A DNA stretch of 64,000 bases from Clavelina lepadiformis. Its lineage: Eukaryota > Chordata > Ascidiacea > Aplousobranchia > Clavelinidae. This document shows, in pieces, positions 1 through 64,000 of the stretch; position 1 is the stretch's first letter, and each line of letters starts with the position of its first letter. The DNA lies in the NCBI RefSeq assembly GCF_947623445.1, contig NC_135241.1:3970501-4034500 (forward strand), in the 5' to 3' direction. A program made the position numbers and the translations under genes. Under the pieces are notes generated by a model that searched no databases, was not told the origin of the DNA, and was given only the letters and a program-made list of their open reading frames with translations.

Positions 1-894
1 CTGTAAAATGCAAAGAAATGACACATATAATGCAACAAGCAAGCATACTGTATGAATACTAAATAGACTACTTTCTTTCAGAGAAATGTAACCTTTAAAA
101 AAAATACAAATTCTATGCATTTTGTAAGGTGGGCAGAATGTGTGTGGAATACCAATATTGAGAACTTGATTGCCAGAAAGTATCCTGAGCATAATTTGAC
201 CCAATTATATGTGAAAAACTGAACGTTTTCAATATTTTCTTTTTGTCCAATCGCAAATCTGTTTGAAATAAATCAATATCAAATGGATTTGTTCAAATGT
301 TACACTGCATCTGTGGAAGTCAGAAGTGCGCTCACGAGAAGAAAAAATGCATTCGGAAGATGCTCTTTCCCAACTACAAATTTAGTAATCTGGCCATAAG
401 GTGAGTTAAATGAAGTCATTCCAAACAACAGACTTGAAGATAAGTGAAGTCGTTTGAAAGTCAAACTCGAGTCATTATAAAATTAATTAGCAGAGCATGC
501 TACTGCAGAATGTTAAAAATTGATAGGATTGCACATGCAACTCTGTCTGCTAGTTATTCATAGATCTATATATAATCATTTTCATTAAACCAGTATAACA
601 AACTTTTTTAAAAATAATACAGTACATACTCTGATTCCATCTGGGTAAACACTTGCTGAAGAGGATCAACTGAAAATTAGCAATCACAGAGAACCCTGAT
701 TGCTTTGTTTGTTTCCGAAAACACGATTCAATTCAGGAAATTGTCTTGTAATATGTCAAATTATAAATACTGAATTATGTGGTAAAATCGTTGTAGCAAC
801 CTGGACGAGTGGAAGATAAAACTTAACAAGAAGTCTACAAAGTGACTATTTCACCAGCATCTGTTTAGCAAAGTTAAGAAATGATAATAATTTA
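1..894. other. no gene seen
   Basis: AT-rich sequence with no convincing coding region on either strand. Around 410-480 there are repeated direct and inverted copies of GACTTGA / ACTCGAGTCA-like words. Similar words recur near 16330-16410 and 23195-23255, so this is probably a decayed repeat fragment. Confidence 0.4.
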
Positions 895-2400
895 CGATGA
901 CTGGCGGAATTCCACCGCCAGGTCATTTCATTATAATAGGAAAATTTAAACTTTTGGAATCTACCTATTTTTTATTTGCTTAAATAATTCTATTCAATTT
1001 TCTAAATTGAAAATTTGACAAAAATTGGATTATTGGCTTTCGAGTTATGGACAAAAACGTTTTTGACCTCTAAGTGGCTTCAAATCAAGGAGCAACAAAC
1101 TAACTGCAATAGCTCAAGACCCGCTTATTGTATTTTGATAAATTTTTGATGTACCCACATATTTTCAATAGTGGGTTTTTTACTTATCCATATGAAAATG
1201 AGTTACGATGCAAAATTTTTTTGGAATATTTTTTGTTTAGAAAGGGGAAAATTAGATAAAAATTGTGCCACAGACAATATGTTGTTACATTCATAGCTTT
1301 TCATACAATATTCATTGCAAATAGTGCAGTCAATTTTTTTAGTTCTAAGTGTAGTCTGTTACAACACAGCGAGTCTTGTTATTTAATTTTGCCTTTACGA
1401 AACGAAACAGCTTCCTTCGTGTATTTGCAGCTTTCATTATTTTGTAGCTCTTCTTTATATAGTGAAAAGTTGATCTAAAATAACTTGTTGCTGATATGCT
1501 ATCGCTTGCTTTCGATAACAGTTTACAACACTTTGGCTACCTGACACTATGACAGTTTCAACTCTTAAATGCATCCTTGTAGGCCTTGGCGCTTTTTCTT
1601 CTGGCTTCAGAGAAAAGACAGGTGTTTTATAAACATTTTTATGCTTTCTGTCCTTGAAACTTCTGCAACTACATCTTTTGGACAAACTTACGCCTTTCAA
1701 TTTCAACAATTGTACACAATTAAATTGCCAACAATTACCAAATGTAAACAATTTGTTCATTTCCAAAATAAAAACCTGATGAATTTCTTACCCAATATAG
1801 CTTGTATATTGTTTAAGAGTCGAAACTGTCAGATAGCCAAGATATTATAAATTGTTAATGAGAGCAAGCGATAGCATATAAGCAGCAAGATATTTTAAAG
1901 TAACTTTTCAAATGTGTTGAAGATGCAGTATTCGTTACATCATATACAAAGATCAGCTATAAAATACTGAAAATTGCAAATGCAAAAAAGAAATTGTTTT
2001 GCAAAGGTAAAGTTAAATGATAAGACTTTTAGTTACACAAAAATTGACTATACTTGTTTGCAATGATTATTGTGTGAAAACTCGTGAGTGTAACAAAATA
2101 ATCATAAATTTCTTACAAAAATGTTTCCTATCAATGTTTTATTGTCGTTTGAAAATTAGAGGGTCAAAAATTTTTATCTCAAAAGTAGAGGTTGTAGCTC
2201 ATTAACATGGGGGAAGATTAAAAAATTATCCAAATAAAATGAGAGGATCTCGAGATATTGCAGTCAGTTTGTTACTCCTTGATTTAACGCTATCTAGTGG
2301 TCAAAAACATTTTCACTCATAACTCGAAAACATATATTGTACACCTAGGAATACACTATAAGGTAGGATTCCAAACTTCGGGCTCAAGAAATGACAAGTT
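895..2400. repeat. long foldback (inverted-repeat) element
   Basis: The left arm (about 921-1575) is repeated in inverted, imperfect form by the right arm (about 1805-2396). Matches can be followed along the whole length. The AAATCAAGGAGCAACAAACT block at about 1083-1102 pairs with the complement at about 2265-2290. The block with TTCATTGCAAATAG near 1310 pairs with about 2040-2075. The ATGCTATCGCTTGCT block near 1496 pairs with about 1862-1882. The loop is about 230 bases. A short perfect hairpin, CTGGCGG...CCGCCAG, sits at the left edge (901-921). No transposase reading frame was found, so this is a non-autonomous foldback-type DNA element. The superfamily is not identified and no clear target-site duplication was found. 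Confidence 0.7.
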
Positions 2401-3150
2401 AAAGTTGTCGCTATGCTGGGCCAACAGCACTAACAAACCAGTGACAGGTAGAGTAGGAGTGGCCACGGTGGATTCTACGGAGTTACGCCGAATTTGGCGT
2501 ATTCATAATCTACGCCAAATTGACCTTCATCGCACCCTGGAGGACGGAGGGTGGCCATTTTTCTTCCCTCAAACGCCATTGAGGCTTAGCCTAGCCTACT
2601 ATGGTGGCACGACCCAGTGCTACAATATTTCACCCGAATAAAACAACAAGCAATTTGGGTATCCTTTCTCCTAACATGGTAGCCTACCGTACATACGGTG
2701 ACATAACCGGTATATTACATTATTACCGTTATATAGTTTTACCTATCCCAAAGCCAAAGCGCTTTGCAAATTAATTAACAGCATTACATTTGTTATCAAT
2801 CCTAATGTGATTTCACATAACCTGACAACCCCTGTCCAACGGAATCAACTTTTGGAAAAATTTCCTCCCAAAACACGAAATATACTGTAATTAGCGTTCA
2901 CTTTGAGGTAAGCTTGTGGTAATGTTTGACATAAATTCCACTTTCTAGTCAGTTCAGTTTCTTTTTGCGTCTGTTTGTAAGATACTTGGTTCTTCATTGT
3001 TTACACAGCCCTACGGCTCTACGGACTGGTAATGGTAGAACTATTTGCATACCATTTATAAGGCGAAAGAGACTTTCTTGTGTTATGCTTTGGTGATTTT
3101 GAACCTATGGTCCCAATAACAGTTTTAACTGAGCACGTGCTAAAATTTTC
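2401..3150. other. no gene seen; short GC-richer patch
   Basis: An open frame reaches into 2400-2641 on the plus strand, but it begins inside the foldback element and resembles no protein I know. The stretch 2450-2640 is less AT-rich than its surroundings. The rest shows nothing recognisable. Confidence 0.3.
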
Positions 3151-3560
3151 TCCTGACGTCACCAATTGCAGCGTGGTGCTGATTTTGAGTAGCTTCCTGC
3201 AATTGGTGATGTTACGTGGCTGCTGATAGTAATAGCGCCTAGCTATTGTTGACGTCATGTAGTTGCTAATTACTAATTAGTAAATGAAATAAGCAAGGTG
3301 GTAATCAGAAAAAGTTTTACAGCAGCCTGCACTTTACAAATAGCACCGTATAATTGCTTATTGCTGAGTAATTAACAGGCTGCTGTTGGAAACGAAACAC
3401 TAGGCTGCTGTTCGTGACGGAAGGAACAGCAGGCTTTGAGTGCTCTCTTGATTACCTCTCATGAACAGCAGCCTGGTGTTACCTTAGCAACAGCAGCTTA
3501 CCAGTCGCAGGGTAACAAGCAATAGCAGGGTGCTATCCAACAATAGCACGCACTCTTATG
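3150..3560. repeat. CAGCAG-rich mobile-element remnant
   Basis: Many direct and inverted copies of a motif like AGGCTGCTGTTCGTGACG lie here (near 3376, 3403, 3462 and 3490). A flanking inverted pair, TGACGTCACCAATTGCAG / CTGCAATTGGTGATGTTACG, lies at about 3155-3215. The stretch 3337-3430 matches 55653-55740 closely, including AAATAGCACC and TGCTGAGTAATT-like words. This is therefore a second copy of a dispersed repeat with iterated subterminal motifs. Confidence 0.55.
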
Positions 3561-5240
3561 GTTACAACACCACCTCTATAGTGAGATAGGCAAGTAAAAG
3601 CTTTTTTCCAACACGCTGAAGAAACCTTTCGCCTTCTGAATGATTTCCAAAAGTCGCTACCCTAATCCTACAGATTTATGGTAATAAAAATAAGTAATAA
3701 CCACTGTTAGGTTCCATTGAGATGTCATAATAGGATTTCACATTTCTCCCAGATGACACTAGATTTGAAAAGGAAAAGTATTTTTGTTTATCAAATCAAA
3801 CAGTGGTTTAATACTTATTAAATGAAACAAGTTAAATCATTGGGCTAAGCTTAAATGTTGAAGTTATTTTGCACGAGGTTGCAAAACAAATGGTATTGCG
3901 CGCATAACGTTACCAAGAAAGACGAAATGGAAGAAGGCTTGGTGAATGGTAACCTCCAGATAGCTACTGTAATTTGAATGATTGCAGCAAGTGAAATTTA
4001 AAGACTGATTTTGGGATCTCACTGAAAGGTTGAAATGAAGAAAATAGGCCTACCTCGGAAACACTGTTTTCAATTTTAGCCTTTTAGTGTTTCGTTGATA
4101 TAATTAATCAACATAAGGTCGCTTCAAGCTTTTTCGTTCTGATTTATCTGCTTGCAACAACAAGCACAGCTTAAGAATATGTGTAAGTTAATTATGTTGA
4201 ATTGGTAAACAAAAAAACATATATACGTATACACATGCATGCGTATGTTGTTCGTTCTTGCAGGAAAGAGAAAAACATAAGTGAGAAACAAAAATTACAA
4301 CATACATACTAGCCTACATTATGTAAAATAGGATTTTCAAATCTCAGGATTCGTTAAAGGCAGCGTCTTTTTCACCGGTAGCCGATTACCGAATTTGGAA
4401 AAGTTACTGCATTAAACGGTTATAACTTGTACATGAACAAGTCATACACACCATCAAGTCATAAAGTTGCAGCACGTAGTTGATTGTGATTTCTGGTGTA
4501 TCAATTATGAGTCTCCAAGGTTGTGCACACTTTTCACAACCAGAAAATTGCATTGTTCATGCTGAATTATTCTTGTCTGATTACAGACATTTTCTTAGCA
4601 GTCACTTCCGGTCAAATTGTTTGTAATTTAACTGCCTATGTAAGCTCGATTACATATATACGTTCAGATTGGTGTTGAATTCCATAAACTGTCACTAGTT
4701 GCTGTCTAATATCGTGACATCAGTAAGCACAATTGGTAACTTTGATTTATCTTGATTATATTGTTTCTTCATTGGTTAAACATGGTAAAAACATAACATT
4801 GTGTCGAAACAACCAAAAATATTATCATAACGTCTTCTCGACTGGGTCATTTCAGAGCAATAATGAAAAATTGAGGGTGTTAACTAACAGCGATATAGAG
4901 CAGCTTTTTTCATGTTTAGCAGGGTGACACATCACAACGAAACACACGTACGAGCGAACAGAGCTGCAGCTGTTAAAAACGTTCAACGGGAAATTGTTTG
5001 CAGGTAAATGAAAGATTACAACTTCTATTCTGGGAAATCTTGCTAGTAATACAAGCATAGTTGCTAAAGTCAGATAGTTTTACTTCATTTTTGTTTCACT
5101 GTTGCTTTCCATATCTTACTTTAGTAAACAGCGGCCGGTGAGGTAGACATTTATTTTACTAGTGCCGTTAACCGAAGTAGGAAAATACGAATACGGTAAA
5201 TGGCAATTACAATAGTCAATTTAAACTGAGAACCACATAC
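3561..5240. other. no gene seen
   Basis: About 1.7 kb of AT-rich DNA with only short chance frames. There are small TA- and CA-rich runs near 4215-4245. I see no exon pairs, RNA gene or complete transposon. Confidence 0.35.
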
Positions 5241-5246
5241 CAACTT

Positions 5247-5440
5247 TTCCAAAGTGTAAATTAACTAAAACTAGTCCACTCTGACCCAAAATCTCACTTC
5301 TCTTGATTAAATTACTAAGGTAGCCTGTGAATTGAAATAAACGCTATTTTTCAACTAAAAATCACATTTTTTTCCAAAGTCTAAATTAACTTAAAACTTA
5401 TCCCCTCTGACCCAACTTCTCACCCCTCATGACTAGGCCT
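5247..5440. repeat. two-copy tandem duplication, period about 118
   Basis: The block at about 5249-5325, carrying TTTCCAAAGTGTAAATTAAC and CTCTGACCC, is repeated with changes at about 5368-5440, carrying TTTCCAAAGTCTAAATTAAC and CTCTGACCC. The copies are in the same orientation. Confidence 0.6.
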
Positions 5441-5477
5441 ATATTAAATTAAAAATAAATTTGAACAATAAAAGAAA

Positions 5478-5556
5478 TAAAACAAAAGCAGGAATCAGAC
5501 TCGACACTTCTAACATACAAGCCTTAACGTTAATCACTACGCCATCGCAATGCCGT
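5478..5556 (-). repeat. degenerate tRNA-like (SINE head?) fragment
   Basis: The reverse complement reads like a tRNA-derived promoter. It has an A-box-like GATGGCGTAGTGATTAACG, then about 25 bases later a B-box-like TGTCGAGTCTGATTCC. It does not fold cleanly as a tRNA by eye, so it is called a relic of a tRNA-derived SINE. Confidence 0.35.
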
Positions 5557-5879
5557 CTTCTTGCCGTATAAAACAAGAGTGATAAACCCATTAGCAGAAT
5601 ACTCCCGGTCACCGTATTGTGATTCTGCAACTTTGTTGACAACTGGTGAAATAGTCACTTCGTTCGTTAAACTGCGCAATTTCGATTCGAATGCATGCAT
5701 ATTCAAAATTTTACTTTGGCTATCCCTACACATATGTCAGTCATCTCTCTGTCATCTCCTTTCTCAAGTCCTGCGACAACATTGCAGTCTGGGACCAAAA
5801 CCTTGATGACACACTGACACTACATTCTGACATTAGTTTATCTGACAATCACCTTTGCCTGTCTGTGAAAATAATTGTT

Positions 5880-5898
5880 ATTTTCTCTTCAGATGTAA
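5880..5898 (+). promoter_or_regulatory. leader splice acceptor with start-stop uORF
   Basis: A pyrimidine-rich tract ends in CAG at 5892, 43 bases before the MED9 start codon. The first six bases after it are ATGTAA, a start codon followed at once by a stop. If a spliced leader (or 5' exon) joins here, the mRNA begins with a minimal upstream ORF, which is expected to reduce or tune translation of MED9. The acceptor role is inferred from sequence. Confidence 0.45.
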
Positions 5899-5935
5899 AT
5901 ATTTGATTGTATTTTTACGATAATATAGTCCTGAT

Positions 5936-6232
5936 ATGAATAACAGTGGAAAAGATAAAGAGAAGAAACCTTTTGACCTATGCTTTTTGTCGGATATTTA
6001 TGAAATTTTGAGTAGATTGGAGACCGGTGGTGACATTGAAAGCCTTACTCATAAAGTTTTAGAGCTGAAAGAAAAAATTAATCAAGCAAAACTAGAAATC
6101 CAACAAGCTGAAGGTATTGACAACACATTGGATGAACAACAATCTATATTAAAGGCGCTTCAAGAACAGCTGAAAATAAAGATTGGAATTGTGCAAAAAT
6201 ATGAAAATTTTCAAACACACTTAGACCATTAA
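5936..6232 (+). CDS. MED9: Mediator complex subunit 9
   Basis: A 98-residue protein, largely two helical coiled-coil segments (about residues 12-60 and 62-92). MED9 is a small subunit of the Mediator middle module, which links activators to RNA polymerase II in the nucleus. The C-terminal part, with an EQLKIKIGIVQKYENF stretch, matches the MED9 family pattern LREQ(V)..K..LLQKYKS. The animal protein is usually about 140-150 residues. The difference lies in the low-complexity N-terminus of vertebrates, so this version is short but covers the conserved domain. One exon. The start is the only in-frame ATG before the domain. It is the first gene of a four-gene plus-strand cluster; the stop is 124 bases before ACTR5. 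Assignment rests on the helical pattern and is less certain than for its neighbours. Confidence 0.72.
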   Translation: MNNSGKDKEKKPFDLCFLSDIYEILSRLETGGDIESLTHKVLELKEKINQAKLEIQQAEGIDNTLDEQQSILKALQEQLKIKIGIVQKYENFQTHLDH

Positions 6233-6356
6233 CATCAAGTTTATTCGGCATTGGCAAGGTGGCATAGTCATCCATCATAAACAATTTTAAGTTTTTAGTC
6301 ATTTTTAGTGAAAAACGTAAATGAATAGTATCCTTTTTTTGTTCCTATTTTGAAGT

Positions 6357-7874
6357 ATGTTGAATCTTTACACATGCAAAGATGAGCAAAACTGTCCAGA
6401 TGTTTTGCATGAATATGAAGCTCAACTTCAGACTGAGAGCATTCCTCTTATTATTGACAATGGGTCGTACCACTGTCGTGTAGGATGGGCTACAAAATTG
6501 CATCCTTATTTGAACTTCAAAAATGTCATCGCCAAAAATCGTGGAAACCGCAAAGAAAAAGACTGGGACATCCAAGTTGCTAACGAAATTGCTGACTTGG
6601 AAACTGTGCGATGGCTGTTGAGAACTCCATATGACTTTAATGTTGTGGTTAATTATTCAGTGCAAGAAACTCTGCTTGATTATGCTTTTAAACATTTAGG
6701 TATAAGCACAGATGGATGTATAAATCATCCATTAGTGCTTACTGAAGCAATAGCTAATCCCTCTTATTGCAGAAAACAGATGTCCGAATTATTATTTGAA
6801 AGTTATTGCATCCCCAAATTGGCATATGGCATTGATTGCTTATTTAGTAATGGTTATAACATGCCAGAGTTTGATTTACCTGAGGTTGGTCTTATTGTCT
6901 CTTCTGGCTTTCAAAGCACCCATGTTTTACCTGTGTTTGGCAAAAAAGCAGACATAAAGAACTGCTGTCGCATAAATCTTGGAGGCTACAACTGTAGTGC
7001 ATATATGCAACGCTTGCTTCAGTTCAAACACCCACAGCTTGTCTCAGAACTTACTCTCAGCAGAATGGATGAAGTTGTGCATGGGCTTTGCCATGTCGCC
7101 CCAAATTACCAAGAAGAGATAACAAAGTGTTGTGATATTGGATTTAAAGACAAACATGCAACCACTTTGCAATTTTCATCTAGCACAACTCCCAGCAATA
7201 TTAAAACTGGCAATATTCTGGGTGGTCCTTTAAAACTAGAGAAGAAACTGAAGCAAGCAGAACACAAACTGTATGAACTTGAATGTGTGATTGAACTTGA
7301 ACAAGAAAGCACAGAAGCGGCAGAAAAAGTAGCTGCAGATGCTGGGTGCTCCAGCATAAAAGAATTAAAGGAAAAGACAGAGCTAATGCGTGACAATATT
7401 CAGGCCATCAGAAGAGACCTTGATGAACAATATCGGCTCGATAAAGTTGCAACGGGTACAGTTAAATGTGGCATTGAGAAATGCCAGGCCCCGGAAATTA
7501 TTTTTCAACCGTCTCTAGTAGGATATAACCAGTCCGGTCTCAGTGAATGTATTGAAATGTTATTGGAAAATTATTCAAAGGAGGTTCAAGAATTGATGGC
7601 AAAGAATATTTTTATCACTGGAGGCAATACAAAAATTGATGGATTTAGAGAAAGAGTAGTAAAGGATATGATACAAATTCGTCCTTACCAATCTGAAATT
7701 ATTGTTCGTCAAGCAGCTGATCCTTCACTGGATGCTTGGAGAGGTGCGGCAAAATGGGCTTTATCCCAGCATTGCAATTGGATGGAGCGTAAAGATTTTG
7801 AGGAATGTGGATGGGAATATCTTAAAGAACATAACTTTTCCAATATGCATGTTGCAACAAAGTCCACTACATAG
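6357..7874 (+). CDS. ACTR5: Actin-related protein 5 (INO80 complex)
   Basis: A 505-residue ARP5 orthologue in one exon. ARP5 binds INO6-type partners in the INO80 chromatin remodeller and couples ATP use to nucleosome sliding in the nucleus. The actin-fold nucleotide-binding start is seen as LIIDNGSYHCRVGWA (about residues 31-45). The second actin-fold half begins at the GLIVSSG phosphate loop (about 178), followed by a conserved INLGGYNC block. A charged coiled-coil insertion (about 288-365), typical of ARP5, interrupts subdomain structure. The fold ends with a FITGGNTKIDGF block (about 420). Human ACTR5 is about 600 residues; the difference is mainly in the insertion. A pyrimidine-rich acceptor TTCCTATTTTGAAG ends one base before the ATG, which supports this start and suggests leader splicing. 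It lies 124 bases after MED9 and 229 before ANAPC11. Confidence 0.93.
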   Translation: MLNLYTCKDEQNCPDVLHEYEAQLQTESIPLIIDNGSYHCRVGWATKLHPYLNFKNVIAKNRGNRKEKDWDIQVANEIADLETVRWLLRTPYDFNVVVNYSVQETLLDYAFKHLGISTDGCINHPLVLTEAIANPSYCRKQMSELLFESYCIPKLAYGIDCLFSNGYNMPEFDLPEVGLIVSSGFQSTHVLPVFGKKADIKNCCRINLGGYNCSAYMQRLLQFKHPQLVSELTLSRMDEVVHGLCHVAPNYQEEITKCCDIGFKDKHATTLQFSSSTTPSNIKTGNILGGPLKLEKKLKQAEHKLYELECVIELEQESTEAAEKVAADAGCSSIKELKEKTELMRDNIQAIRRDLDEQYRLDKVATGTVKCGIEKCQAPEIIFQPSLVGYNQSGLSECIEMLLENYSKEVQELMAKNIFITGGNTKIDGFRERVVKDMIQIRPYQSEIIVRQAADPSLDAWRGAAKWALSQHCNWMERKDFEECGWEYLKEHNFSNMHVATKSTT

Positions 7875-8103
7875 ATTAGCAGAGTTTTCGTAAAATTGTA
7901 CGATCTATTGTACTGCTATTTTTGTTAATTTGTTGTATGTCATACTATGGTCATGTGATCTTTAAATTGACATTAGAAATAGGTTCTTTTCAACTGCCTC
8001 ACATATACTATATTGTCTCTTTGCTGCTAGTTTTACGTTTTTATGCTTTTTAGGTTAAAATGGTAAAAAGTGTTTATATCTATATTACAAATGAGATACT
8101 GTA

Positions 8104-8503
8104 ATGAAAGTTAAAATTAAAAAGTGGCACGCAGTAGCAACCTGGCATTGGCAAGCATCTGACGACAGCTGTGGCATCTGTAGATATCCATTTGAATATT
8201 GCTGTTCTAATTGCAAAACTGCAGGAGACGATTGTCCAATAGGTAAAACTGGCATTCATTGTCAAAAAGTTACTGTAATCTTAATGCAAGTTTGTCTTTA
8301 TATTTCCCGGGACTGACTGACTTGCACACCTATGTATTATAGTTGGTTTTTTATATAAACTGTGATTTTCCAATTGTTTTTCAGTTTGGGGTCAATGCTC
8401 TCACTGTTTTCACATGCATTGCATTCTGAAGTGGCTACAATCACAGCAGATGAATCAGCAGTGTCCCATGTGTAGACAGGAGTGGAAATTTAAAGAAGTT
8501 TAA
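8104..8503 (+). CDS. ANAPC11: Anaphase-promoting complex subunit 11 (RING-H2)
   Basis: Two exons, 8104-8242 and 8385-8503, joined through codon ATA|GTT, give 85 residues (human 84). APC11 is the RING subunit of the APC/C ubiquitin ligase and recruits the E2 to mark mitotic regulators for destruction. Exon 1 begins MKVKIKKWHAVATWHW and carries the first zinc cysteines (CGIC, CC..C, DDCP). Exon 2 carries the QCSHCFHMHCILKWL core and the final CPMCRQEW pair. All zinc-ligand positions are present. The intron is 142 bases with a GTAAAA donor and a TTTTTCAG acceptor. The start is fixed by the conserved N-terminus. The third gene of the cluster; its stop is only 88 bases before the RARS2 start. Confidence 0.95.
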
Positions 8504-8570
8504 AGAGGTTTGTTTATTAATTTTGGTTGAACAGGACGCCCTCTTTACCAGCTGTTAGTAATTGCAATTG

Positions 8571-8579
8571 TCTTTTCAG
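8571..8579 (+). promoter_or_regulatory. probable trans-splice acceptor of RARS2
   Basis: TCTTTTCAG ends 12 bases before the RARS2 ATG and lies in the 88-base gap after ANAPC11. No donor or coding exon precedes it for RARS2, so it fits a spliced-leader acceptor used to free the downstream gene of an operon. It also shows that the longer open frame starting at TTG 8562 is not the coding start. Confidence 0.55.
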
Positions 8580-8591
8580 TCAGACAGCAAA

Positions 8592-10172
8592 ATGCTTTCC
8601 AATCTATTAAGAAGAACATTCAGTCACGAAATTTTACCAGCAATTCGTCATTATTCCTCAACGGCACCTATTGTGACATCAGGGTCAGAGCAGGTTTTAG
8701 AATTATTGTCAGAGATATACACACGTGGTAAGGACTATGGATTTCACACGGATTATTTTAAAAACCTTCAACAAGAAAACATCATTGTTGAATATAGTTC
8801 ACCTAATATTGCCAAAATGTTCCATGTGGGCCACTACCGATCAACAGTTGTAGGAAACGTAATCAGTGGAATTTTATCAGCCGCTGGACACAACGTATGT
8901 AAAATGAATTATCTTGGAGATTGGGGTGTTCAATTTGCTTTATTAGCTCTTTCTTACAAAAAGTATGGCAACCCAACTGCCTTAAAAGAGCAACCACTGT
9001 TTCATCTTTATGAGTTGTATGTAAAAATTTCCAAAGAGGCAGAGGAAAATCTCCAAATAAAGGAAGAGGCACAAGAAGTATTCTTGGACATGGAAAATGG
9101 TAACGCTGATGCATTGCAGTTTTGGAAATGCTGTCGAGAACTCAGTATCTCAGAATATAAAAAGCTTTACCACTCCATTGGTGTTGAATTTGATGTGTTT
9201 TCTGGAGAATCAATGTATCTTGACAAAAGTAGGGAAGTTTTGGAAATTTTAAAGGAAAAAGATTTGCTGTATTGGGATAACGGGGCATTAAAGATGAATT
9301 TGGCTGGCTCAAAATGGCTTAGTAAATCGCCTCAGATTTATCAACACCCTGTGCTTGCACGAAAGAATGGAACTTCGCTTTATCTAACAAGAGATGTAGC
9401 AGCGGCCATCGACCGTTTCAATGATTACAAATTTGACCGTATGATCTATGTGACTGATATTTCACAGGCTGAACACTTCAACCAAATCTTTGCCATTTTG
9501 GAGAAGATGGGTTTTCCCTGGGCAGATAAAAACACTGAAATGTTGATGCACGTGGGTTTTGGTCGTATTCATAAAATGCAAACGCGCAAAGGGAATATGA
9601 CCTTCTTGCATGACCTGTTGGAAGATGCTTACCAAAAGGCACATGAGGACAGACTTTATTGCAAAACACGAAAAATGCCGCTAACTCCAAAAGATGATGT
9701 TACAAAAATTGTAGCTTTATCTGGACTAATTTATCACGACTTAAAAGCGCGTTTAAGCAAAGGCTACAATTTTAACTTGGAAGCAGCTTTAGCATCTAAG
9801 GGTAGCAGTGGATTGTTCTTACAAGCCACTCATTGTCGACTTTGCAGTTTGGAAGCAAATGCTGGTGTTCATTGTATTCCCCAGGTAGATGTTGACAGAA
9901 TATTATCAGAACCATCTCTTGTAGAGCTGATCGAACACTTAAACAAGTATACAACCATGACAAAGACTCTATATGAAACGCTAGAACCTTGTATTTTACT
10001 TCGGTATTTATTTGATCTGTGTCACTTAACGGCAAAAGCACTGATTCCTTGTACTGTCAAAGGTGCAGATATAGCAGATGCCCAAGCAAGGCTTCTTTGT
10101 TTTTTCTGCGCTAAAACTATTTTAGGAAATGGATTACGCTTAATGGGTGTTCCTCCATTAGTAAAAATGTAA
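8592..10172 (+). CDS. RARS2: Mitochondrial arginyl-tRNA synthetase
   Basis: A 526-residue class I arginyl-tRNA synthetase in one exon (human RARS2 578). It charges mitochondrial tRNA-Arg in the matrix. The N-terminus (MLSNLLRRTFSHEILPAIRH...) is basic and Ser-rich, like an import presequence. The HIGH-type ATP-binding motif appears as PNIAKMFHVGHYRST (about residues 74-88). The KMSK region is the degenerate KMQTRKG form near residue 335, as in mitochondrial ArgRS. The C-terminal quarter is the DALR anticodon-binding domain, ending in a conserved GLRLMGVPPLVKM. The ATG at 8592 was chosen because it is the first ATG after the splice acceptor. It is the last gene of the cluster and converges on NUDT12, 439 bases away. 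Confidence 0.94.
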   Translation: MLSNLLRRTFSHEILPAIRHYSSTAPIVTSGSEQVLELLSEIYTRGKDYGFHTDYFKNLQQENIIVEYSSPNIAKMFHVGHYRSTVVGNVISGILSAAGHNVCKMNYLGDWGVQFALLALSYKKYGNPTALKEQPLFHLYELYVKISKEAEENLQIKEEAQEVFLDMENGNADALQFWKCCRELSISEYKKLYHSIGVEFDVFSGESMYLDKSREVLEILKEKDLLYWDNGALKMNLAGSKWLSKSPQIYQHPVLARKNGTSLYLTRDVAAAIDRFNDYKFDRMIYVTDISQAEHFNQIFAILEKMGFPWADKNTEMLMHVGFGRIHKMQTRKGNMTFLHDLLEDAYQKAHEDRLYCKTRKMPLTPKDDVTKIVALSGLIYHDLKARLSKGYNFNLEAALASKGSSGLFLQATHCRLCSLEANAGVHCIPQVDVDRILSEPSLVELIEHLNKYTTMTKTLYETLEPCILLRYLFDLCHLTAKALIPCTVKGADIADAQARLLCFFCAKTILGNGLRLMGVPPLVKM

Positions 10173-10611
10173 TAAAGATTTTCTAATGCTCAAAAGCCGA
10201 TAATTTTGTATTTTTAGCCTTTAGGTGAATGTTTAAGGCTGGGAAGATTTATTTGGCTAGCAGCCAATTTGCGAGCAAAGTTTGTTTATTTGACATATTC
10301 TGCTCCGAGTTTTATAGAAAAATAGTAATTCTGTCTGCAGTTAACAATGTGACCTGAGTCAATTTTGGAATAATGTTTCTGTGTACAAATTTGCAAAATT
10401 AAAAATTTTTAATGTCGTTAAATTTATTTCATTCCTAAAAAAAGCAAACACCAAGCAATTGAGATAAATAAGATTAAAGCAATTGGTTAAACGCTAAGAA
10501 AAGTTGCGCAATAAAGGAAGATCTAAAATGATGTAAAAATATTTGTTGACTTTCCCTGACAAATCAGCAAATTGCACACAATGTTAACTGAAGGTGCAAA
10601 GATCATTGTTT
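10173..10611. other. convergent 3' flanks of RARS2 and NUDT12
   Basis: AT-rich 3' untranslated sequence between two converging genes. An AATAAAG stretch directly overlaps the end of RARS2 and could act as its poly(A) signal. Nothing else was seen. Confidence 0.4.
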
Positions 10612-12685
<2,074 letters not shown>

Positions 12686-14412
12686 GTTAGAAAATTAATG
12701 CTATGCAACAAAAAGTTTCCTGCATAGTAATGCAGGATTAAAACCTACTCTAATCCCAATATATGATGTTTATGCGCAGATGAATTCCTCAACTAATCTT
12801 GATGCCGCAATAATCCAAAACACGAAATAAAAAAAACAAAGTACTCGTATGGAAAATTAATTAATTAATGCTAGTGCAATTTTTGTGCTTCTATTTTTGA
12901 TTAGTATGATTATAATTTCATTGTAGGTATATTTACACAGTCCTACTAACAACTAAAACCAGGACAGTCCTCAGTAGTAACCTGAAACTTAATTAAACCA
13001 CTTTTTATTGCATTCCAGATTTTATTGATTACCATTCTGCAACATTGAACAATATTCAGCGTTAAACATCATTCACAAAATCACTGATTAAATGGTCATC
13101 TAGTCCCTGGATGGAATAATCTTTAAGAGAACCAAATCACTGCTCTGATTTTCCTTATCTTGCTTTTCCAAACTCAGCAGTGCCACTGACTTTAAGTACT
13201 GGCAGACAGCATTGATTAGGTTTGTGGTGACAAATCCAAAAAAACTTCTTAATGGAAAGTAGCTTCAGAGTTTTCTTGATGGAGCTAACATTAATACAAC
13301 GATCAATAGTTTTGGTGACGCAGGACAAGCATGACTTAAAATGAAAGTTCTTGTGGTTTATAGGCAGAATTGGTATAAAACAGCAACACCAGGTAGTGCA
13401 CTTTACATAGTTGCCAAAGTTGCATCTTTTATCTAACATTGATTAACTTTTATGAACAATTTATAGCAGTCCACCTACCGAGACATGCTGTAATCACTAT
13501 CTCATTTTAACCTCCTTAAGAGTCCTTATCCTGTAAGAATTTTGTATTTCTGAAATATATATACGTAAGTTTTAACAGATGCAGCAAGATTTCATATTAC
13601 AGTAAAGTATAGATATTCAAATTTTGGGTACAACAATATCTATGTTGATAGTGCAGACACAAGAAAAATATTAGTACATAGACCGGTTTCAAAACTGAGG
13701 CTCTAGTAACCCGTTTAGTAATATTAGCTTTATTAAACATTGTAGGGTTATAGTCATAAACGTGACTGCATAACCAAATTTTAACATAAAAAAAAACTAC
13801 TGATAGTAAGTACTAAGAAAATATGTGACACTAAAGTCTGAATAAAATTATGCCAATAAAAAAAATCAGATTTCTATTGACGTCACTAAATATAATGTTT
13901 ACAAACAAACACTTTTAGTTGTAACTGCATATCTCGGACAATAAACCACATTTAAATGATTTTACACAAAAAACTATTAAACAGAAGTGCTAGGATAGAG
14001 CAGGGTGCCTCTAAAACAAATACAGTACACAACGCTGGTAGCAATTGAAACGATCAAACAAAAACAATATTGCAATTAAGACAGTGCATTAAAAATAAAA
14101 CAAGGTATATTAATATTTGAGTCAAAGTGGTATATAAATGTTTCGACCTATTCTGGCAAAACACATTTTAAATCTACTCTGGATTGTTTAGTCTCTAATC
14201 TTCAAAATGGTATCCCGGGGTACATTGTATAAACAAAAGTAACCTTGTAAACATTGGGCACTGGTATTCAGAAGAACCCATTACAGCAGGAATACATCCT
14301 ATACCGAGCAATTTCAAACAAAATTTAAGCAAAAACACTAACCTATTACTGTAGTGAAGTTATTTAATTTCTTCTGATAAGAAATAATACAATTTAAAAT
14401 AACATCAGTTTT
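12686..14412. other. NUDT12 upstream and SLC25A3 3' flank; no gene seen
   Basis: AT-rich, 1.7 kb. A minus-strand frame at 13155-13439 codes a Cys-rich 94-residue peptide that resembles nothing known; it has no supporting splice or context signal and is not called. The part next to 14413 is the likely 3' untranslated region of SLC25A3. Confidence 0.35.
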
Positions 14413-15456
14413 TCAATCTTGTGTTACCTGTTTTCGTTTTAAACTTTCAGGCATTTCTGGTGGAGGCGGTCGTGGAAGTTTAAAATACACTTTAACTGAA
14501 TCATAAATAAACCATTGTAGCGCAGTAATTATGCCAATCATGAGTATACGTGGCATTAGGCCCTTCCAAACTCCGTATGGCCCCAGTTTTTTCAGTGCTT
14601 CCATGGCTGAACTTCCGCTGTCTTTATTTAAGACAGAAACAATGGAGTCTGATGGATGTGAGACAACTGCACAAAATACACCCGCTATGTATCCAGCCAC
14701 AAATGTAACAACCAATTGCTCGGATTTGCTGCATTCGGATCTTGGTTTTGGGACAACATACTTATAAAATGCTTCAACCGTGCGTTCAAAACAAGCAAAC
14801 TTCATCATGGTGTATGGAATCTGCCTGCCCCACAATGGTGTAAGACCTTTATAAAACGCATAAATCCCCTCTTTAGCTCTCATCTTTGGAAATGCTTCAC
14901 GCAAGGTCTTGGCAAAAGTTGGATTCAGTTGCATGCGAACTTTACAAGCCTCCATTGGTGCGAGCGCTATGTCCGCAAAAAACTCACAAGACGCACTGGC
15001 AGCTAAGTATAGTGAGGTCCGCCACAGATAAGCATTTTCTGGTCCCAGAATACCACTGTATAGGGATTTAAATACCTCGTATAAGCCAAATTTGCACAAG
15101 CCCTGCATGGAGTAACCAATCAAGGTCGGCGCCCATCCTCTTCCGAGACCACGCACTCCCTCCTCACGAATAACGACTTTGAATCCATTGATGGTGTTTT
15201 TGTATTTTTCTGGCTCCGTTTGTATTCGACACTTTACAAGGTCAAGAGGTACACACGCAGTATGCGTTAATCCACAGCTTAAGATCCCAGCGAACCCGCA
15301 TAGAGTGTAAAATTTTGTGGAACCAAACTCACAGCAGTACCCTTCGTCCGTTACAGTGTCTGGTATTTTCACGCTTTGGTCAACTTCAGCTGCACAGTTT
15401 ACTTTGAACGTGGGCGTCTGAAAAGGATTTTGTTTTCCCAGCAATAAATCTAACAT
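14413..15456 (-). CDS. SLC25A3: Mitochondrial phosphate carrier
   Basis: A 347-residue mitochondrial carrier protein in one exon. It imports phosphate with a proton across the inner membrane for ATP synthesis. Three carrier repeats are visible. The signature motifs are PLDLVKCRIQ, PMEACKVRMQ and PSDSIVSVLN; the last is the atypical third motif characteristic of SLC25A3. Other family marks are GWAPTLIGYSMQGLCKFGLY and ARLAPMEA-like residues. The frame can be read upstream to a TTG at 15474, but the first ATG is 15456, one base after a possible CTACAG acceptor, so this start is preferred. The vertebrate gene has several introns; here there are none. NUDT12 lies downstream on the same strand. 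Confidence 0.95.
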   Translation of the reverse strand: MLDLLLGKQNPFQTPTFKVNCAAEVDQSVKIPDTVTDEGYCCEFGSTKFYTLCGFAGILSCGLTHTACVPLDLVKCRIQTEPEKYKNTINGFKVVIREEGVRGLGRGWAPTLIGYSMQGLCKFGLYEVFKSLYSGILGPENAYLWRTSLYLAASASCEFFADIALAPMEACKVRMQLNPTFAKTLREAFPKMRAKEGIYAFYKGLTPLWGRQIPYTMMKFACFERTVEAFYKYVVPKPRSECSKSEQLVVTFVAGYIAGVFCAVVSHPSDSIVSVLNKDSGSSAMEALKKLGPYGVWKGLMPRILMIGIITALQWFIYDSVKVYFKLPRPPPPEMPESLKRKQVTQD

Positions 15457-17312
15457 ACTGTAGTTTATTTTCAAGCTAGCCCCTAAACCTTTTGATTACA
15501 ATGTCTAACCGTTAAAAGTGACTTTGAATTTTTACTAGAAACTGTAGTTTACTAAGTGATAACAGTATGCAACCTAAGCTTACATACAAGTTTTAACCTT
15601 TGACCAGTCCAAGCGCGTTGTGTGTGATCATCGAGGCGTACACGCGTTCGTGTAATCATTGTTCATATCATTTTAGCGCTCGGTCAAAGCAAACTTTAAT
15701 GTAATGATGATATATATACCACTCGTCTTCTGAGCCGACGATAATACGTCTGCACAAGCAAATACATGTAACTTACGTTGTTTATTAGGAGATAAACGGC
15801 GTTTTAAAACTAGTAAGGTATTCATATAACACCATTAACCGCACTAGGCATATGAAGAAGATATAAATCACTCTGGTACATATAATACACGCAAACATGC
15901 GAGTGTGACCGATAATAATGGAGTATCAAAGAATACTGTAAAAAACTTTTAAAGTTGCAAAACGAAAAAGACAATCATGCATCATACCATCACATTTAAA
16001 AAGTAGTTGGTATTACGTCACACTTATGTTTGTCACCAAAGGCCGTAGACTTATTGTTGCATCAGCTGGCACGCTTATGTCAAAAAGTACACGGTAGTCA
16101 GCACAATAAATACTGCTTGAAGTACTTGCTGGTATAAGAGGCAGACAATTGTATATACAAGCAGGATGACCTTATAATAACTACAGTAGTTGAAAAAAAA
16201 TTTTGTAGCCTATATCTTCATTCAACTAATGCAGGATTTTCGGCAAGATACCAAAAACACTGCAACGGCGCAAGAAAATATCCCTAGGCCTAAATATCGC
16301 TGCTAGTCTCAGATAAACATTAGTGTTGTAACTTGTAATGACTCGATTCAGAAGTCCTACATGACTTGAATTGATTCGAGTCAGGGTCCAAAGTTACATG
16401 AGTCATCTCATGACAGTTGTGACGTTAAAAAATGGAGCTTTGATAACTAAGTCGAATAATTTTCAAAAACCTAAACTTTTCCGAAAAAAGCACAGCAAAC
16501 CGGCGTAGTGCCAAAATCCGTTCCCTCGTTGTGACGTCATAAATTCAAATCCAATTTTGGTTTTGACTCAGCAGAAAAAGAGCTGCAATCTGACTAGCGG
16601 CTAGCGCAGTTGGCCGAGTTCGGGTATTGAACACTTCGTCCTCCATTTCTTCTAAGGCCTTAGATCTCGGCAGTACTTTTTAACAAGACAAGAGTTATGA
16701 TGGATATAGATACGGATAACTGCCAAGCAAAATATAGTTGTTTCACTTGTTTGTTAGTTTAAGCTTATTCATAGTTATTTGGTTGTCTATTCAGTGTAAA
16801 CGTGACAGTTCACGCAGTTATTATGAAGATGTTATCCAAACTTTCAACTACAATTTTCAATTTTGCTGAATATGCCAATGTTTAATATTCAATATTCTAA
16901 CTGCACTAGCACTTGTTTTCTGCTGATCAAAACCCATTAATGAATGAATCAATCAGAATGAAATTAATAAAGTCAGAATGGGGGGACAGGTTTTGGGCGG
17001 GTGACAGGTTTTGGCGCTACATCAGGCTAATTTGGAGACAGCCATGACGTTACGATAACCAATTTAATGCTAGGCCTATGCATTGTGTGACGTCAGAAAA
17101 AATGATTTGGTTTCAACACTGATAAACATTCTATAATTTTGTTTCGAATTGCAGTTCATTGGGAGGCAAACGTTTGCTAATGATATGGTTAAGTTATTAT
17201 AGTAGATTTTAGATCAAAATTTATGCAATAACAACATCCAGAACAGCAAAAGCTATTTACTAACCTGTGTCTACTTTTTAGAAAAATTTACAATGGATTC
17301 AAAAGTTATTAG
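15457..17312. other. intergenic, repeat fragments
   Basis: About 1.9 kb between divergent genes SLC25A3 and the decarboxylase. Near 16322-16410 there is a GTTGTAACTTGTAATGACTC stretch with inverted GACTTGA / TTGATTCGAGTC words, which looks like the edge of a small hAT-type repeat; no second end was found. No coding region is recognisable. Confidence 0.35.
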
Positions 17313-17857
17313 TAGGGCAACCAAAAGTCAATATGGTCAATTTTTTTTAACCTGCCCAGAATGTTATCAAACAAGCACAAAACAAATTTCAGCTTTGTAC
17401 GACGTGTGGTATAGAAGTTATTAGGTCAAATAAAGTCAAAATGTTACGTTAGGTCAAAATACGGTCAAATTGTTTCTTTAGGTCTTTTTTTTAGGTCAAA
17501 ATCTATTAAACTTGTAATTTTGTAACCATTTTGTAATATTATTCTTCCGTTTTTCTCTTTTCTTGTACCGCAAACAATTCCAGTGCCGCAAATTTTACTT
17601 AGAACCAAAGCCACAAAGAGAGGGAAGGCTTTTCAGCGAGTTTGGTGACGTCACGATGTGACGGCATTGCATTTGAAACTGCAAGTTGTCAATCTTAATA
17701 CGCAGAAACGAAAAAAAGTCAACACTAGAAAAGCATTTTGTCATTTTTAGGTCAAAAAAAGGTCAAAATTTAAACTTTTTAGGTCAAAATGAGGTCAAAA
17801 TTTGCAAATTTTAAGGTCAAAATTTAAACTTTTTAGGTCAAAAAACTGGTTGCCCTA
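17313..17857. mobile_element. hAT-like non-autonomous element with AGGTCAAAA arrays
   Basis: Starts TAGGGCAACCA and ends with its complement TGGTTGCCCTA. It is flanked on both sides by the perfect 8-base duplication GTTATTAG (17305-17312 and 17858-17865), the target size of hAT elements. Both subterminal regions contain many copies of AGGTCAAAA (about 17390-17510 and 17755-17845). This 545-base element has no transposase. It ends 129 bases before the first recognised exon of the decarboxylase gene. Confidence 0.8.
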
Positions 17858-18025
17858 GTTATTAGTGAAGAACTCAAACATGAAGAAGAAAACCGCACGG
17901 TTTGCATAAATCAATTATGACTGATAACCAGCGTGGATATTATTTAAGGAAACTTAATTTTAACTTCAGATTTTACATTATTTCAGGATGAGCATTCTCT
18001 TTTCAAGTCTGACATTTTTCCACCG

Positions 18026-21000
18026 ATGGGATTAGAACCGTCCGAATTCCGGGAAGCGGCTCATTGCATGATAGACAAGATAATTGATTATCATGAGGGT
18101 CTGAAAAGCGGCGGGCACCCTATCCCTGCAGTTGAACCAGGTAGACCTAAATATCTGATCAAACCACTCATTGATGGTGTAATGTTTTTGACCTATGGTG
18201 ATGTCCTAAATTGAGATAATAGGGTACTCTCTTTGTTTCTGTGGTTAGTAATACAATCATAAACTATCGCAACAAATGCGACTTTTTCCTGTAAGTGTAA
18301 TATACCTTTTAATATTAACTTAAAGTAAACAATTATTAATAGTGTGTATAGCAGGATCAATAAACGTGGCGTAGAATCCGTTGCCAATTTCATTTTAGCT
18401 ATTTGGACTTCAGTTGAAGTTAGATTTAGATTGGAAGGCAGATTTAGGTTATTCTGTCATAACAGTACGTTGGGATAACAAGAAACCTTGAAAAACATTT
18501 AACATTTTTTACGTTGAAAAAGTGATAGCCAATCCGTTATCGTATAAAAATCAGCGTTGAAACAAATTGTTGCACTGCATATAAAGGGTTTATGAAAGAA
18601 CGCTTGCCGAGTGCTGGACCAGAAAATAAAGAACTTTGGCAAACTGTTTTTGATGATGTTGAAAACGTTGTGCTTGATGGTTCAGTGCATTGGTTGTCAT
18701 CAAACAATTATGGCTTTTTTCCAACTGGAATAAGCTATCCGTCAATACTCGCAGACATTCTTTGTTCCTCGACGGCAAATGTCGGTTTGACATGGGTATG
18801 AAAACTTAGTTTGCAATTACAGTTACTGTATTTGTTAGTTTGTGTTGCGACTGCACCGGTATGTTTCGTCAAGACCAAAATGAACTCACGCTAAAAGACC
18901 TTTCACTTTTGTAGCAGCATGGTTGTGTTATCACTATTTGAGTCTAAATTGTATTTGCAAAAAGCGTGTTTACCATGACGCGCTTATTCCGTTTTAACTT
19001 CATCATTAACAAACATCACGTAAAACACTGAAAGAATTATCGTTCCTTGTATAGGCAACGTCACCGAGTTGCACTGAACTTGAAACCAATATGATGGACT
19101 GGCTGGCAAAAGCGATTAATCTACCAGACTGCTTCCTTCACAATGGAAAGGGGCCTGGAGGCGGTGTAATTCAAGGTGTAAATTTGTACAAACCAGTTAA
19201 TAGTTGTACGAAAATACCGCGTTGGCATTGCTAAAATGTTATGCTTAATTCTACCATAAAACATTGCGACAGGAAGTGCCAGCGAAGCCATTTTAATGAC
19301 GTTGCTAGCGGCACGCAGTAAAGTGATGCAAAAAGAGTTGTCACGTGATCCGAAACAAAGCATTCACGAAATAACTTCACGCATGGTTGCCTACGCTTCT
19401 AAATGCAGCCACTCTTGTGTAGAGAGAACCAGTAAGTAATCAAATGTTTGCTGTTAGGATAATTATTTGATTTTTTAATTTTGTTTAGTCAAATTCCCAG
19501 TTAATTATACTCATTTAGGCTACAATAATATACTGTTGCTGAATGTTTTGTATATTCGATGTAGGCCTACATCTTTCTATGGTAACATATCTTGCTTGCA
19601 TCATGTCGTTTTCAATTTATTAGGTCAAGTAGCGCTGGTACCAATACGACTATTGGATGTGGACGAAAATATTTCCATACGTGGATCAGTTTTACAAAAA
19701 GCTATCGAAGAAGACCGAAGACAAAGAAAGATACCCGTGTTTGTAAGCATCAATTCGCTAATTCTGCTGAGATTCGTTTAACATTTTCTTTCTTGTGCTG
19801 TATCCTTGTTTTGATTGTTATGATTTTTAGGTATGCGCCACCTTAGGAGCTACTGTTTCTTGTACCTACGACAATTTAATGGAAATGGGCCCCATCTGTA
19901 AGTCGAGAGATTCTGCTAACTGAGCGTCTTGTTGGGGTAGTGAACTGTTGTTAATTATGGCTTGATCAATTCATTGTTCGCTAATCTGACTCCATTGATA
20001 GCGCATTCATTAACCCCTGATAGCCTAGTTAAGCATCACAGTACCAGAACCAAACTGTTAATGTCTTGAATAATCATTTATTATTGGTTCTCAACGAAAC
20101 GGTTACACTTTTCAGAGCACAGAATAAAGCTGTGTTTAGTAGACTGTAAAATCACGGACTCTCAATGTCGGACTAACGCGTTGAACGCTGTAGTACGAAT
20201 GACATAAATCGGAAGTAATCAAAACGCGCATACTAAACACGGCCAAAATATAGTACAGCGCTTATTCTCAAACACACGAAATAAAGCACTAATAACATTA
20301 TAATATCATCAGATCTGCACGAGAATTCCGTAGGAATAAGGGCTAATTATGACAATTAGCACAAGATAATATAATCGTATCCTATCGTTTTGTTATATAT
20401 GTTGCATAGAAATCCTTGTTGAACACTGTTTTACTATTATTTCTTAGAGAAATTACAACTGTGATTGGAAATTATATTTTAACGTTCAGGTGAAAAGGAA
20501 CAAATTTGGTTGCATGTTGATGCTGCCTACGCGGGTAGCGCTCTTTTGTGTCCAGAGCATCGGTATATTGCACACGGTCTCCAGGTTTGTCTATGTTGTG
20601 CAATTAACACCATTTCACGTACCCAATGTGACAAAATTTTGCGCTTAATACTCTGTATAGCGACTCAGCTCGTAAAGCACTAAAATGATTATGTTTTGCA
20701 TCATTTGTTCAGCACGTCACGTCATTCAACTTCAGCCCTAATAAATGGATGATGGTAAATCTCGACTGCTCTGCACTTTGGTACGTGACTGGTTGATAAA
20801 GTTTAGCATCTGCTGTTTATACTTCTAACGACTTATTAACTAACGTTTTTCTTTGTCATCAGAAGCTATATTATTATTTTACCATACATACAAACTGTTT
20901 CACTGTTAATCATGATTTTCTGTAGGGTGCGTAATAGCCTGGACATGGAAAATTCTTTGAACGTCAATCCCGTTTATTTTCAGCATAAAAAACAGTCAAA

Positions 21001-21742
21001 TACAATCGACTACAGGGTAAATTTTCAATGTAGATTGTAACAGATTCATCCTTTAAAGTTTATTACTTACAAAACATTTCCAGGTTTCGTTTTATCGGTT
21101 CCAGCATTGGCAGGTTTCATTGGGAAGACGCTTTCGTTCGATTAAGGCTAAGCTGTGGTTCGTCATGCGCATGATTGGGTTGGAAGGTTTGAGGCATCAC
21201 GTCAGAAAAGGAGTCGGTCAAGCAAAGTTATTTGAGGAGTTAGTTCGGTCAGATAACAGATTTCAAGTTTTATTTCCAGTGACGCTTGGGCTCGTCTGCT
21301 TTCGCTTGTGTTTCCCGCACGCAACACTTGAGGTAGACTCTACTGTATCTGCATAAGAGAAACACTACAAAGGAAAACTAGTTACGATTCATTCGAGATT
21401 TTTTTTAAAGAATTTTATTAGCTGCTTTCATAATGCATCAATTAAATTTAAATGATTCAACTTCGATGAACGCTGTTGTCGTTATTTTATTATAAGCTAC
21501 TTCTGATTCCTGATAGTAATCGCCGTGTGTCTTCTTGTTTGCAGAAAATAAATGACCTGAACTTGAAGTTACGTGAAGAGATAGAAAAGGATCGCCAATA
21601 CGTGCTCACACCGTCGACTGTTAATGAAGTTTATTTTCTACGATTTTCGGCGGGTATGAACTTCTGCAATGAGGAAAGTGTCAGGAGATGCTGGGAGCAT
21701 GTTCAGGAAAAGTCGGACTTGGTATTAAAATCAAAGATTTAA
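18026..21742 (+). CDS. Group II PLP decarboxylase (aromatic L-amino acid / histidine decarboxylase family)
   Basis: Eleven exons: 18026(17987)-18140, 18587-18795, 19055-19175, 19273-19431, 19624-19742, 19831-19897, 20490-20584, 20713-20780, 20926-21016, 21105-21332 and 21545-21742; phases agree, 489 residues (human DDC 480). These cytosolic enzymes make biogenic amines (dopamine, serotonin, histamine). Visible: His195 of SHSCVER (stacks on PLP; His means decarboxylase rather than aldehyde synthase), Asp274 of HVDAAYAG, and PLP lysine Lys306 in SPNKW. Gly355 in LGRRFRS is DDC-like (Ser in HDC), but KWMMV and VNPVYFQH are HDC-like, so the substrate is left open. Odd: Asn before the lysine (His in DDC, Ser in HDC) and two extra residues after RRFRSIK. 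Exon 1 opens at acceptor 17986 and its frame is open upstream of ATG 18026, so an earlier exon is possible. Confidence 0.9.
19911..20364 (+). repeat. dispersed ~0.5-kb repeat, copy 1 (in decarboxylase intron 6)
   Basis: Closely similar along its length, in the same orientation, to 22132-22639. Shared words include GTTGGGG near the start, AACCCCTGATAGCCTAGTTA, TTATTGGTTCTCAACGAAAC and TTCAGAGCACAGAATAAAGC in the middle, and GAATTCCGTAGGAATAAGGG near the end. The 3' end carries GCTAATTATGACAATTAGC, a short palindrome. No transposase or clear terminal inverted repeat was found. It occupies most of the 592-base intron between exons 6 and 7. Confidence 0.8.
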
Positions 21743-21849
21743 CCAGAAGAGCAATATCAAAGCGTGACACGTGAAGTTGTATTTCATGTACTTCATTGCC
21801 TTTGTGTAACAAGAAATAATTTGCGTTTATTTCTTTTGACCTTTTAGGA

Positions 21850-22007
21850 CAGGGATGTCCAACCTGCGGCCCGCTAGTCATTTTCACTCCAAAAGTATGT
21901 ACCTACTTTATGCACCCATTTTTCTTGAAATTTAATAGGTTCTGCGGCCCATTGAATTATTTCAAGTGACAATGCGGCCCACTATAATAAAAGGTTGGAC
22001 ATCCCTG
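21850..22007. mobile_element. hAT-type MITE, 158 bases
   Basis: Terminal inverted repeats CAGGGATGTCCAACC are followed by GCGGCCC-rich subtermini. The 8-base target duplication TTTTAGGA is perfect (21842-21849 and 22008-22015). It lies about 110 bases after the decarboxylase stop codon, so it may be in the 3' untranslated region. Confidence 0.88.
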
Positions 22008-22131
22008 TTTTAGGATCTCTTAAATTTTTCCAAAATAACTTAATTCCTGTAGACTGCAGTTTTTACGTCGATTTTTCACACAAACGTTCCACTTTTTCTT
22101 TTGGCTTTCACCAGACTAATGTCTGGTTGAA

Positions 22132-22639
22132 ATTATGCTAACCGGGCGTATTGTTGGGGTTGTGAACTGTTTTTAATTATAATATTATATATAATTATTG
22201 TTTGATCGATTGTTCGCTAATCTGACTCCATTGATAGCGCATTCATTAACCCCTGATAGCCTAGTTAAGCATCACAGTACCAGAACCAAACTGTCAATGT
22301 CTTGAATAATCATTTATTATTGGTTCTCAACGAAACGGTTACACTTTTCAGAGCACAGAATAAAGCTTCATTCGGTAGGCTATAGCCTACTATATATTAC
22401 AGACTGTCCATACCAGAACTGACGAGTTAAGCGCTGTAGTACTAATAACATAATTTGCAAGTAATCAAAACCGGGTCACCGGGTCGCATAAACTAGACAC
22501 AGACAAAATATAGTACAGCGCTTATTGTTAAACACAAGAAATAAAGCCTGATAAATGATAAAATTAAATCAATCATAATATCATCTGATCTACACGAGAA
22601 TTCCGTAGGAATAAGGGCTAATTATGACAATTAGCACAA
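22132..22639 (+). repeat. dispersed ~0.5-kb repeat, copy 2
   Basis: Second copy of the repeat at 19911-20364, same orientation, downstream of the decarboxylase gene. It is about 50 bases longer and contains extra bases in the middle (around 22370-22410). Confidence 0.8.
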
Positions 22640-23713
22640 AATCTCGTCATGTAAAAATGGGTTAACTGCAAACCATAGATTGGTTTGATCAACGATATAA
22701 AGTTTAAACTTCAACGATATAAACTTCTTTATATCGTTGGTTTGATTGTAATGAACAATTAGTAGGACTATATTACGTTTATTTATGCCGGATAAAGTTT
22801 TATCACGGGCCAAGCTCCCTTCGCTGGGACTCCACCTGTACCTATGGGCCTGAAGCCTGACCTAATCTTAACACTGCCAATTCAATTTATTTCATCAATC
22901 ATTACTACATGATGATTATAAGCATTTCAATCATTATGCAATTTAGGATCATTTTTGAAAAGCTGAAAGCCAAATCGACCTAATAAAACTGTATATAGCT
23001 TCTGAGAACTAAACTACCTGGAGCTTGTTTAATTAGAAACGCCTCTTGTAATAATTAGTCAATCTTACATTACCGAAAAAAAAACTGTTCAACACGAACA
23101 CTTACAACAGCAACTTTCCATTGATCTGATATGCGCTTGAACCATGCTCGACCAACAACCCTGGTGACGTCACATAATTAATCAACAAGGACCGACTCGA
23201 ATCAAGTCTTTAAAGAAATTTTTTCCTGCAAAAAGTGGCTTGAGTCGAGTCATTAAGCCTCTGGTTTTCAAAGCCATATAAATAACGCATTTTGTACAAG
23301 TGTTATAAGTAACTGATCAACCAACTGCCATCCTGGAGTAATGATTAGGTATGAAATATTCTACATTGAAAATTTAGTTTATGTAATGAAAATTGAAGTT
23401 ATTCTACAAATGCAGAAACTGCACCAATTTGGGGAATTATCACCTTATTGGTATACCAAATATCTTATGTAGTAAAATTTGATTTTATAAACAAGGCACA
23501 ACTTTACCTAACTGCAACATTATATAACAGTGGCTTTAATATTACACAACAGTGGACTTCTGCTGAAGAAAACGGGAAAGAATAGTAAAATGAGGCAGAG
23601 AAAGGAAAGCTAAAATGTCAGCAAATGTTGAAGACATACAAGCAAAGTCAAGAATTGCGATGAACGATGACATTCTTAGACCCTGTACTTTGGTGACCCT
23701 TTACTCTTAACAC
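22640..23713. other. intergenic, no gene seen
   Basis: Contains a short hairpin at about 22684-22741 built from CAACGATATAAAG and its complement. A fragment at 23190-23260 has ACTCGAATCAAGTC / TTGAGTCGAGTCA words like those near 16340. The part next to 23714 is the likely 3' flank of the ENDOD1-like gene. Confidence 0.35.
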
Positions 23714-24751
23714 CTAATAGTCGTCACTACAATGACTGTCAATGAACTTGTTCCAGGTAGGGAAAACATGTTTCCCAAATTGACCAAATGATGCATTCAA
23801 ACACTCGGAACCAAACGGCAGGTCAAGAAAGTATTTGTCAGCAAATATTTTCAAAGTCATATAATTTCTAAAATCTGCCATTTCCTTCACATTCACATTT
23901 TTCTGCATGATGGCGTATCCCCACGCTGCATTATGAGAATTTCCAGGATAACAAACCGCCTTCCAGTAATATCCTGGCACCTTAACTGGATTTTTATCGG
24001 GTAACTCATTCTTGTTCAGCCATAACGGCTTGTTGTTTTTATCCAAAGCGGTACCATAGGTTCCTGTAAGAATGTAAACCTTTTCTCCCGGCACTAAATC
24101 TAAAATGGTGTACATTGTAACACACTCGTACACTCGCCAGGAGTGTTGGTTGAATTTGGCAAATTGTGGAGCGGCATTGGTCAAAGTAAAAGTTGCTCTT
24201 TGTTTCTCTAAGTTTTGAGAGTTGATTGCATTCGGTGACAAGTGTCCTCTATCTAAGTCTAGTTCATTGTCATGATAATCTTCACACACTGCCTGATATT
24301 TTCTGCACATTTTTAATTCTGTGTGGTTTGTAAAGGTAATGATGGAATCAACGGAGTTAACTGGAAGTGCATTGCGCCCGCACAAGCCCAGAGCAACACG
24401 TTTCCAGTATTCTGAAGATGGCCTGTCGTAGGATTTTGCACCACGATGAAGCACAATTGCATTGGCTGTGTACACTGGTATCCGGTCAGTTGTGCTAAAC
24501 AAAGTTGCAAAGAATGGTTTTCCTTCAAGGCCACCTTCAACTTCATTTTGGCATAGTTTGACCACACCTCTGTCCATTACATCAACTGGCATTGGCCATG
24601 GCTTGTGATGGAAGAAATCATCACAGGTATAGTTTACATCTCTGACTGCGGAGCTGTAATGGGGTTTAGTATAAAAAACCAAGTGTTTTGCTTTAGTGTC
24701 AACCAGCAACAAAGATATCAAGTGATAAGCAAAAAGCCAGACAAAAGTCAT
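23714..24751 (-). CDS. ENDOD1: Secreted DNA/RNA non-specific endonuclease, ENDOD1-like
   Basis: A 345-residue protein in one exon. Residues 1-21 (MTFVWLFAYHLISLLLVDTK) form a signal peptide, so the protein should be exported or lysosomal. The body is a metal-dependent beta-beta-alpha NUC nuclease domain. The catalytic DRGH is at residues 167-170, followed by HLSPN, and the NAAPQ....NQ metal-binding asparagine block comes about 30 residues later. Many cysteines suggest disulfides. Similar proteins in fish and other animals are annotated as endonuclease domain-containing 1. The frame continues upstream to a TTG at 24781, but 24751 is the first in-frame ATG and starts directly at the signal peptide. 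The exact orthologue within the family is not certain. It is the last of three intronless minus-strand genes. Confidence 0.88.
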   Translation of the reverse strand: MTFVWLFAYHLISLLLVDTKAKHLVFYTKPHYSSAVRDVNYTCDDFFHHKPWPMPVDVMDRGVVKLCQNEVEGGLEGKPFFATLFSTTDRIPVYTANAIVLHRGAKSYDRPSSEYWKRVALGLCGRNALPVNSVDSIITFTNHTELKMCRKYQAVCEDYHDNELDLDRGHLSPNAINSQNLEKQRATFTLTNAAPQFAKFNQHSWRVYECVTMYTILDLVPGEKVYILTGTYGTALDKNNKPLWLNKNELPDKNPVKVPGYYWKAVCYPGNSHNAAWGYAIMQKNVNVKEMADFRNYMTLKIFADKYFLDLPFGSECLNASFGQFGKHVFPTWNKFIDSHCSDDY

Positions 24752-25349
24752 TGCAAACCTTGCATATAGCTTTGTCTTCAAGATTTTTTACCAAAACAAT
24801 ATGCAAAAATTACAAACACAGTTGTTACACAATGTTTCTTACACTATGTTTATCAACCTGTCATCTTTATAATAAAAAATTTCTGTTACAGTAGAAAGTT
24901 TAATTAGAAAGCTCTTAAAATATAAAATTATAAAGTACAAACATTGGGGAACAGTCAAACGGACAAGTAACTTCACAAAATAAGAAAATCATACAATACT
25001 ATCCTCCACAGCATACATATTCAGAAGTGAAGTCAATACAATCCCGGTGGGAGTTACATTGTTGCTTGCAGCATACAACACAAGAAAAAAGCAGCAAGTT
25101 GTTTGGAATGTGACCTTTGTTCGATCAATGTAGTTTATTCAGCAGTTTGAAATTTGCAAACAATTCCTATGTTTAAAAAGCAAAGCCAAGCATTCTTTCA
25201 CTGAAGTTCTATTTGAAGCCAGTATAGTAAAACAGAGGTAAGAGATATTCATGAATCATGAAAAACTTCCTAGTACTGTGCTTTGAACAGGCAAAAGTTA
25301 CATGACACAGGTCTTTTTACAAATAGGGAAAAGCAGAATGAGGACTGGG
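24752..25349. other. intergenic, no gene seen
   Basis: About 600 bases between same-strand genes. It holds the promoter side of the ENDOD1-like gene and the 3' flank of the KATNIP-like gene. No further exon of the latter could be found. Confidence 0.4.
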
Positions 25350-26303
25350 TCACCTTTGCTTGTTTTTCATTGAAAGTCCTTGTACATTCAATCTGGTGTG
25401 CAATTTAGGACGTTGAAAAATAATATTATTACTGTTCATTGAGGAAAAGTGACCAACGTTGTCTGTGTCAAATGTTTCACGGCTATCAATGCTTAGCTGA
25501 TCTTCCTGTTTACTATTATTACTGGTAAAACACAACAAATTGTTTTGTGTATTTTCTTCATCGCTAATACCATCTGCTTTTATTTCCTCAATAATCTCTT
25601 CACATTCTGCGTCTGAGCAGGAATCCTCATCCACTTCGAAGTTCATGGAATACTGAACTCCTTTGATATTGCTCACTGACGCCCTCAGATGGTCACCACT
25701 TGCTGCCTTTATTGGCACTGAGCCTTGACCCCAAAATTTTCTCTGCGTGGCACACACTGTTTTGGGCCTTGGCAAAGGAGTTATCACATCTTTGGAATTG
25801 CCTTCTTCAAAATCAATCGAGTCTTCAAAATCATCAGAATAGTGAATATTCATTGCTCCAAGTGAAGCAAATGTTTTTAGGCCATTTTCACCAGCGATTT
25901 CCACTGAAGCTTGACCCCAAAATTTACGATGTTGCTCAGGTGCTGTACTCACTCTTGTCTCTGCTGGGTTGTATCGTTTCCTTGGTGATAAATTTCCAGG
26001 TTTTATAAGGGGCATTCTCCGGTTTTGTTGGAAATCAACATGCCTGAGAGAAGGCTTTGCTTTACGTGGTATTGCATTGGCTCCATTGACGTAGACAGAA
26101 AAGCCTTTTTCTTTTTTTTCCTTCTCCTCTTGCTCTTTGTCTCTAATTTTGGCATTCTTCAGAATCTTATTGTGTTGTGCCAATTCGTACAGGTATCTGT
26201 TCTGCCTTTCAAGGGCACTTTCGTATTGATTGCAAGGATTACTAAGCTGCTTGCCATATATATCTTCATATTTTGTTTGCTTCCTGTTATTATGTTGCAA
26301 CAT
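25350..26303 (-). CDS. KATNIP N-terminal-like protein, stand-alone
   Basis: A 317-residue single-exon protein. The N-terminal helix (about 27-70, ERQNRYLYELAQHNKILKN then Lys/Glu-rich) leads into GFSVYVNGANA. This resembles the beginning of katanin-interacting protein (KATNIP/KIAA0556), a ciliary-base microtubule protein, as I remember it (NRILK...GFSVYVNGAN, later YSDDFE). Two repeats of about 45 residues follow: RKFWGQASVEI...YSDDFEDSIDFEE (about 127-170) and RKFWGQGSVPI...YSMNFEVDED (about 190-230). The tail is acidic and Ser/Asn-rich, probably disordered. Full-length KATNIP is over 1,500 residues with DUF4457 repeats; none are here, and only 600 bases separate the stop from the next gene. 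The codon before the stop, AAG CAA AGG TGA, contains a possible AG|GTGA donor, so a short extra exon cannot be excluded. Homology is from memory. Confidence 0.5.
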   Translation of the reverse strand: MLQHNNRKQTKYEDIYGKQLSNPCNQYESALERQNRYLYELAQHNKILKNAKIRDKEQEEKEKKEKGFSVYVNGANAIPRKAKPSLRHVDFQQNRRMPLIKPGNLSPRKRYNPAETRVSTAPEQHRKFWGQASVEIAGENGLKTFASLGAMNIHYSDDFEDSIDFEEGNSKDVITPLPRPKTVCATQRKFWGQGSVPIKAASGDHLRASVSNIKGVQYSMNFEVDEDSCSDAECEEIIEEIKADGISDEENTQNNLLCFTSNNSKQEDQLSIDSRETFDTDNVGHFSSMNSNNIIFQRPKLHTRLNVQGLSMKNKQR

Positions 26304-27933
26304 ATTTGCTTATCCACATTTAATCATCAGAAAGTCACAGCATGCACTTGTGTAACGGTGATCTCAGCTGCATCTAAAAAGTTAACAGTGAAAAGTTAGG
26401 ATTGATTAATCACGCTCTACAACAATCCACAAAAAAAACTTAACATGGAAGCCAAAACATGTACAGGAAAGTCCAGCAGGTTGCAGCTTATGGAGAAGAG
26501 CATTAAATAACTTAGGAAATAAAAGGATAAGATGGAATTCAATTAAAAATTGCTACTTAATATCTATTACTAAACCACCTGTATAATGCTATCCATCATT
26601 AATAACACTGTGATACCATGTTCAAGTTTAAAAATGAAGCAACAGAACTGATTAGACTGCGAAAAATCAAAACGTTTGCAAAAACATCCTGAACTATAAG
26701 AAAGAACCTACAAAAATGTTGTCACTATAAATTACATTAATAGATAATATCTTGCAGAAATATGCATAAATCGATGAGTTTAAGCCCACACAATGCTTCT
26801 AAGTGCGAAGACCAAATAAATGAATCAAATAAAATGCAAACACTGAGCAGTTTCAAGAACATACCACAAAGCAACATTGCATTTATTGATCATTCTAAAA
26901 GCAGAGTAAGCAGGTTTGTACATGACATAAATTATGGCTGATGAACAAAGGTGGAATGAGCATGTTTGATATTTACACTAAATTGTATGGGACATGTTTA
27001 TCACACTATTAACGTATTGTAATAAATCTTGAAGATTAAAAGTTAAATTTGTCAACACCATACGGGTAAAGATTAAGGTTAGTTATGTAAACAATCTATA
27101 TAAGGTTTAAATTTTCCGACATTTTCAGACTGGTTACACACAGAAATGAATCACTATGATATCACAAACAAAGGAAATTAAGTGGAAAAAGTCACTGCAT
27201 TATGAATCAACGCATCATCACCTGAGCCTAAGAATCACAAAATTGCATTTACGGCACAAAGGCTTCACATTATTCTTTAAGATGTCACACAACAATTCCG
27301 TATTCAAATGAAGTCAAGAAACATTAAATATTCAAGATCTTGCTTATAAATGCTTGTTATTTTGAATTGATGCACTGGCTAAATGCCAGCATTTTTATCT
27401 GTTACGATCAGATGTGATGTGGCATGACTCATTTAAGCACACATATATTACAAAAAATGCATACTAGCTGAAAAAGTTGTGAGATAAAAGTCATTACGTT
27501 TTTTGCGAAAGCAATACAAAAAAAACATTGCGCTGACTGCCTGATCTCAACACTGAATACGTGGTACTAGTTTTGCATGAAGTGATACATAAAAATTAAG
27601 CTTTAAATATCTAGTGTGAGGTTGTTATTAACAGCGTATCAAAATTCTACATCTTGCATTCTACCTAAAATGGTCACAAGATCAAGGATAGAAATAGAAC
27701 CGACAACAGGTTTATACATAGCATTGGGTAATTGAAATAAAAGTTACTTTTCATACATGAAATATACGCACAAAATAAAATTGGAACTAGACGTCATAAC
27801 ATATATAGAATAGAAACATAACAGAACTGCAACAACTGCCTACAACAATGTACACAATTAAACAAGCTCACGAAAACAACAACATTTAACGATAAAAATA
27901 TTCATCAAAATGGGATACTGGAAAAATCATTGT
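26304..27933. other. intergenic, no gene seen
   Basis: 1.6 kb, AT-rich. It is the 3' flank of FAM135 and the upstream region of the KATNIP-like gene. No exon, RNA gene or transposon ends were recognised. Confidence 0.35.
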
Positions 27934-30930
27934 TTAAACAAAGTATTGCAATGCAGTGACAAGAAAAAATTGTTCCAAAAATATTTCTGAATCAACCACA
28001 GCAATATGAGCTGCCCTGCCAATGACAGAGTCAGCGGTTGCGGTAGGCAGTGCATGAACAATGTGGTATCGCAACAAGTTTACTTTGCTGCTTTTCAGGA
28101 TCGGTGTCATTATGTTACTGATCATTTCTTGATAGATTGGGCCTTGGCTCTTATCTTTAGCTGCAGCTCTACACATCTCAATCCGAGCAGACTGATAGGG
28201 AACATACTTATCTTCTGCTGAAGCGAGCAACAAAACATTCTTGAAAAATTCCAAACCAGGCTTTTTGCTAAGCTTGTAGATGTATGTTTTCCTCATGTTT
28301 CCCTCTTCCTTACAACCAAGCTGTTGCAAGCATTTTGACTTTTTCCACTTTTGTATTAACCACATTCCGGTATTCACCAATGTGCTTGTATTGAAAATGG
28401 TACCCAGATGTGGTGATGAAAATGATAAGAATGTGTGAAATTGTGACCTCAAGTGGCGCATACGATCATGGCTAATTGCAGAACGAATAAGTAAACCTCC
28501 TAATGAATGACCAATAAAACTAATCTTCTGTGGTTCTGATTTTGACGTGTAGTTGTTGTTAATGTAACGAAGAATTTCATCAATTAACTTCGTAGTCATT
28601 ACTTCAATATCATCATAGGTGTCCATTTCATTTGCAACTGAGAAAAGGTAGGACACTGACAGTTCGGATTTCCCTGACATTCTCAACACTGATTGTAGTC
28701 CCAGATGAAGAAACGTTTTAACCATTCGCAGATCACTACTGTTCCCATTAAGTCCATGTACCAAGATGATTAGGTGGGATGCACAATCAAAAGATTCATA
28801 CTGCTTCAAGTTTAATTTCCACTGCAGCAGGTAAGGACAAGGCTCCATGGCAGATGGGAGATCAGAAAACAAATTACCAGGAAACTGTATGTTGCTTAGG
28901 AGTTTTGCCTTTTCGGTTAAATGTTTTAGCTTTAGTTGGGATAGTGCTGACTCTCCGATAGAAGTTTGTTTAAGGTTGCTTACAACTTTATCATCTGGTT
29001 GTTGAGGTACTTCATTGTCAGGTGCATACATTGGTGCAGGTTCGCATACTTGTTCATGCAAGAGACCTTTTTCATATTCTTCCTTTAAAAAAGATTCAAT
29101 AGACATCAGTTTTTCAGAATCTTCACTCATGCTTCGTTCTGGCTTTACTCTATCTGCATGTGCCTTGTAATTAAATATTTCACTTTGCACTGCACTTGTA
29201 GGACAACATTCTGGTTCATCAAGGGGAGCAAGCATGGTCGAAGTTAATGTTGGTGCACTCAATCCATTGTCATTTTCAAATCCAAAAGCATTACCAATTG
29301 TATTGTTAGGAATAGTTGAGCTTGCAAGTGGCAATTTACCATTCTGTACATTTACATCAATCCCCTCGTTTTTAACTGGCGGTATAAGTTTGTTTTTGAA
29401 AGAACATTCTGAAAAATGCAAACTGAAATGGGGTAGATCATCTGGTTCTTCTAAAGTATAAGAATACAGTTCTTCGGAATACTTTTGCTTTGTTGTTGAT
29501 AACAGAGGATCCGTAGGTGATTTGACCATACTTAACGATGGATTTAACAAAGTAGTTTGGGCTTTTGAAGCTGTGTTTGAAATCCTTGGACTTGATGAGC
29601 ATGACAGTGATGTTCTGTTATTGGCTGAAGCAGCCACAAAAGTAGAAGGTTGTGAAGTGGACACCAAGTCCTGCAGCTTTTGAGCAAGAGAGTCTTTTTT
29701 ATTGAAAATTGGCTCAGTTTTGCATTCCTTTACAAATCTATCCTCAAACACAACTGGCATTACATCACAAACACCATCGTTTTCAACTGATTCCAGCTTC
29801 AATGGAGGAAGGCTTTGATAATAAGCTGATGACCTGATAAAATTTGCAATACCATTATACAATGACAATCTACATTCAGGGAACATTTGCCTTGGATTGT
29901 CCAATGTGAAAAACGAGGATTGAAATCTTTGGATTCTGTTTCTATGGTAAGAGTTTGATAACTTTTTTACAACTTTCCTGTGCAGACATACAATGTCCAG
30001 AATATGAGACCAAAAAGCAAGAACATGTGAGCAAGCAGAAGCTAAATTCATGTTTGCTTGATTAAGAAAATCGTCTTTTGTGTTCAGATTCGATAAGCTT
30101 GAGGGCATTTCATTAAGCTTGCTCATTGCATTAATAAACTCAAAAGTGTACTTGGATTTTTGCGGTAACTGTTGTAATAACTTTGTAAAATAGTCTTTGA
30201 GGCTTGTATAGATTGAACATAGAACATTCAGTATATCATTATGAATTTTCGTAGCCATATTAATCTGAGTCTTGAGATCGGCAGGTTTTGCATTATCCTT
30301 CATCGACTCTCGAAAAAGTATGGATTCCAGCGACGAAGAGTATAAACTGCTGGCAGATGCATTTCCACATGATGAAAGTGTAGCTATAAGAGGCTGGTGT
30401 AGAGCAACTAATGATGCATGGACTGTCATTTCTATGCCAGCCATAAAGCCATATTCAAAAACAACAAGCGTATATTCATGCAGTCCTTGTATTGGTTCAA
30501 TGTGTAGCATAATTGTTCTGGAGCTAATCATTTCAAAACTTTCAGATGTGATTTCTGCTTCATTGTCAGTTGGACAATACCATAGTTTTACGTCTAGTTG
30601 GAATTTCATTGAGGTTATGCAAGCAAATATGTTACGACTGTCCAAAAGTCTATGACATCGAAACAAAAAAGATGTATCAAGAGCAACTTCTTGCTTCTTA
30701 TGGAGTACTTGAATTGTTGCTGAATGAGCTCCATTTTCTGAAACCTTTGCGGGAGATGCAAAAGAACCTCCATCAGTTTTTTTCAGCAGATGAACTTCTA
30801 CATTTGATCGCACAGCGATTGGATCAATCGAGTCAATAGTAACCTTGTAAAACCCTCGTTGAAACATGTCAATATTATGAAAGTGACCCAAGTCCACAGC
30901 AATTTCAACAGTGGCTTGTAAATCATCCAT
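27934..30930 (-). CDS. FAM135A/B: FAM135 lipase-like protein (DUF3657 + alpha/beta hydrolase)
   Basis: A 998-residue protein in a single exon. The N-terminal 170 residues match the FAM135 beginning (ATVEIAVDLGHFHNIDMFQRGFYKV, with the VLHKKQEVALDTSFLFR block). The middle (about 400-720) is Ser-rich and low complexity. The C-terminal 260 residues are a DUF676-type serine hydrolase: LIILVHGLNGNSSDL, then nucleophile elbow GHSLGG near residue 810, SSPHLG, an acidic site in SAEDKYVPY, and a candidate catalytic His in AAHIAVVD. The substrate is unknown for the family. The frame is open to TTG 31002, but a TATATTTCAG acceptor at about 30982 and the family N-terminus place the start at ATG 30930. 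The vertebrate genes have many introns, so a single exon of this size is notable. Confidence 0.9.
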   Translation of the reverse strand: MDDLQATVEIAVDLGHFHNIDMFQRGFYKVTIDSIDPIAVRSNVEVHLLKKTDGGSFASPAKVSENGAHSATIQVLHKKQEVALDTSFLFRCHRLLDSRNIFACITSMKFQLDVKLWYCPTDNEAEITSESFEMISSRTIMLHIEPIQGLHEYTLVVFEYGFMAGIEMTVHASLVALHQPLIATLSSCGNASASSLYSSSLESILFRESMKDNAKPADLKTQINMATKIHNDILNVLCSIYTSLKDYFTKLLQQLPQKSKYTFEFINAMSKLNEMPSSLSNLNTKDDFLNQANMNLASACSHVLAFWSHILDIVCLHRKVVKKLSNSYHRNRIQRFQSSFFTLDNPRQMFPECRLSLYNGIANFIRSSAYYQSLPPLKLESVENDGVCDVMPVVFEDRFVKECKTEPIFNKKDSLAQKLQDLVSTSQPSTFVAASANNRTSLSCSSSPRISNTASKAQTTLLNPSLSMVKSPTDPLLSTTKQKYSEELYSYTLEEPDDLPHFSLHFSECSFKNKLIPPVKNEGIDVNVQNGKLPLASSTIPNNTIGNAFGFENDNGLSAPTLTSTMLAPLDEPECCPTSAVQSEIFNYKAHADRVKPERSMSEDSEKLMSIESFLKEEYEKGLLHEQVCEPAPMYAPDNEVPQQPDDKVVSNLKQTSIGESALSQLKLKHLTEKAKLLSNIQFPGNLFSDLPSAMEPCPYLLQWKLNLKQYESFDCASHLIILVHGLNGNSSDLRMVKTFLHLGLQSVLRMSGKSELSVSYLFSVANEMDTYDDIEVMTTKLIDEILRYINNNYTSKSEPQKISFIGHSLGGLLIRSAISHDRMRHLRSQFHTFLSFSSPHLGTIFNTSTLVNTGMWLIQKWKKSKCLQQLGCKEEGNMRKTYIYKLSKKPGLEFFKNVLLLASAEDKYVPYQSARIEMCRAAAKDKSQGPIYQEMISNIMTPILKSSKVNLLRYHIVHALPTATADSVIGRAAHIAVVDSEIFLEQFFLVTALQYFV

Positions 30931-31019
30931 TGTATTGTATAAGTAGACTAGACGTAAGGTAGAAAATTCAAAATAAAACAACTGAAATATATCTTTTGAC
31001 AAATTGAAAATAAATTTAC

Positions 31020-31281
31020 CACCATGTAAACATTCTCAGCAAATCCTAGTTGGTTGAAAAATTAATTAAATCACAATGCCTAAACTGAAAAGAAAGCTAG
31101 TATATTAGTCTTATTGCAATATTGTTTATCTAACGTAAACTGATATCTCAGACAGGCATTCTATTTCGAAGTTTCCCTTTGTAATCTCCTTTCACAAATC
31201 GCACACCTGAAAACAAACCATTCCATATATGGTCAGGCGGTATACTAGCCCATAGATCGAGCCTAGAGCAATGCTATAGGC
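31020..31281. other. FAM135 upstream region
   Basis: About 260 bases upstream of FAM135 up to the hAT-type MITE. No TATA box or other promoter element could be singled out. Confidence 0.3.
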
Positions 31282-31603
31282 CAGAGGTCGGGAAACTATG
31301 GCTCGCGAGCCAGATGTTGCTCTTTTGATGACGGCATCTGGCTCGCGGATAAATCTAATCTAGGCATTTCTTAGCACGATTGTAATGAATAAAACTTTTT
31401 CTGTAATTGTAAGTCGCATTAACAGTAAGAAGCATGTTATTAAAGAGTAAAATCAGACATTTACGATTGTCTAAAATTGTTGGTTTTGCTTAAAAATGCA
31501 CACATTAGTTGCATTAAGTGTTGAAAAATATTATATGGCTCTCATGAAAATACAATTAATGTAGCTTTCATGACTCCCTTAGCCAAAAGGTTACCGATCC
31601 CTG
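31282..31603. mobile_element. hAT-type element, 322 bases
   Basis: Begins CAGAGGTCGGGAAAC and ends with the complement-like GGTTACCGATCCCTG. The target duplication is CTATAGGC (31274-31281) / TTATAGGC (31604-31611), one mismatch. GGCTCGCGAGCCA near the left end is typical of small hAT elements. No coding capacity. Confidence 0.8.
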
Positions 31604-31617
31604 TTATAGGCCATAAT

Positions 31618-32010
31618 TGAAAATGTGGCAGCTGCACGCAGTTAATTCATCAACGTGACACCGAATTTTTGGGTCTAGTGCAGAAGCGCATAACCAAATG
31701 ACATCACAATTTGGGTAGCAGTGGTCTACTATGCAAATGTATCACACGGATGTGCACTTCTGCACTAAACCCAAAATTTTTATCGTTTTTATTATCTCTT
31801 ACCGATGCATAAGAAACAAAGGATGAAAACCTGGTTGTCTAAACACCAATTTATAATAAATCAACAAAGAATTGAAATGTGAGTGCATGGCACCGAAATT
31901 TGGATGTTTGTATGCACAATTTCTTGTAGAAAACTGGCTTATTTTCCAGTCGGGGCTATTGGCTAAATGCCTAATAGACGATTGCCCTAAATCCATTGCT
32001 ATAGTAACGA
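31618..32010 (-). repeat. dispersed repeat family R1, copy 1, interrupted
   Basis: Matches 42225-42530 and 56500-56760. Shared words in order: AAAATGTGGCAGCTGCACGC, ACCAATTTATAATAAAT, ACAAAGAATTGA, TTTCTTGTAGAAAACTG and TTCCAGTC. This copy is split by the 102-base MITE at 31671-31772. Orientation is given relative to the other copies, which read the same way; strand is arbitrary. No protein is coded. Confidence 0.65.
31671..31772. mobile_element. 102-base palindromic MITE, family M1, copy 1
   Basis: Left terminal repeat GGGTCTAGTGCAGAAGCGCA; the right end is the complement of the same motif. The middle has AAATGACATCACA and GTCTACTATGCAAATG. It lies inside repeat R1 copy 1, so it inserted later. 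Other copies are at about 33336 and 34071. Confidence 0.75.
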
Positions 32011-33335
32011 TTAAAATTTTCTTACCAATACTTTATTAAAATTTCTGATTTTTAAAGTTTACAGTCATTAGGCCTAGTCTACTGGTTTAAAATTTTCATG
32101 CAAATCTATTTGTTCGTCTATCTACAAGTGTATGATATACACGATCTGACGATAGATGTAAATTACTGGTTCCTTAAACTCTGTTTTTATCGTTGCTAGC
32201 CTGCTTTTTCTAGGCTACATAAAATAGTTTACGCGAGGCATCGATTTTACGAAAGAACTTTATTGCATATCGACTTTTTTAAACTTCCAAACGTAAAAAA
32301 CTGAGGTGTATGGAAAAACGTAGAGGTGCGGATCTGCCAGAGGTACCTAAAGCTAGCCTAGCTATGTTACGTTTGGATATCCGTCAGACAATGGACTGGT
32401 GGATGTTTGCAACAAAAATTCTCCAAATTACGGGCATAACATATCCTACAAAACCGATTTATTTACAAGTTCGGCTAGAATTAACCGGTTATTAAGTCTC
32501 CAAAATCCGGATCCGGGCAGCAAAAGACGAAGGTGAACTACAGCGAACCCGTAACTGAAAGCTACAAGCACAAATAATAGCTTAGCGAGCCTTTATAGGT
32601 TTCATTCTTTCGGTTTTCTGCATTCTCAAACTCACTCACTCGCAAATCTGGACATAAGCATACTCCATTAAAAAGCGTTTTGGGCTGCATCTAACCTCAC
32701 ATCCGGCTTTTACTAACTACCAACAACTGAGGGACCGACCCACCCACCCACACAATCGTTTATCATAAACAAACGGCGTCGTCCTGGCTGTTTCCAAATG
32801 ATGAAAATATAGCGCCACAAGCGAAATTTAGGAAACCGTTTTAGTCTTGGTTTTAGTCAGTGTTAAATCATACAACCATAAAGAAAAAAAAAGATTGTAA
32901 CGTATTTAACCATTTTATTCACAATTTCAGAGACATTTCCTGTAAGTATTATTTCATGAATGAAATCACATTCCTACAATTTACATTCCTACAAGTGCGT
33001 TCATTCACCACATAACGAAATAAAACATTTTGGTTTCTGAAATTAGTAACGCAAGTCAGTTTCGTATGAAATCGGGAAGATGCTAAGTCATGTCGAAGAC
33101 GTTCGACCCGAAAAGCTGAATGAATGAAACACGGCAGTCCACTGTAGCTTAGGTTTGGTAACGTTAGGCAATATGTACGTGGTTGGGGCGCTTATCGTCG
33201 ATATAAAAAATAGGGGTTCCTTATTAAGAGTTTGGCCATAAACTTTAAATTAACCTGTATCATGTTTCAGTCAGCTTGTGCTTACACTACGCCTACGATT
33301 ATACTACGTATTAACGATACCGGTAATGGTATTAT
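32011..33335. other. intergenic, no gene seen
   Basis: Upstream side of the repeat-rich gap. A frame at 32310-32495 (61 codons) is unsupported. The stretch 32500-32900 is slightly less AT-rich and could hold a promoter of an unseen transcript, but nothing specific is visible. Confidence 0.3.
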
Positions 33336-33439
33336 GGGTCTAGTGCAGAAATGCACAACCAAATGATGTCACAGATCGAGTAGCTGGGGTCTAGTATGCA
33401 AAGGCATCCTGTGGTTATGCACTTCTGCAATAGAACTGG
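33336..33439. mobile_element. palindromic MITE, family M1, copy 2
   Basis: GGGTCTAGTGCAGAAATGCA at the left and GGTTATGCACTTCTGCAATA at the right. The internal AAATGATGTCACAG and GGGGTCTAGTATGCAAAGGC match copies 1 and 3. Confidence 0.72.
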
Positions 33440-33459
33440 TATGACAGTATGATAGGCCT

Positions 33460-33592
33460 AATCTTTATCCTCGAACTGAGGAAGGTCTTTGCACGACTTA
33501 AACCCAGCGATGATTCCTCATCCCTCTAGCCCCGGTTAGGCGGTTACCAAGTTGGCCTTTGTGCAAGTTTCGATTGTATAAATTTACAATAA
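33460..33592. repeat. short dispersed repeat R2, copy 1
   Basis: ATCCTCGAACTGAGGAAGG, CTTTGCACGACTTAAACCCA and GCGATGATTCCTCATCC match 42152-42215 (ATCCTCGGACTGAGAAAAAA, TTTGCACAACTTTAACTGGG, GCAATGATTCCTCACC). The R2 and R1 words are adjacent at 42150-42530, so R2 may be the left part of a larger R1 element. Confidence 0.5.
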
Positions 33593-34070
33593 GCAAACCC
33601 TATAACACGGTATGCTGACTATGCTGGTTTTTCTTCTTCCATCCAGACACACAGGTCGGTTTCATCTTGACTGCGACACAACGCTTATTGCCTGCCAAAC
33701 TATCAGCTTAACTTTTGTTTGATATTGATGTGTTTAAATTATGTTTTTTGTAATTTGGGTTTGGTGACCGTGCTGCCACTAATAACTTTTTTACATCCTC
33801 ATATTAGTCTGCAATGCATGTTTTTGCCCTCAAGGCCTTGCCGCATTTACCCGTTTAATTTGTGGAACTTATTACCATAACTGCTAATATGTTTGCAACC
33901 ACCTGCGCCAGCACTGTTTTTCGTCCCCCAAATTGAAGACACAAAATAAAATGGTTGAATGAATAAATTTCACGTTAACAGAAATGAAACATTTGCATGA
34001 GCATTTAAACTTAACGTTTATCAGCTGTTGTAAAGAGTTTCTGTAATATAGGTTTAGTACTAAAACCACG

Positions 34071-34175
34071 TGTCTTGTGCAGAAGTGCACAACCAGGTGA
34101 TGTCACAGTTTGAGTAGTTGGGGGTCTACTATGCAATGGCGTTCTGTGGTTGTGATGCACTTCCGCACTAGACCC
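34071..34175. mobile_element. palindromic MITE, family M1, copy 3
   Basis: TGTCTTGTGCAGAAGTGCAC at the left and GTGCACTTC-like TGATGCACTTCCGCACTAGA at the right, ending in CCC. The internal GGTGATGTCACAG and GGGTCTACTATGCAATGGC match the other copies. Confidence 0.72.
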
Positions 34176-34651
34176 AAAACCGCTAATATACAATAGACTC
34201 TTTTTTAGCTACTGTCTGGGTGGCAAGATTTCTTTGATCACCTATACTTAACAATGGAAAATCTCAACTCACTTTTATTGTTTTTCACTTACTCACTTAA
34301 ATGACAAGCGTTTTAGGCATTCGATTGTAACGATTTCGCTAAGGTAAACAGCATATCAATTTGTTTACATGATAAAGAAAAAAGAGGTTGCCATGTTTTT
34401 ATTTAACAGTGGTTTGAATCCTACGCACTAGACTTATTCGATATGACTTTTAGATACGTGGTCAGCAAAGCATGCGACTTGAAACGCATAAGAGTTAGTG
34501 TGGTATCTGAGGGGCGTGTAACTAAAGTAATTCAGTTTATATTTGCTGCTAGTATATTTTTTAAACTTTGCTTGAAATGCAATGTGTAACAAATGATTCA
34601 TGATGTCAACAAAATGTCCACATTAAGCATTAACAGTTTACGATTATTTTT

Positions 34652-34830
34652 GCTTGGTAGCCAAGTGGTTAGAGCGCTGGGCTTACAACATTGCAGCCCC
34701 TAATCGATGCCTAGAGGCGCTACCGTTTTAATGCTCTTGGGTAAGGCATTAACGATGCTTGCTACTGTTCAGTAATGCTGATAAACAGCTCCAAGTTTGG
34801 GAAATATAAAAAACAAATAAAAATTTGTGT
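34652..34830 (+). repeat. tRNA-derived SINE, copy 1
   Basis: A tRNA-like head has A box TGGTAGCCAAGTGGTTAGAG and, about 35 bases on, the degenerate B box AATCGATGCC. It is followed by the family body GCGCTACCGTTTTAATG...GGGTAAGGC and an A-rich tail ending ATAAAAAACAAATAAAAA. Same family as the copies near 40690, 39600-39775 (minus) and 55533. Confidence 0.65.
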
Positions 34831-35116
34831 GTTTATCGAAACTTAAACAAAAGCTAGCTCAGTAAATAGGGCTCAAGCGAGGATTACATTGCAGGTGCAC
34901 AACTTTAACATTGGGGTGCAAGTGAGTTTTTAAAATATCTACAGGGTTCTGTAACCATTCTACTGGTAAGTTAGTAAAGTGCGCAAAGAGTATCAGTGCC
35001 ACAAATTCTTATGTATTGTACAGGAAAATGTTGCATGAAATCGTGTTAACTAGGCTCAAGCACTATTTTTTTATATTTCACTAGATTGTTGTATATTTTA
35101 CATCATAGTAAATAAA
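34831..35116 (+). promoter_or_regulatory. PSMD8 upstream region and leader acceptor
   Basis: A pyrimidine-rich tract ends ATTTTACATCATAG at about 35108, nine bases before the PSMD8 ATG. It fits a trans-splice acceptor or the end of a 5' untranslated intron. No TATA box was singled out. Confidence 0.4.
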
Positions 35117-35917
35117 ATGTCTGCTTTAAAAGAAGCCATCGCTCTTTACCAATTACTTAAGAAAGATTTTTCCAAGAAGAATCCCAACTTGGATAAATGC
35201 ACGGAACATTTGCGCAATTTGAAGATAGCTTTAACTGGTCTTTCGTTTCTACCATCCCAACAAAGTTCTTCATCAGTACAGGAATATGTTTTGGCAAGGG
35301 ATGTTTTAGAAGTTGGAGCTCAACTCAGCATAATGAAGAAAGACATACCATCGTTTGAGCGATATATGTCGCAGTTAAAATGCTATTATTTAGATTACAA
35401 AGATGAAGCACCAGAGTCACCGTACAAGCAGCAGCTTCTCGGCTTAAATCTGTTGTGTCTTTTATCACAAAATAGAGTAGCAGAGTTTCATACAGAATTG
35501 GAACGTCTGTCAACGAATGATATTCAGAATAACATCTACATTAAGCATCCTATTGCCATGGAGCAATACCTGATGGAAGGTCATTACAACAAACTTTTTC
35601 TTGCAAAGGGCAATGTTCCTGCAGAAAGTTACAATTTCTTCATTGATATTTTGCTCGATACAATTCGTGATGAGATTGCAAATTGCATGGAGAAGTCTTA
35701 TGCTCATATATCATATCAAGAAACCTTGCGAATGCTGTACTTTGATGATCCAGTGCAGCTTCAGGACTATGCCACAAAAAGAACCTGGACCATGGGAAAT
35801 GACAAATGTTTTCACTTTAGTACAGAAAAGCTTAATGAGGAGGCAACTGTATTACCATCTGCTGAAATTGCTCAACAGGTTATCAACTACGCCAGGGAAC
35901 TGGAAATGATAATTTGA
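35117..35917 (+). CDS. PSMD8: 26S proteasome non-ATPase subunit 8 (Rpn12)
   Basis: A 266-residue protein in one exon. Rpn12 is a lid subunit of the 19S regulatory particle and helps join lid to base. The sequence is a helical PCI-type protein (CSN8_PSD8_EIF3K family). Recognisable blocks are [12 protein letters not shown] (about 36), the [13 protein letters not shown] block (about 62), [12 protein letters not shown] (about 147) and the winged-helix end [15 protein letters not shown] (about 211). Length agrees with the 257-residue core of the human protein; the extended vertebrate N-terminus is absent. The start follows an acceptor by nine bases. Confidence 0.95.
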
Positions 35918-36726
35918 AAGTACCAATTGTTAGTTTGAATATCTCACTTTCATGACCAACTATTTAGGTTATTTTTGTCAGTTTGAAAGTAGACAGGTTT
36001 TGTTCCATATTGTTTGAATTGAACGTATTGCCCACAATTAATGTGATTTATAACATATATACATTATGGAATTAAACAAAATGTTGTGAAATATGTTGTA
36101 ATTATATAGAAAAAAAGATTACCATAGCAATGAAAAAGGACTTTTTTTTGTTTTAAATGCAAAGCAGTTAAGGCAAAAATATTTGAACTCTAGTGTTTCA
36201 AAAATTTAAACCCATGTTTTATATCTTCTTCAGCTTGTTAAAGTATCACAAACTTATAAGCATTTCATAACTTAACTGGAGCATGATGGCAAAGTTTGTT
36301 TTTATTTTTTGCTGTCTAAATGGGGAAGTTAGGGTATAAAGCAATTTGTATTATGTCATCGATGATATTGTTAGATGCATTCTCTTTTGTTGAAATGTTC
36401 AAATATCGTTTTGTGTAATTTACTGTTGCTGTGTCACTACTAAAATCTTATTAACACTGCTAACTTGTTAGTTTAAAAAATGGTAAATTTCCCAAACATT
36501 ATCTGTTAAGTATGGTCATAAAATATGTTTTAATCTAAACACAACAAAAATCTTTCAAGGTACTATAAACGCTATACAACCGGAGAACCTATATTTAAGC
36601 ATATAATACTGAAATGCACAAAGTGTACTGACTACTACTGAAGTTTTACCAATGGTTACTGAAAACTTGTAAGCACGGTAGCACTATTTCCACTATTTTT
36701 CTAAAGTAAGATGGCGTATTGAAGTC
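35918..36726. other. convergent 3' flanks, no gene seen
   Basis: AT-rich 3' sequence between PSMD8 (+) and UNC93-like 1 (-). No features other than A/T runs. Confidence 0.4.
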
Positions 36727-39700
36727 TCACTGCCCATTGATACCGATATTGCATGAGGATTTCCTACGTCTGTGATACATTAGTTCAGCAAACAAATACA
36801 ACCCAGTCCCAAAAAGACACACAAACATTGTGGTTATAACTGTCACAAATGACGGGGTTAAACTCGTCAATACAAATGAAAGCGCAGAACCCAAAGGATC
36901 CCAGACAAACAACAAAGCTGAACTAGATTTTTTATCCGTGAAGAAGCGATTGTACACAGCCGCCAGTTGTCCTGCCTGGCTACTGTGACAAATTGCAAAC
37001 CCCATAGATATTAAAAAGAAGCCCCACGCCTCTGACGCATCCTTGCGAGGATTCCATAGCAATAAAATCAAAAGTAATGTAAATTCAAACAAGCAGACCA
37101 AAGAAAACATTTTCCAGTTGCTGATGCAGTACGTTGCTTTTCCGAATAAATAACATCCAAGTGACAGGCAGAAACCATACGCAATAGTGGTGTAGGACAC
37201 GTATCGAATACCTGTTTCAAGAAGCGTTCATATATGTTACTAATTTAGTGGTTTGATTGTTATAGGTTTGAAGTGTAAACAAACTGTTTTTCCACAGAAG
37301 AGGTTAACTTAGTGTAGCAGAAATTCTGCTTATCGTGCAATGTAATGATCTCTTTAAGGTTTGACATTCAACAGCGAAAAACAAATGATACCATACACGC
37401 GTATTTAGAAAATAATTATTGGAAAATTGAACCTTTTGGCGCCTTTCTTCTTTTTTTACATGTTGTAACTTACTCAGAAAACAAGTTATCCAAGCCGCGT
37501 TGAACAATCCCGCTACAAGAAACTGAATCATCCCATAGTGAAGGGAAAATAAGATCATCATTAACGCCAGTCTATCGGTCTTCAAGAGATTGAAAGCGCC
37601 TTTGACATTGCTGCATAGGTCATTTGTAAGCCGATTTTGATGATCTGTTTTCACCAGTACCTCTGCAAAGCAAAAACAGGTGCAATCGTTAACCTAATTG
37701 AAGAAAGTCCTTGTCATTCAAACCAGAAAACAAATGATTACGGTCAGCATCCATCGATGGATTATTCTCAGAAAATAATTTCGCGGAGGTTTGCTCCAAA
37801 TGTTGTTCATCCAAACGGAATCCGAGGATGATTGCTATCACGTTGAAAGCAAGAAACACGGAAAAAAGGATACGGGTTATCATTGGTGATAAATTTGATT
37901 GTGAATCAGTGTGTTTAAAAGAATAATGAACACCACAGGTCTGCCCAGTAACTGGCAACAAGGTAGTTGCATTTCTGATGGTACTTTCATTCATATGCAA
38001 TGGAATATTCTCAATTTCTTCTAGCTTCATAACGACGGTCATGCAAATACCACCAAACATTACGCATAGGTTACTGATCGTGTAAAATATTCCCACAAAC
38101 ATTCCAACTTTTTTATTTCTTTCTCTTGACCCTTTGTCGAATGATGGCAAATGGGTGATGTAATAAATGGCGCCAGGCCAGATAAGCCCAGAAGAAAGTC
38201 CGGTTAGGATCGCCGAAGGCAACAGGGTATAAGGTTTTGGATAGTAGTTGGCTGTAAACATAAATTTAACCTTTTTAGTCAAAGGATCCCTTTTTTGCAA
38301 ATCAAATAAAATTTAACACAGACTCAACGCATTCTACTATAGTTCTTACCTGCCGTGTATAAACAAAAAGGTGTTAAGCCAAATGCAACGGTCTTTCTAG
38401 CACCGAACCTTCCAATCAACGGAGCGGCCAAAAACAAAGATGACAACGGCATAACAGCATAATTAATGCTCAGGGCTATGGTGCCCAATGCCTTATTTGT
38501 ACTACTTTGCACGGCTGCAAAAAAATTAAAAAATATAGATAAAACAACGCAAAAGTATACTCTAGTATAAAGGCCTATTTATGCTGTTGACCGGGTTAAT
38601 TTTCCCGCGTTAAATGTTGTTTTGTGAATTAAACAATAAAAAGTATTGTATTGCAGGGCTGGATTTAGGGTAGGGCCCCCACCACTTTTTTCTAGCAAGC
38701 AGAATTGTGTTTCAAATAAGCAAAAATGCGGCGATGTGTTATGCGAAAATTTTCACCAAAGCTAAGATTTTGCCTGAATTTAATGTAGGCTACAATATTT
38801 TCCCAATATTTAAATTGCATTGCGAATTTTTAAGTGCAGTACTACGAAAGCTCCAGAGTCCAGACAGCATGGTTATAAACAATAACCATAATCAAGAGCA
38901 TAAATGACTGATCGCCCTAAACGGTAGTTTGCTTATCTTTTTGATTATAAAGCACTGAGAGAAAATTTCGAAAACCTTCGTTTTCAAGAAAGCGCATTGC
39001 GCACTGCAGTTGTTGACCGCTTAATGAAGTGGCAAACTAAAGTATCCATATTTTCCAAAATAGATCTTGACAGGAAATATAATGTAATATAATATCATAA
39101 TTCATAATACAGAAAATAATATAATAGAAAACTCATTATGACGTGGTAGCCTATTCGGCCACAGAAGCTTCGTTTATTACAAAACTTGATTGATCTAATA
39201 ACAAAACAAATACGGTAGAGTAACACGGCGTCACAAAGTCGCAGTATATATAAATTGTACGCCATAAATTGCCAACTACTGTAGGAGTAAATATGAGAAT
39301 GCATTTCATTTCGAGGCGTTTTTAAACACTTTTTTAATTGTAAAATGCAATTTATTTGCCTTCCGCACATTTTGGGCGGGGTGGGCAGCCGCGGGAATTT
39401 TAGAGTCAGCGTTAAACCCTCGGCGAAAGTGTTAAAATATTTTCAGCAGGCCTATCATTTACTCTGAAGTAGTTATTTCATGCTAACTGCACAGTTTTAC
39501 ATGCTAATTACGTAGTTTGACAGCGGTTTGCTATTTTTAGTCCGCTGCTGTTGTTTTAGGTTGTGGTCTAAATCTTAACCATACTGTAGGCCTATGGTTT
39601 TACGGAATTCAAAACTTTCCACCAGGTCCACTGATCAGAAGAAAGTGTCGTTAATGCATTGCTTAAAGGCGTTATAACGGTACGGCGCCACTGGGTATCG

Positions 39701-40014
39701 AACACGGAACACACGGCATTTATTGCGAGGCCAGTGGTCGAAACACTCGGCTAGCGAGCCGACAGCAATCACTGTAACAGCAGCTGGCTAATCTAGTCTG
39801 TTTGTGTTGTATTGTTTATTTTTTACCATTGAGTTTGGGGAGCGAAAAGTATGGTGTTAACATCGTTGTAAACTGGCCAAACAACAATAACCAGTTTGTA
39901 TTCTTAGAAAATAGTTGCTGACAACTTACTTATAAGACTGATATACGAAGAAAGATGACTAAGGAAAGCAACTGAAAGCAAAACCAAGTTCCTTGTACTT
40001 CGCCTTTTTTCCAT
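36727..40014 (-). CDS. UNC93A-like major facilitator protein 1
   Basis: Five exons: 39930-40014, 38350-38514, 37742(or 37694)-38251, 37474-37662 and 36727-37211. Phases agree, giving 477 or 493 residues. The UNC93/MFS fold has about 11-12 membrane helices. Family marks are SSTNKALGTIALSINYAVMP with LFLAAPLIGRFGARK (first half), an ILTGLSSGLIWPGAIYYIT stretch, and AICHSSQAGQLAAVYNRFF in the second half. UNC93A-type proteins are plasma-membrane proteins linked to K+ or nutrient handling; the substrate here is unknown. A cytosolic His/Arg cluster ends the protein. With the donor at 37693 the third intron would be only 31 bases, so the phase-equivalent donor at 37741 (79 bases) is preferred. Intron 1 (1.4 kb) contains a SINE. 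It is paralogous to the gene at 47776-50593. Confidence 0.87.
39600..39775 (-). repeat. tRNA-derived SINE, copy 2 (in UNC93-like 1 intron 1)
   Basis: The reverse complement reads GCTAGCCGAGTGTTTCGACC (A-box side), CTCGCAATAAATGCCG, GTGTTCGATACCCAGTGGCG (B box and start of the body), then CCGTACCGTTATAACGCC. This matches the copies at 40690 and 55533. It has the same orientation as the host gene. Confidence 0.65.
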
Positions 40015-40688
40015 GTTTCTTCAAAACCAGCATAAACTTTTCTCGTATGCACTATTGCACTTTTTCTGAAATGAGGCTACCAAGTTTATGAAGAAAGTAA
40101 AGAAACCGAAGCTACATATGTGAGTTCATGTTTATATTTCGTAAATGCCAAATAAAATTGCAAGCATTGGGCATTTTTAGCAATTGTTGAAGTTTGACGC
40201 AACTAACAACATCTACATTAACCAGTACAAATACCCCAACGGTAAGTTTTGGCTTATTTAACGCAAAATATCCCCGATATACACTTAATTACGTTATAAT
40301 TATAACTAGTTACTCTTTACTTGTCTGTTACAGGAAACATTCTATTCATACTTGATTCAGTTCCTAAGTGATATCTATTCTTTCACCAGTAGGCTATGCT
40401 TACTGACAACCACTCTTCCATTTAAAGCCAACTTCAACAAAAGGCTGCGTGACGTAGTATGATGAAGTCGTCGCTTTGGTGAAGTGGAGATTTGCAATCA
40501 CTTGTCACGTGACGACCATTGTTTGCTCAAAGAATACTAAGTACTTTGTACTTCTGCTTACAACCCTGCCACTAATCAGCATTTATATGACCTCAACAAT
40601 AGCAAGGTGCTATACCGACAACCACGGAACGAAAAAATTTTAACATGTTCTCAGTTAAAACAGCTATTGCGATTACGACCTCTACTGT
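40015..40688. other. upstream region of UNC93-like 1
   Basis: No gene seen. AT-rich sequence next to the start of the transporter gene. No specific promoter element could be picked out. Confidence 0.3.
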
Positions 40689-41010
40689 CGATTTGGTAAC
40701 CGAGTGGTTAATGCGCTTGGCTTACAATATTGCAGCCCGCCTTCGATACCCAGTGGCATTACCGTTGTAAGTGTTGTTATGCCTTTGAGTAAGGCGTGTA
40801 CCAGGCTTATTCCTGTCCGAAAGCCTGATGAACACTTCCAAAAGACCAATATATCTGTCAACCTTGAAAACCAAGTGTGTGTTGCCTATCGGAACCTGTA
40901 GGCCAGCTCGGTAACCTGGAATTCAGGTTTGAACTATGAGGTTTGTATTGTATAGCTTGTTTTTCGTCATTGTGTGTGGGGTAACGGAAAATAAAATAAT
41001 AACCATTATA
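40689..41010 (+). repeat. tRNA-derived SINE, copy 3
   Basis: Head GATTTGGTAACCGAGTGGTT (A box), GCTTACAATATTGCAGCCC, TTCGATACCCAGTGGC (B box), then ATTACCGTTGTAAGTG and GAGTAAGGCG. The homologous part reaches at least 40800. The A-rich stretch AAAATAAAATAATAACC near 41000 could be its tail. Confidence 0.65.
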
Positions 41011-41200
41011 GCGTGATAAAACAACAATTTCACAAGCAAACAATCAGCAGGAAAAACAGCAAAACCTAAATGCTTAAAACGTGCAGGAATATTGTATTCA
41101 AATGATACAAATAAATAATGGTTAGCACGGCAACTAAACTCAACACACAATATTTACAACGATTAAAAACGCTTACAAACACAAACATATGTAATAAGTT

Positions 41201-41371
41201 CAGTGGTAGGATTGAAATATTTTAACATCCGGTTCTCTCACTAGCAGCATGCCATATTGATCCGGGGCCGATATAACATAGGCTTATATATACGCTTGTT
41301 AACAACCGGTTCGTGGAGGTCATTAAAATTCCAAGAACCGGTTCGCACGAACCGCCTGAATCCCACCATTG
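41201..41371. mobile_element. hAT-type MITE, 171 bases
   Basis: Starts CAGTGGTAGGATT and ends with the complementary AATCCCACCATTG. The perfect 8-base duplication AATAAGTT lies on both sides (41193-41200 and 41372-41379). Internal ACCGGTTC / GAACCGGTT words give further inverted symmetry. Confidence 0.88.
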
Positions 41372-41823
41372 AATAAGTTATACAAAGTTGGATGCTGAGG
41401 CAGTGCGGTAACTAGGCTAAAAATAAAAAGAACATGTAGAGATATACTTGGTGACATAGTAAAAATGGCAATATTACACAAAATTAATCAGGATTACTAA
41501 ATTAGTGAATCGAGTGGAGGAATCATCGCCTAGTTTAAATCGTACAAAACACATCAGACATCTTATCAGGCCGAGGATGAATATTTTGACACCATAACCC
41601 AGTGAACCAAGGGAACCCAAAGTATTTAAATTTCCTATCAGGACCTCAGCAAAGTAAGATATCATTCTCAGCAGGTCGTAAATTACAGTTGCACAAGTTG
41701 TGTTTTCTGGGCTAGAATTAGTGTATTACTGTGGTGTGAAAGTCGTGACTCGTGATAAGTAATACTAATGTAGACGTGAAATCAGACCGTTATTCTTGTT
41801 ATAGCCACCTGAAGAAGATTTGT
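41372..41823 (+). promoter_or_regulatory. BTBD gene upstream region
   Basis: About 450 bases between the MITE and the BTBD start codon. An open frame runs upstream of the ATG to a GTG at 41752, but no conserved residues lie there. No TATA or acceptor was convincingly seen. Confidence 0.3.
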
Positions 41824-44800
41824 ATGGCCGAGTTAAATCGCAATGCAGATGCCAATGCTGGTAATCAAAATCGCCGAGAAGTTAGAGAACCTTTGCATCT
41901 AAATCAAAACAGAGCATTAGATGATGCCCAGCCCCCAGCAGGAATTGCCTTCGCAATCGTTGGAGGTAACAACGGAAATGCTGCTGATAATCCAGGAGAT
42001 GAAGTCGCAGCAGGCATCAATCAACCAGCAGTACGAGCTCCGGTTGTAGGAGCAGTTGCTGGTGTTGTTAATCGAGGTACTGTATGCTTCTACATACTAT
42101 TACAATATAAGTGACTACCTGGTATGGTAGGTTATGGTATAAAGAGTTATCTGTATCCTCGGACTGAGAAAAAATTTGCACAACTTTAACTGGGCAATGA
42201 TTCCTCACCACCCATATAGTGCTGTAGTGGAAAGTGTGGCACCTGCACGCACAAGATTCATTAACATGTACACCGATTTTTTTTAACTTTACAACGAATT
42301 TTAATAAAGAAACCAAGAAAAGCTGGTTGTTTAATCACCAATTTATAATTTAAATAAACAAAGAATTGAAGTTTTTTTATGCATGCCATCATGCTGAAAT
42401 TTGCATCTTTGCACATACGATTTCTTGTTGAAAACTGCTGTACTTTCCAGTCAGGCTCACCGCTTAGGTCCAGGTTATTGAATTTGTCTTTGCGCACGTT
42501 GAACGTTTTCATTACCAAATTGCATGTCTATTAAAGAATATGTTGTGCTTCCTTGATTATCTGCATCTCATTTAACTGACATTCTATTATTCGTTTGCCA
42601 GATAAAGCGGCTTTATGATATAACAATGCTATAAAAACAAACTTTGAAGCCTCCTGCAAGGAAATTGTAGCTGCCAGGCTAGCTACTGCAGCTTTAGCTA
42701 TTCACTGTGTGTGATAGAGACTAGCCTATTTTCATTAATGTTATCATACTTGCAGTTCACCGTTAAAAACTAAATACTATACTGTATTTACAATTCTTGA
42801 TATGGCTTCATGTTCAAAAAGCAACGTGAGATAAAACATAAAAAAATTGTTTTGTCTCTTAAATATAAGAATTCAATTATTAGATTTTTTTGCGTTTAAA
42901 TTTGTTCGAATTTCTAAAAACATTGTCCCAACTTAACCGGATGATCACAAACAAGCACCGAATGTTTTTAATAGACATGCAATTTGCTCTCCTTTGGTAT
43001 CATGGCTGACTTAGCTCTTGATGTGCTAAAGAATATATCATACAAATCAGAAATAAACCTATACATGTTTGATAACTGTTAACTGTTAACCCTAGTTGAC
43101 TGTTTGATGTGTTTATTTTTTAACAGTGGCTGGAAATCCTCTGCATCTCGTACCAAGGGCTCAAGTTGCTGGAGAGAGAGCTGGGCGCAATGTTGCTGCT
43201 TTGGATCGAATCCAAGGGTTAGGTGTTGGAGTAATTGGTGTGAGGCCGGTTGTAGAAGGCCAACCTCTATATAACTGGCAGGCTACGAAAGTCACATTGA
43301 AAGAACGTTTTCAGTTTCTGTTTAACAACGAACTACAAGCAGACGTTTATTTTCTTGTTGGTCGAGGGGTGACCTCTCAGCGAATACCTGCTCACAGAGT
43401 GAGTTGCTTTACTGCTTACTCATTTTATTGTCTTTTGGTTGCTTTTTGCAAATTCTACATTTCTGTCTTCCTGTGATTGAAAAAGCACAATTGATGTGAA
43501 TGGTGTTATTTGCTTTTAGTTTGTCCTTTCTGTCGGAAGTGCAGTGTTTGATGCTATGTTTAATAGCATATTAGCCACTCAGTCTAATGAAGTGGAAGTT
43601 CCAGATGTTGAACCGGCCGCATTCTTGTCTTTGCTGAGATTTCTGTACACAGACGAAGTTCTTATTGGTCCGGAAACTGTCATGACAACATTGTAAGTTG
43701 TTGATCTTACTTACTTCCAGAAAACTTGATCTGGATAAATTTTATTCTGTTTATTTTTAATTTGTTATGTTATGCTTTGTAGATGATATATGTATTAAAA
43801 AGTGTAATTTACATTGCTATTTTTTTGCTTCTAAGAGGTTTTAGATACGTCACATAAGTAGTAATTTGCAATTTTTCTAAAGTCATAAAAGTGATTTTCC
43901 CTTAGTTTGTCTACTCTTTATCATAAACACAGAACTGCAATCTTTGGCATATGCAGAAAGTTTTCTTAGAGGGAGTTTTAGGTGGTCTTGTAATATATTT
44001 TATGATAACTTTATTTTAATTATATACTCATGTAAAATGTCAATGAAATGGAATAGTTTTAACCCCAAACCCTTCTCCGTTGTACGCCACTGATTGCAGT
44101 TGTATGAGTTCTTACAACTTCTCAGTAAATTAATTTGTATCGTTTCAGTTAAGGGCCAGTGATGTTCACTTACAGTATATAATAGATTTTAGAATTGTGG
44201 TCTTTATTATATATTTCTAGGTACACTGCCAAGAAGTATGCAGTTCCTGCATTGGAATCCCATTGTGTTGATTTTCTTAAGAAGCATCTCAGTTCTGACA
44301 ACGCATTTATGCTGCTCACTCAGGCACGACTCTTTGATGAGCCCCAGCTTGCTACGCTCTGCCTCGAGTGCATCGACAAGCACACTCGTGAGGCACTTTC
44401 AGCAGATGGTAAGCCATGTATAAAGAACTCGAGATTCCTGTGAAAAGATAAATTATTCTGTTATGATAAAACAAGTTATTTAGTATAAAAATGGTTTATG
44501 AATAATGAATATTTTATGAATTGATTTCTGACAATAAATTTTACTCCTAATGTCTTTTCATCGATAAAACGAATGCTCGTAAAAGATTGTAGAGTTTGTC
44601 ATTTAATTTTTGTGATGTCAGTATATCCCATTTTTCCTTCTTGGTAGGTTTTACGGACATTGATTACAATACTCTTGTCAACGTATTGGAAAGAGATACA
44701 CTGGGGTTAAGAGAAAAAGATATATTTTCTGCAATGGAAAGGTGACATCATAAACATCATGTTATAGCTTACCCATCAGTGCTTGATAAACATGTGACGC

Positions 44801-47800
44801 TATCAAATGCATTGGTGGTGTATTATAAAGATCAAAATATAAACATCAATTTTCTGCATGACATCATTTTCAAATTGTGTATTTTATCTTGTTTCCTGTG
44901 CAAAGCGTAGCTTCTTCAGATACCAGTAGTCCAGCAAAACAATGCTATGCACTGATCATTGATGCTACCGTTATTTTGTTCTGTAGATAACTAATCAGGT
45001 GAAAAATTGCAACTTATTTTTCATTTTCCAGGTGGGCAGAAGCAGAATGCAACCGGCAGGAACTTTCAATGTCAAAGGAGAACAAACGAAAGGCTTTGGG
45101 AGACTCAATTTCTCTCGTACGCTTTCCTCTTATGAATGTCGAGGAGTTTGCACAAGGTCCTGCACAGTCAGGCATTCTCACTGACAGAGAAGTGGTGGAG
45201 TTGTTTCTCTACTTTACTCTAAATCCCAAGCCTCGTGTGAGTTACAATTTTTAGTTTGTGCTCTATGTTACAAACTTAAGTGACGACAGAGGGCAAAACT
45301 TAAGCTTGTTTAGATTTGCAAAATGTAAAGTTGTCACATCTTTTGCCACTTTGCAGCATTTACAGTTTTTCGTAAGCGCAAGTTTTTGTGCGCAAGCGCA
45401 AGTATAAAGTTTTTGTCTTTTAAAAGTTGTTTAAAATTTAAAAACATTAGATGCTGAAACTAATGCAGTTATAGTAATTACAGTATGAAAACTCTGCAAG
45501 ATATTTAATCTTTGTTCTCATTCAATTCTTCATATTTTTCAGGTTCGTTTTTCTGATCGAGCACGTTGTAGCATCACTGGCAAGGAATACAGTGTTTGTA
45601 GATTTCTGGATGTAGCAGAAAGGTATGTAGTTACAACTGATCACTGATTTTCACTCAGTGGTCGTGTTTGTATTCAGGTTTTGCAACTATACGATTTTTA
45701 TTTTTTGCTATAATCCTCAGGTGGGGTTACTCAGGCACAAGTGACCGCATTCGTTTCAGCGTTAATAGAAAGATCTATCTTGTTGGGTTGGGTTTGTATG
45801 GGGCAATTCTTTCCCCATCGGATTACCAGGTCAACATCCAGGTTAGAAAAAGCAATGTTATCGCATTCTCCATTTCAATATCTTCTTAGCTTACACGTGG
45901 AGACCACTAATAAATTATTTTTAGGTCGTATCAGCAGACAATGGCACAGTTCTTGGTCAGAACGACACCGGATTTAGTTGCGATGGATCCGATAAAACCT
46001 TCAGAGTTATGTTCAAACGACCGATTGAAATTAAACCCAACCAGGTGTACATTGCATGTGCCACCCTGAATGTAAGTTGTTTAACTAATCTTTTCATAGT
46101 GTTTTTGGTAGTTGATTTTGTAGACTTTTATTGGGATAGATGTCAGTTTCGGTCAGACCAGAATAGCTTTTACTGTCATCTGTCATTATGAGTACTCCTG
46201 GCACAAGTAGATACTTTGGACGGTTGCTTCTTATTTAAAAGTGAGGAAAAGAGCATAGTAAAGTCCTTTTATGTTTAATAATAATTATTATTTGGGGAAA
46301 TGACCACCAGGGCTGCAAGCTCAAAGATCTCGAATATTTTGCAAAACTTAAATTAAAAAAAAAAAAATTTCTGAACTCGATGAAAAAGCAAATGAATCGA
46401 AGTTCACTAACTGAGAAATTTTGAAAAAAATAACTAAAAAATTAAAAAAATATGGATGAACAAAAACATTTAGTGTGTTAGAAATTTTTAACACTGTTCA
46501 ACAAAATTTAAGTTTTGCAAAAACTCAAGAACAGGTTCTTAATTTTCTGGTGCTGAATTCAAATCCGACCTTAGTTTTTAGCATGTCAGGTTTTTAAGAA
46601 ATATCAAATAGAAGAATTCTTAATTTTTTGGTATAGATGCTATGTAATTGGTGCAAAATGTGGCTTCAGATTCGTGATCAGCAGTCAGTACCCTCAAATT
46701 AGCTAGAAATATTTCAAAACCTTTCTGATTATTTTTGTGTTGGGCAGTGAAAATACTTGCGTTGTACTTGTGTACAACTTTAGTTCTACCTTTAGGTTTT
46801 ATCATGGCATGCATCCATGCTATTGTAATTTGTTATTTCATTTGCAATAAATTTTCATCAGTTTTTGCAGCTTGCATTACAGTGAACTTCCAACATTAAC
46901 TAGAAATCCTTGACATTTAGGTGAAATCGAACTTAAACTAAGTAGTTCCGCCAAACTTAAGGTGAAAAATTGAATATGCAGATCTTGAACTTTGACTTTT
47001 AAAACCTTTTTCGTTCATAAGCTTACTACAGTAGAATTTGCCCAAGGGCGCCACCTCTGGGCGAAGGGAAAAGTGACAACTCAAGCAAACAATGCATTAA
47101 TAAGAACAGACCTACACAAATTTAAGAACCTTTTATTTTTAAGTTACAAAAAAATGAATTTATAAACGCACATTCTGATGCACAATGAGGTTATGTTACA
47201 TCAGCAAGGATCGTAGACAGCTGAGTGAAACATCCGTTGTATAGTTCCATCAAAGCAAATGTTTGCAATGCAATCACGATGGCAAAGTTTTTAAATTTTT
47301 TAACACTTTAGATGGCGTGTTTGGCTCATAATTAGCAAAAATGTTGGCGAGTTAGATGAAGACAACTTGGCCAAACTCGATAGTGCAGAAAACAATAGTC
47401 TCTCAGCTAGAACCAAGCAATATGCAGCAACTTAGACAACTTGCGACTTAGGCGAGTTCTACTGCATTATACTGTATGTATTTTATGCATTGTGAACACA
47501 TTTTCTTAGTTACAGCATTGGCTTTGACTATTTCGTAACAACAGGTAGATGATTTATCTTTTCTTTCTTTTTTTAACGTCAACATTTCAGGACACACACA
47601 CAACGCAAACATATGCAGCACTTATTTATATGATGTAATTTGAAACTTTTTTCTAATTCACAATTGAACAACAGTAAATATCAAGTAATTTCTTTTACGA
47701 TGGTTATAGAAATGATGCTGGTTTACCTATATCGATTCTTATGTTGGATAAACCTTATAATGTTTAGTAATAATGTCAGAAACAAGACTTGTTTGAGCAC

Positions 47801-50800
47801 TTACGATATTTCTTATCCTTAATCCTCTCGGCAACGAGATAGAAAATTGTACCCACAACACACATCGACATAACCATAATAATCATATGAATGGGGTAAA
47901 GGGGTCCACTTAACCCATAGGCAATAGCTGAACCCATGGGGTTCCATACACCTAGCAGTGCAGTGCCCTGTTTTTTGTTTTCCGAAAAGAACCGACTGTA
48001 CACACTACCAAGCTGTGACGACAACGAACTGTGGCTAATTCCAAAGCCAAACGGAATGGCAAAAAAGATCCAAACTTCTGCCATATTATTCGGGTTTGGT
48101 TGCCACAGCATCAATACGGTGAAGAGTACAATTTCCAGGGACATGGTACAGAGAAACATTTTGATGTGTGTTGTATAGCGAAAAATCTTTCCAAATGTGT
48201 AGCAGCCGATAATCATCACCACAGCATACATGCCAGTGACGTAGGCAACAAACTTGATTCCTGTGAAAATATGGCTCTTTTTATGCTTTTATCTCTACGT
48301 ATGACATATGTTTACATTCATTACACAGTGTTAAGTCACAGTCTGGTCAGTTGCTACTGCACTTACCTAAAGCACATGTGATCCAAGATGCGTTGTAAAC
48401 TCCTCTTACGAATCCCTGAATCATCCCATAGTGTAACGTAAATGGGACTAGAAGGATTACGGCTTTATCTGAAAACAGGACAGTAAATGTCGATTTCACC
48501 AACTTTAGTGCAGATTTATCTTCCTGAACTTCCACTTGTTTCATGCTTGTATCCGACAATGACTTCTTTTCCTCGTCGTCTTTCTTGCCATTGATGGCTT
48601 TCATCTCTTCCTTATTTCCATTCAAGGAAATCATGGATATGGCCACAGCTTCATCCAAAGCTTTTGTTTCAATCCCCTTCACCTCATCAAGGCAGAGGCA
48701 GAGCATCGCAGCCAGGAGGTTGAACGCCAAATATGCTGACAGCAAGATGTACATGATCGTATTGCTCACTCCTACGTCGTCTTTAACGGCGGCGAATTTA
48801 TAGTAAAGTCCGCATTTGGTGTTCTCTTCGGTGGAAGACGAAGGATTTTGGGTTGTCCAGTGCTCATCGTTTACTTGTGTTGTTTCCCAGACACTGAAAT
48901 TGTCAGCCGTGACGACAACATTTGTTTCCGGCGAATTGCCACCGCTCCCCAAACTCTCAAATACGACAGACATGAAGATTGTACCGACCAGTATCGAGAA
49001 GTGACTAATAGCTGAAAATTTTCCGAAAAACTCGCTGGTGACAGCGTCCACCTCTTTATCTGTCTCTTCGGCGTGCTTCTGTGAAAGCTGTATGATGTAA
49101 TAAAAGGCGGAAGCCCACATCACACTGGATCCCATGCCAAGTAAAATGGCTGCTGGGGTCAAGGTGTAGGCTTTCGGATAAAAATTCGCTGCAAAAACAT
49201 TAACAGGTAGGCTAGCATTACTGCGCGATCCAAAAAACTTTTGCAATTAAAAAAAAAGAACAAATGGGGACGTGTGTTTACGCGAACCAGCGGAAGAAAG
49301 CTCCCCACGCAGCATAGCGTTTTTATTCAGCAAATTTACATACTTTTTCATTTACGGCACATTATTAAGCTGACACACCAACAATCCTCGTAAATTATGC
49401 AATAAAAGAGGAGCAAAGTTCACGCTGTCGAACCACCAGCAAATGGCGCCTACTTAGCGCAGACATATCGCCCACAAATCACGGCAAACCCAAGCACACA
49501 CACCTTAACAGCTTTAAACTCCATAACTGCTTACCCAGCGTGTAGAGGGCGAACATAAGAATGCTGAAAAATAACGATTTCCGACAATCCAATTTGGCCA
49601 CGACCAGTGGTGGCAAGAACATGGATGATATAACGAGAACAGTGTAGAGTAAACATAATGCCGTTGTACCGATCCCACGGTTTAAACTGCTTTGCATACC
49701 TGCACGAAACAACTGCAATAAAACGATTTGCCAAAACATCATAAATTTCATATTGCACCAACTAACGGCTGGTTCAAATTAGGTGAAAAAAATGCCGACG
49801 GTATTTTAGATCATGTTTTGCTTCATGTGTCAGTTGCTGTGAAATATGAGAGTTATTCGAAGATTAAATTACCAAGAAACTAGCAATCGTCTTATTTACA
49901 CATGTTTTCAGTTGCATAGGGGTTGTGTATTTGTGTCGTCGTGTGAGAGTTTTTATTTTTGTAGTCGGGAAGTCTAGTACTTCTGGTTTGTAGTTTTAAG
50001 GCTACTTAACAAAATGTGCTCCACCGGTATACATAAGTTGATGTAGTAGACGATTCTGCATCAAATCTTGTTTATTGCTAGTGAGTGTCATGCGGTTACA
50101 TCTGCCAACTCGTGTTTTCGATTTTGCTGAAATAGCACAACATGTACCTTTTTATTTCTTTGTTTTACGTTCACGATATGTATTTGCGTAGTTAGTCCAT
50201 TAATGCTAAATTCAGTTTGTGCAAACTCGTGTTTGTATCTGTTAGTTTACTCAACCTTGTTGCCTGTTTCAAACGAGGTTAATACAGGTGAACAACAAAG
50301 CTGTTTATTCAATTCTTTGTGTTCTTAGCGAAGGTAATTACAGGTCCTGAGTATGACTAACGTTTGATTGCGTTTTCCGATTTGGCAAGTTGTGTTCTGA
50401 GAAGCGCACCGTCGGTTGTTTTTGTTGGGTTTCTTTGTTGTACTTTGTGCTATATTTTGTTAAGAAAGCACAAAGGTCACTCAAAAGTAACAGGTTTGAC
50501 CGACTCACTTTCCAACGTCATATAGGAAGCAAAGTTGCATAGGAACGCCACTCCAAGCATGTAAACATTTCTTCTGCACCTGCAGTCACCCATTTCACTT
50601 TGTTATTTCTCTTGTTACTTTGTCTATAGAAGAAAACAAAAAAAACAGTGAATCGGATTAAATATCTTATTAAACTCTTCATTGTAAAATTTACTCGAAA
50701 GTGTTTTTGCTAAATTTTGCCTGGTCAAAGAATTAGGCTGAACTTTAAGCGAAAAAGTCAACTTTCCGTACGCATCGCACTTAGAATTTTAATTTATTGA

Positions 50801-52167
50801 TTTTTGCAATTGTGTCACATAAACTGAGCCTTGTACTGTCAAATCACTTTTCCAAGTATGCCTCATACTAAAACATAATCTAGATTCTAGATAATTCCGC
50901 GGAATGCGACTCATTCGGTTTTTTATACTTAATTTACCGAACGATGTTTATAGCATTTCCTGTATTTGCTTTGCACTTGCTTCCATACTGCAGATTTCTC
51001 AATAAAAAGATCCGCTTGCCATTCAGTTTGGCTTATTTTATTAAAACCAGTGTAAACGTACATACTAAGTTCGCTACCGGTACATGGTCCTTAACTCGCC
51101 CTTGCTCAATTCGTCGATAATCATGCCCGCTTTCTTTCAACATTTCCTTGCTGATCGCAGTCCGTCAGCATGACAAAATTAATGACTTTACCATAAACTC
51201 CCCCGCTAAATTTTACGACTGTTAGTTCACGTTTGGTCTTTGCTTATCTAGCACTTTTCACGTTGGTTCTTCGATCACTCGCTCAGCTCCATTCAACTCA
51301 TGGCCTGTTATTTCGGCTTAGTGCACAAGAGGGGCTTTAAATTTTGATCACCTATTTTTGTGCGTTTAATCACGTCTGTAAAGAATATTGTTTGCAAAAC
51401 CGGCAGCTCGTCCTGGACGTCGACCCCGTCCCCGGATTGACAACTTGTTTACGACTCCTAATAATTGATCGCATCCGACTCAGGTTATTACGTAATAAAC
51501 GACTTTTGCTTAATTCCTTGTTTTCAACCCAGTGCTGCTGCTTTTAAAGATCTTTCGCCCCCTTCGGACTTCTGTTTCTCTGGCCATGTTACTGGAGAGT
51601 TTGTTTTTGTTGTTCCTCTTCTGTTCTTGCACGTTACTCTTTTCGATGCTGAGGTGGCTTTATTGCGCCATAAGACGAAAGAAATTGAGTATTGCGTCAT
51701 CACTTGAATAAACATATGAGTAGTAAATTGCTGGTCCAATGTTTGATAGCGGTAAAACTTTGCGAAACCAGGTTGTTGTTGGGGTTTGTTGAGTGAATAT
51801 TTAGATACATTGGATTATATCGATGACGAAAACTTGTATTATTTCAAAGGTTTTCGTTGTTGTTCTTATGTCAATTGGATCGGTAATTGTATTTGCACTG
51901 TCTTGTTGTGCAAACCCCGTTTTTTTCTTGAATGAATATCACATTGAAACCAAGTATGACTGTACCGGTCACTTTATCGACTATAATTCCAGTTCTTATA
52001 CATTTCAGGGTCAAGACAGTTATTACGGTACACAAGGCCAGCGACGTGTCACCAAGGATACGCCAAATGACGGCCAGATCGTTTTCACGTTTACCTTTGC
52101 GCCGGGAAACAACAACGGAACGTCGGTAGAAGATGGACAAATTCCCGAGCTCATATACTACACCTAG
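41824..52167 (+). CDS. BTBD2: BTB/BACK/PHR-domain protein, BTBD1/BTBD2 type
   Basis: Ten exons: 41824-42076, 43127-43398, 43520-43692, 44221-44408, 44648-44741, 45032-45236, 45543-45622, 45721-45841, 45925-46071 and 52009-52167. All phases agree, 563 residues (human BTBD2 525). Such proteins are CUL3 substrate adaptors; BTBD1/2 bind topoisomerase I and form cytoplasmic bodies. The N-terminal 140 residues are Ala/Gly/Asn-rich. The BTB domain (about 150-275) includes [23 protein letters not shown] follows (about 280-400, with [16 protein letters not shown] and [12 protein letters not shown]). The PHR domain (about 410-563) has [27 protein letters not shown] and ends [19 protein letters not shown]. 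The last exon was found 5.9 kb downstream because the PHR end was missing after exon 9. Intron 9 contains a whole antisense gene. BTBD1 is an equally good name. Confidence 0.92.
42150..42530 (+). repeat. dispersed repeats R2 + R1, copy 2 (BTBD intron 1)
   Basis: R2 words at 42152-42215 are followed directly by R1 words from AAGTGTGGCACCTGCACGC (about 42230) through ACCAATTTATAATTTAAATA, ACAAAGAATTGAAG and TTTCTTGTTGAAAACTGC to TTTCCAGTCAGG (about 42455). Same family as 31618-32010 and 56500-56760. It is uninterrupted here. Confidence 0.65.
42531..43126. other. rest of BTBD intron 1
   Basis: AT-rich intronic sequence with nothing recognisable; it ends in the TTTTTTAACAG acceptor. Confidence 0.4.
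46072..47028. other. BTBD intron 9, proximal part
   Basis: AT-rich, including A/T runs at 46340-46460. No exon of either strand was recognised before the pogo-like element. Confidence 0.35.
47029..47464. mobile_element. pogo/Tigger-like non-autonomous element, about 436 bases
   Basis: Starts CAGTAGAATTTGCC and ends GGCGAGTTCTACTG, so the terminal repeats fit the pogo family form CAGTAGAA.. . A TA precedes the left end as expected; the right flank (CA) does not match. No transposase frame. It sits in BTBD intron 9, 300 bases beyond the stop of UNC93-like 2. Confidence 0.55.
47776..50593 (-). CDS. UNC93A-like major facilitator protein 2, nested in BTBD intron
   Basis: Four exons: 50509-50593, 49535-49699, 48367-49188 and 47776-48260; phases agree, 518 residues. 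Same family as the gene at 36727-40014; exon 1 (85), exon 2 (165) and the last exon (485) have exactly the same lengths in both. Marks: [36 protein letters not shown], a [19 protein letters not shown] block and a [12 protein letters not shown] helix. A hydrophilic loop (about residues 240-330, Asn/Ser/Glu/Lys-rich) is longer than in copy 1. Copy 1 has an intron where this gene has none. A strong GTAAGT donor lies 28 bases before the stop (exon end 47805), so an alternative C-terminus is possible, but no partner exon was found. The whole gene lies inside BTBD intron 9 on the opposite strand. Substrate unknown. Confidence 0.88.
50594..51822. other. BTBD intron 9, distal part / UNC93-like 2 upstream
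   Basis: Upstream side of the nested antisense gene. Short frames only. A CG-rich spot (GTCGACCCCGTCCCCGG) lies near 51418-51434. No RNA gene or transposon ends recognised. Confidence 0.35.
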
Positions 52168-52672
52168 CGTTGTGGGTTTTTAAACCTTGCAGCCAAGTGG
52201 TAGCGTCTTTAACCAGTTGTCCCACTTCTGCTTGTTCGGTGTTGAAGTGAGGTCAGGGCTCAAGAGTAAAGACATTACTTTGCAATTATCTTTTACTGCT
52301 GGCAGTTTTTTGATTAGGTAGCAAGTATTGTGTTTGACTGTGTTATGCCATGTCTTGCAAATGTAATGCTTTTTCCCCGTTATTCGTACAATAAGTGTCT
52401 TTAAGGTGGTTTTGGTCACCGAACGGATTCTCAAAGTTTATACTCTACCACTACTGCAGAAAATTAGCAATTAATCTTAAAAGTCGCGGTGTCTTAAAAT
52501 TTCATAGCTGTCGCCGAATTAAACTTTTAAAAACCTGCCCACAACAAATTTAAAGGTGTCAAGAAGCTTTGCATGTCTGAACAAATGTTTTCAAAATGCT
52601 GAAGCGATAATTTACAGGCAGAGAAAACCATCTTGCCTCATATATTTACTGTCCATTCTTGTGATTGTCAGT
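52168..52672. other. convergent 3' flanks of BTBD and the small membrane gene
   Basis: 3' region after the BTBD stop. Minus-strand frames here have no support. The 3' flank of the gene at 52673-53459 overlaps the same stretch, so transcripts may converge. Confidence 0.35.
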
Positions 52673-53459
52673 TTATCTTGGTGGTTTTTCTGTCCATTTC
52701 ATTGAACTTTGTACGTAATGTTTTGCAAAACTTGCTATCTTCTGGTATAGTTGAGCAGACTGCATCTTTTCCATGACTTCATTTATTCTTTTGTTTAACA
52801 TTGTGTTATGTGCGTACAGTGATGGATTAAAAAAACACACCGAATAATAGTTGGGCTGGAAAGTATGTTTTGTGCAGAAAGGAATGACAGCTACATAGTC
52901 TATTCTATAGGAAGGCCGAAAGTAAACAATATGTAAAACGCAACCAAAGCTTCGAAACATTTCAACAATAGCGTTTTATTTTCTTACATTATAATTGATA
53001 TTTCTTTCGAATGTGCATTTTAAAATTGATCTTGATGTCCATTTTAAAGTTCTTCGTCAAGGAGGTCCAACTCTAAACTATTAAAGTAAAAACGCTAATA
53101 AGTGAAATGTAAAATGTTGCAAGTCTATAAAAACACAAGTCATTTGTAAAGGCTACGATGATAAGAGTCAAAAGAGCAAATACGTTTTTTTTTTCAATAA
53201 AACGATCCATTAATCCCAAGCTTCACGTCAAACGAAAGTACGTACCACAGGATCATTATGTAGGCCTAGTAAGTTCCTAGCAAAACCGACCTTAAAACTA
53301 TACTTACTGGTTGAATCCTCTTTGAGATTTGTGAAACAGAGCAACTCTTCGCTCACTTCTTCTGCGAGTTGCATGCGTAGCAAAAGACACCATAACAAAA
53401 ATTGCTAAGATAATAATCAGCAAGAAAAACAATCTCCTTATCAGTGAAATACTCATCAT
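52673..53459 (-). CDS. unrecognised small type II membrane protein
   Basis: A two-exon prediction: 53308-53459 and 52673-52904. Exon 1 has a strong GTAAGTATAG donor; exon 2 follows a CTTCCTATAG acceptor. The phases fit and give 127 residues. A TTTTACAG acceptor ends 18 bases before the first ATG, as expected for leader splicing. The N-terminus is short, followed by a hydrophobic segment at about residues 11-26 (FFLLIIILAIFVMVSF) and then an Arg/Lys-rich flank (RRRSERR), so it should be a signal anchor with the C-terminus lumenal or extracellular. The C-terminal half is helical and hydrophilic, with four Cys/His-containing positions. I do not recognise the family. It could also be the start of a longer, differently spliced gene, or chance. 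Confidence 0.4.
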
Positions 53460-55018
53460 GTCCTTAACGTACAGCTGTAAAACTGAACTAATTCTACAGC
53501 GTAACTTGTCACGCAATTCTGTACTGAACGAATTGTTGGTCACGGCGTATTACGCTCGAATCAACCCGTAAGATATAGTTATTTGGGAAACAAAAACGGT
53601 TTCGTTTGTAGCCAGCCAAGTAGAAAAGATCAGTTACATGGTTAGTAGTTTAGAATTTTATTGAAATGTTTGAAATCTAAAGCAGGGCGCTATGGCGATG
53701 CAGGCTTTAGTAATTAGATCATGCGAAATTCTTATTCAAATATACTAAAAACATGAAGAATTTCTTCATTTTTTAAGACGTTTAGCCCATATACGATCAC
53801 ATGTAGTATAGTAGGCCAAATATTGGATCGATGCAAACTATCCAAATAGATTAATTAGATCCAAATATATTAACTAGATCCAAACTAGATTCGAATGGTC
53901 GTAAAATTTCAACTTATTTGATACTCTTTCCCGGGTTATATATTGACTGCATATGTGCATTCGGCTATCTATAAACTCTTACGTTAATTAGAGAGAGACC
54001 TCTATATTTACTAAAACAAAACTGATTCTTTTCCAGCCAACTGGAACGAGACTTAATTAATTATCGATAAGGTTACATACAGTTTATACACTGAATACGG
54101 GCTCACGCGACGAGCGAATAAAAATCATGTGAATTTCTTGCTTCAAAACGCTAAAAGTTGTACATATTTGCTTTGTACCCATTGCGTTCATCCACACGAT
54201 CACTGCAACATAATTAATAGAAGAGCTTGGGTCCATCAGTTTTTTTTAATTGCTGTTAAGAGAACGCCGATATTATGAGCACATTGAGCTGGGCAACGTT
54301 CGTTTAACAAGAGCGACGCTTACGCTCTCGCTCGCCGAAGAAAAATCGAACGCCTATTGGCCTGTTTATTTTATTTTATTATTAAATCTATTTTTATTTT
54401 GAGTGAAGATTTTCGACAAACATTTGCATTTTGCAATGCAGAATTTTGCAATACTGTTCTGGTGGCTATTCTGTTTCTATGACATTATAACTAAATGTAA
54501 CGATCTGATTGGCTAAAAGTGAAAAGTAGCCTACTGTTTCGTGAAATTGTATAAGTTTGATCACATTTTTTAAAATGTGGTGGTCAGAATTAATATCGAG
54601 AGCGACTTGATCTAAAACCGAGAAAAACTATTCTTGACTCCATTTGAGATTGCACGTAGAGCAGGCAGCATTTTCCCAAAATTCGACCAGCCAACACATA
54701 AGAAAATAAAATTGCATTGATCAGGTAATCAACCCAATGAAATGAACGGACTAACAGTGAACGGAAATATAAAGCCAAAGTAATGTACTTTATTTAATTA
54801 AAAAGAATGTGGAATGATCGGCAAACAGTTCATGAAATTAAAAGAATTGGTCCATGATGTGGCAATAGCATGGTGCCAAGAGCCACAGAGTCATGTTTTT
54901 TCGACTCCTGCTTCAGGTTTTAATGAAACCGTTCCGGCTCCTGCTTCTACTCCCGGAAATTTATGAAAGCACGCATTGCTCCTTTTACAGAAACTTCGAA
55001 ATTATGGGTCCATCAAAC
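53460..55018. other. intergenic, no gene seen
   Basis: 1.5 kb, AT-rich. At 53815-53890 there are four near-repeats of (A)GATCCAAATA / ACTAGATCCAAA type. TTGGCTAAAAGTGAAAAGTA and other single words are not diagnostic. Confidence 0.35.
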
Positions 55019-55532
55019 GGTTCCACGACATATGGCCGCGGGAAAGTGGCCGCGAACAAACTCACCGGGGTCAACTGAACGTGACGTAAATTGACCGCAG
55101 ACAAACTGACTGTGACATAAACTGGCCGGCGATCAAATTAACCGTCGATAAATTGGCCGGCGATCAAATTAACCGACGACAAATTGGCCGTCAAAAGGTC
55201 AAAATTCTAATTCACTATCTAGTCACTTCTGTTTATTTCAATAAACGTTTCAATGTGTATTGAAATAAAAAACAATTTTGTTAAAAACAAAGGAAATAGT
55301 TACAAACAAATATTTACTTTACATATCATATACTACCGAGTTTAAAATTTTGACCTTTTGACGGCCAATTTGTCGCCGGTTAATTTGATCGCCGGCCAAT
55401 TTATCGACGGTTAATTTGATCGCCGGCCAGTTTATGTCACAGTCAGTTTGTCTGCGGTCAATTTACGTCACGTTCAGTTGACCCCGGTGAGTTTGTTCGC
55501 GGCCACTTTCCCGCGGCCATATGTCGTGCTCC
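55019..55532. mobile_element. long-TIR, MULE-like foldback element, 514 bases
   Basis: Two nearly identical inverted arms, about 55024-55208 and 55342-55528, begin CACGACATATGGCCGCGGG. They enclose a 130-base AT-rich centre. The direct repeat CCATCAAAC (55010-55018 and 55533-55541 approximately) flanks the element, giving a 9-base target duplication as in Mutator-like elements. Each arm is itself built of related units of about 24-30 bases: GGCCGGCGATCAAATTAACC occurs twice, with variants such as GACCGCAGACAAACTGAC. No transposase. Near identity of the arms suggests a fairly recent origin. It is inserted in the head of a SINE. Confidence 0.78.
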
Positions 55533-55650
55533 CCCATCAAACAGTGGTTAAAGCGCTGGACTCGCAATAAATGCGGGTCGTGTTTCGTGTTCGATACCCT
55601 GTGGCGCTACACCGTTGTAATGACCAAAAGAGCGAGCGCTGCAGCATGCT
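55533..55650 (+). repeat. tRNA-derived SINE, copy 4 (split by MULE-like element)
   Basis: CAGTGGTTAAAGCGCTGGAC, CTCGCAATAAATGCGGG, GTGTTCGATACCCTGTGGCG and CTACACCGTTGTAATGACC match the other SINE copies. The few head bases on the other side of the insertion (GGGTCCATCAAAC, ending 55018) complete the 5' end, so the SINE is older than the insertion. Confidence 0.65.
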
Positions 55651-55652
55651 GT

Positions 55653-56295
55653 GTTCAAATAGCACCCTGCTGTTGTTTGCTGCTCAGTGACTGACAGGCT
55701 GCCGTTCGTGACGTAACACCAGGCTGCTGTTCGTGACGTAATCAATAGCAGATTAGTTTTTCAGCAAGATGAGTTCTCAGCAAATGTGGATTTTTTCCAA
55801 GAAAAGTGTGGATTGTTCTTTAGAAAGAATATATTCAAACATTGGTTTTGTGGGCGAGGATAGCGTAAGTTATGTTTACGTCTTGAGCACCTCTGATATT
55901 GCAGCGATCTTATCTAACTTCAATGAAGACTACGTGTCCTTCTCTGCCAACACTAATTGCATAGGCTACAAACAGTGGGTTAAAATCTCAAACTAAAACG
56001 TTTATTCGAACTAGTGAAACATAATACATTCTGCTGCATTCTGTCAGCACAAGCATTTATATTGCACGCCCAATGATAATCAATTAGATGAGAGGAATGC
56101 GCCGAGAAATCCGAAAGTCAAAGGGATAATGTCACAAGGCATGACTATTTATATGTGGCACTAAACGCTACAACATAAACAAACTGTAAGATGTCTAATT
56201 TATAGCAGCAACCAACAGCAGGATTTACTCGAGCAAGGATAAATAATAATTAATTAATCTGCTGTTGATTACGTCACCAACAACAGCTTGGTGAT
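55653..56295 (+). mobile_element. CAGGCTGCTG-type element with short inverted ends
   Basis: Arm AGGCTGCTGTTCGTGACGTA through ATCAATAGCAGATTA (55721-55755) is inverted at 56255-56290 (TAATCTGCTGTTGATTACGT...). The left flank 55653-55740 also matches 3337-3430, which holds the same iterated CAGGCTGCTGTT..TGACG motif. The middle (about 500 bases) contains one small open frame at 55769-55996. Superfamily unknown. Confidence 0.55.
55769..55996 (+). CDS. small unrecognised ORF inside the repeat
   Basis: A 75-residue frame starting MSSQQMWIFSKKS. A TAGTTTTTCAG acceptor ends four bases before the ATG, just as for genes elsewhere in the window, and the composition is ordinary for a soluble protein. 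It lies between the inverted arms at 55721-55755 and 56255-56290. I do not recognise it. It could be a captured gene fragment, an element-encoded peptide or chance. Confidence 0.25.
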   Translation: MSSQQMWIFSKKSVDCSLERIYSNIGFVGEDSVSYVYVLSTSDIAAILSNFNEDYVSFSANTNCIGYKQWVKISN

Positions 56296-56499
56296 ACCGA
56301 TAGGGCAGGTACAAGAAACAGCTGGTCTGCAGAGTTGGACAAGTATGCAAGACCAAATGCGGTTAAAACCATATTCAGTAGCGCACTTCAGGTGCGGTAA
56401 TGAATTTTGTATTAATTATCCAATGGTGAATACAGTTTGTATGGATTTCTACATGATTTACAGCAAGTTCTTTACTTTGTAACAAACAAAGTAACTATA

Positions 56500-56760
56500 G
56501 TAGAAAGTGTGGCATCTGCACACACGACGGTCATAAACGTGTACGCCAAAGTTTTTTATCTTTATGCCAATTTATACTAAACAAATAAAAACTGGTTGCT
56601 GGAGCCAATTTATTACTTACAAACAAAGAATTGAGCCTTCAGTGCGTGCCAAAATTTGCATCGTTGTCTACTTAATTTCTGGTCGAACTGTTGCATATTC
56701 CAGTCGAGTCTAAATCCAGAAATCTCGTTTTGCAAACTTGGCAGCGTGTACAAAATGTAT
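56500..56760 (+). repeat. dispersed repeat R1, copy 3
   Basis: AAAGTGTGGCATCTGCACAC, ACTGGTTGCTGGAGCCAATT, ACAAACAAAGAATTGAG, CCAAAATTTGCATCGTTG and TATTCCAGTCGAG follow in the same order as in the copies at 31618 and 42225. It ends about 90 bases before the AT-hook gene and could supply part of its upstream region. Confidence 0.6.
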
Positions 56761-56845
56761 TTTGTCAAGTGCTCTTAAACCACTTAAATAAACATGTTTG
56801 TTTTCAAGATGTTGTAGGATTAAGCTGAAAATTGCCTACTATACA

Positions 56846-57610
56846 ATGGACCTTGATTTCTTGTCCGTACCAGCTTTCAAAAATAGTGAAAACCTTGAGG
56901 AAAAGATTCCAGTTAAAAGAGGACGTGGAAGGCCAAGGAAACAAGTCAAACCAATGGTCATAGACGGTCTTTCTGCTGGAGATATTGGTTCGACGATGAA
57001 TGCTGATATTCCTAAAAAACGAGGCCGAGGAAGACCAAAGAAAAATAGAAATTTTGAAGTTGGAGGAAGAGACGCTTGTGTGGTTTGGTTTGGTGTTAAT
57101 CAAAGTACTCCACGCAGAGGCCGTGGACGTCCAAAGAAGCAAGTCAATTCAAACACGAGTGCAAATTTTCACAACAATACCAAAATCAGTGATAAAAATG
57201 CCACTTCCCTTTTTCAGCTACCCTTTCCAATAACAACTGTTAATGGAACAAGGCAAGCAAATTCTTCAAAGCATGAACGTAGTGACGATGATTTCAACGC
57301 CAAAGTGGTGTTGGTTTCATCTGTTAAAAGAGGCAGGGGCAGACCTAGGAAGCATAAATTTTCTGATATTTCCTTGAATACATATGGTGATGAAAGGTCT
57401 GTCAGTGAGAATCATTCAAATAAAAATAGTCTCGAAACTCCATTGAAGCGACGTAGAGGAAGACCCAGAAAATCAGACACTGAGGTTGCTGCATTTCTGT
57501 TTATTGTTAAGTCCCCTATTATTTTGTATTATCATGCTAATTTAAAATTAATAATTTGCAACAACTCAACTGGGGAAAATGTATATATTGCACCTGTTAA
57601 GTTTAACTAA
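56846..57610 (+). CDS. AT-hook DNA-binding protein
   Basis: A 254-residue frame from ATG 56846. Five AT-hooks are present: KRGRGRPRK (about residue 23), KRGRGRPKK (about 59), RRGRGRPKK (about 91), KRGRGRPRK (about 161) and RRRGRPRK (about 204). They are separated by Asn/Ser-rich linkers without a fold. Such motifs bind the minor groove of AT-rich DNA, as in HMGA proteins; this is therefore a nuclear chromatin protein. No acidic HMGA tail is present. The last 40 residues, after the fifth hook, are hydrophobic and unlike the rest, so they may be intron read as protein. Candidate donors lie at GAG|GTTGCT (57485) and ATT|GTTAAGT (57509), both phase 0. The true 3' end is unsettled. Upstream reading to TTG 56798 is not used. 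No specific orthologue recognised. Confidence 0.75.
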   Translation: MDLDFLSVPAFKNSENLEEKIPVKRGRGRPRKQVKPMVIDGLSAGDIGSTMNADIPKKRGRGRPKKNRNFEVGGRDACVVWFGVNQSTPRRGRGRPKKQVNSNTSANFHNNTKISDKNATSLFQLPFPITTVNGTRQANSSKHERSDDDFNAKVVLVSSVKRGRGRPRKHKFSDISLNTYGDERSVSENHSNKNSLETPLKRRRGRPRKSDTEVAAFLFIVKSPIILYYHANLKLIICNNSTGENVYIAPVKFN

Positions 57611-58084
57611 ACCGGACATTAAACCACGGTGGTATCACACATCAGTAGGGGTGTCCAAGTCAATTCTGGGAATCGAATATGTTCGAAGATTGAGTAAAAT
57701 AGAAATAGAAGCAAAATTATGATAATTCAAGATATGTGTGCTTCTAATGAACCGTAGAATTAGTTTACGCTATGCATATTATATACAAACCAGCTGCGCC
57801 TGTCCAAGTAAACAATATGTTAAGTTGTTGACATCTGGGTAGAATTATTTTGCAATTAGAATCAACTCATTCTCTCGATTAGAAATCAAATAGAGTACTC
57901 ATATTTGACATCCCTATCCATCAGGACTACTTTTAGGTGGCACACATTTATCTAAATTTGCTTTACTTCTTTATAATGTAGTATATTTGAAAAGTGTTTT
58001 TCAAGTTGTACATATAGCTCTGTTAAAAACCGCTGTTGATTTGAGTACATTGAATATTTTTATGACAAGATATATTTTTGTTAC
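57611..58084. other. gap between AT-hook gene and APIP
   Basis: AT-rich, no exon recognised. It holds either the AT-hook 3' end and APIP promoter, or an intron if the two are spliced together. Confidence 0.35.
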
Positions 58085-59793
58085 ATGCAGAAAGTTACAA
58101 TTCCAGATGATGAAAATCCGCGAATATTAGTTCCCAAAATCTGTCAACTTATGTATAATCTTGGTTGGGCCACTGGTACTGGGGGTGGCATGTCGATTAA
58201 GATGAAGTAATTTTTTGCATAATTTTTTGTAGTATTTTTATACCTACTATTCACAATCACAGCAATGTTTATGCACTGCAGTAAAATGGACATGGTAATT
58301 AATGTTTAATAAACACTTGATTCTCATTAAGTATTTTAGTTCTAAAACAAATTACTGTAAATGATTTTCTTGTATTTCAGTGATCAAATTTACATGGCTC
58401 CATCGGGTGTCCAAAAAGAAATGATCAAAAAAGAAGATATTTTTGTATGTGACGAAAATGGAACAGTTATTGAAAGCCCAGCAGCTAGTAATTTAAAAAT
58501 GACAGAATGTGCTCCACTTTTTATGAATGCATTTACCCTGAGAGGCGCAGGTCAGTTTAGTATACACTGTTTGCTCTGTTAACCTTATTAGATCACAGAT
58601 ACATTCAACGTTATAGGCTATTGTTTCAGTTTATGTAATATATAGTAATTCTTCCGGTTTCTGTTGGAAATAACTGAAGTTATGGTATTACATAAAGTTT
58701 CTCTGAATTAATTTTCATCAGAACTTTTTATTTTGAAGCAATTTTCTTTTATAGGAGCAGTTATTCATAGCCATGATCATTACGTTGTTTTGGCATCACT
58801 TCTCTTTAAAGGTAGAGAGTTTCGCATTACACATCAAGAAATGATAAAGGGAATTAAAAAGGGCTCCACAAATGAAAGCTACAGGTATTCAAACCTAAAG
58901 ATGTTTTCTGTGTTCTTATATCCACTTGTGCATATTTGCATGTAAGTTAGATTGCATTAATTACATGTAAATTGATACAACTGTTATGCCAAAATACTTC
59001 AAATTAAATTGCAGATATGACGACACCTTAGTTGTTCCCATTATTGAAAATGTGTTGTTTGAAAGAGATTTAACCAACAGAATGCAACTTGCCATGGAAG
59101 AATACCCTGATTCCAATGCTGTTATTGTGCGTCGACATGGTATCTATGTGTGGGGCAATACGTGGCAACGTGCAAAATCTCAGTATGTAATTTGTCATAT
59201 GCAGTAGTGCTATGCACAATCTTATTTAAATAGTTCCTATACATACCAGGTTGACTTTCTGCAGTTATTGGTGTTTGTGGTTACTAAAATGTTTGCTTGC
59301 AATGGGATAGTTTGCAATCTGTCCCTGAATGTCATTAGCTAAAACCCAATAATCTATATAAATGGTTTGAAATTTGTTTTGGACTCTTACAGCGAGGTTC
59401 TTCAAGTTTGAAACCTGTGCCCAGTTCCCAGCTGCGTTGGTTTATTTGGTGTCTTTTCAAGTCAGATGCCAGAGATTGTAATTTACGCGTAAAATGAGTA
59501 AAGTTGTGTTTCTGGTGTTTCTGGCAAAACCACAATAAACAAGTCCGGTTTTTGAGCTATCCTGTCCAATTAGGAAAGCTACCCTTGGTCTGGTTTGGTT
59601 AAGTAGTGTATCCTCCTGCATGTTATTGCAGTATAATAAGCAAGATTTACATTCCTATCTTCTAACACGTAGTATATATGCATGATGTTACAGAGCTGAG
59701 TGCTACCATTATCTGTTCGAATTAGCAGTTAAAATGAAGCAGCACGGTATTGAACCAGATGAGTTTCCCAAGGACGAACACGGTATAGTTTAG
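58085..59793 (+). CDS. APIP: Methylthioribulose-1-phosphate dehydratase (APIP)
   Basis: Five exons: 58085-58206, 58381-58550, 58755-58884, 59015-59182 and 59694-59793. Phases agree, 229 residues (human 242). The enzyme converts 5-methylthioribulose 1-phosphate to the diketo compound in the cytosolic methionine salvage pathway; the human protein also inhibits apoptosome and pyroptosis signalling. It has the class II aldolase fold: [13 protein letters not shown] (about residues 25-37), MAPSGVQKE, zinc ligands in AVIHSHDH, catalytic Glu in [10 protein letters not shown], and the third zinc His in RRHGIYVWG. It ends [11 protein letters not shown], close to the family C-terminus. ATG 58085 overlaps an ACATGCAG that could instead be a splice acceptor (exon from 58091). 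In that case the N-terminus lies upstream, possibly in the AT-hook exon. Everything from PDDENPRIL on is secure. Confidence 0.93.
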
Positions 59794-61149
59794 AGGACTA
59801 TCTCCTGGCTTACTGTTGCAAGCCATTTCTCAATCAACTTGAGTTCCATGGACTTCATTGGGTGAACTGGTATACTTTATGCGAATGAGTTACGTGCTGA
59901 AATTCAACATTGCTTGGTTAACCTGATAGGAATCGATATTTAAAAATCAATTACATGTGCTTGTACGAGTATAATTTGCCACAAACTTGTCGCTTTAGAA
60001 CTCATTCCGTTATACGAGTAACACTTTAAAATCAGAACTAGCATATGACTGCCAAGGTTTAATAAGTTGGTTATGTTGCTCTGCAATATAATAAATATGC
60101 TTATTAAAATTGTTTTCTAGAAATCCGTTTTTTTGGGTTGAATTCTATTTACAAAAGAATCTTTCAAATTGTCATATATGTGTTTTAAGTAATTTTAAGC
60201 CTCATTTTTATCATCGGTTATATAACACCTTGTTTTTACCATATCTTTTGACTTCCAGTGTATGTGCTACTATACATTGTTATGTGCCGGTTCTTCAAAC
60301 TTAGTGTATTTGTTTTTGTACTTGACAACAGACTGTTTTTGCCGTGACAACTATTACGGTTCATTTTTGGATTTCAATGTATGTTGCTATTTGAACCTTT
60401 AAGGATATTTTAGAAAGTTGTTTAAAATTTTAAAATTATGCAAGTTATGCTTGGTTGATACTTTAATATTAATAATATATTAATGATGTTATTTGAAACA
60501 CTGCAAAGATTTGTACTGCTGTGTATGCAAGTGTTTTTGCTCAAAACTTACACTGTCGAATGTCCTTCTCAACAATCACTGCTGTGTAAAGTAACATTTA
60601 GTTTTTATAACCGGGCTTAATCATTCACTGAGTTGATGTTGTCGGTTTTTATCTCGTTGCAGTTGTATACTATTTTTGGTACCAGAGATTTAATTTGAAA
60701 ATTCTGTTTCTATAATTTTTAGGACAAACTCAACATTTGAAAAAAATGTACTATATTACTTTTGTTTTGTCTGTCCTGTTCGATGCATTGCTTGTATGGC
60801 AAATTTTTCATGTGCCTTTTGGCAAATTGATTACGTAAGTGATTTGCTATTTTGTAAAATTATGTTGATGTCACTATCAACATGCTGGCATTGCTTACCA
60901 ACCACAAACTGCTCCAGTGACACTAAGTGTAAGAATCATTGCAAATCATAATCTGCCTTAAATGCTTGTTTTGTGGACCAAACTTGCCTTTATCGTACGG
61001 CATGTTAACAAATTTGTAGTAAATGATTATGCTGTTAATATGCCACCTGCACTGGAGTAGATTTGTTTTATACTTCTGGTGAATATGACAGATTTGCTGT
61101 TAGACAGGTTGAGATCATCTTTCAATTATGATTATGTTGTTAGCATGAC
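59794..61149. other. APIP 3' flank and PIGL upstream
   Basis: 1.4 kb, AT-rich, no complete gene. A short ATG frame at 60746-60834 ends in a perfect GTAAGT donor and follows a TTTTTAG acceptor, but its phase does not join to PIGL exon 1 or 2. An in-frame TAG precedes the PIGL start. It is not called. Confidence 0.35.
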
Positions 61150-62694
61150 ATGTTAGTTGCTTTTGCTGCTGCAATTGTCTTCTCCGTTTGTATTTTGTTG
61201 AAAAAGCGTTTTGACCAAGATTACAAAGAAAACGTTTTTGGGCTAAGCAAGGTTAGACTAATATGGACATATATACTAATATGACTAATATATTGTGTAT
61301 TTGGGAACTTTATGACCATCGTAAATAGTCCTGACTAAAGTCATGAATATTTTTAAAATTTATTTATGCTTAATACATGTATATGCATGATACTTGAAAT
61401 AACATGTTTACAGAAATTGATTTCTTTGCAGGGAAGCAAAGTATTATTTGTGACGAGTCATCCAGATGACGAGTGTATTTTCTTTACACCAACTTTGTTG
61501 TATTTAAAAAATAAAAAACTGGAAGTTTCAGTTCTCTGTTTATCGACGGGTAAGACCGATTTGCTGTGGCAGATATGTTTGGCTGACGTGTGTTCTTGGC
61601 TACTGTATCAAGTTTTGGCCATTATGATAAAATTTTAGATTACTTTTTGTACACAATTACACAGGCAACTTTTATGGGCAAGGTGAGAAAAGAATTGTTG
61701 AACTTTTCAAAAGTTGTGAAAATCTTGGCATACCTCGTGAACGTGTTTATTGTCTGGATAAATTTGAAGACAATCCCAACGTAATTTGGAACAAAGAAGA
61801 AGTATCATCCACAGTTGCGGAGTATGTCAAGAAGTCTGCTTCATGTGCATTGTTTACCTTTGATGAAAATGGAGTCAGTGGTCACAGAAATCACATTGAC
61901 ACATTAAAAGGTGTCAGGTGAGTGTGGTGAGATTAGTGGTGATTGACACTCATCTCACAATTAAGAATATTGCTTTTCTTAGGTACTTTGTTGAAGAGAA
62001 TAGACAACACATTCCGCTATATATCCTCGAGACTGTTTTTGTGGGAAGAAAATATATTCAGGTACAATGCAATCAATTGATAATTACAAATGAGTTTAGT
62101 GGCCGTGCTAGTTGTTACCAGAAATTTAATTATTACCTTAATTTGCGCACGTTTTAAGCCTTTTTGGCCTTGTCACTTTTTCTCGTTCATTAGCACATGC
62201 TAATAACAGCTGGCTTGATTTTTTTTCATTCCCGCCGCGCTTTTGACGAAAATAAAATGATTGATATTTAATTATTTACATTACTTGATGACATTGAGCA
62301 TTCTTATTGTGCAAAGAACAGGTCCTAGACATTGTTTGGTCATTGTTATCATCTTGGCTTTATCCTAAATCCAAGCTTGTTGTATCTTCTATGAGTGAAT
62401 ACTTGGTTGGATATCAGTCCATGCTATATCATAAATCCCAGTTGCTCTGGTTTAGAAGATTGTATATTCTGTTTTCAAGGTGGGTGTATGTATCGCGTAT
62501 ATTAGATAATTTCGATTGAGTTTTAGTAATTTCTTTAACTGGCCAAGTTTTAGTTACACTGTACAGTACCAGGTTTCATTTTTATCTTGGAAGTTTTTGT
62601 AATGTCAAATGTGTTTACTGAAATCTTACATTCCAGATATATGTTGATGAACACTTGGAAGAGGTCTGATAAACATGATGCCAAGACTGGTTAA
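61150..62694 (+). CDS. PIGL: GlcNAc-PI de-N-acetylase (GPI-anchor synthesis)
   Basis: Six exons: 61150-61251, 61432-61549, 61665-61917, 61983-62061, 62322-62479 and 62637-62694. Phases agree, 255 residues (human 252). PIGL removes the acetyl group from GlcNAc-phosphatidylinositol on the cytosolic face of the ER, the second step of GPI-anchor synthesis. Exon 1 codes one membrane helix (MLVAFAAAIVFSVCILL). Exon 2 has the zinc and catalytic motif HPDDE (His44-Glu48). Exon 3 has NFYGQGE and the second metal site GVSGHRNH. Exon 5 has KSQLLWFRRLYILFSRYM, a conserved PIGL block split across exons 5 and 6. An in-frame TAG precedes the start. The stop (62692-62694) lies inside the start region of B4GAT1: 20 bases overlap the longest B4GAT1 frame, and its second start codon is 1 base later. 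Confidence 0.94.
62625..62636 (+). promoter_or_regulatory. splice acceptor shared by PIGL and possibly B4GAT1
   Basis: TTACATTCCAG ends at 62636. It is the cis acceptor of the last PIGL exon. It is also the only good acceptor upstream of the B4GAT1 ATG at 62675 (38 bases later). If a spliced leader used it, the B4GAT1 mRNA would start with the bases that code the PIGL C-terminus. The role for B4GAT1 is inferred. Confidence 0.4.
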
Positions 62695-63970
62695 TATGAA
62701 TCAAATCAGGAAGAATTGTTTTTGTTTATCAACACTTTTTCTCATGGTTATAAACGTGGCATGTATTTTTTACTCTCAAAACCTTCATGAAAAAGTTAAC
62801 GATGGTCTTACAAATGAAAATTTAAAAAGAAGATCGTTTGAAGCAGAGAAACTCATTAGTTTCAAAGAATCTACCTTAGATTCATCGGGAAAATACATGA
62901 TATACACTCGATTGAAAGACCGGCCTTTGACGGTTGAAGAAAGCGGCGTTACTTTGCTTACACATTGTTCTCTGGGCGAGTTAACTCATTTATCACAATT
63001 GATAAAAAGCTGGGATGGTCCCTTTTCTGTTTCTGTTTTTGTCGACTTGAGGTTTGATGAGTTTCAATTGATTTTAAAGGGATTCACTGTATGTAATTTT
63101 GATTACCTGTCCCATGTGACATTTCATGTTGTGAAACCTTTAAAGCAAAGCACTGGGCCAAAGACTCTCGATGAAGAATTTTTGCAGGCCTTCAAAGATT
63201 TCGACTGCAGGAAAATTTACTATTTTTTACGTGATTTGCAAAATATTGCCACGAATCATCCGTCTCATGTTGCTTATCCTGTTAACTTGCTTCGTAATGT
63301 AGCTTGGTATGGGAGTCGAACTGAATATGTGTTTAGCACAGACATCGACATGATTCCTAGCAAAAATTTACAACACATGTTTTTGAAATTCGCAAAATTA
63401 AATCAGGAAAGTCGTGTAACTGCTAAGACTGCCTATGTTGTTCCATTATTTGAAATTTCTGCGTCGTACTTCCGTGAAAATTCTCGTTATTTTCCTATTG
63501 ATAAAAATACTTTACTTCGATTGCTTAAAATTGGTGTTGTTACTGCTTATAAAAGCAAAAACTGCCCACATTGCCAAAATAAAACTGACTACGAGGCCTG
63601 GATGAAACTGCAATCTAATCAGGCAAATTCCATTCATGTTGCATACAGTGTTGATTGGGCCCATGCTTATGAGCCATTGTATATTTGCCCTATTCATGGC
63701 ACACCAATGTTTGACGAACGTTTCAAGCAGCATAAATACAATCGACTTAGTCAACTGTGTGAGCTTCATGTTGCTGGTTATGAGTTTGCTGTGTTAGATT
63801 CTGTCTTTTTGCTTCGTGTTGGAACCAATGATGATCAGTTTGCTGTTGCCAATCAAAAGGAATTAGGCGCTAGTAACTTGCGCTTGTATAGAGAATTTCG
63901 AAACTATCTCCCCCTTAAATACCCAAATACCACAAGACACTGTGATATTCCTCCGGTTTTTTCATTGTAA
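62675..63970 (+). CDS. B4GAT1: Beta-1,4-glucuronyltransferase 1
   Basis: A 431-residue glycosyltransferase family 49 protein in one exon (human 415). In the Golgi it adds the glucuronic acid primer for the LARGE-made matriglycan on alpha-dystroglycan. It is a type II membrane protein: short cytosolic N-terminus, signal anchor at about residues 16-33 (CLSTLFLMVINVACIFYS), then the lumenal catalytic domain. Marks are LLRNVAWYGSRTEYVFSTDIDMIP with the DxD-type metal site DID (about residue 221), WMKLQ, and EPLYICPIHGTPMFDERF and AVLDSVFLLRVG near the end. Two Met codons are possible: 62675, or 62696, which is one base after the PIGL stop. Conserved residues begin later, so the start is open. Translation from a PIGL-B4GAT1 transcript would need trans-splicing or reinitiation. 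Confidence 0.92.
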   Translation: MMPRLVNMNQIRKNCFCLSTLFLMVINVACIFYSQNLHEKVNDGLTNENLKRRSFEAEKLISFKESTLDSSGKYMIYTRLKDRPLTVEESGVTLLTHCSLGELTHLSQLIKSWDGPFSVSVFVDLRFDEFQLILKGFTVCNFDYLSHVTFHVVKPLKQSTGPKTLDEEFLQAFKDFDCRKIYYFLRDLQNIATNHPSHVAYPVNLLRNVAWYGSRTEYVFSTDIDMIPSKNLQHMFLKFAKLNQESRVTAKTAYVVPLFEISASYFRENSRYFPIDKNTLLRLLKIGVVTAYKSKNCPHCQNKTDYEAWMKLQSNQANSIHVAYSVDWAHAYEPLYICPIHGTPMFDERFKQHKYNRLSQLCELHVAGYEFAVLDSVFLLRVGTNDDQFAVANQKELGASNLRLYREFRNYLPLKYPNTTRHCDIPPVFSL

Positions 63971-64000
63971 AGTCGTTGATTTACTTGTCGTATTGAGATA

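Follow-up and report, generated by a model that had tools for sequence, protein, structure and literature searches.

We found that, in Clavelina lepadiformis, the gene for the GlcNAc-PI de-N-acetylase PIGL and a B4GAT1-like glycosyltransferase gene run into each other on the same strand: their coding frames have 20 nt in common if the B4GAT1-like protein starts at 62675, and are separated by a 1-nt spacer if it starts at 62696. This overlapping layout is real and unusual. We give an even chance to the view that the two mRNAs have one terminal exon in common, whose acceptor (62636/62637) would be used in cis for PIGL and in trans for the B4GAT1-like gene. Positions without a prefix refer to the window, that is, the whole stretch of 64,000 nt that was analysed (C2:3970501-4034500); the genome searched comprised 209 Mb in 95 contigs.

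Table 1. Features of the PIGL/B4GAT1-like locus and of related loci in the same genome
Feature	Position	Strand	Basis
PIGL (GlcNAc-PI de-N-acetylase), six-exon CDS	61150..62694	+	translation, splice sites, PF02585
PIGL exon 1	61150-61251	+	translated CDS model
PIGL exon 2	61432-61549	+	translated CDS model
PIGL exon 3	61665-61917	+	translated CDS model
PIGL exon 4	61983-62061	+	translated CDS model
PIGL exon 5	62322-62479	+	translated CDS model
PIGL last intron, 157 nt, donor AAG/GTGGGT, acceptor TTCCAG/ATATAT	62480..62636	+	translation and splice sites
PIGL exon 6, last coding, YMLMNTWKRSDKHDAKTG then stop (TAA, 62692-62694)	62637-62694	+	translated CDS model
Upstream ATGs 62641 and 62647 in the PIGL frame, T at -3 each	62641..62649	+	translation
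20 nt read in two frames (start 62675), context AAACATGAT, A at -3	62675..62694	+	translation
TAA-T-ATG: PIGL stop, T 62695, alternative in-frame B4GAT1 ATG 62696-62698, A at -3	62692..62698	+	
B4GAT1-like GT49 glycosyltransferase, intronless, 431 codons	62675..63970	+	PF13896, hydropathy, own-genome search
GT49 paralog, best-scoring, 29% identical over the matched part (alignment covers the first exon only)	C4:16554304		own-genome search
LARGE-like frame, 684 aa, GT8 and GT49, separate locus	C4:16455578		own-genome and profile search
GT49 locus	C6:6981362		own-genome search

The PIGL gene and its last exon

The six PIGL exons join into 255 amino acids without a break, and five of five introns have GT..AG ends. 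Within this protein the Pfam profile PIG-L (PF02585, E=1.4e-21) matches residues 39-158 only. Since the profile stops at residue 158, support for exon 6 comes from its in-frame acceptor and from the likeness of its SRYMLMNT to SRYMRINS, which we take to be the end of human PIGL. All six PIGL matches across the genome are the PIGL locus itself. The PDB gave just weak matches of MshB and deacetylase type plus one engineered binder, and no relatives were found among the plasmid records or viral contigs searched. Matches to PIGL in PMC13198604 were discarded as an author name.

The upstream neighbour is APIP, recognized by a class II aldolase domain (PF00596) over two exons (E=3.5e-6 and 1.2e-8). 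It ends at 59793, and a separate AATAAA follows at 60090, some 300 nt past the APIP stop, so PIGL is probably the start of a new unit.

The overlap of the two frames

The B4GAT1-like frame offers in-frame ATGs at 62675, 62678 and 62696 and ends at a stop at 63968-63970. An earlier note had placed the last PIGL exon and the starts at 62675 or 62696 where translation now finds them, and the PIGL TAA followed by a T and then by an in-frame B4GAT1 ATG was likewise confirmed at 62692-62698. The first B4GAT1-like ATG lies 38 nt from the acceptor of PIGL exon 6. Between the two, the frames opened by ATG 62641 and ATG 62647 run for 17 and 15 codons and end at the TAA at 62692, one base before ATG 62696. 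We counted three ATG frames of at least 400 codons on the plus strand in 92 kb; if placement were random, a start of this type would fall within 25 nt on either side of a given stop with a chance of about 0.16%.

With its same-strand genes and less than 100 bp between them, the pair falls within the definition of an operon used for Ciona (PMC2760879). In the available sections of the tunicate operon and trans-splicing literature searched, we found no PIGL-B4GAT1 operon, no description of overlapping coding frames in tunicate operons and no operon acceptor inside an upstream coding sequence, a form that the earlier note had called unusual.

The acceptor at 62636

We scored acceptors with a position weight matrix made from nine hand-modelled PIGL and APIP acceptors, applied to the 15 AGs listed from 62480 to 62800. 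AG 62636 scored highest (6.25), followed by 62505 (5.69) and 62526 (5.09). The matrix is poor: without itself in the training set, one of the modelled APIP acceptors drops to -6.77, and with the same weak matrix AG 62636 ranks about 116th among the 3,466 AGs scored in the window. The claim that 62636 is the only good acceptor thus stands as far as it scores best; "only" goes too far, given two close competitors and a weak matrix.

This acceptor has a paired cis donor upstream (AAG/GTGGGT at 62479/62480), which by eye is not evidently weak and counts against a shared acceptor. Of the five PIGL acceptors it is the last, and it would be the first of its transcript only if transcription started inside PIGL. 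A PIGL-B4GAT1 fusion from exon 5 to AG 62661, which puts B4GAT1 in register, was rejected with a score of -1.62.

Polyadenylation signals and a probable common 3' end

A scan for 12 poly(A)-signal hexamers found none in the last PIGL intron (62480-62636). Zero of the 12 was also the outcome in 53% of 2,000 first-order Markov resamplings, by chance alone, so the absence argues just weakly against cleavage in intron 5. No AATAAA occurs between 62251 and 63578. From 62637 to 63970 we found AATAAA at 63578 and ATTAAA at 63397, two hexamers where 2.3 are expected by chance; these two, which lie within the B4GAT1-like frame, could end PIGL mRNAs. Past the B4GAT1-like gene, AATAAA, AATACA and CATAAA cluster at 64158-64166, the first AATAAA (64158) lying just outside the window. 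By eye, minus-strand coiled-coil-like frames follow, which suggests a convergent next gene.

The poly(A) hexamers behind the B4GAT1-like gene, the separate AATAAA of APIP and the apparently convergent next gene make PIGL and the B4GAT1-like gene look like a single unit whose 3' end is common to both. Within this unit the top-scoring acceptor comes before the PIGL stop, and the intron ahead of that acceptor is free of the 12 poly(A) hexamers.

A spliced leader in the Clavelina genome

We found 1,483 copies of the exact 16-base spliced leader of Ciona genome-wide (836 forward, 647 reverse), and 1,379 of them (783+596) are followed by a GTAAGT donor; the reversed control gave 0 in both searches. 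The genome encodes the leader together with its splice donor, as would be expected of a species with Ciona-type operons. Among the 100 leader matches listed, 62 belong to one array (C6:12.14-12.21 Mb) with a spacing of mostly 745 bp; in a stretch of this array the leader follows a TATAAAA-like motif and precedes GTAAGTCAATCTGAGC. GTAAGT is missing from the other 104 copies, and also from all eight of the scattered copies that were fetched. Since only about one chance match to the leader is expected in the genome by simple arithmetic, some of the 104 may be retrocopies of leader-bearing mRNAs, and in that case trans-splicing would be active. Taken from the genome sequence, trans-splicing is very likely available in C. 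lepadiformis.

We also searched genome-wide for the leader end joined to 62637 onward with up to 3 mismatches, and obtained three matches, all with 3 mismatches, and two with the reversed control. The absence of a genomic leader-62637 join is weak evidence against trans-splicing there, since a retrocopy need not exist. Rfam at gathering thresholds gave no match within the window.

An operon known from Ciona, DTL-URM1-CHERP (PMC2760879), offers a comparison. Here a CHERP-like gene carrying a Surp module (PF01805, E=2.3e-18) lies downstream of URM1 (PF09138, E=2.6e-34) in the same orientation, which is the published Ciona order. The interval between them, some 660 nt, contains ten YAG sites and a single ATTAAA. 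An AG 43 nt past the start of this ATTAAA is, for this one pair, compatible with an abutting layout.

Comparison with known operons and shared acceptors

Our comparisons refer to the available sections of the papers cited. In Ciona, 1,310 candidate operons with directly abutted genes were described (Satou et al. 2008, PMC2760879), which agrees with the earlier note that tight spacing is established in tunicates, and in a reanalysis 1,128 of 1,172 operons remain at 1 bp or less between genes (PMC7986045). In these operons the trans-spliced downstream mRNA starts right at the end of the upstream mRNA, and single-exon genes are enriched, most strongly at the first position (PMC2760879, PMC7986045). 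The PIGL/B4GAT1-like pair resembles these operons in being a same-strand pair without a spacer, with an intronless member, in a genome that has the exact Ciona leader. It differs from them in that its frames overlap, the PIGL coding sequence continues past the top-scoring acceptor, and its intronless gene comes second. If the B4GAT1-like gene is trans-spliced at 62636, the Ciona arrangement, in which the upstream gene ends before the acceptor and the genes abut, would not hold here.

Acceptors that serve in cis and in trans are known. About 60% of the 9,817 major trans-splice sites of Ciona lie in 5' UTRs; trans-splicing is frequent at, and prefers, the first functional cis acceptor, and weaker first donors accompany more trans-splicing (PMC11155486). 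In flatworms acceptors are extensively common to cis- and trans-splicing, with cis-splicing strongly prevented at the acceptors that resolve operons (PMC12582326), and in Schistosoma the two reactions compete for intron acceptors (PMC5832876). The acceptor at 62636 is like the "TS-1stAS" sites of Ciona (PMC11155486) and the internal acceptors of flatworms (PMC12582326, PMC5832876) in having a paired donor and in being open to a cis or a leader join. The products of those sites belong to one gene, whereas the products at 62636 would be two enzymes unrelated to each other and read in different frames. The "TS-1stAS" site is also a first acceptor, and 62636 is a last one. Both halves of such a mechanism are known, and their combination over two genes with overlapping frames was not found in the available sections of the literature searched.

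A proposed common terminal exon and its alternatives

We propose that both mRNAs would have a terminal exon of about 1.5 kb in common, which would start at 62637 and extend as far as the poly(A) signal at 64158 (about 64.18 kb). Joined in cis to PIGL exon 5, it would give the PIGL mRNA, in which the B4GAT1 frame would in effect serve as the 3' UTR. A trans join to the leader would give the B4GAT1 mRNA, in which the 38 nt after the leader would be the end of the PIGL coding sequence and the stretch 62637-62694 would act as 5' UTR plus first codons. With 16+38 nt ahead of ATG 62675, translation could scan past two weak ATGs to 62675 or reinitiate at 62696 after the 17-codon frame. We infer trans-splicing at 62637, the common 3' end and the start codon from the DNA. 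In favour of an operon resolved at one acceptor, as the earlier note suggested, are the leader in bulk, the linkage of URM1 and CHERP, the top score of 62636 and the lack of a hexamer in the last intron; against it are the preference of Ciona for first acceptors (PMC11155486) and the prevention of cis-splicing at operon-resolving sites in flatworms (PMC12582326).

The promoter arrangement bears on how the acceptor would be used. Given the preference of trans-splicing for first acceptors, we lean slightly towards trans-splicing of a shorter RNA from a promoter inside PIGL, over one common promoter. With a separate internal promoter the acceptor would still be shared, but the two reactions would not compete for a single precursor. 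With one promoter and one precursor, the choice at the last acceptor between the exon 5 donor and the leader would select the enzyme made, a version that we consider doubtful. The result might be described as a splice-switch operon, in which no cleavage and polyadenylation would intervene between the genes and a terminal exon would be common to both in different frames. Such an operon may go back to an intronless GT49 copy that inserted just after the PIGL stop and came to use the PIGL acceptor.

Two alternatives would leave the acceptor to PIGL. The B4GAT1-like gene could be transcribed from a separate promoter within PIGL, somewhere from exon 5 to intron 5, and have an ordinary capped 5' end, making the two genes nested units. 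No trans-splice site was seen for 2,535 of the 12,397 non-operonic genes of Ciona (PMC11155486), and a start in intron 5 would sit close to the ATG; yet a transcript begun there would hold the unpaired acceptor 62636, the usual leader substrate in trans-splicing species, and we regard this alternative as unlikely. Ordinary operon trans-splicing could instead use another intron 5 AG (62526, 62553 or 62566), so that the two acceptors differ. The near-top score of 62526 in the weak matrix (5.09 against 6.25) and the average of three to four trans-splice sites per trans-spliced Ciona gene (PMC11155486) would fit, but a leader joined further upstream adds the ATGs 62602 and 62609 and 62636 is the top-scoring site, which makes this improbable.

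The other two alternatives do without trans-splicing at a shared site. A dicistronic PIGL-B4GAT1 mRNA might be the sole product, with B4GAT1 made by termination-reinitiation at the TAA-T-ATG. The geometry of this motif, the A at -3 of ATG 62696, the last intron without a poly(A) hexamer and the lack of an AATAAA until 63578 speak for it, but a leader offers an easier route, and eukaryotic ribosomes generally reinitiate with low efficiency once they have translated a frame of 255 codons; we find it quite improbable. MOCS1 and SNURF-SNRPN are dicistronic eukaryotic mRNAs with overlapping or adjoining frames, and share with our pair two proteins, one mature RNA and adjoining frames; we know of no mRNA of that type whose second frame gets its own mRNA through a spliced leader. 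Finally, PIGL might end elsewhere, leaving 62637-62694 as merely the B4GAT1 5' UTR. Exon 6 is short and was modelled from the sequence of this species alone, and reading through exon 5 into the intron meets a stop at 62519. The exon is nevertheless in frame at its acceptor, its YMLMNT resembles what we assume to be YMRINS in human PIGL, and the intron has none of the 12 poly(A) hexamers, so that such an error seems highly improbable.

A common acceptor would matter because the two frames overlap across it: separation by abutting would cut off the end of the PIGL protein. If our reading is true, competition between cis- and trans-splicing would select between two different proteins, and this single locus would be able to discriminate between one-promoter and two-promoter models of trans-splicing. 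Confirmed by RNA, it would be a variant of the tunicate operon not yet described in the available sections of the literature searched. Gene models will also probably fuse or truncate overlapping pairs of this kind, a warning for annotation.

The B4GAT1-like gene and its GT49 relatives

B4GAT1 is a type II membrane-anchored protein with one GT49 domain and no GT8 domain, and LARGE has both domains. In the B4GAT1-like frame, a profile search found Glyco_transf_49 (PF13896, E=4.5e-73) at residues 92-417 as the sole domain in 431 aa, together with an N-terminal hydrophobic segment, CFCLSTLFLMVINVACIFY (mean hydropathy 2.22), which is kept from either start, 62675 or 62696. The GT49 gene at this locus is therefore called B4GAT1-like by its domain content. 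Its PDB match was LARGE1, and none of the viral contigs searched held a relative.

A search of the genome found at least three other GT49 loci (Table 1), and a weak GT49 match was seen at C6:20538100. By eye, the best-scoring paralog on C4 has at least two introns within the homologous region, at a T-R/Y junction and after ISQ. Retroposition behind PIGL and intron loss are both possible origins of the intronless state of the B4GAT1-like gene.

Spliced-leader genes and leader copies

We found that the 16-base spliced leader, whose sequence matches that of Ciona exactly, is followed by its expected splice donor in 1,379 copies across the assembly, and spliced-leader genes form a tandem array on one of the other contigs. 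In contrast, a published account of Ciona states that its reference contains no more than 15 of the 670 or more spliced-leader genes (PMC7986045). The GTAAGT donor is missing from 104 of the 1,483 exact copies found genome-wide. Eight scattered copies were examined (L001-L008, contig C1); all lack the donor and run into unrelated sequence, and two of them, L001 and L002, have flanks in common. Some donorless copies may be retrocopies of leader-bearing mRNAs, in which case past trans-splice junctions would be recorded within the genome itself.

Candidate acceptors and other genes

A TAG acceptor-like site, identified by eye, raises the prospect that PIGL itself could be trans-spliced immediately before its own ATG. 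At a separate locus, URM1 precedes a CHERP-like gene, the order published for the Ciona DTL-URM1-CHERP operon, and an AG lies 43 nt downstream of the start of an ATTAAA. Long frames in the window encode actin-related (505 aa), arginyl-tRNA synthetase (526 aa), mitochondrial carrier (347 aa) and CSN8/PSMD8/EIF3K family (266 aa) proteins, which points to intronless genes or very long exons as a common feature here. An AT-hook-rich frame sits upstream of APIP.

Locations of features in the window and in stretches fetched from other contigs
Feature	Location	Strand	Detail
Long uninterrupted frames (several)	window 6357-10172	+	
	window 14413-15456	-	
	window 35117-35917	+	
AT-hook-rich frame	window 56846-57610	+	GRGRPRK repeats; PF02178, E=1.6e-8
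Acceptor-like site	window 61137-61152		TTGTTAG/CATGACATG; 6 nt upstream of PIGL ATG
Spliced-leader gene array	L017:100-2400 (C6 near 12.16 Mb)		repeat spacing mostly 745 bp
URM1, then Surp-domain CHERP-like gene	L020:3780-4745 (C5:14433780-14434745)	-	
LARGE-like GT8+GT49 protein	L023:1462-3516 (C4:16455578 region)	-	one 684-codon frame
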